64,000 nucleotides of DNA. It comes from Xanthobacteraceae bacterium. Its GTDB lineage: Bacteria; Pseudomonadota; Alphaproteobacteria; Rhizobiales; Xanthobacteraceae. The notes beneath the pieces are model-generated. The model saw only the letters and a program-made list of their open reading frames with translations. It was not told the origin of the DNA and ran no database searches. The stretch spans positions 124,001 through 188,000 of the forward strand of contig JARBUD010000002.1 in the NCBI GenBank assembly GCA_029239875.1. The letters are read 5' to 3'. The position numbers and the translations under genes were made by a program. This document shows positions 1-64,000 of the stretch, one piece after another (positions within the stretch are counted from its first letter, which is position 1; every line of letters starts with the position of its first letter).

Positions 1-306
1 GCGAGCGTGCGGGCGGCGATCCTCGCCGTCTCGGTCGACGACGACGAGTTCGGCACCATCCCGGCGGTGCGCCGGGGGCTGCGCTACTACGCCAATGCCG
101 GCCGCACGCTGGTGCGGATCGCCCCGGCCGACTATGGCCGCGACGCCATCGGCCATTTCCAGCTGTTCCACGACAGCCACGCCGCCGGCTTCTGGATCGA
201 CACGCTGATCTGGCTGCGCGACGGCCGCAATCCCTGGCCGCGGCAGGTGGTGGAAGCCGACGGGGCCGCGGGCCGCGGGAGCTCGCACGGGTATCCGACC
301 GCTTGA
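1..306 (+). CDS. alpha/beta hydrolase, C-terminal fragment (5' end outside window)
   Basis: The frame is open from the first base to a TGA at 304-306, so this is the last ~101 codons of a longer gene. The fragment has the layout of the end of an alpha/beta hydrolase. A DDDEFGTIPAV stretch is placed like the loop carrying the catalytic Asp. An IGHFQLF stretch is placed like the catalytic His, followed by an FWIDTLIWL helix. The catalytic Ser would lie upstream of the window. Substrate and pathway cannot be read. The gene runs towards the polysaccharide locus but is separated from the next likely start (420) by 113 bp, so joint function is not implied. The family call is moderate; any specific enzyme name would be a guess. 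Confidence 0.6.
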   Translation, partial: ASVRAAILAVSVDDDEFGTIPAVRRGLRYYANAGRTLVRIAPADYGRDAIGHFQLFHDSHAAGFWIDTLIWLRDGRNPWPRQVVEADGAAGRGSSHGYPTA

Positions 307-419
307 GCACCCCGCCCCACCTTGCGCACGAAACCGTGAAGCCGGGTATTCCTACGGCGCCGCCGTTTGTTTATGGATGGTTCCTCAAGGGACACTCCAC
401 CGGGGGCCGCGCACCGTTC

Positions 420-1355
420 ATGAAGCTCATCATCCAGATCCCCTGCTACAATGAGGCGGAGACGCTCGCCATCGCCCTGGCCGAGCTGCCGCGGCAGGTC
501 GAGGGCTTCGACGTCGTCGAATGGCTGGTGATCGACGACGGCAGCAGCGACGACACCGCCGCCATCGCCCGCGCCAACGGCGTCGACCACGTCGTGCGCC
601 ACAGCGTCAATCTCGGCCTCGCCCGCGGCTTCATGACCGGGCTCGACGCCTGCCTGCGCCGCGGCGCCGACGTCATCGTCAATACCGACGCCGACAACCA
701 GTACAACGCCGCCGACATCCCCGCCCTCGTCGCGCCGGTGCTGGAAGGGCGGGCGGAAATCGTCGTCGGCGCACGGCCCATCGCCACCATCGAGCACTTC
801 TCGCCGGTCAAGAAGCTCTTGCAGAAGCTCGGCAGCTGGGTCGTCCGGGTGGCGAGCAAGACCGACATCCCCGACGCGCCGAGCGGCTTCCGCGCCATCT
901 CGCGCGACGCGGCGCAGCAGCTCATCGTCTTCAACAACTACACCTACACGCTGGAGACCATCATCCAGGCCGGCCAGCGCGGCATCCCGATCATGTCCGT
1001 GCCGATCCGCGTGAACGGCGACCTGCGCCCCTCGCGGCTGGTCAAGAGCATCCCGTCCTATCTGCGCCGCTCGATCGCGACGATCATCCGCATCTTCGTC
1101 ATCTACCGGCCGTTCCGCTTCTTCGGCACCATCGGCGCGGTGCTCTTCGCCCTCGGCACCTTGATCGGCCTGCGCTACCTGTGGTTCTTCCTGGAAGGCA
1201 GCGGCGAAGGCCACGTGCAGTCGCTCATCCTCGGCAGCATCCTGCTCGGCATGGGCTTCCAGACCATCCTCATCGCCTTCGTCGCCGACCTCCTCGCCGC
1301 CAATCGCCGGCTGATGGAGGAGGTGCGGTACAAGATGAATCGCGGCAACCGCTAG
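420..1355 (+). CDS. GT2 family glycosyltransferase, GtrB/DPM1-like, two C-terminal membrane helices
   Basis: This is a 311-residue protein. The cytoplasmic GT-A domain starts with IIQIPCYNE (about 4-12), has the nucleotide-binding IDDGSSDD (38-45) and the metal-binding DADNQY (90-95). Two hydrophobic helices follow (about 225-252 and 263-288). This is the architecture of polyprenyl-phosphate hexose synthases such as GtrB and dolichol-phosphate mannose synthase, which move a sugar from a nucleotide donor to a lipid phosphate on the inner face of the membrane. The ATG at 420 was chosen because the homologous domain begins there; an in-frame TTG at 303 would add 39 unconserved residues. No clear Shine-Dalgarno precedes 420. 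Two methyltransferase genes and a polytopic membrane protein follow closely. Sugar and acceptor are not determinable. Confidence 0.85.
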   Translation: MKLIIQIPCYNEAETLAIALAELPRQVEGFDVVEWLVIDDGSSDDTAAIARANGVDHVVRHSVNLGLARGFMTGLDACLRRGADVIVNTDADNQYNAADIPALVAPVLEGRAEIVVGARPIATIEHFSPVKKLLQKLGSWVVRVASKTDIPDAPSGFRAISRDAAQQLIVFNNYTYTLETIIQAGQRGIPIMSVPIRVNGDLRPSRLVKSIPSYLRRSIATIIRIFVIYRPFRFFGTIGAVLFALGTLIGLRYLWFFLEGSGEGHVQSLILGSILLGMGFQTILIAFVADLLAANRRLMEEVRYKMNRGNR

Positions 1356-1371
1356 AGAAAGAGCGACAGCC

Positions 1372-1941
1372 ATGGCCGATCAGGGTTCGGAAGGGCTTCT
1401 ATCGCCTTTCCTGCGTAACCAGCGCTTTGAAGCCGCCAAGCCGTATCTGCGGGGACGGGTGCTCGATATCGGCTGCGGAGCCGGCGGCCTCGCCCGGTAT
1501 GTCGAACCTCACGCCTATTTCGGGACGGACGTGGACGAAGCTTCGCTCGCTCTGGCAAGGGCCAATCATCCCGGCCATCGCTTCAGCCCGACAATGCCGG
1601 ATGAAGGCGAGCGGTTCGATACGGTCGTCGCGCTGGCCGTCATCGAGCATGTACCGAGCCCGGCGGAGTTCCTGCGCAGCCTCGCCAAATATCTCAGCGC
1701 CTCGAAGGATGCGCGGATCATCTGCACCACGCCCCATCCCGCAGTCGATTTCATTCACGGGCTGGGATCGCGCATCGGCCTGTTCAGCCGCTCCGCCAAT
1801 GACGAGCACGAAGATCTACTGGACCGCGCGGCACTGGACCGCGCCTCGACGCAAGCCGGATTGAAGCTGGTGGAGTACAAGCGTTTCCTGTTCGGCGCGA
1901 ACCAGATCGCCGCCATCAGCGGGGGAGGTGAGGCGGCGTGA
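1372..1941 (+). CDS. class I SAM-dependent methyltransferase (small)
   Basis: This 189-residue protein has a canonical SAM-binding motif I, VLDIGCGAGG, at 30-39. An acidic motif II region (FGTDVDE, about 50-56) and a motif IV/post-I segment around VVALAVIEHV follow. These are the marks of a Rossmann-fold methyltransferase of the Methyltransf_11/23 type. It starts 16 bp after the GT2 gene and its TGA overlaps the next gene's GTG by four bases (GTGA, 1938-1941), so the two are translationally coupled. The place in a glycan locus suggests methylation of a sugar or lipid-linked intermediate; that is inference. The substrate cannot be read. It is short for the family and has no obvious C-terminal lid domain. 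Confidence 0.8.
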   Translation: MADQGSEGLLSPFLRNQRFEAAKPYLRGRVLDIGCGAGGLARYVEPHAYFGTDVDEASLALARANHPGHRFSPTMPDEGERFDTVVALAVIEHVPSPAEFLRSLAKYLSASKDARIICTTPHPAVDFIHGLGSRIGLFSRSANDEHEDLLDRAALDRASTQAGLKLVEYKRFLFGANQIAAISGGGEAA

Positions 1942-2588
1942 AAGTCTCTGGCGGCTTGAAAGAGCAGGATATTACGGTCGGGAATACCTACGACAAGTAC
2001 GGGTCACGAAATCCGATCGTCCGTTGGATGATGGAGGGGTTCACCCGCGATCTCTCGGAGCTTGTCGCGGCGGCCGCCCCGCGGACCATCCACGAGGTGG
2101 GTTGCGGCGAAGGCTACTGGGTAATGAAGTGGCACCGGCAGGGCTTCGACGTCCGTGGAAGCGATTTCTCCACGACGGTGATCGAGATCGCGCGTCGGGA
2201 GGCGGCTGCGGTGGGCGTCGCTCCCGAGCTGTTCAGCGCCAAGAGTATCTACGATCTCGATCCGGCACAGGACAGCGCCGACCTGATCGTCTGCTGCGAA
2301 GTGATGGAGCACCTTGAGCATCCGGAAACAGCTCTCGAGGTGCTGCAGCGTCTGGGGCCGCGCAACGTCATCTTGAGCGTCCCGCGCGAGCCGCTCTGGC
2401 GCATCCTCAATATGGCCCGCGGCAAATATCTGAGTTCGTTCGGCAATACGGATGGGCATATCCAGCATTGGACGCCATCCGCCTTCAAGGCTCTGATATC
2501 TCGGTACTTCGACATCATCGAGGTACGCGCGCCGTTGCCGTGGACGATGCTCCTTTGCCGGCCGCGCGGTTCGTCCGGAGCGCGATGA
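1938..2588 (+). CDS. class I SAM-dependent methyltransferase
   Basis: This 216-residue protein starts at a GTG that overlaps the preceding stop by four bases. Motif I is IHEVGCGEGYW (51-61), with DVRGSDFS (about 69-76) as the acidic post-I segment and LIVCCEVMEHLEHPE as motif IV. This is typical of a Methyltransf_23-type enzyme. Its TGA (2586-2588) overlaps the ATG of the next gene (2585), so three genes in a row are coupled. Two different methyltransferases in tandem suggest either two positions on one sugar or two substrates; both are inferences. Base composition is somewhat lower in GC than in the flanking housekeeping genes, as is common in surface-glycan loci. Confidence 0.8.
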   Translation: MKVSGGLKEQDITVGNTYDKYGSRNPIVRWMMEGFTRDLSELVAAAAPRTIHEVGCGEGYWVMKWHRQGFDVRGSDFSTTVIEIARREAAAVGVAPELFSAKSIYDLDPAQDSADLIVCCEVMEHLEHPETALEVLQRLGPRNVILSVPREPLWRILNMARGKYLSSFGNTDGHIQHWTPSAFKALISRYFDIIEVRAPLPWTMLLCRPRGSSGAR

Positions 2589-3436
2589 AGCGGCTTTTTC
2601 ATTGGCTCGGGACCGGCCTCGCCCTGATCGGGGGCGGGTTCGTCGCCCTGCGGCTGCATGATTATGCTGGCGAGATCGATATTGCGCGGATTCTGCCGGT
2701 GCAATGGATCGCGCTGGGGGGGCTCGCTGTATTCTACGGCGCGGCGAGCGTGCTGCTGGCGCTCGCCTGGCGCCGTCTGCTGGCCTTCTGCGGCGTAGCG
2801 ACGTCCATTCGATGGACGGTGGGCGCCTATGGCAGCTCACAGCTGGCAAAATACATCCCCGGCAACATCTTTCAGTTCGCTGGCAGGCAGGCGATCGGCA
2901 TGGCAGCGGGATACCGCGGCTGGGCGCTGGCACGCTCGACGCTGTGGGAACTGGGCCTCATTTCGTGGACCGCGGGCGTGTTTGCACTGCTCGCCGTCCA
3001 TCTTGCGGTCGGCGAAATCCCCATTGTCGCCACGCTCCTGGCATTCGCGCTGGCGCTGGCAGGATCGATGGCGCTGGTCGCCCGCCTGTTCTCCCCGCAT
3101 GTCGCCGTCGCCATGGGCGAACAGGCGCTGTTCCTCTCCTGCTCGGGAGCCGTGTTCGTCGGCTGCCTGCTGATCTCGATGCCCGAGGCATCGACGCCGT
3201 TCGATCTGCTCCCCGCCGTCGCGGGCGCCTTCGTGATCGCGTGGCTGGTCGGTATGGCGACGCCCGGCTCGCCTGCCGGCCTCGGCGTGCGCGAGCTGGT
3301 CCTGCTTTTCCTGCTCACCGGCATCGGCTGCGAGCCGGACGTGCTGCTGGCGATCGTGCTCGGACGCATTGTCAACGTGGCCGGTGATGCGCTTTTCTTT
3401 GCCCTCGGTGTGTTTCTCGGACGAGCGAAGACATGA
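2585..3436 (+). CDS. UPF0104 / LPG-synthase-TM family integral membrane protein
   Basis: This 283-residue, very hydrophobic protein has about eight predicted transmembrane helices. It carries two motifs of the UPF0104 (AglD C-terminal, MprF N-terminal-like) family: SSQLAKYIPGNIFQFAGR near residue 80-100 and a late PGSPAGLGVREL segment. Members are linked to lipid-carrier or aminoacyl-lipid handling and are often found beside glycosyltransferases; for most the biochemical role is unproven. The ATG at 2585 overlaps the upstream stop (ATGA), which fixes the start. With the GT2 enzyme upstream it could serve as a flippase or cofactor for a polyprenyl-linked sugar, which is inference. The gene ends 66 bp from the convergent GT-C-like gene. 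Confidence 0.8.
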   Translation: MKRLFHWLGTGLALIGGGFVALRLHDYAGEIDIARILPVQWIALGGLAVFYGAASVLLALAWRRLLAFCGVATSIRWTVGAYGSSQLAKYIPGNIFQFAGRQAIGMAAGYRGWALARSTLWELGLISWTAGVFALLAVHLAVGEIPIVATLLAFALALAGSMALVARLFSPHVAVAMGEQALFLSCSGAVFVGCLLISMPEASTPFDLLPAVAGAFVIAWLVGMATPGSPAGLGVRELVLLFLLTGIGCEPDVLLAIVLGRIVNVAGDALFFALGVFLGRAKT

Positions 3437-3502
3437 AGAGGCTGGATCGTGTCGGCGAATACAGATCCAGCGAACCGTGTCGCGTCCACTATGCCCGGAC
3501 AG

Positions 3503-5575
3503 CTATAGGCATTTTCTGCCCTGCTCGGTAATACAGAAATAACTCACAGACATTCCGAGAACGCGGCTATCGGTCGACGTTCCGATCATCTCGGGTGATT
3601 TCGCATCCGGCATGCTGAAAACTATCGTATTAAGTCCAGCTGAAATCGGCATCTCCTTCACTTCACGTTGCGACGTCAATACCCATTCAGCCGCCTGCCC
3701 GTTCTGTACGTTTACCGAGACGCGCTGTTGCGGCAATCCATGTCCCGTGAAGGCACTCACCTCCATCTGAAGAACGAGCGGCTTTGCCGAAGCTCCCACA
3801 GGCAGCAGGAGAACAGCGGAATTACCGTCTGTCCACCGGCCCCAGGATTCAAGAACGCTCCACCCTTTCGTGCAGCCTATCCAGGAAGAGCTCTTTGCTG
3901 CGGGCAAGGGCTGATTCATCGGCAATTGGATCTTCAGATCCATTTCGCCCTTCTGCCACAGAGCGGAAGACTGCCCGATCAACCCGATGCAGCTCGCATC
4001 CGGGATGTTCTCCGATCTGGCGGCCAGCATGAAGGAACCGGCGGGCACTTGCCCTCGATCCGTCGCTGGAAACACGGAGATATCGGGCAGGATGAATCGC
4101 TCCCTGAAGAAATACCAATCCTCCCACGACGATTTCAATAAGAAGACTTGCGACGCGCCGGTCGAGCGAAGCAATTGAGCGTCATTATCTACGATGACCT
4201 CAAACACGTTCTGCGCTTGCATGAGAAACAGGAACATCGAATAAGTCGCTATTACGGAATAGGCGGCCAGGCCAACGAGCGCCATACGAATCCGGCACAA
4301 CGCTGCAATGGCAAGAATCGCCATTACCGATATCAATGAGATACCTATGAAGATGGACGCCTCCACGTCCGGAATGAACGGATTCAATATCGATTGAATA
4401 CCGGCTATGCCGGCGATATTTATATCGAACAGCAAGTTCAGTTCGATGTTATCAGCGTATAGATAAACAATAATTCCAAGTATCAGAATAGCGGCGATCG
4501 CCGCCGCCTGAACATAGATCGCCCCCTTTACGCGCTCGATCACCGCCACCAGACCGATGAGCAGCAAAGGCATGGTGGCGGCGTCGAGGTAACGACCATA
4601 GATCAAATGATCCAGCCGGGAATGACCGGACATCTGCATCACCGATGCAACGGCAATCGACGCAATGGCTCCAAGTATGGATACGGCTATTGCGCGCTCG
4701 TTCGACGACGAGGGCGTGATGACCTTTTTGAAAAGAAACCACACGCCAACAAGGAAAAACCCGAAGGACGCAACCAGCTGATACCAAAGATGGCCAAGCG
4801 TCGTGAAAAAGATCTTGATGATGCCGTCACGCGACAGCAGGCGGGCGAACATTTCACCCAGGGCCCCGTCCGTTCTGACGCTCTCCCAGAGGGTGTCCTG
4901 GAAATGACCATTTGCTGCTGTGACCACGACGATAGCCGGCATCAGGACAAGGATGCCGCATAGCGCTTCTGGCCGCTTGCCCCGATAGACCGCGGAATAA
5001 GCAAAGAAAACAAGCCCTAAGGGGATCAGCGCCAATGCGCGCGCATGGGTCGCGTAGAGGGCCGCCGTCAGCAAGGCGACCATGACAAACCAGATGATCC
5101 GCCCGGCCTCTACAGCGTTTATCAGTGCCAGCAGGTATAGTAGAAACAGCACCCTGAAGAGCGTTTCGGCCCACGCCAACGAGATGTGCACGGTGTAGGA
5201 TGGCCACGTTGCGGCGATGATGCTGCACGCTAGGACAGTAATGCTCCTGCCGAATCCAAAATGTGCGAGCAGCCGCAGCGACAGCGGCACGGTGATGCCG
5301 GTCAGGAGCACATTGATTGCGATCGCAAATCGATATGTCCATTGCGGATCATCGAAGAGCGAAAAGCCCGGGGCAAGCAGGCTGGCATATCCGAACGGAT
5401 AGTAGGGCTGGTCGAGCATCGCGTAGATGCCTTTCCCGCCCAGATAGCGTCCGATCGCGAGAAAGCCCGTCTCGTCACCGGAAATGAGCGGGGCATTACG
5501 CGCCGCGAAAGCCGCGCCGAGGATGCCGATCAAACAGATCGAGACAATCCATTCGGTCCGCCGACTGACTTGCAT
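3503..5575 (-). CDS. polytopic GT-C-like membrane glycosyltransferase
   Basis: This 690-residue protein has an N-terminal membrane helix followed by a periplasmic loop carrying SGDETGF, with D34-E35. That is the position and context of the catalytic acidic pair in GT-C enzymes of the ArnT/PMT type, which use polyprenyl-phosphate sugars outside the membrane. About ten to twelve helices extend to roughly residue 450; the last ~230 residues are a soluble, probably periplasmic, domain. The start is an ATG with a purine-rich GGGGGA upstream. The coding sequence is clearly richer in A/T than its neighbours, with many AAT, ATA and TTT codons, which suggests acquisition from another genome. It converges on the UPF0104 gene. 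Family assignment rests on topology and the acidic motif; no close named homologue is recognised. Confidence 0.7.
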   Translation of the reverse strand: MQVSRRTEWIVSICLIGILGAAFAARNAPLISGDETGFLAIGRYLGGKGIYAMLDQPYYPFGYASLLAPGFSLFDDPQWTYRFAIAINVLLTGITVPLSLRLLAHFGFGRSITVLACSIIAATWPSYTVHISLAWAETLFRVLFLLYLLALINAVEAGRIIWFVMVALLTAALYATHARALALIPLGLVFFAYSAVYRGKRPEALCGILVLMPAIVVVTAANGHFQDTLWESVRTDGALGEMFARLLSRDGIIKIFFTTLGHLWYQLVASFGFFLVGVWFLFKKVITPSSSNERAIAVSILGAIASIAVASVMQMSGHSRLDHLIYGRYLDAATMPLLLIGLVAVIERVKGAIYVQAAAIAAILILGIIVYLYADNIELNLLFDINIAGIAGIQSILNPFIPDVEASIFIGISLISVMAILAIAALCRIRMALVGLAAYSVIATYSMFLFLMQAQNVFEVIVDNDAQLLRSTGASQVFLLKSSWEDWYFFRERFILPDISVFPATDRGQVPAGSFMLAARSENIPDASCIGLIGQSSALWQKGEMDLKIQLPMNQPLPAAKSSSWIGCTKGWSVLESWGRWTDGNSAVLLLPVGASAKPLVLQMEVSAFTGHGLPQQRVSVNVQNGQAAEWVLTSQREVKEMPISAGLNTIVFSMPDAKSPEMIGTSTDSRVLGMSVSYFCITEQGRKCL

Positions 5576-5657
5576 GTAGTTCCCCCCGCCTGCGGATTTC
5601 CATACGCGACAACGGGCATGGGCTCAAATGCTGCCGCTGCATCAGCTTTCGTCGGCG

Positions 5658-8600
5658 TTAGGCGGCGGGGAGGGCTGCCTGATGATCAGCGGCTTGCGGC
5701 GAGGATTCAGCTTCCACCCCGAGCGCGCGCAGCAATTGCCGGGCGCTGTCCTGCCAGGTGAGCCACGGCATCGCGTCGGAGCGGACATGCCGCCCGTCGC
5801 GGAAGGCGGCGAGCCAGAGCTCGATCGCCCGCGCGAGATCCTCCGGCGCCTCGCCGTCGAAATAGGCAGCGTGGGCGCCGGCGATCTCGCGAAACACCGG
5901 CAGGCCGCGGGCAAGGATGGGCAGCTTGTGCTGCGCGGCCTCGATCAGCGGCAGCCCGAAGCCCTCGCCCTCGCTGGCGGCGACGAGGCAGCTCGCGGCG
6001 GCATAGAGGCGTTCGAGATATTCGTCGCTGACGTCGTTGGGCCAAAACAGACGGCGTCCAAGCTCGGCATGCTGCCGCAGCCGGCCGATGAGATCGTCCA
6101 TGTCCCAGCCCGGCTTGCCGACGATCACGAGATTGACGTCGACGCCCGCAGCCCACAGCGCCTCGAAAGCGGCGAGCGTCTGCCCATAGCCCTTGCGTGG
6201 CTCGACCGTGCCGACCATCAGGAAGGTCGGGCACTGCTCGAGCCGGGCGAACACAGCTTCGGCATCTGCCGGAAGACCGCGGGTCGGCGCGGAGTTCGTC
6301 ACATCGGCGCCGAGATGGAACCAGCCAATCTCGAGCGGAATCTTGCGCTCCGGCCCGGCCTCGACCATCCAGTCGGCGAGATCGTCGGCGACGGCCTTGG
6401 AGATGCAGACCGCGCCATCGAACGACGCGACCATCGACAGCCATTTGCGGAACCAGACGGTGCCACCCTTGAAATGCTGCGGCATCCGTATCGGCAGAAG
6501 ATCGTACACGACGTGCACGATCTTGACCCCAATGGCGCGCATGCGATCGATCTCGGCCTGCGCCGCCTCGCTCCGGGAAGCATCGAGATCGAGGCCCAGG
6601 AAGATGTCGCCCGGGAAGGCGTCGACGGGCTCTTCCGCCAGCGACGTCGTCGGAATCCATTCCATCGTCTCGCAGAACCGCAAGGCGACGACGTAATGCC
6701 CGTCGGGCACCCGGCGGACGGGCACGATCGAGAACGAGGAATGAGGCTGTGACAGCAGCGCCTGCATGATAGCGCGCGTGACGCGCTGGATTCCGGTCCG
6801 CGAGTCCAGCTCCGCGATATAGCTGACATCGATGAACAGGGACGGCTTGCGCGGTCGCGGCGGGAAGCTCGACGCAAGCGCGGACGCCAGTGCTCGATCA
6901 CGCTCCGGCTCGGGGAAAGACAGCGCCAGGCGGTCGGTCAGGCCGAGAACCGCGCGCCGGACCGGCGTATTGAACGCCTCGATGGCGTCCCGATACATCT
7001 GTGCGGCGCGGGCGGGAGCGTGCTGGTCCGCGATCAGCGCGCGTGCCGCCGAGCCGAGGCGCTTGCGCAGAGCGGGTTCCTCCGCAAGGCGCACAAGGGC
7101 TCTTGCCAGGTCGGAGATCTCGAATTCATCGGGAATGAGCCACACCGCATCGGGGTCGAGTTCCGCCATGGCGCCGTTCGCATTGGCGACGAGCGGCAGT
7201 CCATGCTTCATGCAGTCCAGCGCGGCAGCGGAGGTCTCGCCACGAGACATGGTTCGCAGCTGTACGGCGATATCGGCGGCCTGCTGGTACCGATGATAGG
7301 TGTCGGCGTCGACCCAGCCGGTGACCTCGACCTGATTCTTAAGGCCGAGCGTGCGGCTCAACTGCTCGACGCGATGGCTATAGTCTTCGCCTGCGCGCCC
7401 GACGAGGACCAGCTTTGCCCGGGAGCCGAGCTTTGTGACGGCCGAGGCGAAGGCCTCGACAAGCCTGATGGTCAGCTTGTTCGGGGTGACGTCGCCGAAC
7501 GAACAGATGACGAGTTCATCGTCCGACAATCCGAGCTGGCGTCGCGCCTCCACCCGGGCCGCTTCATCGCTGGCGGCCGATCGGCGAAGCAATGGGACGA
7601 CGGCCCAGTCGCGGGCCGCATCGGCGCCATACCATTGCTCCGCCAGCCGCTTCGACCATTCGCTATGGACGATGATGCCCGCCGCGTTCTGCAGAATGGA
7701 AAGATTGCCCGGGAAGACCCAGACGCCGTGTTCTTCGACGTCGGGCTGCGCAAGAGCGGCCAGGCCCTCGACCCCGTGGCTGCACAGAACGGACCGCATC
7801 CAGTTGTTCATGCCCCGGTAGAGCTGGATGCCGGACAGAAAGAAATCATGGAGAACGACGACGCCGGGAATGGTCTCCAGCAGCTCGAACATATGCTCGT
7901 GGAACGGCGAATTGCCGAAATGATAGAGGACACGATCGAACTGCCCGGCATTGCGGCGGAACCAGTCGATGCTCCGGACGGGCAGGTTTTCGACGATCCA
8001 GGGATCGGAAATACGATCCTGGTCGATGACGATATCGATCTGGTAATGTTCCGCCAACGCCGGAAGCAGGTCGGCACTGTAATCGGCGATACCGGACCGC
8101 TCCGGCGGCAGCGGCGATATGAAGGCGAGGCGGGGCTTGTCGGGCGAGGCATCCGGCAGGGGCTGTTCACGCATCCCGAAAGTAGCCTCCAGCGCCTCGA
8201 TGGCGCGGATGGCCGTCGCATCCCAGCTGAAGTTCCGCGCCTGCGAAAGTCCGTGGGCTTCCAGCCGGGCGTGATAGGCGTCGTCGGTCAGAACCCGCTC
8301 GATCTTCGCCGCGATGGCGCCCTCGTCGCGCGGATCGAACAGCGCCTCGTCGCAGCCGACGACCTCGGGAAGGCTCGACGTGTTGGAAGCGATCACCGCC
8401 CGGCCACACTGCATCGCTTCCAGCGCCGGCAGGCCGAAGCCTTCGTGCAGGCTCGGGAACACGAAGGCCTTGCAGCCATTGTAGATCCGGACGAGATCCT
8501 CGTCCGGCACGAAGCCGGTCACGACGACCGACGATGCGGGCAACCCCACCGAAGCGGCAAGCTCGGCCAGCCGCGCCTTGTCATGCTCGCTCGCCTTGCA

Positions 8601-9386
8601 GACGATGGCGAGCTGGTGCGCTTGCCGCACCGGCGCGGGCAGTCGGGCGAAGGCACGGATCAGCCCTTCGATGTTCTTCCGGGGATCGATGCCACCCGTG
8701 TACATCAGGTAGTCCCGCGACAGGGAATACCTCTGCATGACCAGGTTCCGGTCCTCCGTCGTGGAAGCGACCGGATGGAACTGCGCGGCGGCAGCGGTGG
8801 AGATATTCGCGACGCGCTGCCGGTCCCAGCCGAGCGCCGTCACCGCCTCCTCTGCAGCCGACTGCGAGATCGAGAGAAGCTGGTCGGCACGGCGAAGATG
8901 GCCGAGCTTTTCTTGGTACCACGCCCGCACCACGTCGTTCGCGAGATAGACTTGCTCGTTGAGCAGCGGGATCAGGTCGTACAGCACCACCGCGGTCGGG
9001 ACGGAAGCCAGCCGGCCAACGCTCGTGATGACATCGTCGGCCAACCCCTCGAACAGGCTGGTCACCACGACCGCATCAGGCTCCAGCGACGCCAGGAACG
9101 CCTCACGGAGAAGTTCCGCGTCCTGGCGGCGTCGTTCATTGGCCGTGCCGTCCCAGGCCAGCGGACCGGGGGCGGTCCAGACGCGAATGGCTTCGGGCGG
9201 AAGTACGCCGTTGAAAGCCGCGCGGATGTCTTCGATCGTGTCGCGGAAATGGCCGTTGAGCGCGATCAGTACCTCGTGGCCGCCCCGATTGCGGGCGACG
9301 CCGAGCGCGAATTCGAGCGAGTAGCGGCCGATGCCGCGAAAGCGGTTGTCACCTTGCGCACCCTGGAGGTCGATGACGATCCGCAC
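5658..9386 (-). CDS. three-module GT4-type glycosyltransferase (mannosyltransferase-like fusion)
   Basis: A single 1242-residue chain carries three GT-B modules: about 1-405, 415-805 and 848-1242. Module 1 has GGIDPRKN (K238) and an EX7E motif at E315/E323. Module 3 has GTVEPRKGY (K1065) and EX7E at E1141/E1149. Module 2 is divergent: at the matching place it reads RGETSAAALD, so the second Glu is not at the usual spacing. Multi-domain GT4 proteins such as WbdA polymerise GDP-mannose-derived O-antigens with alternating linkages. The GDP-mannose genes downstream fit that role, but polymer identity is inferred. Translation starts at GTG one base after the stop of the FkbM gene (TGA-C-GTG), so the two are coupled. 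No membrane segment is seen, so the enzyme is probably cytoplasmic or peripheral. Confidence 0.85.
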   Translation of the reverse strand: MRIVIDLQGAQGDNRFRGIGRYSLEFALGVARNRGGHEVLIALNGHFRDTIEDIRAAFNGVLPPEAIRVWTAPGPLAWDGTANERRRQDAELLREAFLASLEPDAVVVTSLFEGLADDVITSVGRLASVPTAVVLYDLIPLLNEQVYLANDVVRAWYQEKLGHLRRADQLLSISQSAAEEAVTALGWDRQRVANISTAAAAQFHPVASTTEDRNLVMQRYSLSRDYLMYTGGIDPRKNIEGLIRAFARLPAPVRQAHQLAIVCKASEHDKARLAELAASVGLPASSVVVTGFVPDEDLVRIYNGCKAFVFPSLHEGFGLPALEAMQCGRAVIASNTSSLPEVVGCDEALFDPRDEGAIAAKIERVLTDDAYHARLEAHGLSQARNFSWDATAIRAIEALEATFGMREQPLPDASPDKPRLAFISPLPPERSGIADYSADLLPALAEHYQIDIVIDQDRISDPWIVENLPVRSIDWFRRNAGQFDRVLYHFGNSPFHEHMFELLETIPGVVVLHDFFLSGIQLYRGMNNWMRSVLCSHGVEGLAALAQPDVEEHGVWVFPGNLSILQNAAGIIVHSEWSKRLAEQWYGADAARDWAVVPLLRRSAASDEAARVEARRQLGLSDDELVICSFGDVTPNKLTIRLVEAFASAVTKLGSRAKLVLVGRAGEDYSHRVEQLSRTLGLKNQVEVTGWVDADTYHRYQQAADIAVQLRTMSRGETSAAALDCMKHGLPLVANANGAMAELDPDAVWLIPDEFEISDLARALVRLAEEPALRKRLGSAARALIADQHAPARAAQMYRDAIEAFNTPVRRAVLGLTDRLALSFPEPERDRALASALASSFPPRPRKPSLFIDVSYIAELDSRTGIQRVTRAIMQALLSQPHSSFSIVPVRRVPDGHYVVALRFCETMEWIPTTSLAEEPVDAFPGDIFLGLDLDASRSEAAQAEIDRMRAIGVKIVHVVYDLLPIRMPQHFKGGTVWFRKWLSMVASFDGAVCISKAVADDLADWMVEAGPERKIPLEIGWFHLGADVTNSAPTRGLPADAEAVFARLEQCPTFLMVGTVEPRKGYGQTLAAFEALWAAGVDVNLVIVGKPGWDMDDLIGRLRQHAELGRRLFWPNDVSDEYLERLYAAASCLVAASEGEGFGLPLIEAAQHKLPILARGLPVFREIAGAHAAYFDGEAPEDLARAIELWLAAFRDGRHVRSDAMPWLTWQDSARQLLRALGVEAESSPQAADHQAALPAA

Positions 9387-9387
9387 G

Positions 9388-10704
9388 TCAGTCCTCCGGG
9401 CCGCGTGTCTGCGGCATCTCGAGGCGCTTCAGGAAATAGCGGGCCCGCGGCGAGAGATCAGCCGGCACCGTCGGCGCGCTCTCCGACTCGGCGGTGGGAA
9501 CGGGGATGCGGACAGCCCTTGGCAGCGCCTGATAGCCGGGGCTGCTCATCCACATGCGGAAGAACTTGCGCGCACGGCCATTGCGGCGCAGCACCCATCG
9601 CCTGAATACTCCCCGTGGCTTGCCACTTTTGTGGAACAGCAGCACACGAAGCGGCTTTCGCGGACGGCCGGAGCGCCGAAACAGCAGCCGCTCCCAGACG
9701 GAGCGGCTGAGCATGTAGTCGAGCTTCAGATGCGAGCTACGTACCTCGTCCATAGCTTCGCCCAGGGCGCGCCGCTGGTCGTCGCTTTCGCGGGAAAGAG
9801 CCGACAACGCGTGCAAGCTGTCCTTCACTTCCCTCTCGAGAAGAGTGTTCAGACTCGCGAGGGAGTCGACGGAGCGCTGCAGGTCGCCCAAGGATCCCTG
9901 CAGACCGCCGAGGTTCCTTTCGAGCGCGGCGCGTTCCTCTACGGCCTGGTTCAGCGACGTCGTCAGCGTGGAGACCGTGCCATCCAGCTCCGCAAGCCGT
10001 TCGTTGGCCAGCGCATGTCCCTGAACAACGAACTGATCGAAGACATTCGGCGGGGCGGAGAACCTGTCGGCGAGGTCCTCGTGCTCCTTCGCCAGGTAAT
10101 AGCGGTTGAGACCGTCCCAATAGACGAATGCATAGCCGGCTTGCGTGAGCACTTCCTCCCAGTCGAGATAGGAGGTGATCTGCGTGGTCGGCAGCGTGGC
10201 CTCGACCACGACGATCCACGGCCGGTGGCGCGACCAGTCGGCGCCGCGCAGCACCGAGGCCTCGTGGCCTTCCACGTCGACCTTCAGAAAATGGACGGCC
10301 TGCCCTTCGGGCACGTGCCCGTCCCAGACCTGCGCAAGCGTCTGCGTCGGCACGGTGATATGGCTCAGCCCCCAGCCGGCATTCGCATGGCCCTCCGCGA
10401 TCGACATATCGACCGTCGTCAGGCCGGTATCCTCGATCACGCTCAGCTCGATCTCGCCGTCGAAATCGCTCACGGCGATTCCGAGGTTGGCGTCATGGGG
10501 CCGGCGGGCGTTCAGCTGCGCCAGATAATGCGGGTTCGGCTCGATGTTGATGCCGCGCCAGCCTCTTTCGCTGAACGCGCGGGTGACGCTGTCGAGGTCC
10601 GGGGAAAAGGCGCCGACATCGATGTAGAAGCCACGCTCCACGTGCTTGAGGGCACGCCAGAGCATGACGTCTTCAAAGTTCTGCGCATAAGATATGAACG
10701 TCAC
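9388..10704 (-). CDS. FkbM family methyltransferase with coiled-coil and basic-repeat tail
   Basis: This is a 438-residue protein. The N-terminal ~240 residues form an FkbM methyltransferase domain, with FYIDVGAFSPD (26-36), an INIEPNP segment and FLKVDVEGHE. FkbM enzymes O-methylate hydroxyls of sugars or polyketides using SAM. Residues about 240-335 are Leu/Glu/Arg-rich and look like a coiled coil. Residues 340-386 hold three degenerate repeats of about 16 residues built around RRSGRPRK, HKSGKPRG and RRNGRARK. A Pro/Ser-rich tail follows. In WbdD-type chain terminators a methyltransferase is joined to a long coiled coil that measures polymer length. The same logic may apply here because the three-module polymerase follows by one base, but that is inference. 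The start is a GTG. Confidence 0.85.
   Translation of the reverse strand: MTFISYAQNFEDVMLWRALKHVERGFYIDVGAFSPDLDSVTRAFSERGWRGINIEPNPHYLAQLNARRPHDANLGIAVSDFDGEIELSVIEDTGLTTVDMSIAEGHANAGWGLSHITVPTQTLAQVWDGHVPEGQAVHFLKVDVEGHEASVLRGADWSRHRPWIVVVEATLPTTQITSYLDWEEVLTQAGYAFVYWDGLNRYYLAKEHEDLADRFSAPPNVFDQFVVQGHALANERLAELDGTVSTLTTSLNQAVEERAALERNLGGLQGSLGDLQRSVDSLASLNTLLEREVKDSLHALSALSRESDDQRRALGEAMDEVRSSHLKLDYMLSRSVWERLLFRRSGRPRKPLRVLLFHKSGKPRGVFRRWVLRRNGRARKFFRMWMSSPGYQALPRAVRIPVPTAESESAPTVPADLSPRARYFLKRLEMPQTRGPED
9547..9687 (-). repeat. three basic tandem protein repeats inside the FkbM gene
   Basis: Codons for residues 340-386 encode three successive copies of a pattern like L-L/V-[FL]-x-[RK]-[SN]-G-[RK]-[PA]-R-[KG]-x-[FL]-R. 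They are strongly positively charged with Trp/Phe at the joins, and similar at protein level rather than base for base. A role in membrane or polymerase docking is possible but not shown. Confidence 0.55.
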
Positions 10705-10862
10705 GGCGCCTCACGCAGTTCGTTCGCCCCGCCGTCTTCCGGCTCCGCAACCGCCCATCATCCTGCAGCCAACACCCGAATGTCCCCGCCCGCGCCGGCC
10801 TCTCCCGCCAAGGGCGGCGCGCGGGGGTTCTCCATTCATCCGCGCGGGACAAGGCGCAAGGG

Positions 10863-11897
<1,035 letters not shown>

Positions 11898-11938
11898 CTA
11901 CGATCTGTGGTCCGCAGGTAACCACACTCGTCCGTGAT

Positions 11939-11962
11939 GTCCAGCCGTGGGAACGGCTGGAC
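11939..11962. other. strong hairpin just after manB
   Basis: GTCCAGCCGT and ACGGCTGGAC form a perfect 10-bp stem with a GGGA loop. It begins 13 bases after the manB stop on the minus strand, in the gap before gmd. No T-run follows on either strand, so it is not a canonical intrinsic terminator. It could be an mRNA-processing or partial termination structure that sets the manB:gmd ratio. Confidence 0.5.
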
Positions 11963-11975
11963 AACCGGCAATTCG

Positions 11976-13352
11976 TCAGGGGGTATTCGACGACCGGATA
12001 AGATCGGTCAGTTCCGCCACCCGGCGCTCGATCATGCCGTCCTGCGCCCGCGCCTCCACATTGAGCCGCAGCAGGGGCTCGGTGTTGGACTTGCGCAGGT
12101 TGAGCCGCCAGTCGGCGAAGGCCAGCGACAGGCCGTCGGTCTCGTCGCGCGCCGGCTCCTGACCCGACAGCGCCGCCTCGACGCGGGCGATCGCCGCTTC
12201 CGGATCGGCGATGCGGAAGTTGATCTCGCCGGAGGAGGGGAAGGCCGCCATGCGGTCGGACACCAGCTCGGACAGGCTCTTGCCCGTCCGCCCCATCAGC
12301 TCGGCGACCAGCAGCCAGGGGATCATCCCGGAATCGCAGGCCATGAAGTCGCGGAAATAGTGATGCGCCGACATCTCGCCGCCATAGATGGCGCCGGTGT
12401 CGCGCAGCGCCTGCTTGAGGAAGGCATGGCCGGTGCGCGCCTGCACCGCATTCCCGCCCGCCCGCGCCACCACGTGCTGGGTGTTCCAGACCACGCGCGG
12501 GTCGTGCACGATGGTCGCGCCCGGTTCCTTGGTCAGGAACACTTCGGCGAGCAGCCCGACGATGTACTCGCCGGGAATGAAGCGGCCGGCATGGTCGAAC
12601 AGGAAGCAGCGGTCGAAATCGCCGTCCCAGGCGACGCCCATGTCGGCGCCGGCGGCCACGACCGCCTGCCCGGTGACCGGCTGGTTCTCCGGCAGCAGCG
12701 GGTTGGGAATACCGTTCGGGAAGCTGCCGTCCGGCTCATGGTGCAGCCGCAGGAAGGTGAGCGGCGCGCCGCGGGCGGCGAGGCCCTCGGCGATGGCGTC
12801 GAAGGTCGGCCCCGCCGCGCCGTTGCCGGCATTGACCAGGATGGTCAGCGGGCGCAGCGCCGTCATGTCGACGAAGGAGAGCACGCGCTCCACATAGGCC
12901 TCGCGCGCGCCCTCGGCCGGGACGACATGCCCGCCGGGCCGCGACGGCAGCGCCGGGCCTTCCGCCAGCGCCTTGATCGCGGCGAGGCCGGTGGCGGTGT
13001 CGAGCGGGGCGGAACCCTTCCGCACCAGCTTCATGCCGTTATAGTCCATCGGGTTGTGCGAGGCGGTGACCTCGATACCGCCATCCGCGGCAAAATGCGT
13101 CACCGCGAAATACATCTCCTCGGTGCCGCACAGGCCGAGGTCCAACACCTCGGCACCGCCGGCGACGAGCCCCTCGATGCAGGCGTCGGCCAGCGACTCG
13201 GACGAGGCGCGGCAGTCGCGCCCGATGATCACGCGTCGCGCCGAGAGGGCTTCGACGAAAGCACGCCCGATGCGCCGGGCGATATCCTCATTAAGTTCTT
13301 CTCCCAGACGTCCGCGAATGTCATAAGCCTTGAAACAGGTGAGCATAGGCAT
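11976..13352 (-). CDS. manB: phosphomannomutase / phosphoglucomutase
   Basis: The 458-residue protein is typical in length for the alpha-D-phosphohexomutase family. It begins MPMLTCFKAYDIRGRLGEEL and has the phosphoserine loop TASHNPMDYNGMK. The metal-binding DGDFDR motif (GVAWDGDFDRCF), sugar-binding GGEMSAHHYF and the phosphate-binding RKSNTEPLLRLN near the C-terminus follow. It interconverts mannose-6-P and mannose-1-P, feeding manC. The ATG at 13352 was chosen because GGAG lies 4 bases upstream; ATG 13346 is a close alternative, and an extension to 13403 adds an unconserved leader. It is divergent from manC across 153 bp, so shared control of the GDP-mannose pathway is likely. AlgC and CpsG are other names for the same activity. 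Confidence 0.93.
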   Translation of the reverse strand: MPMLTCFKAYDIRGRLGEELNEDIARRIGRAFVEALSARRVIIGRDCRASSESLADACIEGLVAGGAEVLDLGLCGTEEMYFAVTHFAADGGIEVTASHNPMDYNGMKLVRKGSAPLDTATGLAAIKALAEGPALPSRPGGHVVPAEGAREAYVERVLSFVDMTALRPLTILVNAGNGAAGPTFDAIAEGLAARGAPLTFLRLHHEPDGSFPNGIPNPLLPENQPVTGQAVVAAGADMGVAWDGDFDRCFLFDHAGRFIPGEYIVGLLAEVFLTKEPGATIVHDPRVVWNTQHVVARAGGNAVQARTGHAFLKQALRDTGAIYGGEMSAHHYFRDFMACDSGMIPWLLVAELMGRTGKSLSELVSDRMAAFPSSGEINFRIADPEAAIARVEAALSGQEPARDETDGLSLAFADWRLNLRKSNTEPLLRLNVEARAQDGMIERRVAELTDLIRSSNTP

Positions 13353-13505
13353 GGCACTCCATCGATCGGTGAAAGCGTCGCTCTGCTGCGGTGCGGTAGC
13401 CAACTCTGTCGGTGGATCGTGGTCAAGTCATTTTGGTTGTCTTGCGTTCTAAACCGCGGCCGGCCAAGATAGCTCATTTCATCATCGCAGATCATCACGT
13501 GGCCC

Positions 13506-14945
13506 ATGGCGAACCTTTACCCTGTTCTTCTATGCGGCGGCTCCGGAACACGTTTATGGCCGCTCTCCCGCAAAAGTTTTCCCAAGCAGTTCGTCAAGCT
13601 GGGCGACGGTGAAACGCTCTTTCAGGCGGCGGCACGGCGGATGGCCGGCCCGAAGATCATGCCGCCGCTGATCATTACGAATTCGGACTTCCGGTTCATC
13701 GTCACCGAGCAGCTCGCCGAAGCCGGGATCGAGGCCGGTCCGATCCTCATCGAACCCAGCCCGCGCAACACCGCCCCGGCGATTCTTGCTGCAGTGCAAT
13801 ACCTCGCGGCACGCGATCCGGATGCGGCGCTGCTGGTCATGCCGTCCGACCAGGTGATGCCCGACCGCGACGCCTTCGCGCTCGCGGTCCAGGCCGGCCT
13901 CGCCGCGGCGGAGGAGGGCGAGATCGTCACCTTCGGCATCAAGCCGACGCGGCCGGAGACCGGCTATGGCTGGCTGGAGCTCGCCCATCCGCCGGCGGAC
14001 GGACAGCCGGCGGCGATCCCGCTCAAGCGATTCGTCGAGAAGCCCGCCGCCGACCGCGCCGCGACCATGCTCGCGGACGGGCGCTATCTGTGGAACGCCG
14101 GCATCTTCCTGATGTCGGTGAAGACCGCGCTCAAAGCCTTCGAGGCGCATCTGCCGGACATGCTGGCGCCGGTGAAGCGCGCGGTGAGCGAGGCGCAGGC
14201 CGACCTCGGCTTCCTGCGGCTCGCGCCGGCACCGTGGCAGCTGGCCGAGGAGATCTCGGTCGACTACGCCATCATGGAGCGCTCGTCGAACCTGCAGGTC
14301 GTGCCCTTCGACGGCGACTGGTCGGACCTCGGCGACTGGTCCTCCGTGCTGCGGGAAGGCGGACCGGACGAGCAGGGCGTCACCGCGCATGGCCCGGTCA
14401 CCGCCATCGACTGCGAGGAATCGCTGTTGCGCTCGGAGGCCGAAGGGCTGGAACTGGTCGGCATCGGCCTGAAGGACATGCTGGTCGTCGCCATGCCCGA
14501 CGCGGTGCTGGTGGCCGACCGCTCGCGGGCGCAGGACGTCAAGCAGGCGGTCACGGCGCTGAAGGCGAAGGGATCCCGCCAGGCCGAGCATTTCCCCCGC
14601 GACCACCGCCCATGGGGCTGGTTCGAGACGCTGGTGCTGGGCGACCGCTTCCAGGTGAAGCGGATCGTCGTGCATCCGGGCGCGTCGCTGTCGCTGCAGA
14701 GCCATTTCCACCGCTCCGAGCACTGGATCGTCGTCTCCGGCACGGCGCGGATCACGGTGGACAACGAGGCGCGGCTGCTGACGGAGAACCAGTCCGTCTA
14801 CATCCCGCTCGGCGCCGTCCACCGCATGGAGAATCCCGGCAAGGTGCCGATGGTGCTGATCGAGGTGTTCGCTATGAAGATGTCTATGCGCGTGGCCAGG
14901 GAGCAAAGGGCTGAGCGAGCACGGGGCCAAGAAGATTCCGGGTGA
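13506..14945 (+). CDS. manC: mannose-1-phosphate guanylyltransferase / mannose-6-phosphate isomerase
   Basis: The 479-residue bifunctional protein has the usual length of type II PMI-GMP enzymes. The N-terminal nucleotidyltransferase signature LCGGSGTRLWPLSRKSFPKQF spans about 9-29, with RPETGYGWLE and FVEKPAADRA as substrate-binding segments. The C-terminal cupin isomerase has PWGWFETL, SLQSHFHRSEHWIVVSG and the closing GAVHRMENPG. It makes GDP-mannose from mannose-1-P and GTP and can also isomerise fructose-6-P to mannose-6-P. It is divergently placed from manB. A plausible but unremarkable promoter (TTGCGT, 18 bp, AAGATA; 13442-13471) lies upstream. No convincing Shine-Dalgarno precedes the ATG. 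Confidence 0.95.
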   Translation: MANLYPVLLCGGSGTRLWPLSRKSFPKQFVKLGDGETLFQAAARRMAGPKIMPPLIITNSDFRFIVTEQLAEAGIEAGPILIEPSPRNTAPAILAAVQYLAARDPDAALLVMPSDQVMPDRDAFALAVQAGLAAAEEGEIVTFGIKPTRPETGYGWLELAHPPADGQPAAIPLKRFVEKPAADRAATMLADGRYLWNAGIFLMSVKTALKAFEAHLPDMLAPVKRAVSEAQADLGFLRLAPAPWQLAEEISVDYAIMERSSNLQVVPFDGDWSDLGDWSSVLREGGPDEQGVTAHGPVTAIDCEESLLRSEAEGLELVGIGLKDMLVVAMPDAVLVADRSRAQDVKQAVTALKAKGSRQAEHFPRDHRPWGWFETLVLGDRFQVKRIVVHPGASLSLQSHFHRSEHWIVVSGTARITVDNEARLLTENQSVYIPLGAVHRMENPGKVPMVLIEVFAMKMSMRVAREQRAERARGQEDSG

Positions 14946-15036
14946 CGCGAAGCTTATCCTCGAGCCGGATAATGCTGACGATGCGGCGGCAATCGACGGA
15001 ACCTCGAATGTCTCGCCTGACAGTCATGATAATACC

Positions 15037-16248
15037 ATGACGGCGGACGCCAATGCCCCGGTTCAACGCCCCTTCGCCCCGCAGGGTCGCCGGGGAAGCC
15101 CGAAGGCGCGCCGGCGCTTCGGCCATGTCGTCGAGGACCTGCTGACCGACGTCGGCATCGGCGAGGCCTACAAGACCCGCCAGCGCTTCGGCCTCGACGT
15201 CGTCGGCTATCTCCTATCGGAGATCGGGCTGGGCGAGGCGGCGCGCCTGCTGGTCGGAGCGCTCGATGCGACGGAGATCCCCACAAGGCTGGTCAACGTG
15301 CCCCTGCCCGGCCGCCAGGCCGACGACCGGCTGGCCGAGCGGCTCGCCGCCTCCGAGAAACATGCCGCCGCACTGTCGATCTTCGGCCTGATCGACCTGC
15401 GCGCCTTCGCCGACCGCGCCTCCCGGCACCAGGTCAACATCGCCTATCCCTATTGGGAGCTGCCGACGGCGCCCTCGTCGGTACGGCCGATCTTCGACCG
15501 CTTCGACGCCTATTGGGCGCCGACCACCTTCATCCGCGACATGCTCACCGCCGAGCAGGACCGGCCGGTGCGCCTCATCCCGCAGCCGATCCGGCTCTCG
15601 CCGCAGCCGCCGCCCGCTCTGACCTTCGAGGGACCGCTGCGGGTGCTCAGCTTCTTCGACTACGACTCGGTGATGACGCGCAAGAATCCGCTCGGCGCGG
15701 TGCAGGCGTTCATGGCCGCCTTCCCGACCGCCAATTCCGATGTCCAGCTCGTCATCAAGGCGCGCGGCAGCCTGCGCACCGAGGCGCAGGAGCGGCTCTA
15801 CGAGCTCATCGAATGTGATCCGCGCATCGTCATCATCGACGAGACCCTCACCCGCGAGGGCATGGACACGTTGATGGCGAGTTGCCACGTGTTCCTGTCG
15901 CTGCACCGCTCGGAAGGGTTCGGCCTCGGCTGCGCCGAAGCGCTGGCGAGCGGCAAGATTGTCGTCTCCACCAATTTCGGCGGACCGCGGGACATGATCA
16001 CGCCGGCCACCGGCTATCCCGTCGCCTTCCGCCCGGTGCGGCTGGCGCCGGACAACTATCCGGAATCGGAAGGCAGCTACTGGGCCGAGCCGGACGTCTC
16101 CCACGCCGCCGAGATCCTGCGCGCCATCTATGACCGGCCGGCCGAGGCGGCGGCCAAGCCGCGCGCCGGCTATGCCTATCTGCGGGCCAATCATTCCTTC
16201 GAAGTGGTCGGCGCGAAGATCGCGGAAGCGCTGCGGGAACTCGGCTAG
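15037..16248 (+). CDS. GT4-like glycosyltransferase
   Basis: This 403-residue protein has a basic, Pro/Arg-rich N-terminus of about 45 residues followed by a GT-B fold. The first domain contains GYLLSEIGLGEAARLL, and the second has RVLSFFDYDSVMTRKNP and the EX7E motif SEGFGLGCAEAL. Such enzymes transfer sugars from nucleotide donors to a growing cytoplasmic glycan. It lies 91 bp downstream of manC in the same direction and is probably co-transcribed, which suggests a mannosyl- or deoxyhexosyltransferase; the donor is inferred from context only. Its TAG stop shares the palindrome CTAG (16245-16248) with the stop of the convergent allophanate hydrolase gene. Confidence 0.82.
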   Translation: MTADANAPVQRPFAPQGRRGSPKARRRFGHVVEDLLTDVGIGEAYKTRQRFGLDVVGYLLSEIGLGEAARLLVGALDATEIPTRLVNVPLPGRQADDRLAERLAASEKHAAALSIFGLIDLRAFADRASRHQVNIAYPYWELPTAPSSVRPIFDRFDAYWAPTTFIRDMLTAEQDRPVRLIPQPIRLSPQPPPALTFEGPLRVLSFFDYDSVMTRKNPLGAVQAFMAAFPTANSDVQLVIKARGSLRTEAQERLYELIECDPRIVIIDETLTREGMDTLMASCHVFLSLHRSEGFGLGCAEALASGKIVVSTNFGGPRDMITPATGYPVAFRPVRLAPDNYPESEGSYWAEPDVSHAAEILRAIYDRPAEAAAKPRAGYAYLRANHSFEVVGAKIAEALRELG

Positions 16249-18050
16249 AGCGCCGGCGCCGCAGCCGCCAGCGCCTCCCGCCAGCCGCCCTCCCGCGTGA
16301 TGTCGCGCGCGCCGGCCAGCACATGGCTCTCGCACAGAAAACCCTTCACCTCGCTGCCGTCCTCCAGCCCTACCGTGCCGATGGCGAGCGGCGCCGGCAC
16401 GCGGGCGAGGAAGTCGCCCAGCGTCATGCGCGGCAGCGCCCATATCTCGACCGCGATAGCGGCGCCCTGCCCATCGGCATTGCGCACCAGCCCCGGCCGC
16501 GCCGGCGGCCCGCCCGGCAGGGCATAGAGCTTGTAATGCGGCGCGGTGCGGCAGGCGCGCAGGAAGCGGGCGCCACGGCCGGTCAGCTCGTGATTGAGCG
16601 GCAGGCCTTCCATATGCGCGCCGCAGACGGCGAGCGCGATCTCGTCCGGGCCGACCTGCCCGGCGGCCGGCGCCCGCCGGCGGCCGCGCTCGACCAGCAG
16701 GGCCAGCGCGGCGCAGCGCGCATCCTCGCCCTTGCGCGCCAGGATGGTCAGGCTGCCGGGACGGCCGTCGCCACGCGGGCCGGTCGGTACGGCGATGCCG
16801 CACAGGTCGAGCAGATTGACGAAATTGGTGTAGGTGCCGAGCCGCGCATTCGGCCCGATCGGGTCGGCGCCGATCTCCTCCAGCGTGACGAAGGTCGGTA
16901 TGGTCGGCACGCAGATGAAGGCGGCATCGCCCAGCGCCTCCTCGCAGCGGCGCTTCAGCTCCTGCAACCGGTAGAGCCCCTTGAACGCGTCGACCGCCGT
17001 GAGCGCAAGTCCCGGGCCGAGGATCGCTCGGGTCGTCGAGTGCAGCGTCTCCGGCGCCTGCGCCAGCCGCGTGCCCACCGCGGCGATACGCTCGGCCACC
17101 CAGGGGCCGCTATAGAGCATCTCCGCCACGGCATAGAAGGGCGAGAAATCGATCTCCCGCACCTCGGCGCCGCCCGCCCGCAGCTTTTCGACGGTGGCGC
17201 GGAAATGCGCCGCCTGCGCCTCGTCGCCATGGGTGCGCAGCGTGACATCGTCGGGCACCGCGATGCGGGCCGCTGCCGGCAATGGCGACAGGCGCTGCTT
17301 CGGCAGCTCCCGCGACCAGGGATCGGCGGCGTCATAGAAAGCGGTGAGCTCGAACAGCTCCCACGCCTCGGCCACGCTGCCGGCGAAGACGGAGATGGTG
17401 TCGAGCGAGCGGCAGGCCGGCACCATGCCGATGGAAGAGAGCGCCCCCAGGCTCGGCTTCAGCCCGACGATGTCGTTGAACGCCGCCGGCACGCGCCCCG
17501 AGCCGGCCGTGTCGGTGCCGAGCGCGAAGGCGGCGAGCCCCCGCGCCACCGCCACCGCCGAGCCGGAGGAGGAGCCCCCCGGCACGAGCTCGGGATCGAC
17601 GGCGTTGCGCGGCACGGGATAGGGCGTGCGCACGCCGACGAGGCCCGTCGCGAACTGGTCGAGATTGGTCTTGCCGAGGCAGATGGCGCCCATCTCGCGC
17701 AGCCTGGCCACCACGGCCGCATCGGCCTCGGCGACATAGGTGAAGTCCGGGCACGCCGCCGTGGTCGGCATGCGGGCGACGTCGATATTGTCCTTCACCG
17801 CATAGGGTATGCCCCAAAGCGGACGCCCGTCCGGCGCCCCGAGCGCGCGCGCCTCGCCGAGCGCCGCATGGCGCGCCTCGTAGAGGAAGATGCCGGGATC
17901 ACTGAGCGCATCGAGCCGGCGGAACGCCTCTTCCACCACCGCTTCCGGGCTGAGCCCGCCGGCATAGGCCGCACGCAGCGCGGCGAGGGTGAAAGGCAGG
18001 CCCTGAAGCGGCGTCTGAAGCGGCGTCGCGTCACATCGCGAAACGGGCAT
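16245..18050 (-). CDS. atzF: allophanate hydrolase
   Basis: The 601-residue length is that of stand-alone AtzF-type allophanate hydrolases, with an amidase domain plus a C-terminal domain. Amidase-signature residues are visible: the catalytic Lys in YAVKDNID, the Gly/Ser loop PGGSSSGSAVAVA and the nucleophile Ser in DTAGSGRVPA. The last ~150 residues contain GLPLNHEL and GEVKGFL-like segments of the AtzF C-terminal domain. The enzyme splits allophanate to ammonia and CO2, the last step of urea amidolyase or s-triazine/biuret routes. The ATG at 18050 has GAGG 8 bases upstream; a longer frame to 18113 is less likely. A divergent LysR gene is the probable regulator. No urea carboxylase or biuret hydrolase is present nearby. 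Confidence 0.9.
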   Translation of the reverse strand: MPVSRCDATPLQTPLQGLPFTLAALRAAYAGGLSPEAVVEEAFRRLDALSDPGIFLYEARHAALGEARALGAPDGRPLWGIPYAVKDNIDVARMPTTAACPDFTYVAEADAAVVARLREMGAICLGKTNLDQFATGLVGVRTPYPVPRNAVDPELVPGGSSSGSAVAVARGLAAFALGTDTAGSGRVPAAFNDIVGLKPSLGALSSIGMVPACRSLDTISVFAGSVAEAWELFELTAFYDAADPWSRELPKQRLSPLPAAARIAVPDDVTLRTHGDEAQAAHFRATVEKLRAGGAEVREIDFSPFYAVAEMLYSGPWVAERIAAVGTRLAQAPETLHSTTRAILGPGLALTAVDAFKGLYRLQELKRRCEEALGDAAFICVPTIPTFVTLEEIGADPIGPNARLGTYTNFVNLLDLCGIAVPTGPRGDGRPGSLTILARKGEDARCAALALLVERGRRRAPAAGQVGPDEIALAVCGAHMEGLPLNHELTGRGARFLRACRTAPHYKLYALPGGPPARPGLVRNADGQGAAIAVEIWALPRMTLGDFLARVPAPLAIGTVGLEDGSEVKGFLCESHVLAGARDITREGGWREALAAAAPAL

Positions 18051-18201
18051 GAGCGAGACCTCGCGGAGGGGAAGGACAGCTTCGCAGGGCGCCACCCCTC
18101 GCGCCAGCCTCATCCTGCCGGTCTCCCCGCGTTCGCGAAAACTGCTATGTTTTCACCGAGGCGTTGCAATTTGTGCACCGCATCGGGAAATCGGCAGTTC
18201 C

Positions 18202-19113
18202 ATGCGGCACTTGTACACGTTCCGCCTGATCGAGGCCGTGGCCCGTGCCGGCTCCATGCGCCGGGCGGCGGAGGACATGGCCATCACCGCCTCGGCGCTG
18301 AACCGGCGGGTGCGCCGCTTCGAGGAGGAGTTCGGCGCCGAGCTGTTCGAGCGCCTGCCCGGCGGCGTGCGGCTGAACCCCGCCGGCGAATTGCTGCTGC
18401 ACCATTACCGCGCGAGCCTCTCCGACCTCGCCCGGGTGCAGGGACAGGTGGCCGACCTCTCGGGCGAGCGGCGCGGCCATGTCTCCATCGCCTGCTCGCA
18501 GGCGCTGCTGCCCTATTTCCTGCCCGAGCAGATCGCCCGCTACCGCGCCGACCATCCCGGCGTCACCTTCGGCGTGAAGGTGCGCGACCGCGCCGAGGCC
18601 GAGCAGGAGCTCGCCTCCTTTGCCAGCGATCTCGCCTTGGTCTTCGAGCCGGTCTACCTCGTCGATTTCGAGGTGATCCGGATCGTGCCGCAGCCGGTGG
18701 TGGCGGTGATGGCCGCCGACCATCCGCTCGCACGCAAGCAGGAACTGCGCCTGCGCGACTGCCTGGACGCGCCGCATGTGGCGCCGGCCGTGAAATACGG
18801 CGTGCGCCATCTGCTCGACTTCGCCGCGCGCAAGGGCTCACGCCGGGTCGCGCCCATCGTCGAGACCGAGAGCTTCGAGCTGATCCGCCATTATGTGCTG
18901 CACGAGCGGGCGGTCGGCTTCCAGATCCCCATCGGTCTGCGCGATCCCGGCGACGGCTCGCTGGTGTTCCGCCCGATCGCCGAGCGCGACCTGCCGGCCG
19001 GCAACCTCATCCTCGGCCAGATGCGCGGGCGCTCCCTGCCCGTCGCCCCCGCCCGCTTCGCCCAGCGCCTCGCCAACGCGCTGAAGGACTATGCGGGGGG
19101 CTCCGATCCATAG
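18202..19113 (+). CDS. LysR-family transcriptional regulator (divergent from atzF)
   Basis: This 303-residue protein starts at ATG 18202 with MRHLYTFRLIEAVARAG and a winged helix-turn-helix in residues about 1-60 (SMRRAAEDMAITASALNRRVRRFE). A LysR substrate-binding domain follows (GHVSIACSQALLPYFLPEQI onward). An upstream in-frame ATG at 18049 would place 51 unconserved residues before the HTH, so the later start is preferred. The gene is divergent from atzF with a 151-bp gap. That is the classic arrangement for a LysR activator of the neighbour and of itself, so the effector may be a urea-pathway intermediate; that is inference. It is followed immediately by a dispersed palindromic repeat. 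Confidence 0.88.
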   Translation: MRHLYTFRLIEAVARAGSMRRAAEDMAITASALNRRVRRFEEEFGAELFERLPGGVRLNPAGELLLHHYRASLSDLARVQGQVADLSGERRGHVSIACSQALLPYFLPEQIARYRADHPGVTFGVKVRDRAEAEQELASFASDLALVFEPVYLVDFEVIRIVPQPVVAVMAADHPLARKQELRLRDCLDAPHVAPAVKYGVRHLLDFAARKGSRRVAPIVETESFELIRHYVLHERAVGFQIPIGLRDPGDGSLVFRPIAERDLPAGNLILGQMRGRSLPVAPARFAQRLANALKDYAGGSDP

Positions 19114-19117
19114 TCCC

Positions 19118-19207
19118 CTCATCCCCGGGCTTGACCCGGGGACCCAGAGACCTTGCCTCCATCATGCGGCGCGAAGCCTGGGTGGCCGGGTCAAGCCCGG
19201 CCATGAG
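19118..19207. repeat. dispersed intergenic palindrome, copy 1
   Basis: A 30-nt left arm (19118-19147, CTCATCCCCGGGCTTGACCC...) pairs with a 30-nt right arm (19178-19207) with few mismatches. Together they form a long cruciform or RNA hairpin between the convergent LysR and GlxA-like genes. The CCCCGGG-CTTGA-CCCGGG core is typical of multicopy extragenic palindromes in Hyphomicrobiales genomes. Copy 2 at 31681-31776 has a related core. Confidence 0.8.
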
Positions 19208-19247
19208 GGCGGAGATGGCCTTGGCGCAGGCCGAGCGGGCGCAGGCC

Positions 19248-20210
19248 CTAGGCGTCCTCCAGCTCCGCCTCCTCGACCGGCGCCGGTCCCCGCGCCTGCC
19301 GCCGGATCACCTGCGGCGGCTGGCCGAAGCTGCGCAGGAAGGCGCGGCGCATGCGGTCGCGATCCGTGAAGCCGGTCTGCCGGGCCACCATGTCGATGGG
19401 ATGGGCGGTGTCCTCCATCAGCGCCCGCGCCGCCTCGAGCCGCATATGCTCCACCGCCTTGGCCGGCGACTGGCCGGTCTCGTTCTGGAAGGCGCGGCTG
19501 AACTGGCGCGGCGAGAGATGCGCCACCTCCGCCAGTTCCTCGACGTTCAGCCGGTTCGACAGGTTCGTCCGCGCATAAGTCAGCACCTTCTGGATGCGGT
19601 CGGATTTCGGCTCCAGCTCCAGCAGCGAGGAGAACTGCGACTGGCCGCCGGAGCGGCGATGATAGAGCACCAGCTTGCGCGCCACCGCGCGCGCCGCCTC
19701 GAGGCCGAGGTCTTCCTCGATCAGCGCCAGCGACAGGTCGATCCCGGCGCTCATGCCGGCCGAGGTCCAGACCGGGCCATCGGCGATGAAGATGCGGTCC
19801 TCCTCGACCTTGATCTTCGGGTAGCGCTCGGCCAGTTCGCGGGCACGCAGCCAGTGGGTGGTGGCGCGCCGCCCGTCCAGCAGCCCCGCCTCCGCGAGCA
19901 GGAAGGCGCCCATGCAGGGGCCGGCGATGCGGCGTGCCTGCGCGGCGGCACGGCGGACGAAGGCGATGGTCGGCGCCGGCGCATCCTCCATGCTGGCGCC
20001 GAAGACGAGGAGGTCGTAGCGCGCCTCGCCGAGCTCCTGCGTGACCACCTCGAAGCCGAGCGAGGTGCGCACCGGCCCGCCGCACTCGGAGATCATGCGG
20101 ATGTCGTAGATGGGCTGCGGCGCCCCGAGATTGGCGATCTCGAACGCCGTCGAGACGGCGAAGCCCATCGGCACATAGCCCTCGGTGACGACGAAGCCGA
20201 CCCTGCGCAT
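19248..20210 (-). CDS. GlxA/FtrA-type regulator (DJ-1/PfpI domain plus AraC HTH)
   Basis: This protein has about 320 residues. The N-terminal half (5-175) is a DJ-1/PfpI-like domain with the nucleophile-elbow-like CMGAFLLAEAGLLDGRRATTHW. The C-terminal half has an AraC helix-turn-helix pair (LNVEELAEVAHLSPRQFSRAF and a second HTH ending DRDRMRRAFLRSFG). Such proteins sense small molecules and regulate nearby catabolic or stress genes. ATG 20210 was chosen because AAGGA lies 7 bases upstream; ATG 20225 adds five residues but sits in the inverted repeat 20225-20259. The gene is divergent from the SDR gene, its most likely target. The ligand is unknown. Confidence 0.87.
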   Translation of the reverse strand: MRRVGFVVTEGYVPMGFAVSTAFEIANLGAPQPIYDIRMISECGGPVRTSLGFEVVTQELGEARYDLLVFGASMEDAPAPTIAFVRRAAAQARRIAGPCMGAFLLAEAGLLDGRRATTHWLRARELAERYPKIKVEEDRIFIADGPVWTSAGMSAGIDLSLALIEEDLGLEAARAVARKLVLYHRRSGGQSQFSSLLELEPKSDRIQKVLTYARTNLSNRLNVEELAEVAHLSPRQFSRAFQNETGQSPAKAVEHMRLEAARALMEDTAHPIDMVARQTGFTDRDRMRRAFLRSFGQPPQVIRRQARGPAPVEEAELEDA

Positions 20211-20224
20211 GGCGTTGTCCTTCA

Positions 20225-20259
20225 TGTCTCGAATTGCCGTTTATATGACATTTGAGACA
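20225..20259. promoter_or_regulatory. inverted repeat between glxA-like and SDR genes, candidate operator
   Basis: TGTCTCGAAT (20225-20234) and ATTTGAGACA (20250-20259) form 10-bp arms with one mismatch and a 15-bp A/T-richer spacer. A second small palindrome, AGACTAGTCT, lies at 20270-20279. The location in the divergent promoter region suits a regulator binding site; the regulator's specificity is unknown. Confidence 0.5.
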
Positions 20260-20317
20260 CAGGCCCGCAAGACTAGTCTCCTCCTGGAAAGCCCCATCGG
20301 GCACAGGAGACCTGATC

Positions 20318-21124
20318 ATGAGCACGTCGAAGGGCACCGCCCTCGTCACCGGCGCGTCGAGCGGCATCGGCGCCATCTATGCCGACCGGCTGGCCCGGCG
20401 CGGCTACGACCTCATCCTCGTCGCGCGCAACACCGCGCGCCTGCAGGAGGTGGCGAAGCGTGTCACCGGTGGCAGCGGAAATGTCACCGATATTGTCACC
20501 GCCGATCTCGGCACGGCCGAGGGCCTCCGCCGCGTCGAGGCGCTGCTGAAGGCGAACGCGGCGATCACCCTGCTGGTCAACAATGCCGGCTTCGGCTCGG
20601 CGGCGCCGCTGCTCGACGCCGATGTCGGCCGCATGGAGGAGATGATCGACCTCAACGTCAAGGCCTTGACGCGGCTCACCTATGCCGCCGTGCCCGGCTT
20701 CGTGGCGCGCGGCAGGGGCGCGGTGATCAACATCTCCTCCATCGTCGCCATCGCGCCCGAACTGCTCAACGACGTCTATGGAGCCAGCAAGGCCTATGTG
20801 CTGGCGTTCACCCAGTCACTGAAGCACCAGCTCGCGCAAAAAGGCGTGCAGCTACAGGCAGTTCTGCCCGGCGTGACCGCCACGGAGTTCTGGGACGTCG
20901 CCGGCGTCGGCGGCCACGGCAACCTGCCGAAGGAGTGGGTGATGACCGCCGAAGACCTGGTGGACGCGGCCCTCGTCGGCTTCGACGCCGGCGAGGTCGT
21001 CACCATCCCGCCGCTGCAGGACGGTACCGAATGGGAAGCTTATGAGAATGCGCGGCAAGCCATGTCCAGCCATCTCAGCCACACGACCCCGGCCCCCCGC
21101 TACCGCCGGGCGAGCGCCGCCTGA
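20318..21124 (+). CDS. short-chain dehydrogenase/reductase (SDR)
   Basis: This 268-residue classical SDR has the cofactor motif TGASSGIG (about 12-19) and an NNAGFG stretch. The catalytic Ser is in INISSI and the Tyr-x3-Lys is YGASKAY. It carries out NAD(P)-dependent oxidation or reduction of an alcohol or ketone; the substrate cannot be read. The start at ATG 20318 is fixed by AGGAGA about 8 bases upstream; longer in-frame starts at 20252 lack a conserved sequence. It is divergent from a GlxA-type regulator with a likely operator in between. It is followed, 3 bp after its stop, by the convergent ggt gene. Confidence 0.88.
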   Translation: MSTSKGTALVTGASSGIGAIYADRLARRGYDLILVARNTARLQEVAKRVTGGSGNVTDIVTADLGTAEGLRRVEALLKANAAITLLVNNAGFGSAAPLLDADVGRMEEMIDLNVKALTRLTYAAVPGFVARGRGAVINISSIVAIAPELLNDVYGASKAYVLAFTQSLKHQLAQKGVQLQAVLPGVTATEFWDVAGVGGHGNLPKEWVMTAEDLVDAALVGFDAGEVVTIPPLQDGTEWEAYENARQAMSSHLSHTTPAPRYRRASAA

Positions 21125-21127
21125 GCG

Positions 21128-22717
21128 TCAAATCCCCAGCGCGCAGCCATCCTTGCGCGGATCGGAGGCGCCGGTGAGGATGCCGTTCACCCGATCGAGG
21201 CGGATGGCCTGCGCGCCGCCGATCGGCCGGCCAGACGGCACAATGTCGAAGCCGCGCCGGCGCAGCTCGGCGAGCGTCTCCGCGGGGAAGGTGTCCTCGG
21301 CCTCGATCTGCGTCGTGCCGGGCATCGGGAACAGGCGCGGCAGGTCGATCGCCGCCTGCGGCTCCAGGCCGAAATCCAGCACCTTGGAGATGAAATGGGC
21401 GTGGCCCATGGCCTGGTAATGCCCGCCCATCACCCCGAACGGCATGAACGGCCGGCCGTCCTTTGTCACCATGCCCGGGATGATGGTGTGCATCGGCCGC
21501 TTGCGCGGCGCCAATTCGTTCGGATGGCCCTCTTCGAGCACGAAGCTCTGGCCGCGATTGTGGAACAGCACGCCCGAGCGGGGCGCCAGCAAGCCCGCCC
21601 CATAGGGATTGAAGATCGAGTTGATGAAGCTGGCGCAGTTCCGGTCCTTGTCGACCACGCAGATATAGACGGTGTCGCGATGCTCGGCACCGGCGAGGCT
21701 CGGCGCCGAGGCGCCGGCACGGTCGAGCCGGATGCGGCCGGCAAGCTCGTCCGCCAGTGCGTCGGAGAGGAGGTGGTCGACCGGCACCCCGGATTGCACC
21801 GGGTCAGCGAGGTGGCGGTCGCGCTCGGCATAGGCGAGACGCGTCGCCTCGATCTCCACATGCAGCCGGTCGGCGGAGAGCGGATCGCCCTCGGCGGGAA
21901 AGCGCGCGAGGATGTTGAGGATCATCAGCGCAACGATGCCCTGGCCGTTCGGGGGGCACTCATGAATCTCGTGCCCGCGGAAGCTCGTGCGGATCGGCTC
22001 GACATAGTCGCCGGCGGCCTGAGCGAAATCCTCGAGCGTGTGCAACCCGCCGAGGCCGTTCAGATAGGCCACCATGTCCTGCGCCACCGGCCCGCGATAG
22101 AAGCCGTCGCGTCCCTCGTGGGCGATGATCTCCAGCGTGTCGGCGAGCTCCGGCTGGCGATGCACCGCGCCGACCGCAGTCGGCTTGCCGCCGGGCAGGA
22201 AAACCCGCGCCGCATTGGCGTCGCCGGCGAGCAGCGCCGTCTCGCGCCCCCAGTCGTACTGCACCCGCTCGGAGACCGCATAGCCTTCGCGGGCGAGGCG
22301 GATCGCCGGCGCCAGCAGTTCGGCGAAGGGCATGCGGCCATGGGCGGCATGCAGCTTCGTCCAGGCATCGACCGCGCCCGGCACGGTGACGGCATGCGGC
22401 GACTGGCGCGGGATCTGCGTCAGGCCCTGTTCGCGCAGATGCGCCGCCGTGAGCGCCGCTGGCGCGCGCCCCGAGCCGTTAAAGGCATGCACCTTCCCAT
22501 CCTCGCCGGCCAGCAGCGCGAAGCAGTCGCCGCCTATCCCGGTCGAGCCGGGCTCGACCACGCACTGCACGGCGATGGCGGCGATGGCGGCGTCGAGCGC
22601 GTTGCCGCCGGCTTCCAGCACGCGGATGGCGGCGAGCGTCGAGGAGGGGTGCGAGGTGGCCGCCATCGCTTCGCGGGTGACGACGGCGGAGCGGCCCGGC
22701 TTCTGGAAATCGCGCAT
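21128..22717 (-). CDS. ggt: gamma-glutamyltransferase family protein
   Basis: The 529-residue protein has the Ntn-hydrolase GGT architecture: an N-terminal MAATSHPSSTLAA...GGNALDAAIA, PGSTGIGGDCF, and a self-cleavage/nucleophile Thr in HRDTVYICVVD. The conserved C-terminal MHTIIPGM and GVMGGHYQAMGH follow. It hydrolyses or transfers the gamma-glutamyl group of glutathione and related compounds, or acts as a related acylase. No signal peptide is visible at the chosen start, so this form is probably cytoplasmic. ATG 22717 has AAGGA upstream; the longer frame to 22822 would run into tRNA-Leu and is rejected. Some GGT-like proteins act on other gamma-glutamyl or acyl substrates, so the exact substrate is uncertain. 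Confidence 0.9.
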   Translation of the reverse strand: MRDFQKPGRSAVVTREAMAATSHPSSTLAAIRVLEAGGNALDAAIAAIAVQCVVEPGSTGIGGDCFALLAGEDGKVHAFNGSGRAPAALTAAHLREQGLTQIPRQSPHAVTVPGAVDAWTKLHAAHGRMPFAELLAPAIRLAREGYAVSERVQYDWGRETALLAGDANAARVFLPGGKPTAVGAVHRQPELADTLEIIAHEGRDGFYRGPVAQDMVAYLNGLGGLHTLEDFAQAAGDYVEPIRTSFRGHEIHECPPNGQGIVALMILNILARFPAEGDPLSADRLHVEIEATRLAYAERDRHLADPVQSGVPVDHLLSDALADELAGRIRLDRAGASAPSLAGAEHRDTVYICVVDKDRNCASFINSIFNPYGAGLLAPRSGVLFHNRGQSFVLEEGHPNELAPRKRPMHTIIPGMVTKDGRPFMPFGVMGGHYQAMGHAHFISKVLDFGLEPQAAIDLPRLFPMPGTTQIEAEDTFPAETLAELRRRGFDIVPSGRPIGGAQAIRLDRVNGILTGASDPRKDGCALGI

Positions 22718-22784
22718 GTCGGCAGGTCCTTGCGGCCGCTGGCGGCCGCCAACGTCACAGCCTGCTCGGCCTTCATGGGAGATG

Positions 22785-22871
22785 TGGTGCGGGTGGTCGG
22801 ACTCGAACCGACACTCTGTCACCAGAAACGGATTTTGAGTCCGCCGCGTCTACCGGTTCCGCCACACCCGC
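22785..22871 (-). tRNA. tRNA-Leu (anticodon CAA)
   Basis: Read on the minus strand, the 87-nt sequence has a 7-bp acceptor stem (GCGGGTG with CACCCGC) and an encoded CCA end. The anticodon stem-loop is CGGA-CTCAAAA-TCCG, giving anticodon CAA. It has the long variable arm of a class II tRNA and a T-loop GGTTCGAGTCC. It reads UUG codons. It lies upstream of ggt, and no integrase or duplicated att site is seen near it. Confidence 0.95.
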
Positions 22872-22960
22872 GCTGCCGGTCCCGCGCCGGCGAAGCGCGG
22901 CGGACTATAGCGGCCCGCGCGGCGCGGGCAACCCTCCAGGAAACCGGCGGGGGCCGGCGC

Positions 22961-23452
22961 TCAGGGCGCCGGCTGGCAGGTGCCGAAGGCGGTCAGCACC
23001 TTGCCGCCGGCAAGCGTGGTGAGCGTGGCGTCCGGCTTGGTGCGCGATATCTGGATCGCCCAGGCGGTCATGTCGTCATTGCCGTCGAGGATCAGGCTGT
23101 CGCCGTCGCCGATGACGCTCTGGATCGAGCTGATATGCGGCAGGTCGTTGTCGGCCGTGCTGGCGATGATCTGCTCGCCGAAATGGATGAGGAAGCGCGC
23201 CGGCAGGTCGATGGTGCCGAGCTCGGTGGACGGGCCGCAGCCCTTGGCCTCGCAGACATAGACCTTGTCGAAGCTGCAGGCTGTCGGCGGCGGCAGCGCG
23301 TCGTCGTCAGCTGGCGCGGCCGGCGGCATGGCGTCGGAGGGATTGCCCTGCGGGCTGGCCTGGGCGGCCGGCGCCGCCGGCGCGGCGCCCTGGGCATGCG
23401 CGGCGGCGAGGCCCAGCATCAGGCAGAGGGCGGTGGCTGTCGTCTTGAGCAT
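22961..23452 (-). CDS. hypothetical periplasmic protein with Cys-rich core
   Basis: This 163-residue protein has a clear Sec signal peptide: MLKTT, a hydrophobic ALCLMLGLAAA core, and an AHAQG cleavage region near residue 20. A low-complexity Ala/Pro linker follows (about 20-55). A compact domain then contains CSFDKVYVCEAKGCG and ends FGTCQPAP, so four Cys could form disulfides. The domain carries several conserved-looking turns (DLPARFLIHFGEQII, DGDSLILDGND). No family is recognised. The ATG at 23452 was chosen because the signal peptide begins there. The neighbours are another small exported protein on the same strand and tRNA-Leu. Confidence 0.7.
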   Translation of the reverse strand: MLKTTATALCLMLGLAAAHAQGAAPAAPAAQASPQGNPSDAMPPAAPADDDALPPPTACSFDKVYVCEAKGCGPSTELGTIDLPARFLIHFGEQIIASTADNDLPHISSIQSVIGDGDSLILDGNDDMTAWAIQISRTKPDATLTTLAGGKVLTAFGTCQPAP

Positions 23453-23501
23453 GGGATGACCCTGGCGCTTGACCGAGGAAACGCGAAGCTGGCGGGCGGC
23501 T

Positions 23502-23801
23502 TCAGTAGACCGGCGTCCGGCACGGCGGATAGGGCGGGGCGCCGCAATAGCCCGGGCCATAGGCCGGCGCCGGCCGCGGCGCGTAGTACACCGGCGGCGG
23601 GGGCGGCGGGGGCGGCGCGTAGTAATAGGTCTTGGGCTGGGTCGCGGCCGTCACGGCCGATCCGATCAGCGCGCCCGCCACCAGGCCGCCGATCAGCGCG
23701 CCGGTGGAGTTCTTCGCCTGCACCGGCAGGCTTGCGGTCATCATCGGCAGGACGATGGCGAGGGCCAGTCCGCCGCGCAGTGTCGATCGAAGAACGCTCA
23801 T
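23502..23801 (-). CDS. small exported glycine-zipper protein with Pro/Tyr-rich tail
   Basis: This 99-residue protein starts MSVLRSTLRGG with a signal-like hydrophobic stretch and an ASLPVQAK cleavage region near residue 29. A glycine-zipper segment GALIGGLVAGALIGSAV follows, then a tail with YYYAPPPPPPPPVYYAP and repeated Pro/Tyr and Cys residues. Glycine zippers insert into or pack against membranes, and the tail resembles surface or outer-membrane linkers. The start at ATG 23801 is the one that exposes the signal peptide; longer in-frame versions run into unstructured sequence. Function is unknown. It lies 49 bp upstream of the other small periplasmic protein and may be co-transcribed with it. 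Confidence 0.65.
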   Translation of the reverse strand: MSVLRSTLRGGLALAIVLPMMTASLPVQAKNSTGALIGGLVAGALIGSAVTAATQPKTYYYAPPPPPPPPVYYAPRPAPAYGPGYCGAPPYPPCRTPVY

Positions 23802-24121
23802 GTTCCGCCTCGTGCGAATCGCCGGCCCGACTATCGCGTGCCGGGCCTCCGGGGACAAGCAGGAGAATACCGGCCTGCAATTGCGGCAGGATGGTGGAAC
23901 CCGCCGCCGCCGCTTCGACCCGATGTTGCTAAGACATTGGCAGGCATCGCCTTTCGCCCGACCGAAGCAGCACGCGCCGTAACGTAAATGCTCCATTTCC
24001 ACCGCAAGCCGGCCGCGATCGCGCGCCAGCATTATCGGCGGTTGGCGAACCATCTCCGCTCCGGCGCGTTGCCGGTATCGAGCCCCCGGTCCTGCCGGAG
24101 CGGACGATAGTGGAGGTTGAA
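23802..24121. other. 320-bp divergent intergenic region
   Basis: This is the divergent upstream region for the glycine-zipper gene (minus) and the Tat peptide gene (plus). It must hold both promoters, but I found no convincing -35/-10 pair, repeat or RNA. Open frames in it lack start sites or coding character. Confidence 0.5.
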
Positions 24122-24472
24122 GTGGACAGACGAGGTTTTCTTCTCGGTCTCGCCGGTGCGGCGGGAACAATGGTCGCCGCCGGCACTCTGCTCAGTCCGG
24201 CCCAGGCCACGACGCTCAGCCAGCTGAAGGACTTCGCGCCGCCGGAAGGGCTTTCCGAGGACGCATTCGCTGAGGACGCGCTCGCCGACGAGGCTCTCGC
24301 GACGCCCGACGGCACGCCTGTCGAGCAGGCGCAGTGGGGCCCCCCCGGCCCGCCCCCCGGCTACTGGCGCCGTCGCAACCGCCGCTGGCGCCGCCGCCAG
24401 CGCCGCGTATGCCGGCGCGCCTGGAACCGCTGGGGCCGGCCCTACCGCCGCTGCCGCTGGGTCTGGTACTGA
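24122..24472 (+). CDS. small Tat-targeted precursor with acidic middle and Arg/Trp-rich tail
   Basis: This protein has about 116 residues. It starts at a GTG placed 5 bases after a perfect GGAGG (24112-24116), which decides this start over GTG 24110. The N-terminus DRRGFLLGLAGAAG is a twin-arginine signal, with a probable cleavage after AQA near residue 29. A middle segment of about 35 residues is almost purely acidic. After a GPPGPPPG hinge, the last 36 residues hold 17 Arg, 6 Trp and 2 Cys (YWRRRNRRWRRRQRRV and onward). Signal, acidic segment and cationic end match the logic of cationic peptide precursors, but also of DNA- or polyanion-binding proteins. No family is recognised. It is followed by an intrinsic terminator. 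Confidence 0.65.
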   Translation: MDRRGFLLGLAGAAGTMVAAGTLLSPAQATTLSQLKDFAPPEGLSEDAFAEDALADEALATPDGTPVEQAQWGPPGPPPGYWRRRNRRWRRRQRRVCRRAWNRWGRPYRRCRWVWY

Positions 24473-24493
24473 TCGCGGGATGAGACGACAGGA

Positions 24494-24517
24494 GGGCGCG
24501 GTTTCCGCGCCCTTCTT
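24494..24517 (+). terminator. intrinsic terminator after the Tat peptide gene
   Basis: GGGCGCGG and CCGCGCCC form a perfect 8-bp stem with a TTT loop, followed by TTCTT. It lies 22 bases past the stop of the 24122-24472 gene and 4 bases from the end of the convergent LysR gene. It is the clearest factor-independent terminator in the window. Confidence 0.75.
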
Positions 24518-24520
24518 GAC

Positions 24521-25429
24521 TCAGGCGATGGCGGGTGCCGTGGGCATCCCGTCGCCGCCGAGCAGGTCGAGAAAGGCCTGCGCCGCCTTGGTGGCATAGC
24601 GCTCGCGGTGGCGCAGGGCGAGGAAGGGCCGGCGCGGCATGGGGAAGGCGATGAGCGCCATCGTGCCGGCGCGCAGCGCCTCTTCGACCACACGGCGTGA
24701 GATGACGGTGACGCCGCTGCCCGCCTCCACCGCCGCGCGCACCGCCTCGTTGGAGGGATATTCCAGCGCGACGTCGAGTTCCTCCGGCGCGATGCCCAAG
24801 CTGCGCAGATGCGCCTCGAGAATCGCCCGCGTTCCCGAGCCGGGCTCGCGCAGCACCCACGGCCCCTCCCGCAGATGCTCCGGCACGGTCGGCGGCCGCC
24901 AGGTCCAGCGATGGGTGACAGGAGCGACCAGCACCATCTCGTCCTCGGCGACCGGCGTCGCCGACAGTACGGGATCGTCGATCCCGCCTTCGATGAAGCC
25001 GAGATCGGCGGCGCCGTCGCGCACGCAGGCGGCGACGAAATCGGTATTGCCGATGACGAGGCTCACGGCGATGCCGGGATAGTGCGCGCGAAAGCGGGCG
25101 ATCAGAGCAGGCAGCCAGTAATTGCCGGCCGTCTGGCTGCCGGCTAGCGCCAGCGAGCCATGGGCGAGACCGGCGAGGTCCGCCAACACCTTCTCCGCCG
25201 CCGACGCGCGGGCTAGCACGGCACGCGCTTCCGGGAGGAAGAGCCGGCCGACCTGCGTCAACACGATGCCGCGGCCGACCCGGTCGAACAGCCGGGCGGC
25301 GTGGCGCGCCTCGAGCGCGGCAATGGCCGCGCTGGTCGCCGAGGCGGTGAGGTTGAGCGCCTCGGCGGCGCGGGTGACATGCTCGCGCTCGGCGACGGCG
25401 ACGAAGATACGCAGCTGCTCCAGTGTCAT
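24521..25429 (-). CDS. LysR-family transcriptional regulator linked to yeiH
   Basis: This 302-residue protein begins MTLEQLRIFVAVAEREHVTRAAEALN, a standard LysR winged HTH in residues 1-60. The co-inducer domain follows from about 90 (GSLALAGSQTAGNYWLPALI...). It lies only 16 bp downstream of the YeiH-like gene on the same strand, so the two are probably one operon. In other bacteria YeiH is paired with the LysR protein YeiE, a CysB/CbbR-like member. That pairing supports a role in sulfur or anion sensing, but ligand and targets are not visible. A likely binding palindrome lies upstream of yeiH at 26560-26582. Confidence 0.88.
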   Translation of the reverse strand: MTLEQLRIFVAVAEREHVTRAAEALNLTASATSAAIAALEARHAARLFDRVGRGIVLTQVGRLFLPEARAVLARASAAEKVLADLAGLAHGSLALAGSQTAGNYWLPALIARFRAHYPGIAVSLVIGNTDFVAACVRDGAADLGFIEGGIDDPVLSATPVAEDEMVLVAPVTHRWTWRPPTVPEHLREGPWVLREPGSGTRAILEAHLRSLGIAPEELDVALEYPSNEAVRAAVEAGSGVTVISRRVVEEALRAGTMALIAFPMPRRPFLALRHRERYATKAAQAFLDLLGGDGMPTAPAIA

Positions 25430-25445
25430 CCGCCGCCCGATTTCC

Positions 25446-26486
25446 TCATGTCGTGATCTTCACCAGCAGCAGGCTGAAACCGGCGATGAAGGCGAAGGCG
25501 GCTAAGCCCAGCGCGAAGGGCTTCAGCCCCTTGGCCCGCAGCTTGGCGATGTCGGTCTCCAGACCCATCGCCGCCAGCGCCATGGACAGCAGGAAGGTGG
25601 TGACGAGCACGATCGCCGCCTTCAGCTCCGCCGGCATGGTCACCAGGCTGTTGAGCCCGACCATGGCAAGGAAGCCGAGCACGAACCAAGGCATGGGCGG
25701 GCGCGTGGCGGAAGCGCCATGGCCATGATGCGCGGCACGACGGCTGGCGGCGAAGCCGAGCGCGATCACCATCGGCGCCAGCAGCATGACGCGCGAGAGC
25801 TTGGCGATGGTGCCGAACTCGCCGGCCACCGAACCGTCCTGATAGGCGGCGGCGACGACCTGGGCGATCTCGTGGATCGAGGCACCGGCCCACAGCCCAT
25901 AGGCATGCGGCGCGAGGCCCAGCACGCCCGGCAGCAGCGGGTAGAGGAACATGGCGATGGAGCCGAAGACGGTGACGCAGGCCACCGCATAAGCGACGTC
26001 CTCGTCATGCGCGCGGGTCACCGTGTTGGTGGCGATCACCGCCGAGGCGCCGCAGATCGAGGTGCCGGCGGCGATCAGCTCCGCGAACCCGCGCTCGACG
26101 CCGATCAGCCGGCCGAGCCAGGTGGTGAACAGGAAGGTGGCGAGCAGGGTCAGCGCGATGACGGCAAGCCCGCTCGCCCCGACCTCCGCGACCTGCGCGG
26201 CGGTGAGCTGCAGGCCTAAAAGGATGATGGCGAAGCGCAGTACCCGCCGCAAGGCGAAGGTCACGCCTTCCCTGGCGCGGGCGGGCGTGCCGAGGAGGTT
26301 GTGGAAGGAGATGCCGATGAGGATCGACAGGATCATCGGGCTCAGCACCCCGAGCATCGGCACCTGCCGCAGGCCGAAGGCCGCGCCGGCAATGCCCGCG
26401 GTGAGCGCAAGCCCCGGCAGGAGACCGTAGTGACGAAGCTTCGGAGCCTTCCGGGCATCAGCGGCAACATCCACATGCGCGACCAT
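25446..26486 (-). CDS. yeiH: YeiH/UPF0324 family putative sulfate exporter
   Basis: This 346-residue membrane protein has about nine to ten hydrophobic helices and family motifs. These are [12 protein letters not shown] near 50, [12 protein letters not shown], the central [16 protein letters not shown] and [19 protein letters not shown]0324 proteins are annotated as putative sulfate exporters; the transported ion is not firmly established. The ATG at 26486 has GGAGGG 7 bases upstream. It is followed after 16 bp by a LysR gene in the same direction. A perfect 8-bp inverted repeat 74 bp upstream is the probable regulator site. Confidence 0.88.
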
Positions 26487-26559
26487 GATCGTCCCTCCAA
26501 CGGTGACGATCGGTCTTCGCAGCTCCAGATCATTCGATCCAACGGATTATATCGCACAA

Positions 26560-26582
26560 ATCGTTCGCTAAAAACGAACGAT
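26560..26582. promoter_or_regulatory. palindrome upstream of yeiH, candidate LysR site
   Basis: ATCGTTCG and CGAACGAT are perfect 8-bp arms separated by CTAAAAA. The element lies 74 bp before the yeiH ATG in an unusually A/T-rich patch. It contains a T-N11-A core like those bound by LysR proteins. No transcription start was identified. Confidence 0.55.
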
Positions 26583-26671
26583 TGCGCCACGCAGCATTCC
26601 CGCCGGCGGATCGGAGCTATCGAGGAAATGTCGGATGAGCCGGCCGCGCCATATGCGCGGGGAGAAGGAAA

Positions 26672-26747
26672 TGGTGCCGCTTGCGTGACTCGAACACGCG
26701 ACCCTCGCATTACGAATGCGATGCTCTACCGACTGAGCTAAAGCGGC
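26672..26747 (-). tRNA. tRNA-Thr (anticodon CGT)
   Basis: Read on the minus strand, the 76-nt gene has acceptor arms GCCGCTT and AAGCGGC, discriminator A and an encoded CCA. D-stem GCTC, the anticodon loop TTCGTAA (anticodon CGT) and T-loop TGTTCGAGTCA follow. It decodes ACG. It stands alone between htpX and yeiH; no integrated element is seen. Confidence 0.95.
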
Positions 26748-26820
26748 ACGCGCGGTTCTGATAGCCGCGACGCCTCATCTTTTCAAGCGCCGCGGCGCAT
26801 CGCGCATCGCCACGAAGCTC

Positions 26821-27843
26821 TCAACCCCACGGGCCGCGTCCGCTGCCGCGCCCACCATCGTCCCGGCCCGCGCGGCCCCAGACGTCGTTCGAAGGCCGGC
26901 TCGCAGGACGACCAGAGGAACGCGAGGCACGGCCCCACGGACCCGAGCCGGCGGCTGCGGGCGCGGCATAGGCCGCGCCGCCGCCGCCCCAACCGGTGCC
27001 CATCTCCTGCGCCAGGACCTGGAGCGCAGCGATGCGGTTCTCGGTCGCCGGATGGGTGGAGAACAGATTGTCCATCCGCTCGCCCGACAGCGGGTTGATG
27101 ATGAACATGTGGGCGGTCGCCGGATTGTGCTCGGCCGGCATGTTCGGGATGTGCTGGGCGGCGCCGGCGATCTTGGCCAGCGCCGAGGCGAGCCAGAGCG
27201 GCTGGCCGCAGATCTGCGCGCCCAGCTTGTCGGCCTCATATTCGCGCGAGCGCGAAATCGCCATCTGCACCACCATGGCGGCGAGCGGCGCCAGGATCAT
27301 CATGGCGATGGTGCCGACGATGCCGAAGGGATTGTTGTTGTTGCGCCCGCCGCCGAAGAACATGGCGAAGTTGGCGAGCATGGAGATGGCGCCCGCCAGC
27401 GTGGCGGTGATGGTCATGGTCAGCGTGTCGTAGTTCTTCACATGCGCCAGCTCGTGCGCCATCACGCCGGCCACCTCCTCGCGCGACAGTGAGTTGAGCA
27501 GGCCCGTGGTCGCCGCCACCGCGGCATTCTGCGGGTTGCGGCCGGTGGCGAAGGCGTTTGGCTGCGGGCTGTCGATGATGAACACGCGGGGCATGGGAAG
27601 CTGCGCCCGCGTGGCGAGCTCCTCCACCATGCCGTAGAATTCCGGCGCGCTGGCGCGGTCGACCTGCCGTGCGCCGTACATGGACAGCACCATGCGGTCG
27701 GAATTCCAGTAGCTGAAGATGTTCATGCCGGCGGCGAAGACCAGCGCGATCACCATGCCGCCTTGGCCGCCCAGCATGTAGCCGACGCCCATGAACAGGG
27801 CGGTCATGCCCGCGAGCAGGATCGCCGTGCGGAAATAGTTCAT
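26821..27843 (-). CDS. htpX: membrane-bound zinc metalloprotease HtpX
   Basis: This 340-residue protein begins [22 protein letters not shown] with two N-terminal membrane helices. It contains the M48 zinc motif HELAHVKN (HExxH) and the third ligand in [10 protein letters not shown]. It has two further hydrophobic segments around 145-200. It degrades misfolded inner-membrane proteins with its active site facing the cytoplasm. It is longer than E. coli HtpX because of a Gly/Arg/Ser-rich C-terminal tail after about residue 280. The ATG at 27843 is preceded by GAGGG; ATG 27897 would add 18 residues. It is divergent from the SDHAF4-like gene. Confidence 0.94.
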
Positions 27844-28027
27844 CTGTCCCTCGTTCGGCCGCGGGAGGCGGCCGTCAGGCAATAGAATGGGAAGCATCGG
27901 GCCTCCCTTCAAGATTGTTCCACCCGCCCGAGCCCTTGCCGGCGCTGCGTCAGGCTGCAGGCCGCGCAGCACTGCCGCGCCTCTCCCTGTCTTGACGGGC
28001 GCGCCGCTGCGGTGGTTCCAATGGCGC

Positions 28028-28234
28028 ATGGACAAGACCGCCCCCGTCCCGCCGCCCGCCCCAGCCGAGCGCCGCCCGCTCCCCCCCGCCGCCAAGCGCG
28101 CGCTGGAGGAAGCCGCCGCCCGCCGCGCCGCCAGTACCCCGGTCGAGGCGCCGAAGGAGATCGACGGCCGCAACGGGCCGGAGCCGGTGCGCTATGGCGA
28201 CTGGGAAGTGAAGGGCATCGCCTCGGATTTCTGA
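28028..28234 (+). CDS. DUF1674 / SDHAF4-like succinate dehydrogenase assembly factor
   Basis: This 68-residue protein has a Pro/Ala-rich, probably disordered N-terminal half. It ends with [20 protein letters not shown] and SDF, the full DUF1674 signature. The mitochondrial member SDHAF4 binds flavinated SdhA and helps complex II assembly; the bacterial role is inferred by homology. The start at ATG 28028 gives the usual family length; the frame extends upstream but without family sequence. It is divergent from htpX, a neighbourhood I recall in Hyphomicrobiales. No sdh genes are in the window. Confidence 0.9.
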
Positions 28235-28328
28235 GCCCCGGGGCAGGAGCCCGGCATCCGGCCGGCCGCAATTTCAATTGGTTGTTCAACTTCTCCGTGC
28301 CCCATGCTCTTGTGGGGTCGGTTCCGGC

Positions 28329-28347
28329 GCGTCCGCGTGGCGGACGC
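28329..28347. other. hairpin in the leader of the exported deaminase gene
   Basis: GCGTCCGC and GCGGACGC pair perfectly around a GTG loop, ending 17 bases before the AAGGAGG ribosome-binding site (28365-28371). It is not followed by T residues. It could affect mRNA stability or translation of the deaminase; nothing more can be said. Confidence 0.4.
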
Positions 28348-28376
28348 TCCTGCGGCACCGGCCCAAGGAGGCGAAG

Positions 28377-29099
28377 ATGTCGACGACGGTGAATTGCTGC
28401 TGCGACGCCGTGCATGACGGGAACTGCCCCGAACCCGACGGACTGAGCCGACGCCTGTTCATGGCGACCGCGGCCGGCGCCGCCGGCGCGGCAAGCTTCG
28501 GCTTTTCACCGGCGGTGGCAGCCACGCCTTCCCCGGACAAGGCGAAGTTCATGGAGGAAGCCACCCGCCTCGCCATCGAATCGGTCGAGAAGGGCTGGGG
28601 CGGACCGTTCGGCGCCGTCATCGTCAGAGATGGCGAGATCATCGGCCGCGGGCAGAACCGCGTGCTGCTCACCGGCATCCCGGTGTTCCACGCCGAGATC
28701 ACCGCCATCATGGACGCCTCGGCCCGCCTCAACCCCAAGGCGCTGCTCGGCAGCGACTACGGCGCGGGCACCATCCTGGAGATGATCCCGCGTGAGGCCG
28801 GTTCGCCCGATCCGGTGCCCGAGCGCGCCCGGATGCTGAAAGGCTGCGAGATCTACATCAACGGCGCGCCCTGCCCGATGTGCATGAGCGCCATCTACTG
28901 GTCACGTATCGACCATGTGTATTTCGCCGCCAGCCTCAAGGACACCAGCGCCATCGGCTTCGACGACGCCTTCCAGTACGAGGACTTCGCCAAGCCGTGG
29001 TCGGAGCGGCGGATCGCCGTAACCGAGAATTTCGAGCACGCCACCGGCCTCAAGGCCTATGAGGCGTGGATGAACAAGAAGGACCGGCATCCCTATTAG
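28377..29099 (+). CDS. Tat-exported nucleoside/guanine deaminase-like protein
   Basis: This 240-residue protein has an unusual N-terminus with five Cys in the first 17 residues (NCCCDAVHDGNC). A twin-arginine signal [16 protein letters not shown] ends near AVAAT. The mature part is a cytidine-deaminase-fold enzyme with the zinc motifs FHAEITA (His-x-Glu) and PCPMCMSAIYW (Pro-Cys-x2-Cys). These are most like guanine or tRNA-type deaminases, which are normally cytoplasmic. An inserted loop of about 40 residues lies between the two motifs. The start is firm: AAGGAGG lies 5 bases before the ATG. Substrate and the reason for export are unknown; periplasmic purine salvage is one possibility. Confidence 0.82.
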   Translation: MSTTVNCCCDAVHDGNCPEPDGLSRRLFMATAAGAAGAASFGFSPAVAATPSPDKAKFMEEATRLAIESVEKGWGGPFGAVIVRDGEIIGRGQNRVLLTGIPVFHAEITAIMDASARLNPKALLGSDYGAGTILEMIPREAGSPDPVPERARMLKGCEIYINGAPCPMCMSAIYWSRIDHVYFAASLKDTSAIGFDDAFQYEDFAKPWSERRIAVTENFEHATGLKAYEAWMNKKDRHPY

Positions 29100-29161
29100 A
29101 GCCTTTCCCGATCGGTGGAATCATCCGATCGACAAGGAAGTGCTCCGGGTGGCGGGCCGGT

Positions 29162-29593
29162 TCACTCCTCCCCGCCACCACCCGGCTTGTCCCGTCGCAT
29201 CGCCTTCACCCCGGCGCGGCGGGCCTTGCTTTCCAGGCGGCGGACCTTGGAGCCGAGCGTCGGCCGCGTCGGCCGGCGGATCACCGGCAGGTCGGCCGCC
29301 TCCTGCACCATGGCGACGAGGCGGGCCAGAGCGTCCTCGCGGTTGCGCTCCTGCGTGCGGTAGCGCTGGGCGATCAGCACGATCGCGCCCTCCTTGGTGA
29401 GGCGGCGCCCGGCGATGCGCTCCAGCCGCGCCTTCACCACCTCTGGCAGCGTCTTCGAGCCGCGCACGTCGAAGCGCAGCTGCACGGCGGTCGAGACCTT
29501 GTTGACGTTCTGCCCGCCGGGACCGGAGGCGCGCACGAAGCTCTCCTCGATCTCGTTCTCGTCGAGCCAGATGCGCGGGGTGACCGGGATCAT
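29162..29593 (-). CDS. arfB: alternative ribosome-rescue factor / peptidyl-tRNA hydrolase
   Basis: The 143-residue protein is the usual length for ArfB (YaeJ). It has the release-factor loop SGPGGQNVNKVST with the GGQ motif at about 27-29. A basic C-terminal tail (RRLESKARRAGVKAMRRDK) enters the mRNA channel of stalled ribosomes. It hydrolyses peptidyl-tRNA on non-stop ribosomes. ATG 29593 gives the standard N-terminus (MIPVTPRIWLDENEIEESF). The cNMP-binding protein gene lies 22 bp upstream on the same strand and may be co-transcribed. Confidence 0.94.
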   Translation of the reverse strand: MIPVTPRIWLDENEIEESFVRASGPGGQNVNKVSTAVQLRFDVRGSKTLPEVVKARLERIAGRRLTKEGAIVLIAQRYRTQERNREDALARLVAMVQEAADLPVIRRPTRPTLGSKVRRLESKARRAGVKAMRRDKPGGGGEE

Positions 29594-29615
29594 GGCAGGG
29601 CGCGGAAGGCCGCCG

Positions 29616-30101
29616 TCACGGCCGCGGCTCCCCGTCGATCGCCTCCAGCCGCCGGCGCACCTTGTCGAGCTCGGCGAGCGTGGCATTGATCTGGGCGGTG
29701 AGCTCGCGCGTCAGCCGGTTCGCCGCCTCGGGATAGCTCTCCAGCGTGCGCAGGAACACCATGCGGGGGATGCGAAGCACCTCGGCATCTTCGAGCGCCG
29801 TGGCGGTGGCCGGACGCTTGGTCTCGGTGAGCAGCGCCATCTCGCCGAGCAGCGCCGTCGACCCCACCCGCGCCGCCTGGCCCGGCCGGCGCGCGGCCTC
29901 CGCGTCGCCGCGGGTGACGGAGAAGGTGCCGTTCACCACCACATAGGCGCAATCCGCCGGATCCCCTTCGCGGAACAATGCCTGGCCCCGCGGGACGGCG
30001 TAGCGCTCGACGCTGATCGCGATCACCCGCAACGCCTCACGGCCGATCAGCGTCAGCGTCGGCACACGTTCCAGGAAGGCGATATCGTCCTCGATGGACA
30101 T
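29616..30101 (-). CDS. cyclic-nucleotide-binding domain protein without output domain
   Basis: This 161-residue protein has one cNMP-binding beta-roll (about 15-135), with YAVPRGQALFREGDPADCAYVVVNGTF-type strands. The phosphate-binding-cassette region is GSTALLGEMALLTETKRPATATA. The last 35 residues form a charged helix (LAELDKVRRRLEAID). No HTH or catalytic domain is present, so it is not a CRP-type transcription factor. It may act as a binding partner or membrane-associated sensor. The GEMALL-RPATAT block retains the Glu/Arg pattern that contacts cAMP or cGMP, so ligand binding is plausible. It lies between arfB and a response regulator on the same strand. Confidence 0.8.
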   Translation of the reverse strand: MSIEDDIAFLERVPTLTLIGREALRVIAISVERYAVPRGQALFREGDPADCAYVVVNGTFSVTRGDAEAARRPGQAARVGSTALLGEMALLTETKRPATATALEDAEVLRIPRMVFLRTLESYPEAANRLTRELTAQINATLAELDKVRRRLEAIDGEPRP

Positions 30102-30144
30102 CCGGCGGGAGAAACTCCTCCTCGGGACGAATCAGTCGCCCCGC

Positions 30145-30831
30145 TCAGGGCAGCAATTTGTATCCCCCCGCCTCGGTGGCAAGAAGATTGGGGTGCGAAG
30201 GGTCCTTCTCGATCTTCTGGCGCAGGCGGTAGATGTGGGTTTCCAGCGTATGCGTGGTCACGCCGGAATTATACCCCCACACTTCCTGCAGCAGGATTTC
30301 CCGCGCCACCGGCTTCTTGCCGGCGCGGTAGAGGTAGCGAAGGATCGCCGTCTCCTTCTCCGTCAGTCGGATCTTGGAGTTGCGCTCCGTCACCAGCATC
30401 TTGGCGCCGGGGCGGAAGGTGTACGGGCCGATGGTGAAGACCGCGTCCTCGCTCGCCTCGTGCGAGCGCATCTGCGCACGGATGCGGGCGAGCAGCACGG
30501 CGAAGCGGAACGGCTTGGCGACATAGTCATTGGCGCCGGCCTCCAGCCCCATGATGGTGTCGCCGTCGGTGTCGTGGCCGGTCAGCATGATCACCGGCGC
30601 CTTGAAGCCGCCCTGGCGCATCAGCCGGACCGCCTCGCGGCCGTCCTTGTCGGGCAGGCCGACATCCATCAGCACCAGATCGACGCGCTGCGATTCGACC
30701 TCGCTGATCGCCCCCTGGGCGCTGTCGACGGCGACCACCTCGAACTCGTCGTAGAGCGAGAGCTGCTCGACCAGCGCCTCGCGCAGGTCCTTGTCGTCGT
30801 CGACCACCAAAACTCGCTGAGCGTTCGCCAT
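30145..30831 (-). CDS. OmpR/PhoB-family response regulator (orphan)
   Basis: This 228-residue protein has a receiver domain with VLVVDDDKD, the phospho-acceptor Asp in LVLMDVGLPDKDG and the Lys in NDYVAKPF. A winged-helix DNA-binding domain follows (about 130-228, LTEKETAILRYLYRAGKKPV...THTLETHIYRLRQKI). No histidine kinase is nearby, so its partner is unknown. The ATG at 30831 precedes the MANAQRVLVV start of the receiver; the frame is open further upstream but has no family sequence there. It is divergent from an L,D-transpeptidase gene, which it might control; a cell-envelope role is inferred from that alone. Confidence 0.9.
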   Translation of the reverse strand: MANAQRVLVVDDDKDLREALVEQLSLYDEFEVVAVDSAQGAISEVESQRVDLVLMDVGLPDKDGREAVRLMRQGGFKAPVIMLTGHDTDGDTIMGLEAGANDYVAKPFRFAVLLARIRAQMRSHEASEDAVFTIGPYTFRPGAKMLVTERNSKIRLTEKETAILRYLYRAGKKPVAREILLQEVWGYNSGVTTHTLETHIYRLRQKIEKDPSHPNLLATEAGGYKLLP

Positions 30832-31014
30832 ATCGCTTTCCCGAAAATACCGCGTCCCGTCAGGTCCGCTTCCCGAAGCCCTTGTTCGTAGGGCACCGCG
30901 CGTCCACTCTCGCGCGGCGTCGGATGGAGGTGCCGTGCGTCCGGAGTAGGCAGGCGGAACGCGTTCGGCAAGAGTCGGCGGCCCCGCGGGACGGCATAGG
31001 CGCGGGTTCGTGAC

Positions 31015-31614
31015 GTGATCGTGAACGGAAAACGCGTGAAGAAGAAGCCCCTTCCCGAAGAAACCCGCAGGAAATCCCCCGCCGCGCGTCGTCCCGGCGC
31101 TTCGCGGCTGCGCGTCGTGGCGCGCCCGGGCTCGCCCACCCGCGGCTGGCTCGTCCTCGACGGGCGGGCGATCCCCGTCGCGCTCGGGAGCGCGGGGATC
31201 AGGGCCGGGAAGCACGAGGGCGACGGAGCGACGCCGCGGGGCGTCTGGCATCCGCGCGAGGTGCGCTACCGCGCCGACCACGGCCTGCGCCCGACGACGC
31301 GCCTGCCGGTGCGGCGCACCCGGCCGGAGGACGGCTGGTGCGACGACACGCGCGACGGGCGCTACAACCGCCCGGTCCGGCTGCCCTTCAAGGCCTCGCA
31401 TGAGGAGATGTGGCGCCGCGACGGGCTTTACGACCTCGTCGTTGTGCTCGACCATAACCAACGCCCCCGCAAGAAGCGGGGCGGCTCGGCCGTGTTCCTG
31501 CACCTCGCGCGTCCAGGCTTCGAGCCGACGGCCGGCTGCATCGCCTTCCGCCGCGCCGACCTGGCACGCCTGCTGGCGCGGCTGACCTCACACACGCGGA
31601 TCGAGGTCGTGTGA
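31015..31614 (+). CDS. L,D-transpeptidase (YkuD-fold) without signal peptide
   Basis: This 199-residue protein has a Lys/Arg-rich N-terminus and no Sec or Tat signal. The YkuD core includes HEGDGATPRGVW, an extended WCDDTRDGRYNRPV segment and the active-site region HLARPGFEPTAGCIAF. The nucleophile is the Cys of TAGC; the usual (S/T)HGC is altered. YkuD enzymes form 3-3 cross-links in peptidoglycan or attach proteins to it. This sub-group with the YNRPV motif is common in Hyphomicrobiales. GTG 31015 is taken as start; GTG 31021 is an alternative. The absence of an export signal is odd for a periplasmic enzyme, and the true start could lie elsewhere. Confidence 0.8.
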   Translation: MIVNGKRVKKKPLPEETRRKSPAARRPGASRLRVVARPGSPTRGWLVLDGRAIPVALGSAGIRAGKHEGDGATPRGVWHPREVRYRADHGLRPTTRLPVRRTRPEDGWCDDTRDGRYNRPVRLPFKASHEEMWRRDGLYDLVVVLDHNQRPRKKRGGSAVFLHLARPGFEPTAGCIAFRRADLARLLARLTSHTRIEVV

Positions 31615-31680
31615 GGAGGTAGGCGGCTCTCGCTGGATTGCGCATCGGCGCTTCGGAGCGACGACGCCACCCCCTCGGAC

Positions 31681-31776
31681 CGTCATCCCCGGGGCTCGGC
31701 CCGGGGATCTACGACTTGCCTGTAGCGCCCAGCCGAACCGAAGTCGTGGATGGCCGGGCCAAGCCCGGCCATGACG
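31681..31776. repeat. dispersed intergenic palindrome, copy 2
   Basis: The left arm starting CGTCATCCCCGGGGCTCGGC pairs with the right arm 31741-31776 (ending GGCCATGACG) with several mismatches. An AAGTCGT/ACGACTT match lies at the inner ends. It sits between the convergent L,D-transpeptidase and yggS genes. The core resembles copy 1, with GCTCGGC replacing CTTGA. Confidence 0.75.
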
Positions 31777-31788
31777 AACCTCTGAATC

Positions 31789-32472
31789 TCAGCGCGTGCC
31801 GAAGATGGCGCTGCCGACGCGCACATAGGTCGCGCCGAGTTCGACGGCGGTCTCATAGTCGCCGCTCATCCCCATGGAGAGGGTGGAAAGCCCGTTGCGG
31901 CGGGCGATCTTGGCCAGCAGCGCGAAATGCGGCGCGGCCGGCTCGTCGGCCGGCGGGATGCACATCAGGCCCTCGATCGTCAGGCCGTGGACGTCGCGGC
32001 ATTCGGTGATGAAGGCATCCGCCTCCTGGGGCACCACGCCGGCCTTCTGCGGCTCCTCACCGGTGTTGACCTGGATGAGCAGGCGCGGCGCCGGCCGGCC
32101 CTCGAGCTTCGCGAACTCCTTGGCCAGCGCGCTCGCCAGTGATGGGCGGTCGAGTGTGTGGATCACGTCGAACAGACTGAGCGCGTCACGCACCTTGTTG
32201 GTCTGCAGTGGGCCGATCAGGTGGAGCTCGATGTCGGGATAATCAGCGCGTAGCGCCGGCCACTTGGCCCTCGCCTCCTGCACGCGGTTCTCGCCGAAGA
32301 TCCGCTGGCCGGCCTCGATGGCGGGGAGAATGTGCTCGGCGTCGAAGGTCTTGGAGACGGCGACGAGATGCACCTCCTCAGGCCGGCGACCGGCATCGCG
32401 GCTCGCCCGCGCGATCCGCTCGCGCACCTCGCCGAGCCTCGACGCCACATCCGTTGCCGTCTCGGTCGTCAT
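31789..32472 (-). CDS. yggS: YggS/PLPBP family pyridoxal-phosphate homeostasis protein
   Basis: The 227-residue protein is the usual length. It is an alanine-racemase-like TIM barrel binding PLP through the Lys in VAVSKTFDAE (about 41). Conserved features are GENRVQEA, HLIGPLQTNK, LIQVNTGEEPQKAG and LSMGMSGDYETAVELG. It carries PLP and affects amino-acid and keto-acid balance. ATG 32472 was chosen because GAGG lies 8 bases upstream; ATG 32478 sits too close to the same Shine-Dalgarno. It is divergent from the GGDEF gene with a 140-bp gap. Confidence 0.93.
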   Translation of the reverse strand: MTTETATDVASRLGEVRERIARASRDAGRRPEEVHLVAVSKTFDAEHILPAIEAGQRIFGENRVQEARAKWPALRADYPDIELHLIGPLQTNKVRDALSLFDVIHTLDRPSLASALAKEFAKLEGRPAPRLLIQVNTGEEPQKAGVVPQEADAFITECRDVHGLTIEGLMCIPPADEPAAPHFALLAKIARRNGLSTLSMGMSGDYETAVELGATYVRVGSAIFGTR

Positions 32473-32612
32473 CGCCATTCCCTCGCCTCGGACCGACGCA
32501 ATGCTGGTATGCGCCGGCGGTGTCAATAGAGCCGGCATTTGTCGCCGACTGTCCTTGCGGCAACCTCGCCCCGCCGTTAACGTTCAGTAGAGCATCGCCA
32601 GCCGAGACGAAC

Positions 32613-34385
32613 GTGAGCAGCCATCGGGGTCCTCACCTCGCCCCCGACATTCCCGCGCAGCCCGCCGGGCGCCGCCCGTTCCTCGGGAGCAAGCGGGGGC
32701 GCCCGCATGCCGTCAGCCTGAGGCTGCGGCTGCTCGCCTTTGCCGTGCTGGCCATGACCCTCGTCGCCGCCGAGCGGCTCTACAGCATCATCCGGCTGCA
32801 CAGCGACAACCTCGCCTCCGCCCAGGACCATGTGCTCGACCTGATGGAGCGCGGCGTCAGCCAGTTCGGCACCGTGACCGCCGAGGGCCGGGCGGTGCTG
32901 TCGACGCTCGCCGCCATGCCGGGCTCGGTGCCGCTGGACCGCTATTCGATCTTGCCGGGCGATGCCGATCCCCTGACGCCCGATCCCGGCACCACGCCGG
33001 CGGCGCCGTCCTTCTGCGAGGCGCTGGTGAAGGTTGCGGAAGGCTCGCCCGTCATCGAGACCCTCTCCATCATCGCGCCGAACGGCGTGGTTCGCTGCAG
33101 CACCAATCCTGCCGGCGTGGGTCTCGATGTCAGCGCGCGTGATTATTTCCGCATTGCCTTGAGAGGCGTTCCGACACTCGAATCGGTGACGCGCAGCTAC
33201 ACCACCGGCATGCCTGGCCTCTTCGCGGTTCAGCCCGTGCTGGGAGAGGAGGGCGAGGTCAGCGCCGTGCTGCTTGCGCGGATCGGACTGAACGACCTGC
33301 TGCCGCGCCGCTTCCTCGCCGAGCTGGGCCCCGCCTCGCAGGTCATGGTCGTCGGCCCCGACGGTACGGTGATCATGACCCATCCGGACCGCTCAGCCAC
33401 CCTCGGCAGCAATCTTGCGCACTCGGCGCCGGTGGCCCGTGCCATGAGCCGCACGCGCGGCACGCTCTTGGCCGCCGGACCGGACGGCGTGCGCCGGGTC
33501 TATGGCTATAGCCGCCTGCCGGGCACCAACCTGCATCTGCTGGTCGGCGTCGACGAGAGGCGTGTCATCGCCCCCGTGGAGCGCGCGACCTTGAGCGCCG
33601 GCCTGGCACTGTTGGTGCTCGGCTTCATCATCCTGGTGACCTTCTGGGTCACCGGCGAACGGCTCATCGTCGCGCCGGTGCAGTCGCTGGCCGACCGGCT
33701 GGTCCGCTTCGGCCGCGGCGAGACCGCCGAGGCGCCGACCGCGCGCACGCTGATTACCGAGCTGCAGCCGCTGGTCACCGCCTTCGAGGCCATGGCCGGC
33801 GAGCTGACGCGGCGGGAATCGGCGCTGCGCAACGCCAACCACCGGCTCAACTCGCTCGCCAGCCTCGACCCGCTGACCGGCATCGCCAACCGTCGCAGCT
33901 TCGACGCGGCGCTCGCCCTGCAGTGGAACACGGTGAGCCAGCTGGCGGTGCTGATGATCGACATCGACAAATTCAAGACCTTCAACGACCTCTACGGCCA
34001 CAAGGAGGGCGACGGCTGCATCCGCCTCGTCGCCCAGACCATGGCCTCGACGCTGCGCGGCACCGACCTCTTGGCGCGGCTCGGCGGCGAGGAGTTCGCC
34101 GTGCTCATGCCCAGCGCCAGCCTGCGGGCGGCGAGCGAGGCCGCGCAGCGGCTGCGCCGTGCGGTCGAGACCGTCGCCATCCTCCATCGCGGCGGGCCGG
34201 CCGGGGTGGTGACGGTGAGCATAGGCTGCGCTGCCTGCGAGCCGGAGCCGGGGCTGACCTCGAGCGACCTCATGGTCGCCGCCGACAAGGCGCTCTACGA
34301 GGCCAAGGCCGCCGGCCGCAACGAGGTGCGGGTCGCGGGCGCCGTGGAGCCGAGCCCCGGCAGTACCCGGCTGGCGCCGATTTAG
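32613..34385 (+). CDS. membrane diguanylate cyclase with extracytoplasmic CACHE-like sensor
   Basis: This protein has about 590 residues. It has one N-terminal membrane helix ([16 protein letters not shown]), a large periplasmic sensor (about 60-300) of double-CACHE type, then a second helix ([16 protein letters not shown]). A HAMP-like linker and a GGDEF domain follow ([14 protein letters not shown]...[13 protein letters not shown]). The active site is GGEEF, which is functional in the family. The RxxD inhibitory site (RGTD) lies exactly five residues before it, so product feedback is expected. It makes c-di-GMP in response to an unknown ligand. GTG 32613 is the most plausible start, but the Shine-Dalgarno is weak; the frame is open back to 32208. 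Confidence 0.85.
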
Positions 34386-34497
34386 CGCAGCCGCGGTCCG
34401 GAAGGTTGACCGGGCGCGAGACTTGGTGCCTAGTCCCGCGCCATCGGCCCGTCCGGGCCGAGATCCCTCAAGACATTTGCCTGCCAAGAAGCCTGAC

Positions 34498-37110
34498 ATG
34501 AGCACCGAGCGTTACAATGCCCGCGAGGCCGAGCCCCGCTGGCAGAAGATCTGGGACGAACGCGGGATTTTCCGCACCCGCAACGACGACCCGCGCCCGA
34601 AATACTACGTGCTCGAGATGTTCCCCTACCCGTCAGGGCGCATCCATATCGGCCATGGCCGCAACTATGTGATGGGCGACGTCGTCGCGCGCTTCAAGCG
34701 CATGAAGGGCTTCAACGTCCTGCACCCCATGGGCTGGGATGCCTTCGGCCTGCCGGCCGAGAATGCCGCCATCGAGCGCAACACCCATCCGGGCAAGTGG
34801 ACCTACGAGAACATCGCCACCATGCGCGAGCAGCTCAAGCTGCTCGGCCTGTCGCTGGATTGGTCGCGCGAGATCGCCACCTGCGACCCGGAATATTACG
34901 GCGAGCAGCAGCGCATCTTCCTCGAATTCCTCAAGGGCGGCTTCGTCTATCGCCGCGAGAGCGAGGTCAACTGGGACCCGGTCGACAACACCGTGCTTGC
35001 CAATGAGCAGGTGATCGACGGGCGCGGCTGGCGCTCCGGCGCGCTGGTCGAGCGCCGCAAGCTCGCCCAGTGGTTCTTCCGCATCACCGCGCTGGCGCAG
35101 GAACTGCTCGACGGCTTGGACACGCTGGACCGCTGGCCGGACAAGGTCCGCCTCATGCAGCGCAACTGGATCGGCCGTTCCGAGGGCCTGCATGTGCGTT
35201 TCGCGCTGGAGAACGCGGCTCCGGAGCTGCCGCGCGAGGTCAAGGTCTACACCACCCGGCCGGACACGCTGTTCGGCGCCTCCTTCCTCGCCCTCTCGCC
35301 CGGTCATCCGTTGACCGAGGCGCTCGCCGCCAACGACCCGGCGCTCGCCGCCTTCGTCGAGGAATGCCGGCGCGGCGGCACCTCCACCGCCGAGATCGAG
35401 ACCCAGGAGAAGATGGGCTACGACACCGGCCTGAAGGTCGCCCACCCGCTGGGCGGGCCGCATCTGCCGGTCTACGTCGCCAATTTCGTGCTGATGGAAT
35501 ACGGCACCGGCGCCATCTTCGGCTGCCCGGCACACGACCAGCGCGACCTCGACTTCGCCCGCAAATACGGCCTGCCGGTCACGCCCGTGGTGCTGCCGCC
35601 CGGCGCCGACCCGGCGGAGTTCGAGATCGGCGATGTCGCCTATGACGGCGAGGGCACGCTCTATCATTCCGGCTTCCTCGACGGGCTCTCCATTCCCGAC
35701 GCCAAGGAGGCGGTGGCCGCGAAGCTGGAGAAGCAGATCCTCGGCAATGACGCGGTGGGCGAGCGGGCGGTGAATTTCCGCCTGCGCGACTGGGGCATCT
35801 CGCGCCAGCGCTACTGGGGCTGCCCGATCCCGATCATCCATTGCGAGAGCTGCGGCCCGGTTCCGGTACCGGAGGACCAGCTCCCCGTGCGCCTGCCGGA
35901 CGACGTCTCCTTCGATGCGCCCGGCAACCCGCTCGACCGCCACCCGACCTGGAAGCACGTGAACTGCCCGCAATGCGGCGGGCCGGCGCGGCGCGAGACC
36001 GACACCATGGACACCTTCGTGGATTCGTCCTGGTACTTCGCCCGCTTCGCCTCGGAGCCGGGCACGGCGCCGCTGCAGAGGGGCGCCGCCGACCACTGGC
36101 TGCCGGTCGATCAGTACATCGGCGGCATCGAGCACGCGATCCTGCACCTGCTCTATTCCCGCTTCTTCATCCGCGCGCTGAAGAAGCTCGGCCGCGTCTC
36201 GCTGGAGGAGCCCTTCGCCGGCCTGTTCACGCAGGGCATGATCGTCCACGAGACCTACAAGGACCCGGAAGGCCGCTGGCTGTTCCCGGAGGAGGTCGAG
36301 AAGCGCGAGGACGGCACGCCGGTGAAGGCCGGCACCAGCGAGCCCGTGACCATCGGCGCGCCGGAAAAGATGTCGAAGTCGAAGAAGAACGTGGTGCCGC
36401 CGGAGATCGTCGCCGACACGTTCGGCGTCGACTGCGCGCGCTGGTTCATGCTCGCCGACACCCCGCCCGAGCGCGACAGCGAATGGACCAGCGCCGGCAT
36501 CGAGGGCGCCTGGCGCTTCGTCCAGCGCATCTGGCGCCTGGTCGGCGACACGGCGGCGCTGACGCCGGCCGACATCGCCCGGCCGGAGAGTTTCGGTCCC
36601 GAATCGATCGCGCTGCGGCGCGCTACCCACAAGCTCGCGGCGCAGGTCGCCGACGATGTGGAGCGGCTGCGCTTCAACGTCGCCGTCGCCCGCGTGCACG
36701 CCTTCGCCAACGTGTTCGGTGACGTGCTGATCGCGGCGCGCAAGGCCGGCAACGTACCGGCGGACCTTGCCTTCGCCCTGCGCGAGGCGGCGCGGTTCCT
36801 CGTCGCCGTGGTCGCGCCGATGGTGCCGCACCTCGCCGAGGAATGCGGGACACTGCTCGGCGGCACGGGGCTGGTCGCCGAAGCCGCCTGGCCCCTCGTC
36901 GAGCCCGATTTGCTGGTCGACGATACCGTTACGCTACCGATACAGATCAACGGCAAGCGGCGCGGCGAGATCACCGTGCCGAAGGATGCTGCTCCGGCCG
37001 ACGTCGAGAAGGCCGTGCTAGAACTCGATCTTGTGGCGCAGGCACTCGACGGGCGCGCGCCAAAGCGTATCATCGTGGTGCCGCAGAGGATCGTGAATGT
37101 CGTCGCCTGA
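34498..37110 (+). CDS. leuS: leucyl-tRNA synthetase
   Basis: The 870-residue protein has the usual bacterial LeuRS length. Class I motifs are present: [15 protein letters not shown] (HIGH) near 40-55 and [12 protein letters not shown] (KMSKS) near 620. The CP1 editing domain carries the T-rich [12 protein letters not shown] and [12 protein letters not shown] segments. Zinc-finger-like Cys pairs occur in HCESCGP and NCPQCGGP. The ATG at 34498 gives the standard N-terminus. It overlaps the start of lptE by 14 bases, so leuS-lptE-holA is one transcription unit. Confidence 0.98.
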
Positions 37111-37723
37111 CCGGATGAACCCGATGCCGACCCGCCGCCTCACCCGACGTCGGGCCGCTGGCCTCGTTTGCGCGGGGCTCCTCGCGCTCGCGACCGCCGG
37201 CTGCTTCCGGCCCATGTATGCCGAGACGACTCCCGGCGACGGCTCCGGGCTCGCGGACAAGTTCGGGCAGATCGAGATCGCCTTCGCCAACGGGCGCGTC
37301 GGCAACGAGGTGCGCAACGACCTCATCTTCGAGCTCACCGGCGGCGCCGGCAACCCGGCGGGCGCGCCCTACCGGCTGATGCTCAACGTCCGCAATTCGA
37401 CCACCGCGGCCGCGGTGGTGAGCCCGCTGACCGGCCTGCCCGAGGTGGAACTGGTCACCGTCGATGTCAGCTGGCAGCTCTACGACGTCGGCAACCTCAA
37501 GGTCCCGGTCGCCACCGGCAACGCCATCGGCAAGGCCTCGCTCGACAGCGGCTATCAGCGCTTCGCCCGCAACCGCGCCATACGCGACGCCGAGAACCGC
37601 TCGTCTCGTGTCGCTGCCGAATCGATCCGGACGCAGCTGGCGGCCTATTTCGTGAACCCGAAGGCTGCTGCGCCGGTCGCCGCGCCTCCGCCTCTGCCGA
37701 ATTACGCCACCCCCAAGAGCTGA
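37097..37723 (+). CDS. lptE: LPS-assembly lipoprotein LptE
   Basis: This 208-residue lipoprotein has a basic N-terminus, a hydrophobic core and the lipobox LATAGC, putting the lipidated Cys near residue 36. The mature domain contains [11 protein letters not shown] and [10 protein letters not shown] strands. It resembles alphaproteobacterial LptE, the plug of LptD in the outer membrane that delivers lipopolysaccharide. ATG 37097 overlaps leuS; ATG 37115 or 37124 would give a more standard signal length. It has a Pro/Ala-rich tail. holA follows after 6 bp, an order conserved widely (leuS-lptE-holA). Confidence 0.9.
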
Positions 37724-37729
37724 GCCGCC

Positions 37730-38755
37730 ATGGTTGCGGTGAGGCCCGCCGACGTCGAGGCGACGCTCACCCGCATCGACCCGCTGCATCCGGTGCTGCT
37801 GCTGTTCGGCCCGGACAGCGGACTGGTGCGCGAGCGCGCCCGCGCCTATCTCGCCCGCGCCGCGCAGGGTTCCGACGATCCGTTCGGCCTGGTCCGGCTC
37901 GACGGCGACGAGATCTCCGGCGATCCCGGACGCCTGGTCGACGAGGCCGGCACGGTGGCGCTGTTCGGCGGAAGGCGCGTCATCTCGCTGCGCGTCGGCT
38001 CGCGCAACGTGCAGCCAGCGGTGGAAGCACTGCTGGCCGCCCCGCCCGGCGACGCGGTGGTCGTGATCGAGGCCGGCGACCTCAAGCGCGGGCAAGGATT
38101 GCGCGCCCTGTGCGAGGCCTCGCCGCGCGCATTGGCGATCGCCTGCTATGCCGATACCGACCGCGACCTCTCCCGGCTGATCGACACCATGGTCGCGGAG
38201 GCCGGCCTTTCCATCGACCGCGACGCCCGCGCCGAGCTGATGGGCCTGCTCGGCGGCGACCGGCTGGCCTCGCGCGGTGAAATTGCCAAGCTGCTCGTCT
38301 ATGCAATGGGCGAGCCGCGCATCACCGCCGAGCATGTGCGCGCCATCGTCGGCGACGCCTCCAGCCTCGCCCTCGACGAGATCGCCGATTCCGCCTTCGC
38401 CGGCCAGCCGACCGAAATGGCCACCGCCTATGCCAAGGCGACCGGCGAGGGCATGCGGGCCGACATCATCCTCGGTTCGGTGTGCCGCGCCGCGCAGGCG
38501 CTGCATCTGCTGCGTCTGGTAGCCGATGCCGGCGGCGGTCCCGAACGGGCGATCGAGAGCGCCCGGCCAGCCATCCATTTCCGGCGCAAGCCCTTGGTCG
38601 AAAAGGCACTTCGCAGCTGGAGCGCGGCCCGGCTGGAGACCGTCCTGCTCGCCCTCGATGACGCCCTGCTGTCCGCCCGCCGCAATGCGGCACTGGGACC
38701 TTCCATCGCCGAACGGGCGCTGCTGCAGGTCGCCGGCCAGGCCAAGCGAGGCTGA
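37730..38755 (+). CDS. holA: DNA polymerase III subunit delta
   Basis: The 341-residue protein is typical of HolA. It has an N-terminal beta-clamp-interacting region (LLLFGPDSGLVRERA), and an AAA+-like middle segment with FGGRRVISLRVGSRN and AVVVIEAGDLKR. The C-terminal collar helices include KATGEGMRADIILGSVCRAAQALHLL. It is part of the clamp loader that places DnaN on DNA. It follows lptE by 6 bp and ends 15 bp from the convergent parB gene. Confidence 0.93.
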   Translation: MVAVRPADVEATLTRIDPLHPVLLLFGPDSGLVRERARAYLARAAQGSDDPFGLVRLDGDEISGDPGRLVDEAGTVALFGGRRVISLRVGSRNVQPAVEALLAAPPGDAVVVIEAGDLKRGQGLRALCEASPRALAIACYADTDRDLSRLIDTMVAEAGLSIDRDARAELMGLLGGDRLASRGEIAKLLVYAMGEPRITAEHVRAIVGDASSLALDEIADSAFAGQPTEMATAYAKATGEGMRADIILGSVCRAAQALHLLRLVADAGGGPERAIESARPAIHFRRKPLVEKALRSWSAARLETVLLALDDALLSARRNAALGPSIAERALLQVAGQAKRG

Positions 38756-38770
38756 ACGGCGCAGGACAAC

Positions 38771-39688
38771 TCAGCCGGCCGCGAGGCGGCGGCAGACCTC
38801 GTCGAGCTGGTCGAGCGAGGAATAGCGGATGCGGATCTCGCCGGTTTCGCCACTGTACTTCAGCGTCACCTGCAGGCCGAGCGCGTCGGAGAGCTTGCGC
38901 TGCAGCGCCGCCGTGTCGGCATCGAGCTCCGCCAGAACCTTCGCCTTGCGCGGCGTTTTGCCGGCCGCTTCCGCCTTGGCGACGTTGAGTTCCTGCGCCA
39001 GCGCCTCGATGGCACGCACATTCATGCCCTGCTCGACGATGGCACGCGCCAGCGTCTCCGGATCGTCCTGGGTCAGCAGCGCACGGGCGTGGCCGGCGGA
39101 GAGCCGGCCATCGGCGAGATAGGTCTTCACCGTCTCCGGCAGGCGCAGCAGCCGCATGGTGTTGGCGACATGCGAGCGGCTCTTGCCGATCACCTTGGCG
39201 AGGTCGTTCTGCGAATAACCGAACTGGTCGGAGAGCGCCTGGTAGCCCGCCGCTTCCTCCAGCGGATTGAGGTCGGCGCGCTGCACGTTCTCGATGATGG
39301 CGATCTCGAGCGCCTCGCGGTCATTGACCTCGACGACGACGATCGGCACCTCGTGGATGCCGGCCCGCTGGGCGGCACGCCAGCGGCGCTCGCCGGCGAC
39401 GATCTCATAGGCGTCGCGCTCGCCGGCGACCTGCCGCACCACGATGGGCTGGATGATGCCGCGCTCATGGATGGAGGCAGCGAGATCCTCCAGATCCTCC
39501 TCGATGAAGCTGCGCCGCGGGTTGCGCGGGTTCGGCGCCAGGAAGGCGAGCGGCACCTTCCGCGCACCGCCGGCCGCGGGACGACCGCCGCGGTCGTTCG
39601 CCGCGCCGGCGTCCTCGCTCATGTCGCCGATCAGCGCTGCCAAGCCGCGCCCGAGCCGTGAACGTCCGCCATCTTCCGCCATGGCCAT
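38771..39688 (-). CDS. parB: chromosome partitioning protein ParB
   Basis: This 305-residue protein starts near RSRLGRGLAALIGD. Its N-terminal CTP-binding domain carries PRRSFIEEDLEDLA and the motif VAGERRWRAAQRAG (GERRxRA). The central HTH (NDLAKVIGKSRSHVANTMRLLRLP) binds parS, and a C-terminal dimerisation domain follows. It loads at parS sites, four of which are recognisable in this window, spreads, and organises the origin region for segregation by ParA. It lies 12 bp after parA in the operon mnmE-mnmG-rsmG-parA-parB. Confidence 0.97.
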   Translation of the reverse strand: MAMAEDGGRSRLGRGLAALIGDMSEDAGAANDRGGRPAAGGARKVPLAFLAPNPRNPRRSFIEEDLEDLAASIHERGIIQPIVVRQVAGERDAYEIVAGERRWRAAQRAGIHEVPIVVVEVNDREALEIAIIENVQRADLNPLEEAAGYQALSDQFGYSQNDLAKVIGKSRSHVANTMRLLRLPETVKTYLADGRLSAGHARALLTQDDPETLARAIVEQGMNVRAIEALAQELNVAKAEAAGKTPRKAKVLAELDADTAALQRKLSDALGLQVTLKYSGETGEIRIRYSSLDQLDEVCRRLAAG

Positions 39689-39700
39689 TACGCGCCTCCC

Positions 39701-40561
39701 TTACGCCGCCGGAGCGCGCAAGGCGCGCTCGCGCTGGATTATTTCGGATGCGAGACGAAGATAGGCCTGCGATCCCACGCACTTCAGATCGTAGAGCAGC
39801 ACCGGCTTGCCATAGGACGGCGCCTCGGACACCCGCACATTGCGCGGGATGATGGTCTCGTAGACCTTCTCGCCCATGAACTGGCGCACATCCTCCACCA
39901 CCTGGGCGGAGAGGTTGTTGCGGGCGTCGTACATGGTCAGCACGATGCCATGGATGGAGAGACCGGCATTGAGGGTCGAACGCACCTGCTCGACCGTCTT
40001 CAGCAGCTGCGAGAGACCCTCCAGCGCAAAGAACTCGCACTGCAGCGGCACCAGGATCGCATTCGCCGCCGCCATGGCGTTGACGGTGATCAGGTTCAGC
40101 GAGGGCGGACAGTCGATCAGCACATAGCTGTATTCGACATCGTTCCGTACCTGCAACGAATCCGGCTGGTTGAGCCGCCGGATAGCGTCGCGCAGCCGGT
40201 AGGCGCGATCGCGCTGACTGGCGAGCTCCAGTTCAAGGCCGGAAAGGTCCATGGTCGACGGCGCGATGTGCAGCCGCGGGACCGCCGTCTCGAGAGCCGC
40301 TTCGCGCAGGCTGACCTCGCCGGTCAGCACGTCATAGGTGGAGACGCGGCGGCTGCGTCGATCGATGCCGAGACCGGTCGAGGCATTGCCCTGCGGATCG
40401 AGGTCGATCACCAGCACGCTCTCGCCGATCGCCGCCAGCGCGGTGCCCAGATTGATCGCCGTCGTGGTCTTGCCGACGCCGCCCTTCTGGTTGGCGAGGG
40501 CCAGCACGCGCGGAGCCACGGGGCGCGGCGCATTCGGTGCGAGCGAAACCTCATCGGTCAT
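39701..40561 (-). CDS. parA: chromosome partitioning ATPase ParA
   Basis: This 286-residue protein has the deviant Walker A motif NQKGGVGKTTTAIN (about 24-37), Walker A' LVIDLDPQGNASTG and the switch/Walker B segment YVLIDCPPSLNLIT. It is a chromosomal Soj/ParA that moves ParB-parS complexes by ATP-dependent binding to the nucleoid. It lies between rsmG (30 bp) and parB (12 bp) in the same direction, so the cassette is co-expressed. Confidence 0.97.
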   Translation of the reverse strand: MTDEVSLAPNAPRPVAPRVLALANQKGGVGKTTTAINLGTALAAIGESVLVIDLDPQGNASTGLGIDRRSRRVSTYDVLTGEVSLREAALETAVPRLHIAPSTMDLSGLELELASQRDRAYRLRDAIRRLNQPDSLQVRNDVEYSYVLIDCPPSLNLITVNAMAAANAILVPLQCEFFALEGLSQLLKTVEQVRSTLNAGLSIHGIVLTMYDARNNLSAQVVEDVRQFMGEKVYETIIPRNVRVSEAPSYGKPVLLYDLKCVGSQAYLRLASEIIQRERALRAPAA

Positions 40562-40591
40562 GGTGTCGACCCTGCTGATGGGCGCGATGCC

Positions 40592-41245
40592 CTATGGTGC
40601 CGGCTTCAGCGGCTCAGCCGCCCGGACGATCAGGACATGGCCGCCGGGATCGGTCAGGCTGTCCTTGATCTCGGCTTGAATCTTCCAAGATTTAGATGCC
40701 TCGGTCAATTCGTTATCAACATCTTGTCCCTTCAGGAACAGCCCCGTCGCTCCCTGCGCAAGGAAGGGCGCGGCGAGGTCGATGAGTTTCGGCAGCGGTG
40801 CAAGCGCGCGGGCGGAAACGATCTCGACGCCGGCAGCGATCTTCGGTGCCACTTGCTCGATACGTGACGGCAGCACCGTCACCGGCAGCTCGGCGATGCG
40901 CGATGCTTCCCGCAGAAAGGCCGCCTTGCGACTGTCGCTCTCGACCAAGGTCACGTCGGCGCCCGGCCGCTCGGCCAGAACCGCCGCGATAACGAGGCCG
41001 GGGAAACCGCCGCCCGAGCCGAGATCGACCCACCGCGTCGCCTCGCCGGCGAGCGGCACCAGCTGCAGCGAATCGGCGATATGCCGGGTCCAGACGACCG
41101 GCAGCGTCGCCGGCGCTACGAGGTTGATCGTGCGCTGCCACTTCTCCAGCAGCGCGACGATAGCGACCAGACGGTCCTCTGTTTCACGTGAAACAGGGGT
41201 GAGGCGGAAAGCTCGGGCGCGGTCGGACGAATCGCTGCTGTTCAT
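40592..41245 (-). CDS. rsmG: 16S rRNA (guanine-N7)-methyltransferase G
   Basis: The 217-residue protein (GidB) has the SAM-binding motif [16 protein letters not shown], and [10 protein letters not shown] and [10 protein letters not shown] segments typical of the family. It methylates N7 of G527 in 16S rRNA. Near the N-terminus the peptide PVSRETE is encoded by the perfect palindrome TGTTTCACGTGAAACA, a parS site embedded in the coding region. It is the third gene of the mnmE-mnmG-rsmG-parA-parB set. Confidence 0.96.
41180..41195. promoter_or_regulatory. parS site within rsmG
   Basis: TGTTTCACGTGAAACA is a perfect 16-bp palindrome identical to the widely conserved chromosomal parS consensus. 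It lies inside rsmG codons for VSRET, 619 bp upstream of the parA start on the same transcript. Confidence 0.95.
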
Positions 41246-41271
41246 GCGCCATCATAGCGCGACGAGGCCTA

Positions 41272-43125
<1,854 letters not shown>

Positions 43126-43193
43126 GATCGCTCTTCAAAGCCAGCGAAAGCCGGCGGCGTCAAGGCGAAGCGTTCGGCCGGCCGGGCGGCGGC

Positions 43194-43209
43194 TGATTCA
43201 CGTGAAACA
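43194..43209. promoter_or_regulatory. parS-like site between mnmG and mnmE (first)
   Basis: TGATTCACGTGAAACA differs at one base from the consensus TGTTTCACGTGAAACA. The CACGTG core and right arm are intact. It lies in the 138-bp gap between mnmG and mnmE. Confidence 0.85.
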
Positions 43210-43240
43210 TTCCGTTAACGAATCGAGGCCGGCGGGGCCT

Positions 43241-43256
43241 TGTTTCACGTGAATCC
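43241..43256. promoter_or_regulatory. parS-like site between mnmG and mnmE (second)
   Basis: TGTTTCACGTGAATCC keeps the left arm and core of parS but has two mismatches in the right arm. It lies 31 bp from the preceding site, an arrangement that suggests a local cluster for ParB loading. Confidence 0.7.
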
Positions 43257-43263
43257 GTGAGCC

Positions 43264-44640
43264 TCACTTTCCGATGCAGAACTCGCGGAACACGACATCG
43301 AGAAGGTCCTCTACGCCGATGGTGCCGGTCATGCGGCCGAGCGCGCGGCCGGCGAGCCGCAGCTCTTCCGCCAGCAGCTCATCGTCGAGATGGTCCCATC
43401 GCGCGAGCGCGACGCGCAGATGCCCCGCCGCCTCAAGCGCGCTCATGCGATGCCGCTCGCGAATGAGCGCCGGATGCTCGGCCCCGTGCCCACGCGCCGC
43501 TATGAAGCCGCCGACCGCGTCGGTCAGGGCTTCAAGCCCGGTGCCGTACTTAGCCGAGATGGCAAAGGCACGCTCCGCCCAGCCGCCGGCGGGCGGCACG
43601 GCGCCTACTTCGTCCAGCTTGTTGGCGATGAGCCACAGCTCCGCGCCGGCGGCGGCGTCGATCTGCGGTCGCGCCACCGGCGGCGGGCCGCCAGCCGCGT
43701 CATGCACCCACAGCACCAGATCGGCTTCGGCGATGCGGGCATGGGCGCGGCGTATGCCCTCCGCCTCCACCTTGCCCTCCGCCTCGCGCAGGCCGGCGGT
43801 GTCGACGAGCGTCACCTTGTGGCCAGAGAGATCGAGGGCAACCTCCAGCACGTCGCGGGTCGTGCCCGGCTCGTCGGAAACGATGGCGATCTCGCGCGCG
43901 GCGAGCGCGTTGATCAGCGACGACTTGCCGGCATTGGGCAGGCCGGCAATGGCGATGAGCGCGCCTTCGCGCACCATGGCGCCGCGCCGGTCGGCCAGCG
44001 CGGCGTCGAGCTCGCCGAGCAGCGCCTCGACCTCCGGCCGGGCCATAGCTCGCGCCTCGACGGGCACGTCGTCCTCGTCGGAAAAGTCGATGCCGGCCTC
44101 TATGAGCGCCATGGCGCGGATGAGACGGCAGCGCCACTCCTCCACCCGCTGGCCGAGATGGCCGAAGGCATGGGCGAAGGCGAGCCGGCGCTGGCCCTCC
44201 GTCTCGGCGGCGATGAGGTCGGCGAGGCCCTCGGCCTGGGTCAGGTCCATGCGGCCATTGAGGAAGGCGCGGCGGGTGAACTCGCCCCGCTCGGCCGGGC
44301 GCAGGCCGGGCAGCGCGAACAGCGCGCCGAGCACGGCGGCGACCACGGCACGCCCGCCATGGATCTGCAATTCGGCCATGTCCTCGCCGGTGGCGCTGCG
44401 TGGGCCGGGAAACCACAGCGCCAGACCTTCATCCAGCATCTCGCCACTCACGGAACGACGCAGCTTCGCCAGCATCGCCCGGCGCGGCTCGGGCAGGCGG
44501 CCGGCGAGCGCGACGAGCGCCTCCCCTGCCGCCGGGCCGGAGATGCGGATCACCGCCACCGCGCCGCCGCTCCCCGAGGAGACCGCCGCTATGGTGTCCG
44601 CGCTCGCCCCGGCAATTGCGCTTTCCTCCTGCCCCTGCAC
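43264..44640 (-). CDS. mnmE: tRNA modification GTPase MnmE
   Basis: This 458-residue protein has a tetrahydrofolate-binding N-terminal domain (DTIAAVSSGSGGAVAVIRISG), a helical domain, and an inserted G domain. The G-domain motifs are GLPNAGKSSLINAL (G1), DEPGTTRD (G2), DTAGLR (G3) and NKLDE (G4). It ends with the conserved CIGK whose Cys is used in tRNA modification. It works with MnmG. It starts at a GTG with AGGA 8 bases upstream. It is divergent from the DUF255 gene across 78 bp. Confidence 0.97.
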   Translation of the reverse strand: MQGQEESAIAGASADTIAAVSSGSGGAVAVIRISGPAAGEALVALAGRLPEPRRAMLAKLRRSVSGEMLDEGLALWFPGPRSATGEDMAELQIHGGRAVVAAVLGALFALPGLRPAERGEFTRRAFLNGRMDLTQAEGLADLIAAETEGQRRLAFAHAFGHLGQRVEEWRCRLIRAMALIEAGIDFSDEDDVPVEARAMARPEVEALLGELDAALADRRGAMVREGALIAIAGLPNAGKSSLINALAAREIAIVSDEPGTTRDVLEVALDLSGHKVTLVDTAGLREAEGKVEAEGIRRAHARIAEADLVLWVHDAAGGPPPVARPQIDAAAGAELWLIANKLDEVGAVPPAGGWAERAFAISAKYGTGLEALTDAVGGFIAARGHGAEHPALIRERHRMSALEAAGHLRVALARWDHLDDELLAEELRLAGRALGRMTGTIGVEDLLDVVFREFCIGK

Positions 44641-44718
44641 TCGCTACGTCCTATCTGTTGATTCCGCCGCCGATGATCACGTCGCCTCGGCCTCCACCAA
44701 TTCCGCCGGAGAGACAGC

Positions 44719-46734
<2,016 letters not shown>

Positions 46735-46969
46735 TTATCAGTTGGCCGCAGTCACGGGGGACAAGCCTGTGGACAAGTTGTGCACAAAACTGCCGCAAGC
46801 GCCCGATTGGCCAGAAATGACCGCTGGCGGGCGCAGGCCTGTTTACGACCAATGGATCAGACGGCACGCGAAATCGCCATCCTGAGTCAATTGCGGAGGT
46901 CGTCGTTTCGCAAGCGAAATTATAGTTCTGGTTGTATATCCAGCGCCAACGATTGCAAAAGTTGCCGCG
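46735..46969. other. 235-bp convergent gap with DnaA-box-like sequences
   Basis: TGTGGACAA at 46768-46776 matches the DnaA box complement TGTGGATAA with one mismatch. The palindrome TTGTGCACAA follows immediately (46778-46787, two mismatches on either strand). The distal part is AT-richer (46900-46945). No gene is credible here. It is a weaker origin-like element than the hemE gap, possibly an auxiliary DnaA-binding site. Confidence 0.4.
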
Positions 46970-47347
46970 TCAGCCTTTCCGCGTGAAGCGGATATTGGCG
47001 AACATCAGCGGCATCACCAGCACCAGCGCGCCGACGAGGTCGGCCTGGAAGATGTAGGCGAGCCCCAGCTCCTCGCGCACCGCCGGCCCGATCACCGGGT
47101 CGGCGAAGTCGGCGACGAGGCCGGAGATGAACAGCGCGGTAGGCAGCCAGATGGCGAGCGGCAGCCACCAGCGCCGGCAGGCCATCACCCAGCTGAGCGC
47201 CGCGACGCCGATGACGAGCAGCCACAGCACCGCGGAGGGCGGCTCGCGCTCGGTGATGACGGTGGCATGGGCGGGAACGGCCGCCATCGACGCGAAGGCG
47301 GCGAAAGCGAGAGCGGCGGCCGCCAGGTCGAACCGGCTCCTGCGCAT
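46970..47347 (-). CDS. small membrane protein of unknown function, downstream of rho
   Basis: This 125-residue protein has a signal-like first helix ending near AHAT, then about three hydrophobic segments (VLWLLVIGVAALSWVMA, LAIWLPTALFISGLVADF, DLVGALVLVMPLMFANI). A short basic end RFTRKG completes it. The start at ATG 47347 is supported by GGAGG 8 bases upstream. It lies 32 bp after rho in the same direction, so it may be co-transcribed as the last gene of hemE-hemJ-rho. No family is recognised. Confidence 0.65.
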   Translation of the reverse strand: MRRSRFDLAAAALAFAAFASMAAVPAHATVITEREPPSAVLWLLVIGVAALSWVMACRRWWLPLAIWLPTALFISGLVADFADPVIGPAVREELGLAYIFQADLVGALVLVMPLMFANIRFTRKG

Positions 47348-47379
47348 CGCTCTCTCCTCCCCGCTCTCGCGGCGTCCGA

Positions 47380-48645
47380 TCAGGTGTTCATCGAATCGAA
47401 GAAGTCGCCATTGGTCTTGGTCTGGCGCAGCTTGTCGACCAGGAACTCGATGGCGTCGACCGTGCCCATCGGGTTCAGGATGCGCCGCAGGACGTACATT
47501 TTCTTCAAAACGTCGGCCGGCACAAGCAGCTCTTCCTTGCGAGTGCCCGAGCGGGTGATGTCGATCGCCGGGAAGACGCGCTTGTCGGACACCTTGCGGT
47601 CGAGGATGACCTCGGAATTGCCGGTGCCCTTGAACTCTTCGAAGATCACCTCGTCCATGCGCGAGCCGGTCTCGATCAGCGCGGTGGCGATGATGGTCAG
47701 CGAGCCGCCTTCCTCGATGTTACGCGCCGCGCCGAAGAAGCGCTTGGGGCGCTGCAGCGCGTTGGCGTCGACACCGCCGGTCAGCACCTTGCCGGAGGAC
47801 GGCACGACGGTGTTGTAGGCGCGGCCGAGGCGGGTGATCGAATCGAGCAGGATGACCACGTCGCGCTTGTGCTCGACGAGGCGCTTGGCCTTCTCGATCA
47901 CCATCTCGGCGACCTGCACGTGGCGCTGGGCCGGCTCGTCGAAGGTAGAGGAGACCACCTCGCCCTTCACCGAGCGCTGCATGTCGGTGACTTCCTCCGG
48001 CCGCTCGTCGATGAGCAGCACGATGAGGTAGCACTCGGGATGGTTGGTGGTGATGGACTGGGCGATATTCTGCAGCAGCACCGTCTTGCCGGTGCGCGGC
48101 GGCGCCACGATCAGGCCGCGCTGGCCCTTGCCGATCGGCGCCACGATGTCGATGACGCGGGCGGAGAAATCCTTGCGCGTCGGGTCTTCGATCTCGAGCT
48201 TCAGCCGCTCGTCGGGATAGAGCGGGGTCAGGTTGTCGAAGTTGATCTTGTGCCGGATCTTGTCCGGGTCTTCGAAATTGATGGTGTTGACCTTGAGCAG
48301 CGCGAAGTAGCGCTCGCCGTCCTTGGGCGAGCGGATCTGCCCCTCGACGGTGTCACCCGTGCGCAGGCCGAAGCGGCGAATCTGGCTCGGCGAGACATAG
48401 ATGTCATCGGGACCGGGCAGATAATTGGCATCCGGCGAGCGCAGGAAGCCGAAGCCGTCGGAGAGGATCTCGACGACGCCTTCGCCGATGATGTCGGTCT
48501 CGCGCGCGGCGAGCTGCTTGAGGATGGCGAACATCAGCTCCTGCTTGCGCAGCGTGCTGGCGTTCTCGACCTCGAGCTCCTCGGCAAAGACGAGCAGTTC
48601 GGCCGGATTCTTGGACTTGAGGTCCTGGAGCTTCATTTCCCCCAT
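47380..48645 (-). CDS. rho: transcription termination factor Rho
   Basis: The 421-residue protein has the standard length. It contains the N-terminal helix bundle ([20 protein letters not shown]), an RNA-binding cold-shock-like domain ([18 protein letters not shown]), Walker [13 protein letters not shown] and Walker B-like [11 protein letters not shown]. The secondary-site and Q/R loops follow ([15 protein letters not shown]). It terminates transcription at rut sites. ATG 48645 has GAGG upstream; ATG 48636 gives MKLQDL, matching E. coli more closely. A 241-bp leader with stable hairpins precedes it, suggesting attenuation by Rho itself. Confidence 0.97.
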
Positions 48646-48734
48646 GGGAAAAGGCCTCGAATTCTGGATGGACCCGGCCTAGTCGTTCAACTTGCCGGAA
48701 TCGGAAGAGATGGGAAGCGCTGGTCTGCGGACCC

Positions 48735-48772
48735 GGCCGAGGATACTCGGCCCCTTGTCCGGCACACCGGAC
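48735..48772 (-). promoter_or_regulatory. two adjacent hairpins in the rho leader
   Basis: GGCCGAG/CTCGGCC (48735-48741 with 48746-48752, loop of 4) and GTCCGG/CCGGAC (48757-48762 with 48767-48772, loop of 4) are perfect stems side by side. They lie 90-130 bases before the rho ATG on the minus strand. Neither is followed by a T-run. They may structure an autoregulated leader. Confidence 0.45.
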
Positions 48773-48858
48773 GGCACCGGGGAAGATGCCGTTCAAAGCG
48801 GTGCGTCAGCCAGCTTCGTGGAAGTAGCGGCAACATAGGCAAAGCCACGATTCGGCGC

Positions 48859-48878
48859 AAGCCTGCCTCAACAGGCTT
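48859..48878 (-). other. hairpin just after hemJ
   Basis: AAGCCTG and CAGGCTT form a 7-bp stem with a 6-base loop, 8 bases past the hemJ stop. No T-run follows on the minus strand, so it is not an obvious intrinsic terminator. It may mark partial termination before rho. Confidence 0.4.
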
Positions 48879-48886
48879 TGACCGCG

Positions 48887-49312
48887 TCAAAACGGCTTTA
48901 CGATGACCAAGACGACGATGCCGATCATCAGCACCGTCGGTACCTCGTTGGCGATCCGGTAGAATTTCGCTGGTCGCATGTTCCGGTCAGCAGCGAAATC
49001 CTTCACCCAGCGCGACAGCGCGCCGTGGAAGCCGCTCATGACGAGCACCAACGCGAACTTGGCGTGGAACCAGCCGGATATGTACCAGCCGCCGTCCCAG
49101 GCAAGCCACAGCCCGGCGAGCCAGGTGACGCCCATGGCAGGGTTGATGATCGCCTTGAGCAGGCGCCGCTCCATGACCTTGAAGGTCTCGGATTGCTGCG
49201 AGCCCGCCGGCGCATCGCAGTGATAGACCATCAGCCGCGGCAGATAGAGCATCCCCGCCATCCAGGAGATGACGGCGACGACGTGCAGCGCCTTGATCCA
49301 TTCGTAGAGCAT
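48887..49312 (-). CDS. hemJ: protoporphyrinogen IX oxidase HemJ
   Basis: This 141-residue protein has four membrane helices. The family signature is visible: YEWIKALHVVAVISWMAGMLYLPRL with a conserved His in the first helix, and WFHAKFALVLVMSGFHG with further His residues. HemJ oxidises protoporphyrinogen IX to protoporphyrin IX, the next-to-last step of haem synthesis, in bacteria lacking HemG/HemY. It lies 64 bp downstream of hemE in the same direction and 241 bp upstream of rho, the usual alphaproteobacterial order. Confidence 0.93.
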   Translation of the reverse strand: MLYEWIKALHVVAVISWMAGMLYLPRLMVYHCDAPAGSQQSETFKVMERRLLKAIINPAMGVTWLAGLWLAWDGGWYISGWFHAKFALVLVMSGFHGALSRWVKDFAADRNMRPAKFYRIANEVPTVLMIGIVVLVIVKPF

Positions 49313-49376
49313 GGCGAACGCTAACCCAATGCGGCCCGTCGCGGCCGGCCTAATCGCCGACCATCCACGTCTATCC

Positions 49377-50429
49377 TCACAATCCCCGCACCCGCGCGAT
49401 CATCCGCTCGACATGCGCGATCGGCGTCTCCGGGCGGATGCCGTGGCCGAGATTGAAGATGTGCGCCGCGCCGTGGAAATCCTCCATCAGCGCATCGATG
49501 CCACGATCCAGCGCCTCGCCACCGGCGATCAGGGCCAACGGGTCGAGATTGCCCTGCAGCGCGCAGCGCCCGCCCAAAGCGAGCCGCGTGGCGCGCCGCT
49601 CGGCCGTCCAGTCGAGGCCGACGCCGTTCACCCCGGTCGCCAGCACCAGCTCGGTGAGCCCTGACAGCGTCGCCCCCTTCGGAAAGGCGATGATGCGCGC
49701 GCCCGGAACCTGCGCCCGCACGCCGTCGACGATCCGCTTGATCGGCCGGATGGTCCAGCGCCGGAAACTTTCCGGATCGAGCACGCCCGACCAGGTGTCG
49801 AAGATCTGCACCGCATCGGCGCCGGCCTTGAGCTGGCCGACGAGATAGCCGATCGACGCCTCGACCAGCCGGTCGATCAGCGCCTCGAAGAAATCCGGGT
49901 TGATCAGCGCCGCCAGCCGCGCCGGGGCCTGGTCCGGCGTGCCGCGGCCGGCGACCATGTAGGTCGCGACCGTCCAGGGGGCGCCGCAGAAGCCGAGCAG
50001 CGCCGTCTCGCCGGGCAATTCGGCGCGCACATGGGAGACCGTCTCCAGTACGCGGTCAATCTTGGACGGATCGAGATTCTCGCTGAGTGCCTTGAGATCG
50101 TCGGCATCCGTCACCGGCTGGAGCCGAGGGCCCTCGCCTGCTTCGAAGGTAAGGGGACAGCCGAGCGCATGCGGCACGACGAGGATATCGGAGAACAGGA
50201 TCGCCGCGTCGAAGCCGAAGCGGCGGATCGGCTGGAGCGTCACCTCGACCGCATGCTCTGGCGTGTAGCAGAGGGTCAGGAAGTCGCCGGCCTTCTCGCG
50301 CACCTCCCGGTATTCCGGGAGATAGCGCCCCGCCTGGCGCATCATCCAGATCGGCGTGCGTTTCGGCACATGGCCGTCGAGCGCCTGCAGCAGGATGGAT
50401 GAAACCGCCTTGTCCCCCGGCTCTTTCAT
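49377..50429 (-). CDS. hemE: uroporphyrinogen decarboxylase
   Basis: The 350-residue protein has the standard length. It carries the signature [17 protein letters not shown] with the substrate-binding Arg pair, and the second signature [14 protein letters not shown]. The catalytic Asp is in [12 protein letters not shown]. It converts uroporphyrinogen III to coproporphyrinogen III. It is the first gene of a leftward hemE-hemJ-rho group. Its start faces the candidate replication origin, so its promoter lies within or next to oriC. The Shine-Dalgarno (AAAGAAG region) is weak. Confidence 0.97.
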
Positions 50430-50591
50430 ACTTCTTTAATCTCTTTTGAAGGAAGGTAGTCTTTGTTTAGGTGAGGGCATTAGACGGGTTCCTCGCCCCT
50501 CACAAGCCGCCCCCAGCCCGACGCTGGGCCGGGCGTGCGCGGCGATTTGATAAATCAAGCAGAGACAAGGCCTTAAATCCACCGCGGCGGA

Positions 50592-50600
50592 TTATCCACG
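50592..50600 (+). promoter_or_regulatory. DnaA-box-like site 1
   Basis: TTATCCACG matches the consensus TTATCCACA except at the last base. It is the best-scoring box in the origin candidate. Confidence 0.65.
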
Positions 50601-50629
50601 CAGTTCGCGGCGAGGGCTTTGATTCCGAT

Positions 50630-50653
50630 CACAGGGGCGAGCCCTGTGGAGGA
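50630..50653. promoter_or_regulatory. inverted repeat with a weak DnaA box in oriC
   Basis: CACAGGG (50630-50636) and CCCTGTG (50642-50648) are perfect 7-bp arms. The right arm runs into TGTGGAGGA (50645-50653), a DnaA-box complement with two mismatches. It also carries the first copy of the AGCCCTGTGGA direct repeat. Confidence 0.45.
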
Positions 50654-50727
50654 CGGGACATGCTTTCCCCAGACCGGACTTGCTAACGCCGCATCGGCGT
50701 GGCTTGTTCCATCGCCATGCACAGCCC

Positions 50728-50736
50728 TGTGGATGA
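50728..50736 (-). promoter_or_regulatory. DnaA-box-like site 2, overlapping the DUF299 start codon
   Basis: TGTGGATGA matches the DnaA box complement TGTGGATAA with one mismatch. It includes the ATG at 50733, so DnaA binding here could affect expression of the downstream gene. Confidence 0.55.
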
Positions 50737-51602
50737 TCGGCGTGACTGACGCCTCCCGCCCGTCCGAAAGCTATTACCACCTGCATCTCGTGTCGGATTC
50801 GACCGGCGAGACGCTGATCAGCGTCGGGCGCGCGGCGGCGGCGCAGTACGACGTGAAGCCCATCGAGCACATCTACCCGCTGGTGCGCACCCAGAAGCAG
50901 CTCGACAAGGTCATTCAGGCGATCGACGAATATCCCGGCATCGTGCTGTACACGCTGACCGAGCCGGAACTGCGCAACCGGCTGAAAACCTATTGCCTCA
51001 CCAACGGCATACCGGTTTTGTCCGTCCTGGCACCGGTGGTGCGGCTGTTCCAGGCCTATCTCGGCGGGGCACCGGCGCCGCGCGTCGGCGGCCAGCACCA
51101 GCTCGACGGCGATTATTTCCGGCGCATCGACGCGATGAACTTCACCGTCATGCATGACGACGGCCAGCATGTGGACGGGCTGGAGGCGGCGGATGTGGTG
51201 CTGCTCGGCATTTCCCGCTCGTCGAAGACGCCGACCAGCATCTATCTCGCCAATCGCGGCATCAAGGCCGCCAATATACCGCTGGTGCCGAGCATCCCTG
51301 TGCCGCCGGGCCTGTCGGAATTGAAGCGGCCGCTGGTGGTCGGGCTCGTCGCCAGCGCCGAGCGGGTGGTGGAGATCCGCCGCAACCGGCTGCTCGGCCT
51401 CAATGCCGCGCAGGCGGTCGACGCCTATACCGACCGCGAATCGGTCGCGGAGGAGATCGCCTTCTCCCGTCGGCTCTGCGCCAAGCATGGCTGGCCGATG
51501 ATCGACGTTACCCGCCGCTCCATCGAGGAGACGGCGGCCGCCATCATCGGCCTCTTGCAGGAGCACCGGCGCAAGCTGTCCGAGGACTCAAGTGTCGGAT
51601 AG
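50733..51602 (+). CDS. DUF299 pyruvate,phosphate dikinase / PEP synthase regulatory protein
   Basis: The 289-residue protein has the DUF299 length. It has [16 protein letters not shown] at the N-terminus, the P-loop-like [18 protein letters not shown] near 155 and the C-terminal [13 protein letters not shown] block. Family members are ADP/Pi-dependent kinase-phosphorylases that switch PPDK or PEP synthase off and on. ATG 50733 is the most likely start, but GTG 50742 is possible; in either case the start lies in the origin region. Its neighbour across the gap is hemE, as in Caulobacter, where the equivalent gene is RP001. It overlaps maf by 11 bases. Confidence 0.92.
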
Positions 51603-52224
51603 TCCGTCGCAGAATCCGCTGTGGCGGAGCGATGCGCCGCTCGTCCTCGCTTCCAGGAGCGCGGCGCGGCGGGCCTTGCTGGAAGCGGCGCGGCTGCCTT
51701 TCGAGGCGATGGGCGTCGAGGTCGACGAGCGCACGCTGGAAACGGCGGCGGTCGCCGGTGGTGCCGGTCCGGCCGAGGTGGCGGCGGTGCTCGCCCGCGC
51801 CAAGGCGCGGGCGGGAAGCGCACTTTATCCCGGTCGCCTGGTCATCGGCGCCGACCAGACTCTGGCGCTCGGTGAGGAAGCCTTCCACAAGCCGGCGGAC
51901 CTCGCGGCTGCCCGCGTGCAGATCGCCCGCCTTGCCGGCCGCACCCATGCGCTGCATTCGGCGATCGCGGTGGCCCGGGACGGAAACATCCTGTTCGAGA
52001 CGGTGGAGAGCGCACATCTGACCATGCGCTCGCTAGATGAGGCCGCGCTCGACGCCTATCTCGCCGCCGCCGGCGAGGCGGTGCGCTCCAGCGTCGGCGG
52101 CTACCAGCTGGAAGGGCTCGGCATCCATCTGTTCGAGCGTGTCGAGGGCGACCATTCGGTGATACTGGGTCTGCCGCTGCTGCCGCTGCTCGCCTTCCTG
52201 CGCCGCCTCGGAGTTCTCCTGTGA
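51592..52224 (+). CDS. maf: Maf family nucleotide pyrophosphatase
   Basis: This 210-residue protein starts at GTG 51592, overlapping the end of the upstream gene. It has the Maf motifs [17 protein letters not shown] (phosphate-binding SRS) and IGADQTLAL with the catalytic Asp. [13 protein letters not shown] and [14 protein letters not shown] follow. Maf proteins hydrolyse non-canonical nucleoside triphosphates such as dTTP/UTP or modified forms; the exact preference is unresolved. It overlaps aroE by the GTGA junction. Confidence 0.93.
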
Positions 52225-53066
52225 CCCGCCACGCCGCCGTCATCGGCCATCCCGTCGCCCATTCGCGCTCGCCGCTGATCCATGGCTATTGGCTGAAGAA
52301 GCATGGGATAGACGGCGCTTACGGCCTGCGCGACGTCGCGCCGGAGGCGGCGGACGCCTTCTTCGCGAACTTCGCCGCCAGCGGCCTTGTCGGTGGCAAC
52401 GTCACCGTGCCGCACAAGGAAGCCGCCTTCCGCGCGCTGGCCGAGGCGGACGAGGTCGCTCGCGCGCTCGGCGCCGCCAACACGCTGTGGCTGGAAGACG
52501 GGCGCCTCACCGGCGGCAATACCGACGTCTACGGCTTCCTCGCCAATCTCGACGCCGCCGAGCCGGAGTGGACACGGGCGCTCGGCGAAGCGGTGGTGCT
52601 GGGCGCTGGCGGCGCCTCGCGTGCCATTGTCTATGCGCTCCTCAGCCGCGGTGTCGACCGCGTGGTGATGGCGAACCGCACGCTGTCCCGGGCGGAAGCG
52701 CTGCGCGAAAAATTCGGCCCGCGCGTGCTTCCCGTCGACTGGCGCGACCTCGGCGGACGACTGAATGGCTGCCGGTTGCTGGTCAACACCACCTCGCTCG
52801 GCATGAAGGGGCAGCCGCCGCTCGACATCGAACTCACGGCGCTGTCGCCCGACGCGCTGGTCACGGACATCGTCTATGTCCCGCTGGAAACTCCGCTCCT
52901 GAAGGCCGCCAAGGCGCGCGGCCTCGCCACGGTGGACGGGCTTGGCATGCTGCTGCACCAGGCGGTGCCGGGCTTCGAGCGCTGGTTCGGCGTGCGCCCG
53001 CAGGTGACGGCCGAGCTGCGGAACCTCGCCCTTGCCGACCTCGCCACCAAAGGGCAGCTCACGTGA
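52221..53066 (+). CDS. aroE: shikimate dehydrogenase
   Basis: This 281-residue protein starts at GTG 52221 inside the maf stop. The substrate site [20 protein letters not shown] is at 11-30, with the catalytic Lys in TVPHKEAAF and NTDVYGF with the catalytic Asp. The NADP motif is [14 protein letters not shown], and a C-terminal [11 protein letters not shown] segment follows. It reduces 3-dehydroshikimate in aromatic amino acid synthesis. Its stop overlaps the GTG of coaE by four bases. Confidence 0.96.
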
Positions 53067-53671
53067 CGGCGAAGCCGTTCCGCCTCGGCCTCACCGGCTC
53101 GATCGGCATGGGCAAATCGACGACCGCGCAGATCTTCCGCGAGCTCGGCGTGCCCGTGCATGACGCTGATGCCGCCGTCCATGCCATCTATGGCGAAGAA
53201 GGAATCGAGCCGGTCGAGGCTGCCTTTCCCGGCGTCACCATCGGCGGCCGGATCGACCGCACCTTGCTCGGCGCCAAGGTGCTCGGCGACGGCGCGGCGA
53301 TGAAGCGCCTCGAGGCCATCGTCCATCCCCTGGTGCGTGCCCGCGAACGCGCCTTCCTCGAACGCGCAGCCGAGGCCGGCAACGACATCGCCGTGCTCGA
53401 CATCCCCTTGCTGTTCGAGAGCGGGGCGGAGGGCCGCGTCGACGCGACGGTGGTGGTCACGGCGCCGGAATCTGTGCAGCGCGCGCGTGTTCTCGCCCGT
53501 CCGGGCATGACGGAAGAGAAATTCGCGGCGATCCTTGCCCGGCAGATGCCCGATTCGGAAAAGCGCCGCCGCGCCGATTTCCTGATCGACACCGGGCATG
53601 GCCTCGACCATGCCCGCACCGAGGCGGAAAAGCTGCTGGTAGAGCTGCGGAAGGAACATCGCGATGCGTGA
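53063..53671 (+). CDS. coaE: dephospho-CoA kinase
   Basis: This 202-residue protein starts at GTG 53063, overlapping the aroE stop (GTGA). It has the P-loop [14 protein letters not shown] (9-22), the substrate loop HDADAAVH and a later [10 protein letters not shown] block. It phosphorylates dephospho-CoA, the last step of CoA synthesis. Overlap with dnaQ by 8 bases continues the run of coupled genes maf-aroE-coaE-dnaQ. Confidence 0.96.
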
Positions 53672-54362
53672 GATCGTGCTCGACACCGAGACCACGGGCC
53701 TCAACCCGCTCACCGGCGACCGGCTGGTGGAGATCGGCTGCGTCGAGATATTCAACCGCATCCCGACCGGGCAGACCTTCCACGTCTATCTCAATCCCGA
53801 ACGCGACATGCCGATCGAGGCGTTCAACGTCCACGGCCTGTCCGCCGAGTTCCTCTCCGACAAGCCGCTCTTCGCCGCGGTGGTCGACGAGTTCCTCGCC
53901 TTCATCGGCGAGGATCCGCTGGTGATCCACAACGCCGCCTTCGACATCGGCTTCATCAATGCCGAATTGTCGCGTCTCGCCCGGCCGGCGCTCACCTTCG
54001 ACCGGGTGGTGGACACGCTGTCCCTCGCCCGCCGCCGCCATCCCGGTGCGTCGAATCGTCTCGACGACCTGATGAACCGCTACGGCATCGACGGCTCGCG
54101 CCGCACCAAGCACGGGGCGCTGCTCGATTCGGAATTGCTGGCGGATGTCTATGCCGAGCTGTGCGGCGGCCGGCAGACTGCTCTCGGACTTACCGTCGTG
54201 GAGACCACGGTCGTGCTGGCCGAGCGGCAGACGGCAGCGCCGTTGCAGCGCCTGCGCCCGCTGGCGCCGCGGCTCGATGCCGCGCAAGCTGCCGCGCACG
54301 AAGCCTTCGTCGCCACGCTGGGCGAGAACGCCATCTGGAAGGACTACGCGGCCGAGAGCTGA
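53664..54362 (+). CDS. dnaQ: DNA polymerase III subunit epsilon
   Basis: This 232-residue protein has the DEDDh exonuclease motifs: [14 protein letters not shown] with the first Asp and Glu, [12 protein letters not shown] with the second Asp, and [14 protein letters not shown] with His and the final Asp. It provides 3'-5' proofreading to the replicative polymerase. ATG 53664 lies inside the coaE end. It converges on secB with a 31-bp gap. Confidence 0.96.
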
Positions 54363-54393
54363 GGCTTCCGGCCGCGCCTTGCGCCCGAAGGCC

Positions 54394-54861
54394 TCAGGAG
54401 GCGAGCACGTTGCTCGGCTGCTGCTGCGCCATGCGCTGGCGATAGAGGGTGACGAAGTCCACCGGATCGATCATCAGCGGCGGGAAGCCGCCATTGCGCA
54501 CGGTGTCGGCGACGATCTGGCGCGCGAACGGGAACAGCATGCGCGGGCATTCGATCAGGATGAACGGGTGGATCGTCTCCTGCGCCACGTTCTGGGCGCG
54601 GAAGATGCCGGCATAGACCAGCTCCAGCGCGAACATGGTCTTGCCGGAGAGCTCGGCCTTGGCCTCGATCTTCAGCTCGACCTCGTACTCGCCGCCCTCG
54701 CGCACCGGGCGCGCATTGACGTTGATCTGGATGCCGATCTGCGGCTGGCCCTTGACGATGAGCGATTCCGGCGCGCCGGGATTCTCGAACGACAGGTCCT
54801 TGGTGTACTGCGTCAGCACCTGCAGCGTCGGCATCGGCGCGGCGTTTTCGGTCTCGGCCAT
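54394..54861 (-). CDS. secB: protein-export chaperone SecB
   Basis: The 155-residue protein has the family length. It has [17 protein letters not shown], an [10 protein letters not shown] strand, [11 protein letters not shown] and the C-terminal [20 protein letters not shown] with [10 protein letters not shown]. It is a tetrameric chaperone keeping preproteins unfolded for SecA. ATG 54861 is supported by AGGAGAT 6 bases upstream; the longer frame to 54909 has no family sequence. It is divergent from the Tim44-like gene with a 431-bp gap. Confidence 0.96.
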
Positions 54862-55292
54862 GAATATCTCCTGGGGTCCGCCGGGCGCGCCGCGAGGGCG
54901 CCGGCGCATGGTGCCGCTGGGTCGGTAAATCCGCCGCAGACGGTCTTGGGCGATAAGGCGGGTGTCGCTAACATGGTTGCCGGCAGGCTAGCAAGCGCGC
55001 GGCCGTGGAAAGCCTTGCGCCGCCGCCATGCCGGCAGCCGCCCGTCAGCCGCTTGGCGCGGTGCACCGGCTTGCTCTACTGTTCAAATCGCATCGCCCGG
55101 CAACGGCTCTTCCGTGCGAAGTGATGACCCAGCGGCATTCACGGGGTGGCGAAATCGGCCAGACGTCGTAAATAGGTCATGGAGGGTGCCCCGGCATGTT
55201 TCGACTGGAACGTGCCGGAACGCGCACCACATGAGAGTCATCCCAGCGCCGGAAGGCGATTTCGGCAGCGTACAGCAACGGCGAACTGCGAC
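54862..55292. other. 431-bp divergent gap between secB and the Tim44-like gene
   Basis: The gap holds the two promoters but no gene I can support. In many Hyphomicrobiales an fxsA gene lies in this place; no FxsA-like frame is seen. GC content and start-codon context do not suggest a small gene. No repeat or RNA was recognised. Confidence 0.5.
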
Positions 55293-56018
55293 GTGTTCGA
55301 TATTTATACGATCATCTTCCTGGCCCTCGCCGTGTTCATCTTCATACGGCTGCGCAGCGTGCTGGGACAACGGACGGGCCGCGAGCGCCCGCCCTACGAT
55401 CCCTATTCGCGCCGCGATCCCGCCAAGGCGCCGGCCGGGCCCGCCGACAAGGTGGTGAGCTTCCCCGGCGCGGCCGAGAAGCCGACCGTTCCCGAGCCGG
55501 TCGAGCAGACCGAGAGCGAGGAGCCGGCGCCCGCGCGCTGGGCGGGCGTGGCCGAGGTCGGCTCGGCGGTCGCCAACGGCCTCGACGCCATCGCCGCGCA
55601 GGAACGCGGCTTCGACGCGCAGCATTTCATCGCCGGCGCCCGCGCCGCTTACGAGATGATCGTCGTCGCCTTCGCCAATGGCGACCGCGCTTCGCTGAAG
55701 GACCTGCTGGCCCGCGAGGTGTTCGAGGGCTTCTCCGCCGCCATCGCCGAGCGCGAGCAGCGCGGCGAGAAGATGGAGACCCAGTTCGTCAGCATCGAGA
55801 AGGCCGAGATCATCGAGGCCGGGGTGAAGGGCCGGAGCGCGCAGGTCACCCTGCGCTTCCTCTCGCAGCTCATCTCCGTGACCCGCGACAAGGCCGGGCG
55901 TGTGATCGACGGCGATCCCGAGCAGGTGGCTGATGTCACCGATGTGTGGACCTTCGCCCGCGAGCTCGGCGCCCGTGACCCGAATTGGAAGCTGGTCGCC
56001 ACCGAAGCGGCTTCGTGA
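55293..56018 (+). CDS. Tim44-domain membrane protein (TimA-like)
   Basis: The protein has about 241 residues if it starts at GTG 55293, where VFDIYTIIFLALAVFIFIRL gives a single N-terminal membrane anchor. A Pro/Glu-rich linker follows (about 45-110). A C-terminal Tim44-like domain (about 120-240) has FIAGARAAYEMIVVAFANGD and VWTFARELGARDPNWKLVAT. Bacterial members (TimA in Caulobacter) are anchored to the inner membrane; a role in protein or envelope transport is suggested by homology only. The start is uncertain: no clear Shine-Dalgarno is present, and the frame is open to 55179. mltA follows after 12 bp. Confidence 0.85.
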   Translation: MFDIYTIIFLALAVFIFIRLRSVLGQRTGRERPPYDPYSRRDPAKAPAGPADKVVSFPGAAEKPTVPEPVEQTESEEPAPARWAGVAEVGSAVANGLDAIAAQERGFDAQHFIAGARAAYEMIVVAFANGDRASLKDLLAREVFEGFSAAIAEREQRGEKMETQFVSIEKAEIIEAGVKGRSAQVTLRFLSQLISVTRDKAGRVIDGDPEQVADVTDVWTFARELGARDPNWKLVATEAAS

Positions 56019-56030
56019 GAATATGACGAG

Positions 56031-57281
56031 GTGCGCGTCCATCTCGTCATCCTCGCCCTTTCCAGCGTCCTGACCGGCGGGGCGGCCCTCGCCTCCGCTT
56101 CGCCGCCTCGTGTCCTGTTTCCACAGGCGGCGCTGGAGCCGATCGGCTTCGACGCGCTGCCGGGCTGGGCGCAGGACGACCATGCCGGCGCGCTGGCCGC
56201 CTTCCGCAAGAGCTGCAAACGCATCCGCACCAGGCCCGATCTCGTGGACCCGCCGCGCCCGGTCTTCACCGCGCTGCGGCACGTTTGCGCGCAGGTGGCG
56301 CATCTGCCGGCAAGGCCCACCGACGCCGTCGCACGAAAATTCTTCGAGAAGGAATTCCGCCCCTTCCGCATCGCCGGGCTCGACCAGCCCGCGGGCTTCC
56401 TCACCGGCTATTACGAGCCGGAGGTGGACGGCTCGCCCACCCCTTCGGCGGAATTTTCCATCCCGCTCTACCGTCGCCCGCCCGACCTCATCCTCGGCCC
56501 ACCGCCAAAGGAAGGGCCACCGGTCAACAAGGGGCCGGCCTATCGCCGGGTCGACGGCAAGCTCGTGCCCTATCACGACCGCGCCGCCATCGAGGACGGC
56601 GCCCTGAAGGACAGGGGGCTGGAGGTCGCCTGGATCAGGGACCCGGCCGACGCCTTCTTCGCCCATATACAGGGCTCGCTCAGGGTGCGGCTGCCGGATG
56701 GCCAGGTGCTGCGGCTCAACTATGACGGCCATAACGGCCAGCCCTACACGCCGGTCGGCCGCCTGCTCATCGACCGCGGCCTGGTGCCGCGCGAAAAGAT
56801 GTCGATGGACGCGATCCGCGCCTATATCGAGGCCCATCCCGAGGAAGGGCGCGAGCTGATGCGGCAGAACAAATCCTACATCTTCTTCCGCGTCGCCCAT
56901 GAGCTGAAAGGCGACGACGGTGCCGTGGGCGCGCAGGGGCTGCCGCTCGCCGCCGGTCGCTCCATCGCGGTGGACAAGGCGATCCATGCCTATGGCACGC
57001 CCTTCTTCATCGCCGCCGACCTGCCGACCGGCGAGGCGGGCGCGATCGAGCCCTTCGGGCGGCTGATGATCGCGCAGGACACGGGCTCGGCCATCGTCGG
57101 GCCGGCACGGGCCGACATCTTCTTCGGCGCCGGCAAGGAGGCCGGCACGGTGGCGGGGCGCATCCAGCATCCCGGCGCCTTCGCTGTGTTGCTGCCGCGC
57201 GCGCTCGATCCCTCGCGCCGGCACGTGCCGCTGCCGAAACCACGCCCGGCTGTTCCCGCCGCCATGTCGGAAACGCCATGA
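56031..57281 (+). CDS. mltA: membrane-bound lytic transglycosylase A family protein
   Basis: This 416-residue protein has the MltA double-psi-barrel blocks FLTGYYEPEVDGS, VAWIRDPADAFFAHIQGS, and the 3D-type end with RLMIAQDTGSAIVGPARADIFFG, where the catalytic Asp is expected. It cleaves peptidoglycan to anhydro-muropeptides. The N-terminus MRVHLVILALSSVLTGGAALASA is a signal peptide without lipobox Cys, so this form is probably soluble periplasmic rather than a lipoprotein as in E. coli. The start is a GTG. It overlaps the Smr gene by four bases. Confidence 0.93.
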   Translation: MRVHLVILALSSVLTGGAALASASPPRVLFPQAALEPIGFDALPGWAQDDHAGALAAFRKSCKRIRTRPDLVDPPRPVFTALRHVCAQVAHLPARPTDAVARKFFEKEFRPFRIAGLDQPAGFLTGYYEPEVDGSPTPSAEFSIPLYRRPPDLILGPPPKEGPPVNKGPAYRRVDGKLVPYHDRAAIEDGALKDRGLEVAWIRDPADAFFAHIQGSLRVRLPDGQVLRLNYDGHNGQPYTPVGRLLIDRGLVPREKMSMDAIRAYIEAHPEEGRELMRQNKSYIFFRVAHELKGDDGAVGAQGLPLAAGRSIAVDKAIHAYGTPFFIAADLPTGEAGAIEPFGRLMIAQDTGSAIVGPARADIFFGAGKEAGTVAGRIQHPGAFAVLLPRALDPSRRHVPLPKPRPAVPAAMSETP

Positions 57282-57871
57282 GCGCCGACGGCACCGGCCG
57301 GCCACGGCGCCGGCGCCCCCTCCATCCGGAGGAGAAGGCGCTGTGGGATCATGTCACCCGCTCCGTCGCCCCGATGCGCCCGGCCCCCAAGGTCGAACCG
57401 ATGCCGGAGCCGGTAGAGGTTTTGGAAGCGGCGGAGAAGCCGCCCCGCCCGAAGCGCGCGGCCATCGCGGACGCGCCGGCGGCGCCGAAAGCCCCGCCCG
57501 GTCCGCCGCCGCTGGCGCCGCTCGAGCCGAAGCTGCGGCGGAAGCTCTCGCGCGGCGCCGAGGTCGATGCCCGGCTCGACCTGCACGGCATGACCCAGGC
57601 GGCGGCGCATGGAAGGCTGATCGGCTTCCTGCGCGGGGCGCAGGGCGAGGGCCATTCGCTGGTGCTGGTGATCACCGGCAAGGGCGGCGAGGGCACGACG
57701 ATATTGGCCGGCGAGGGCGGGCGCGGCGTGCTGCGCCGCCTCGTGCCGCAATGGCTCGCCGCGCCGGAGATGCGCGCGCTCGTCGTCGGCTTCCAGACCG
57801 CCGCGCGCGGCCATGGCGGCGAGGGCGCGCTCTATGTGCGGATAAGGCGCGTCAGGGAGTTCCGGCGATGA
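57278..57871 (+). CDS. Smr domain protein
   Basis: This 197-residue protein has a Pro/Ala/Glu-rich N-terminal half. A C-terminal Smr domain (about 105-195) contains DLHGMTQAAAH (the LDLHG motif), LVITGKGGEG and FQTAARGHGGEGALYVRIRR with the conserved GxG-ALYV end. Smr domains are nucleases or nucleic-acid-binding modules related to the MutS2 C-terminus. It overlaps mltA (ATGA) and the next gene (ATGA). Its physiological role here is unknown, though its place after mltA is conserved in Hyphomicrobiales. Confidence 0.9.
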   Translation: MSADGTGRPRRRRPLHPEEKALWDHVTRSVAPMRPAPKVEPMPEPVEVLEAAEKPPRPKRAAIADAPAAPKAPPGPPPLAPLEPKLRRKLSRGAEVDARLDLHGMTQAAAHGRLIGFLRGAQGEGHSLVLVITGKGGEGTTILAGEGGRGVLRRLVPQWLAAPEMRALVVGFQTAARGHGGEGALYVRIRRVREFRR

Positions 57872-58233
57872 CCCCCTTCGGCCGCCGCATGCGCGAGATG
57901 CGCGCCGAGCGCGGGGTGACGCTGAGCCAGATGGCGGAAGGCATCGGCGTCTCCGCCGCCTATCTCTCGGCGCTGGAGCACGGCAAGCGCGGCCAGCCGA
58001 CCTTCCTGATGCTCCAGCGCATCACCGCCTATTTCAACGTCATCTGGGACGAGGCCGAGGCGCTGCGCATGCTGGCGGAAATCTCCGACCCGCGCGTCGT
58101 CGTCGACACCTCCGGGCTCTCGCCAGAGGCGACCGAGCTCGCCAACCTGCTCGCCCGCGAGATCGCCACCCTGCCGCCGGAAGCCGTCGCCGAACTGCTC
58201 GGCCGGCTCAAGATTCTCGGAAGGCCCGGCTAG
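57868..58233 (+). CDS. XRE-family helix-turn-helix regulator
   Basis: This 121-residue protein has an N-terminal HTH_3 domain (about 5-65, MREMRAERGVTLSQMAEGIGVSAAYLSALEHGKRG). The C-terminal helical part (TELANLLAREIATLPPEAVAELLGRLKIL) is likely to dimerise. The ATG at 57868 overlaps the Smr stop. The position after mltA-Smr and near the origin is conserved, and gyrB often follows in relatives; here gyrB is absent and hslU is next. Its targets are unknown. A dispersed repeat and a parS-like site lie directly downstream. Confidence 0.9.
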   Translation: MTPFGRRMREMRAERGVTLSQMAEGIGVSAAYLSALEHGKRGQPTFLMLQRITAYFNVIWDEAEALRMLAEISDPRVVVDTSGLSPEATELANLLAREIATLPPEAVAELLGRLKILGRPG

Positions 58234-58237
58234 TTTC

Positions 58238-58328
58238 CGTCATCCCGGCCGCAGCGTAGCGGAGAGCCGGGATCGCTCACCAATTCGGCACGCGATCCCG
58301 GATCGGCCTGCGGCCGTCCGGGATGACG
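58238..58328. repeat. dispersed intergenic palindrome, copy 3 (variant)
   Basis: CGTCATCCCGGCCGCAGCG... (58238-58275) pairs with 58293-58328 (ending TCCGGGATGACG) through matching outer arms and an inner GCCGGGATCG/CGATCCCGG match. The outer ends (GTCATCCC/GGGATGAC) resemble copies 1 and 2, but the core differs. It lies in the convergent gap between the XRE gene and hslU. Confidence 0.7.
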
Positions 58329-58333
58329 ATCAC

Positions 58334-58349
58334 CGTTTCACGTGAAACC
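58334..58349. promoter_or_regulatory. parS-like site near hslU
   Basis: CGTTTCACGTGAAACC has the perfect 14-bp core GTTTCACGTGAAAC; only the two outermost bases differ from TGTTTCACGTGAAACA. It lies 15 bp beyond the end of hslU and 7.6 kb from the candidate origin, on the opposite side from the other parS sites. Confidence 0.85.
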
Positions 58350-58363
58350 GGCGGCGCTATGCG

Positions 58364-59674
58364 TCAGAGGATATAGCGGCTGAGGTCGGTGTTGCCGGCA
58401 AGGTCCGCCACGCGCTCGCGCACATAGGCGCCGTCGATGACGATCTTCTCGCCGGAACGGTCCGGCGCGTTGAACGACAGATCGTCCAGCACCCGCTCGA
58501 TGACCGTCTGCAATCGCCGTGCGCCGATATTCTCGACGCTGGCATTCACCTGCACGGCGATGTCGGCGATGGCCTCCACCGCGTCCTCGGTAACGGTGAG
58601 CTCCACGCCCTCCGTGCCCATCAGCGCCACCGACTGCTTGACCAGGCTCGCCTCGGTCTCGGTGAGGATGCGCTTGAAGTCCTCGCGGGTGAGCGCCTCC
58701 AGCTCGACGCGGATCGGCAGGCGGCCTTGCAGCTCGGGGAGCAGGTCCGAGGGCTTCGAGACATGGAAGGCGCCGGAGGCGATGAAGAGGATGTGGTCGG
58801 TCTTCACCGGTCCGTGCTTGGTCGAGACCGTGGTGCCCTCGATCAGCGGCAGCAGGTCGCGCTGCACGCCCTCGCGTGACACGTCGGCGCCGCCACGGCG
58901 GTCGCTGCCGGCGATCTTGTCGATCTCGTCGAGGAAGACGATGCCGTTCTCCTCCACCGCGCGGATCGCCTCCTGCACGATGGCGTCCTGGTCGATCAGC
59001 TTGTCCGCCTCTTCCGACAGCAGCAGCGGATGCGCGTCCTTCACCGTGACGCGGCGCGGCTTGGAGCGGCCGCCGAAGGCCTTGCCGAGCATGTCGCCGA
59101 TGGAGATGGCGCCCATCTGCGCGCCCGGCATGCCGGGAATCTCGAACATCGGCATGCCCTGGCCGCCGCCGCTCGTCACCTCGATCTCGATCTCCTTGTC
59201 GTCGAGCAGCCCGTCGCGCAGCTTCTTGCGGAAGCTCTCGCGGGTGCCGGCCGACGCGGTAGTGCCGACGAGGGCGTCGAGCACGCGCTCCTCGGCGGCG
59301 AGATGCGCCTTGGCCTCGACGCCCTTGCGCCGCACCTCGCGCACCAGCCCGATGCCGACTTCGACGAGGTCGCGCACGATCTGCTCGACGTCGCGCCCGA
59401 CATAGCCGACCTCGGTGAACTTGGTCGCCTCCACCTTCAGGAAGGGCGCGCCGGCGAGCCGGGCGAGGCGACGGGAAATCTCGGTCTTGCCGACGCCCGT
59501 CGGGCCGATCATCAGGATGTTCTTCGGCAGCACCTCCTCGCGCAGCTGGCCCTCCAGCTGCTGGCGGCGCCAGCGGTTGCGCAGGGCGATGGCGACCGCG
59601 CGCTTGGCCTTGTGCTGGCCGACGATGAAGCGGTCGAGCTCGGAGACGATTTCGCGGGGGGAGAAGCTGGTCAT
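58364..59674 (-). CDS. hslU: ATP-dependent protease ATPase subunit HslU
   Basis: The 436-residue protein has the standard length. It has the Walker [22 protein letters not shown], the pore motif region [16 protein letters not shown], Walker [10 protein letters not shown] and the sensor-2 end. The C-terminal [21 protein letters not shown] and SRYIL tail insert into HslV. It unfolds substrates for HslV. ATG 59674 overlaps the acetyltransferase stop (ATGA). Confidence 0.97.
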
Positions 59675-60186
59675 TGAGCGGAAATCCTTGCGGCACGCCT
59701 CATCAGGAGCACGCGGCCGAACGGCGTAGAACGGTGGTCGATGGCGCCGAATCCGGCCTTCTCATAGGCCCGGATGGCGCGCGAATTGGTCGGATCGGGA
59801 TCAGTGACGACATGGGAAGCGCCGGCCTCACCGCAGCGTTCGACGAAACGGGCGATGAAGGCGGAGCCATGGCCCTGCCCGAGCAGTTCCGGCTCGCCAA
59901 TGAACTGGTCGATGCCGAGCGTGCCCGGCGGCTGGTCGCGATAGGGGTGGCCGTCCTCGGCATGCGGATCGTAGCTCTGGATGTAACCGGCCTCACGCCC
60001 GTCGATCAGCACGAGATAGGGCTGCACCCAGGGCTCGGCCATCGCCTGCGCGATTTCGGCGAGCGCCTCGTCCGCCGGATTCCACCACTGCGCGACATGC
60101 GGCTTCCCGAACCAGCGCGCCAGCAGCGGGAAATCCGCCTGCGCGAGCGGCCGGAAGCCGTAGGCCGCGCCGGTCTCAGGCCGCAT
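59671..60186 (-). CDS. GNAT acetyltransferase between hslV and hslU
   Basis: This 171-residue protein has an AAC(6')/siderophore-type GNAT fold: [27 protein letters not shown] at the N-terminus. The acetyl-CoA loop is [22 protein letters not shown] (Q-x-x-G-x-G/A-like LGQGHG), and a final [13 protein letters not shown] motif follows. It acetylates an unknown amine. It is coupled by overlaps on both sides: 11 bases with hslV, 4 with hslU. That puts it in the protease operon, a layout seen in other Hyphomicrobiales, which suggests a linked but unexplained job. An antibiotic substrate should not be assumed. Confidence 0.88.
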
Positions 60187-60727
60187 CGATGGTCTCGATG
60201 GTGAGCTGGCCGTTGGTGTAGATGCAGATGTCGGCGGCGATGCCCAGGCTCTTGCGCACGATCGCCTCCGGGTCCTGCCCGCTATCGGCGAGCGCCCGCG
60301 CCGCCGCCAGCGCGAAGCCGCCGCCCGAGCCGATGGCGGCGATGCCGTTCTCCGGCTCCAGCACGTCGCCGGTGCCGGTGAGCACGAGGGTGATGTTCTT
60401 GTCCGCCACGATCATCATCGCCTCCAGCCGGCGCAGATAGCGGTCGGTGCGCCAGTCCTTGGCGAGCTCGACCGCGGCGCGCTGCAACTGGCTGGGATAC
60501 TGCTCGAGCTTGGCTTCCAGCCGCTCGAACAGGGTGAAGGCGTCGGCGGTGGCGCCGGCGAAGCCGCCGATGACGTCACCCTTGCCGAGGCGCCGCACCT
60601 TGCGGGCATTGGCCTTCATCACCGTATTGCCGAGCGTCACCTGCCCGTCGCCGCCGATGGCGACGCGCGAACCGGAGCGGACGGAGACGATGGTGGTGCC
60701 GTAGATCGTGTCGGGGGCGTGGTTCAT
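60176..60727 (-). CDS. hslV: ATP-dependent protease proteolytic subunit HslV
   Basis: The 183-residue protein has the usual length. It starts [19 protein letters not shown]: the pro-peptide is removed to expose the catalytic Thr of TTIVSVR. It has [23 protein letters not shown] and [18 protein letters not shown], the typical HslV core. It forms double hexamers capped by HslU. The start is an ATG with an RpoH-like promoter candidate just upstream (60761-60784). It overlaps the GNAT gene. Confidence 0.97.
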
Positions 60728-60760
60728 TCAGGACTCGGGATGCAGGACGCTGGATGCAGG

Positions 60761-60784
60761 CTGGGGTCGAGAGCCTTACTTAAG
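60761..60784 (-). promoter_or_regulatory. heat-shock (RpoH-like) promoter candidate for hslV
   Basis: Read on the minus strand, CTTAAG is followed after 12 bases by CCCCAG, near the sigma-32 pattern CTTGAA...CCCCAT. It is 34-57 bases before the hslV ATG, a sensible distance. The sequences are imperfect and the pattern is short, so this is a suggestion only. Confidence 0.35.
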
Positions 60785-60795
60785 CCGTCCCCGCT

Positions 60796-62025
60796 TCAGC
60801 GCAACTCGGCGGCGGGTTCTGCGCCCGTCGCAGGCTCCGCCAGCTTCAGCCCCGGCAGGATGCCGGCGAGCACGATGACGCCGCCGGCGATGAGGAAGAT
60901 ATCCACCGGCAGGAACACCAGCAGTCCCGTCATCAGTCCGGCGAGGAACACCGAGAGCGCCACCCCGGCATTGGCGATGCCGAGCGCCCAGCCGCGTTCG
61001 CTCGCGTCGACCGAGGAGGAGATGGCGGCGAGCAGCGTGATGAAGGCGAGTATGTTGCTGGCGGTCGAAAGGAACCCGACCGCGACCTGCCCCCAGGCCG
61101 GCAGCGGCAGCCCGCTGACGATGAGGAACATGCCGCAGAGCGCGAGGCCCAGCAGGGCGGTCGGCTTGTCGCTGCCGAGCCGGGCCCGGACGAACTTGAA
61201 GCCGATGGCGGAGGAGAAGGCGCAGCCTATGCCCATCACCATGGAGAACAGGCCGAGCTCGGCGGTGGTGAAGCCGTAGGAGCGCTGCATCTCGATGAGG
61301 ATGAAGGTGTAGTAGATCAGGAAACCGAACTGGAACAGGAAGAAGGACAGCGCCGGGACGATGATCGCCGGCCGGTCCTTGACCCGGGCGAGCAGCAGGA
61401 AGGGCTGCTTCCAGTCGAGGCTCAGCGCCCGGCGCGCCTCGTCGCGGGCGAAGTGCGCGCGGCTCAGCAGCGCGAGGGTGAGAAGGCACAGCACCAGCGC
61501 TACGCCGAGCGGCAGGCGGAAATCCCAATGGCCGAGCACGCCGCCGATCGCCGGCCCCGCCACCATGCCGATGGTGTTGACCAGCACCACCTGCGCCATG
61601 GCGGCGCTGCGCTGGTCCTCCGGCGCGGCGTCGACCACCGAGGCCTGGGCGATGGGCGCGGTGCCGGCCATCAGGCCGGAGGAGAGCCGGCCGAGGAAGA
61701 ACAGCCAGAGATGGCCGATCTCCAGCGCCAGCCACATCAGCGCGTAGCTTCCCGCCAGTCCCGCCATGCAGATCATCAGCGTCTTCTTGCGGCCGAGCGC
61801 ATCGGAGAGGTCGCCGAGCAGCGAGGCACCGAAGAACATGCCGATGGGAAACAGCGCGAAGGCGAGCGACAGCAGCGTATCGCGCGTCGCCGGCGCATAG
61901 CCCGCCACGATCGACCCGTTCTCGAACAGGGCGACCAGCAGCGGGTACATCAGCCCGAAGGAGAAGATGTCGATGAAGACGGCAAGGAAGAGCGGGGCGC
62001 GGGCGCGCAGCGTGGCCATGTCCAT
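60796..62025 (-). CDS. MFS transporter, TetA-like
   Basis: This 409-residue protein has twelve predicted helices. It has the MFS loop 2-3 motif GDLSDALGRKKTLM and the loop 4-5-type GRLSSGLMAG (drug:H+ antiporter subgroup). MDMATLRARAPLF precedes the first helix, and a late IFLIAGGVIVLAGILPG helix follows. Substrate is unknown; TetA-like members export drugs or metabolites. It lies directly upstream of hslV in the same direction, with 68 bp between, and is divergent from hisB. ATG 62019 is an alternative start. Confidence 0.85.
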   Translation of the reverse strand: MDMATLRARAPLFLAVFIDIFSFGLMYPLLVALFENGSIVAGYAPATRDTLLSLAFALFPIGMFFGASLLGDLSDALGRKKTLMICMAGLAGSYALMWLALEIGHLWLFFLGRLSSGLMAGTAPIAQASVVDAAPEDQRSAAMAQVVLVNTIGMVAGPAIGGVLGHWDFRLPLGVALVLCLLTLALLSRAHFARDEARRALSLDWKQPFLLLARVKDRPAIIVPALSFFLFQFGFLIYYTFILIEMQRSYGFTTAELGLFSMVMGIGCAFSSAIGFKFVRARLGSDKPTALLGLALCGMFLIVSGLPLPAWGQVAVGFLSTASNILAFITLLAAISSSVDASERGWALGIANAGVALSVFLAGLMTGLLVFLPVDIFLIAGGVIVLAGILPGLKLAEPATGAEPAAELR

Positions 62026-62185
62026 CGATTGGAGCTCCGGGGGCGAGACGTGGATGATGTCGGCACGGGAGAGGATGCGCCAGCGCGATACCGCACCGTC
62101 AAGCCCGGTGGGCGCAGATGACGCGCATATGGCATCGCAACAGCATAGCTGCTAAGACGCCGGCTCTTCCGGGAGCCTGAAGCTA

Positions 62186-62779
62186 ATGCGCACGGCCAGC
62201 ATCACCCGCGCCACCAAGGAAACGCAGATCCGCCTCGCCGTCGACCTCGACGGCACGGGGAAGGCGAAGATCGCGACCGGGGTCGGCTTCTTCGACCACA
62301 TGCTGGACCTGCTCGCCCGCCATTCGCGCATCGACATGGAGGTCGAGGCGACGGGCGACCTGCACATCGACTTCCACCACACGGTGGAGGATGTCGGCAT
62401 CGCGCTCGGCCAGGCGGTGCGCCAGGCGCTCGGCGACATGCGCGGCATCACCCGCTATGCCAGCCTGCATTTGCCGATGGACGAGACGCTGACCCGCGTC
62501 GCGCTCGACATCTCCGGCCGGCCCTTCCTCGTCTTCCGCACCGAGTTCCCGGCGGCGAAGATCGGCGAGTTCGACACCGAGCTGGTGCGCGAGTTCTTCC
62601 AGGGCTTCGCGATCAATGCCGGGCTGACGCTGCATGTCGAGACTCTGTATGGCGTCAACGCACACCATATAGCGGAGAGCTGCTTCAAGGGCCTCGCCCG
62701 TGCACTGCGTGCGGCGGTGGCGATCGACCCGGCGGCGGCGGGGGAGATTCCCTCCACCAAGGGCAGCCTTGGTGGCTGA
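62186..62779 (+). CDS. hisB: imidazoleglycerol-phosphate dehydratase
   Basis: The 197-residue protein has the monofunctional length. Metal-binding His clusters appear in [29 protein letters not shown] and [16 protein letters not shown], and the family closes with [15 protein letters not shown]. It dehydrates imidazoleglycerol phosphate in histidine synthesis. It is the first gene of the cluster hisB-DUF2628-hisH-hisA, and divergent from the MFS gene across 160 bp that should hold its promoter. The ATG start matches the family N-terminus. Confidence 0.97.
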
Positions 62780-62812
62780 TCTCATTGGCTGAGACGGAAG
62801 GCTGAGACGAAT

Positions 62813-63301
62813 ATGGCGGTGTGGACGGTCTTCGAGCCCGAGGCGGCGGACGAGGCACGCACGACCCGCGACTGGGCGGACGGCTTCGTCTTCGTGCCCG
62901 AGCGCCTGTCGTGGAGCGCGCTGCCGCTGGCGCCGCTGGTGCTGCTGTTCCACCGTCTGTGGCTGGCCTTCATCGTCTATGCCCTCGTGCAGGCGGCGGT
63001 AGTCGCCGCCATCTTCCTGCTCGACCTCGACGGCGACGCCTTCGCGCTGCTTCTCGTCGCCAACATAATGGTGGCGGTTGAGCTTCCCGGCCTGCGACGG
63101 GCCAAGCTGGTCGCGCGCGGCTATGAGGAGGTCGGCACCGTCGCCGCGCCGAAGCTGGAAGGCGCCGAGCAGCGCTATTTCGAGGCGCGGCTGGGATCGT
63201 TCGTTCCGGCAGCGCCGGTGTCCCCGGCCCCCCGCGCTCACGCCCCGGCCCGCCCAGCGGAGAGCGGCGTGCTCGGCCTGTTCCCGGAGGCGAGCCGATG
63301 A
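62813..63301 (+). CDS. DUF2628 membrane protein in the his operon
   Basis: This 162-residue protein has a cytoplasmic N-terminus with [29 protein letters not shown], the DUF2628 opening. Two or three hydrophobic helices (about 40-90) and a Pro/Ala-rich tail follow. Function is unknown. It sits 33 bp after hisB and overlaps hisH by four bases. The place in the histidine operon is shared with many Hyphomicrobiales but no his reaction is missing that it would fill. It may be carried in the operon for expression only. Confidence 0.85.
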
Positions 63302-63960
63302 TCCCGCCCGCGCCCGTCGCCCTGATCGACTATGGCTCCGGCAATCTGCATTCGGCCGGCAAGGCGCTGGAGCGGGCCGCGCGCGAGAGCGGCACCAACA
63401 AGACGGTCCTCGTCACCGCCGACCCGGAAGTGGTGCGCCTCGCCGACCGCGTCGTGCTGCCCGGCGTCGGCGCCTATGCCGACTGCCGGCGCGGGCTCGA
63501 CGCCGTTCCCGGCATGGTCGAGGCGCTGACCGAGGTGGTGCGCGAGCGCGGCCGGCCCTTCCTCGGCATCTGCGTCGGGCTGCAGCTGATGGCGACGCGC
63601 GGGCTGGAGCACGGTGTCACCGGTGGCCTCGGCTGGATCGAGGGTGATGTCACCAAAATCGTCACCAGTGACTCCGCGCTGAAGATTCCCCATATGGGCT
63701 GGAATTCGCTCGACGTCGTGCGCCCGCACCCGATCCTGGAGGGCATTCCGACCGGCGCGGCGGGGCTGGACGCCTATTTCGTCCACTCCTACCACCTCGC
63801 GGCCGCCAACCCCGCCGACGTCGTGGCAACTAGCGACTACGGCGGCAAGGTCACCGCTGTCGTCGGCCGCGACAACATCGCCGGCACCCAGTTCCATCCC
63901 GAGAAGAGCCAGCGCCTCGGCCTCGCCCTCCTCGCCAATTTCCTGAAATGGACGCCGTGA
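63298..63960 (+). CDS. hisH: imidazole glycerol phosphate synthase subunit HisH
   Basis: This 220-residue glutamine amidotransferase has the class I triad. The nucleophile Cys is in [12 protein letters not shown], and His and Glu in [10 protein letters not shown]. It begins [15 protein letters not shown]. It feeds ammonia to HisF to close the imidazole ring. It overlaps the DUF2628 gene and, by GTGA, the hisA gene. Confidence 0.97.
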
Positions 63961-64000
63961 TCCTCTTTCCCGCCATCGATCTCAAGGACGGCAAGTGCGT
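63957..64000 (+). CDS. hisA: hisA, 5' fragment (cut by window end)
   Basis: The frame starting at GTG 63957 reads [14 protein letters not shown], the characteristic first strand of ProFAR isomerase with the catalytic Asp in AIDLKDG. The GTG overlaps the hisH stop (GTGA). ATG 63948 is also in frame, but the GTG gives the standard N-terminus. The rest of the gene lies outside the window. Confidence 0.9.

Follow-up and report, generated by a model that had tools for sequence, protein, structure and literature searches.

The DNA analyzed here, hereafter the window, is a stretch of 64,000 nucleotides corresponding to positions 124001-188000 of contig C61, which is 361,548 bp long and belongs to a draft genome of 5.07 Mb in 71 contigs. 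It contains two divergent genes, one that we take from its translation to be hemE, and one (ppsR) for a DUF299 kinase-pyrophosphorylase, whose matching record in a plasmid collection (H6) is annotated kinase/pyrophosphorylase. The short region between them, which a sequence-only reading had proposed as a replication origin, is the subject of this report. The features that matter are the following, in window coordinates.

38771-40561, minus strand: partition genes parB (38771-39688) and parA (39701-40561), from ORFs; both names are presumed from the translations
41180-41195 (contig C61 165180), no strand: perfect parS, TGTTTCACGTGAAACA (motif scan)
43194-43209 (contig 167194), no strand: parS-like site, one mismatch (motif scan)
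43241-43256 (contig 167241), no strand: parS-like site, two mismatches (motif scan)
49377-50429, minus strand: hemE, flanking marker gene (ORF; homologues found by tblastn)
50425-50450, no strand: AT-rich block TTCATACTTCTTTAATCTCTTTTGAA at the hemE edge, conserved, with two overlapping one-mismatch CtrA-like matches
50430-50741, no strand: predicted oriC, intergenic between hemE and ppsR (50430-50732 in the earlier reading)
50430-50470, no strand: AT-rich end (68% AT), candidate DNA unwinding element
50479-50483, plus strand: ATTAG, invariant in 17 loci; at this alignment position the sister genera have the right half of their first CtrA-like site (TTAACGGTTGATTAA)
50510-50516, plus strand: CCCCCAG, possible weak DnaA-type position (alignment)
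50573-50576, plus strand: TTAA half-site (GAGA-CAAGGCC-TTAA); at this alignment position the sister genera have their second CtrA-like site
50592-50600, plus strand: DnaA box TTATCCACG, one mismatch
50621-50625, no strand: GANTC (CcrM-type methylation) site, the sole one in the gap (motif scan)
50645-50653, minus strand: DnaA box TCCTCCACA, two mismatches, its TGTGGA core invariant in 17 of 17 loci
50666-50671, plus strand: TCCCCA, W-box-type weak DnaA site, kept in 16 of 17 loci
50715-50723, plus strand: CCATGCACA, DnaA-like, forming an inverted pair with the next box
50728-50736, minus strand: DnaA box TCATCCACA, one mismatch
50742-51602, plus strand: ppsR/DUF299, flanking marker gene (ORF)
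58334-58349 (contig 182334), no strand: parS-like site, two mismatches (motif scan)

The intergenic region and its gene neighborhood

The gap was initially given as 303 bp (50430-50732; contig C61 174430-174732), and these bounds are tenable, as hemE starts at 50429 and the ppsR frame can start with an ATG at 50733. We aligned 17 loci, namely the window and 16 others from the Ancylobacter clade (L003-L016, L019 and L026); two duplicates were set aside, L029 (the window itself) and L030 (apparently identical to L010, A. polymorphus). GTG 50742 is present in all 17 loci, whereas ATG 50733 is missing or out of frame in six (L005-L008, L014 and L016); the GTG is therefore the better ppsR start and the gap more likely covers 50430-50741, so that the last DnaA box (50728-50736) becomes intergenic. 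Two of the aligned loci, L014 (filed as Bosea) and L015 (filed as Xanthobacteraceae bacterium), fall within the Ancylobacter clade in the tree. The closest named ppsR proteins are that of A. moscoviensis (L004, 93% identity) and those of other named Ancylobacter (82-90%), which places the genome in Ancylobacter or very close by.

Around the gap lie genes that, from their translations, we presume to be rho, hemJ, maf, aroE, coaE, dnaQ, secB, mnmE and mnmG, besides parAB. The gene context is indeed that of the Caulobacter origin, as had been claimed: hemE and the COG1806/DUF299 gene are divergent and flank an intergenic region. This arrangement, with hemE adjoining ppsR, was found at 51 of 56 loci, and at 68 of 85 once more loci were added, both counts including the window itself (as L029) and L030, which seems to duplicate L010. 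The 85 related loci comprise 26 earlier ones and 59 of 60 ppsR places, a place at a contig edge in G030 having been left out; in record G013, the ppsR match starts at base 420. One of the five misses among the 56 loci, L036, is a circular record cut at the hemE-ppsR place. The search found no hemE adjoining ppsR at 17 of the 85 loci. At 15 of the 85 (L050, L051, L143, L145, L147, L148, L150-L153, L155-L158 and L162), the 0.8 to 1.5 kb fetched upstream of ppsR held hemJ without hemE, so the classical pair of origin markers seems to be split there.

The gap has a GC content of 59%, whereas most 10-kb blocks of the contig are at 66-71%. Its AT-rich end, noted earlier, is confirmed: the AT content reaches 68% over 50430-50470, a short stretch of 41 bp, versus 41% for the gap as a whole. 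Of the direct and inverted repeats that had been announced, the inverted pair at 50715/50728 stands, while the best direct repeat (14 nt, 13 of them matching, at 50640/50723) merely consists of two DnaA sites, and the remaining repeats, 9 to 12 nt long, may be due to chance. Between 50300 and 50900 there is no match with up to one mismatch to WATCANNNNTTR, the IHF consensus scanned here, which is stricter than the published form WATCAN5WTR. A BLAST search of the gap against phages gave no match. The same search against plasmids with 50300-50900, a query that takes in both gene edges, gave 27 records; none of the 20 listed covers 80% of the query, and the matches listed lie mostly in the hemE edge, while a few are split in two or fall in the ppsR edge.

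GANTC sites number 228 in 68 hemE-ppsR gaps, versus 84 expected from base shuffles, in sequences that are related; judged from these sequences, this suggests that CcrM-type methylation sites are favored in hemE-ppsR origins. As the gap of the window has a single GANTC, the enrichment in its relatives says little about it.

DnaA-type sites and their conservation

Near-consensus DnaA boxes had been reported in the gap, and they are present: two carry one mismatch and one carries two, and no perfect TTATCCACA occurs in the gap. Close to ppsR, the two DnaA-type sites form the inverted pair ATGCACAG/CTGTGGATGA. The position aligned to CCCCCAG 50510 reads TCCCCA in L014-L016 and TCCACA in the sister genera.

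Across the 17 loci, mean column agreement is 12.3/17 for the gap and 15.2-16.7/17 for the five DnaA-type sites. Conserved runs, defined as at least four columns with agreement in at least 15 of 17 loci, number 14 between 50425 and 50735; five of them are of DnaA type (TTATCC, TGTGGA, TCCCCAG, ATGCACAG and CCTGTGGATG), and nine are not (TTCATACTT, CTTT, ATTAG, GTTCC, CCCCAG, CACAG, CTTGC, TGGCTT and TTCC). The ATTAG, GTTCC and CCCCAG blocks, at 50479-50516 in the window, are kept in 15 to 17 of the 17 loci. When DnaA-type hexamer cores (TCCACA or TCCCCA on either strand) were counted in the gap plus 8 bases, the 17 loci gave 57, where 500 shuffles averaged 5.9 and never exceeded 16; since these loci are related, the counts are not independent trials. 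The window alone has three cores versus 0.32 in shuffles, a number reached by 0.2% of 2000 shuffles.

Box density was considered as proof of an origin and rejected, counts genome-wide and, with up to two mismatches, in the contig being not unusual. With up to one mismatch, the whole contig contains 13 DnaA boxes, two of them in the gap, and one other 303-bp place also has two; with up to two mismatches, the gap has three and other places in the contig reach four. Genome-wide, boxes with up to one mismatch number 193, fewer than the 405 of a reversed control pattern, and about two chance pairs within 294 bp are expected. Such chance-level counts prove nothing by themselves, so the case for an origin rests on place and conservation.

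The best-known point of comparison is the Caulobacter crescentus origin, Cori, whose features are described in PMC1914354, PMC4285127 and PMC4468827. According to the parts of these papers available to us, Cori lies between hemE and the COG1806/DUF299 gene, that is, between the same flanking genes as in the window, and shares with the gap the lack of a perfect TTATCCACA, a TCCCCA site of W-box type, an AT-rich stretch and an origin-linked partition locus. The same parts give Cori five sites for CtrA and one for IHF, along with two TGATCCACA G-boxes and five W-boxes, whereas the gap of the window has no perfect CtrA site, no TGATCCACA, a single TCCCCA and no match to the IHF consensus. The earlier suggestion that initiation may use a low-affinity DnaA set, as in Caulobacter, is compatible with the sequence, which combines the absence of a perfect box with a conserved TCCCCA.

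Partition sites, strand composition and the origin

Allowing up to two mismatches, four distinct parS-like sites exist in the whole 5.07-Mb draft, and all four lie 7 to 10 kb from the gap; a reversed control gave none. Strain 501b (KB899087.1, a 5.08-Mb scaffold) has five parS-like sites, and the homologous gap is likewise less than 10 kb away from every one of them, again with no control site.

Strand composition was examined in 501b with 40 blocks of 20 kb, 20 per arm, split at the gap. The arms differ in mean GC skew (+0.0074 versus -0.0175; Mann-Whitney p 0.00025) and in the orientation of GGGNAGGG (52 forward and 21 reverse, versus 16 and 56). The best single split falls at 3.84-3.94 Mb, about 80 to 185 kb from the gap at 4.024 Mb, and a finer scan over 3.87-4.21 Mb (ten further blocks, with noisy skew) showed no sharp GC-skew switch; the strand-composition switch in 501b is thus placed only to about 0.2 Mb. 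On the contig of the window, where skew is very shallow, cumulative GC skew reaches its minimum at 220,956, which is 46 kb away from the gap; for GGGNAGGG the counts are 8/16 left of the gap and 15/9 right of it, with the minimum at 195,030. Fourteen other words, four of which are single forms of GGGNAGGG, showed no clear polarity switch at the gap. Own-contig GC skew and GGGNAGGG were rejected as stand-alone origin locators because they are too shallow. Given the loosely placed switch in 501b and the distant minima in the contig, skew agrees with the neighborhood, not with a base pair. The sequence-only reading had named a skew inversion elsewhere as evidence against it; the opposite arms of 501b favor the gap, and a very shallow minimum 46 kb off is not clearly such an inversion. 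In Methylocystis SC2, GC skew likewise failed to locate the origin, according to the accessible part of the report (PMC3794950).

Azorhizobium caulinodans ORS571, of the same family, has the same gene cluster and a homologous gap, and its origin was predicted from GC skew, this gene cluster and GGGNAGGG (PMC2443382, in the part available to us). The gene cluster, the footprint, the parS clustering and the opposite arm polarity in a relative all support the proposed origin, and we hold it to be very probable that the gap is the chromosomal oriC of an Ancylobacter-type genome. The chromosomal oriC of Sinorhizobium meliloti is reportedly also a Rhizobiales origin beside hemE (Sibley et al., 2006). 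Bacteria of this kind commonly have their origin in this position, and in this sense the gap is a textbook feature.

The gap might instead be nothing but a divergent hemE/ppsR promoter on which DnaA acts as a transcription factor, the origin being elsewhere nearby or at dnaA. Caulobacter DnaA does act as a transcription factor as well, as stated in the part of PMC4468827 available to us, and the conserved blocks lacking resemblance to DnaA sites may be promoter signals; however, the DnaA-type sites are several and spread over about 145 bp instead of forming one operator. The distant skew minimum in the contig also fits an origin elsewhere, but all parS-like sites of the draft are located around the gap, the two contigs that carry dnaA genes, C52 and C17, have none, and the predicted origin of A. 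caulinodans lies in the same gene cluster. We consider a promoter without an origin highly improbable.

The C17 gene encodes a second complete DnaA-like protein (L002; C17:10027-10512, minus strand), 63% identical to the C52 DnaA, and the ORF directly upstream looks like GapR/DUF2312. More than one Bac_DnaA match was seen in five of ten relatives searched, the extra matches being weaker. The C17 gene may belong to a mobile element, a second replicon or assembly contamination (2.35%).

The gap as oriC is, in our view, a well-supported prediction of an ordinary alphaproteobacterial origin, from which DnaA binding, unwinding and firing are inferred as follows. DnaA-ATP would bind the few, mostly weak and partly inverted sites of the ppsR-proximal half (50592-50736), then spread cooperatively and open the AT-rich hemE-proximal end (50430-50470), where helicase would be loaded and from which two forks would leave; ParB bound to the parS cluster within 10 kb would then segregate the new origins.

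CtrA-like sites in Ancylobacter and its sister genera

The CtrA-like TTAA-N7-TGAA noted earlier is present at 50436-50450, and it is kept in only four of the 17 loci (the window, L004, L013 and L026), which makes it weak as a sign of CtrA control in the genome of the window. A second match, TTCA-N7-TTAA at 50425-50439, lies partly inside hemE and is kept in 14 of 17 loci, being lost in L014-L016. Its TTCAT contains the hemE start codon of the window, and the block could be conserved merely for that; this explanation is not supported. TTCATACTT shows agreement in 16 to 17 of the 17 loci in every column, and in six of 17 loci (L003, L009-L012 and L019; the frame check excludes L006, whose hemE is partly masked) the ATG within it does not share the frame of hemE. 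As the block is kept in these six loci, it is conserved as DNA for some reason.

The origin might be directly repressed by CtrA acting at the hemE edge, in the manner of Caulobacter. The genome encodes CtrA (419 bits, for a curated cut-off of 350), the two hemE-edge matches account for two of the six CtrA-like positions with up to one mismatch in the contig, and TTCA-N7-TTAA is widely kept. Yet none of the eight perfect TTAA-N7-TTAA sites of the genome falls in the gap, and these eight are no excess over the 11 of a reversed control; TTAA-N7-TGAA is rare among the loci, even TTCA-N7-TTAA is lost in three of them, and the CtrA of Brucella is reported not to bind its origin, in the accessible part of PMC2877005. 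Repression of this kind is, in our opinion, unlikely here; control of the origin by CtrA or CcrM in the species of the window is, more broadly, possible.

In the sister genera, two TTAA-N7-TTAA-like sites lie 93 to 105 bp apart in the hemE-ppsR gap at nine of nine loci from five genera (L031-L038 and L041); both are perfect in L035, L036, L038 and L041, and the other five loci combine one perfect site with one carrying one mismatch. In A. caulinodans (L036), the perfect sites are 105 bp apart, whereas the gap of the window has none, and no such pair was found in Ancylobacter-clade gaps. A tree built on hemE+ppsR from 52 loci groups the nine in a single clade with support 1.0, and the Ancylobacter clade is its sister (0.999). 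Perfect sites number 10 to 17 in each of five counted sister-clade genomes, versus 6 to 19 for the reversed control, so there is no consistent genome-wide excess; for the sites listed, the Poisson probability is 3e-7 to 8e-7 for two perfect sites in one gap (G006, G013 and G057) and 7e-4 for the one in the G060 gap. Among the 68 hemE-ppsR gaps, 16 have at least one perfect CtrA-like site. Outside the nine-locus clade, single perfect sites occur at or near the hemE edge in L043, L138, L146 and L149, and L025 and L028, from other families, have three overlapping CtrA-like matches there.

The alignment shows that Ancylobacter gaps retain half of each sister-clade site (ATTAG 50479 and TTAA 50573 in the window). 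Near mid-gap, L016 has a perfect CtrA-like site, and L014 and L015 have one-mismatch sites, that of L015 aligning with the second site of the sister clade. These half-sites and mid-gap sites make a loss of CtrA-like sites in Ancylobacter plausible, as far as sequence goes; the paired sites may have eroded there or may never have formed, in which case they would have been gained in the sister clade alone. We propose, tentatively and as something we do not yet favor, that CtrA control of origins exists in Rhizobiales and was gained, then lost or replaced, within this one family, the Ancylobacter sites having decayed to half-sites.

CtrA consensus sites are listed in predicted Wolbachia and Rickettsia origins in the part of PMC1914354 available to us, and later work detected CtrA binding next to the Hyphomonas neptunium origin, as stated in the accessible part of PMC7200025. 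In the accessible parts of the open-access literature, we found no report of such paired CtrA sites at Rhizobiales, Azorhizobium, Xanthobacter or Agrobacterium origins, and a literature search for the replication origin of Ancylobacter gave no match. Only the CtrA comparison might surprise a specialist. The analysis places the predicted origin of an Ancylobacter-type chromosome to within about 300 bp, with a clean DnaA-type footprint, and Ancylobacter and its sister clade offer a natural comparison on the question of whether the initiation of replication in Rhizobiales is gated by CtrA.
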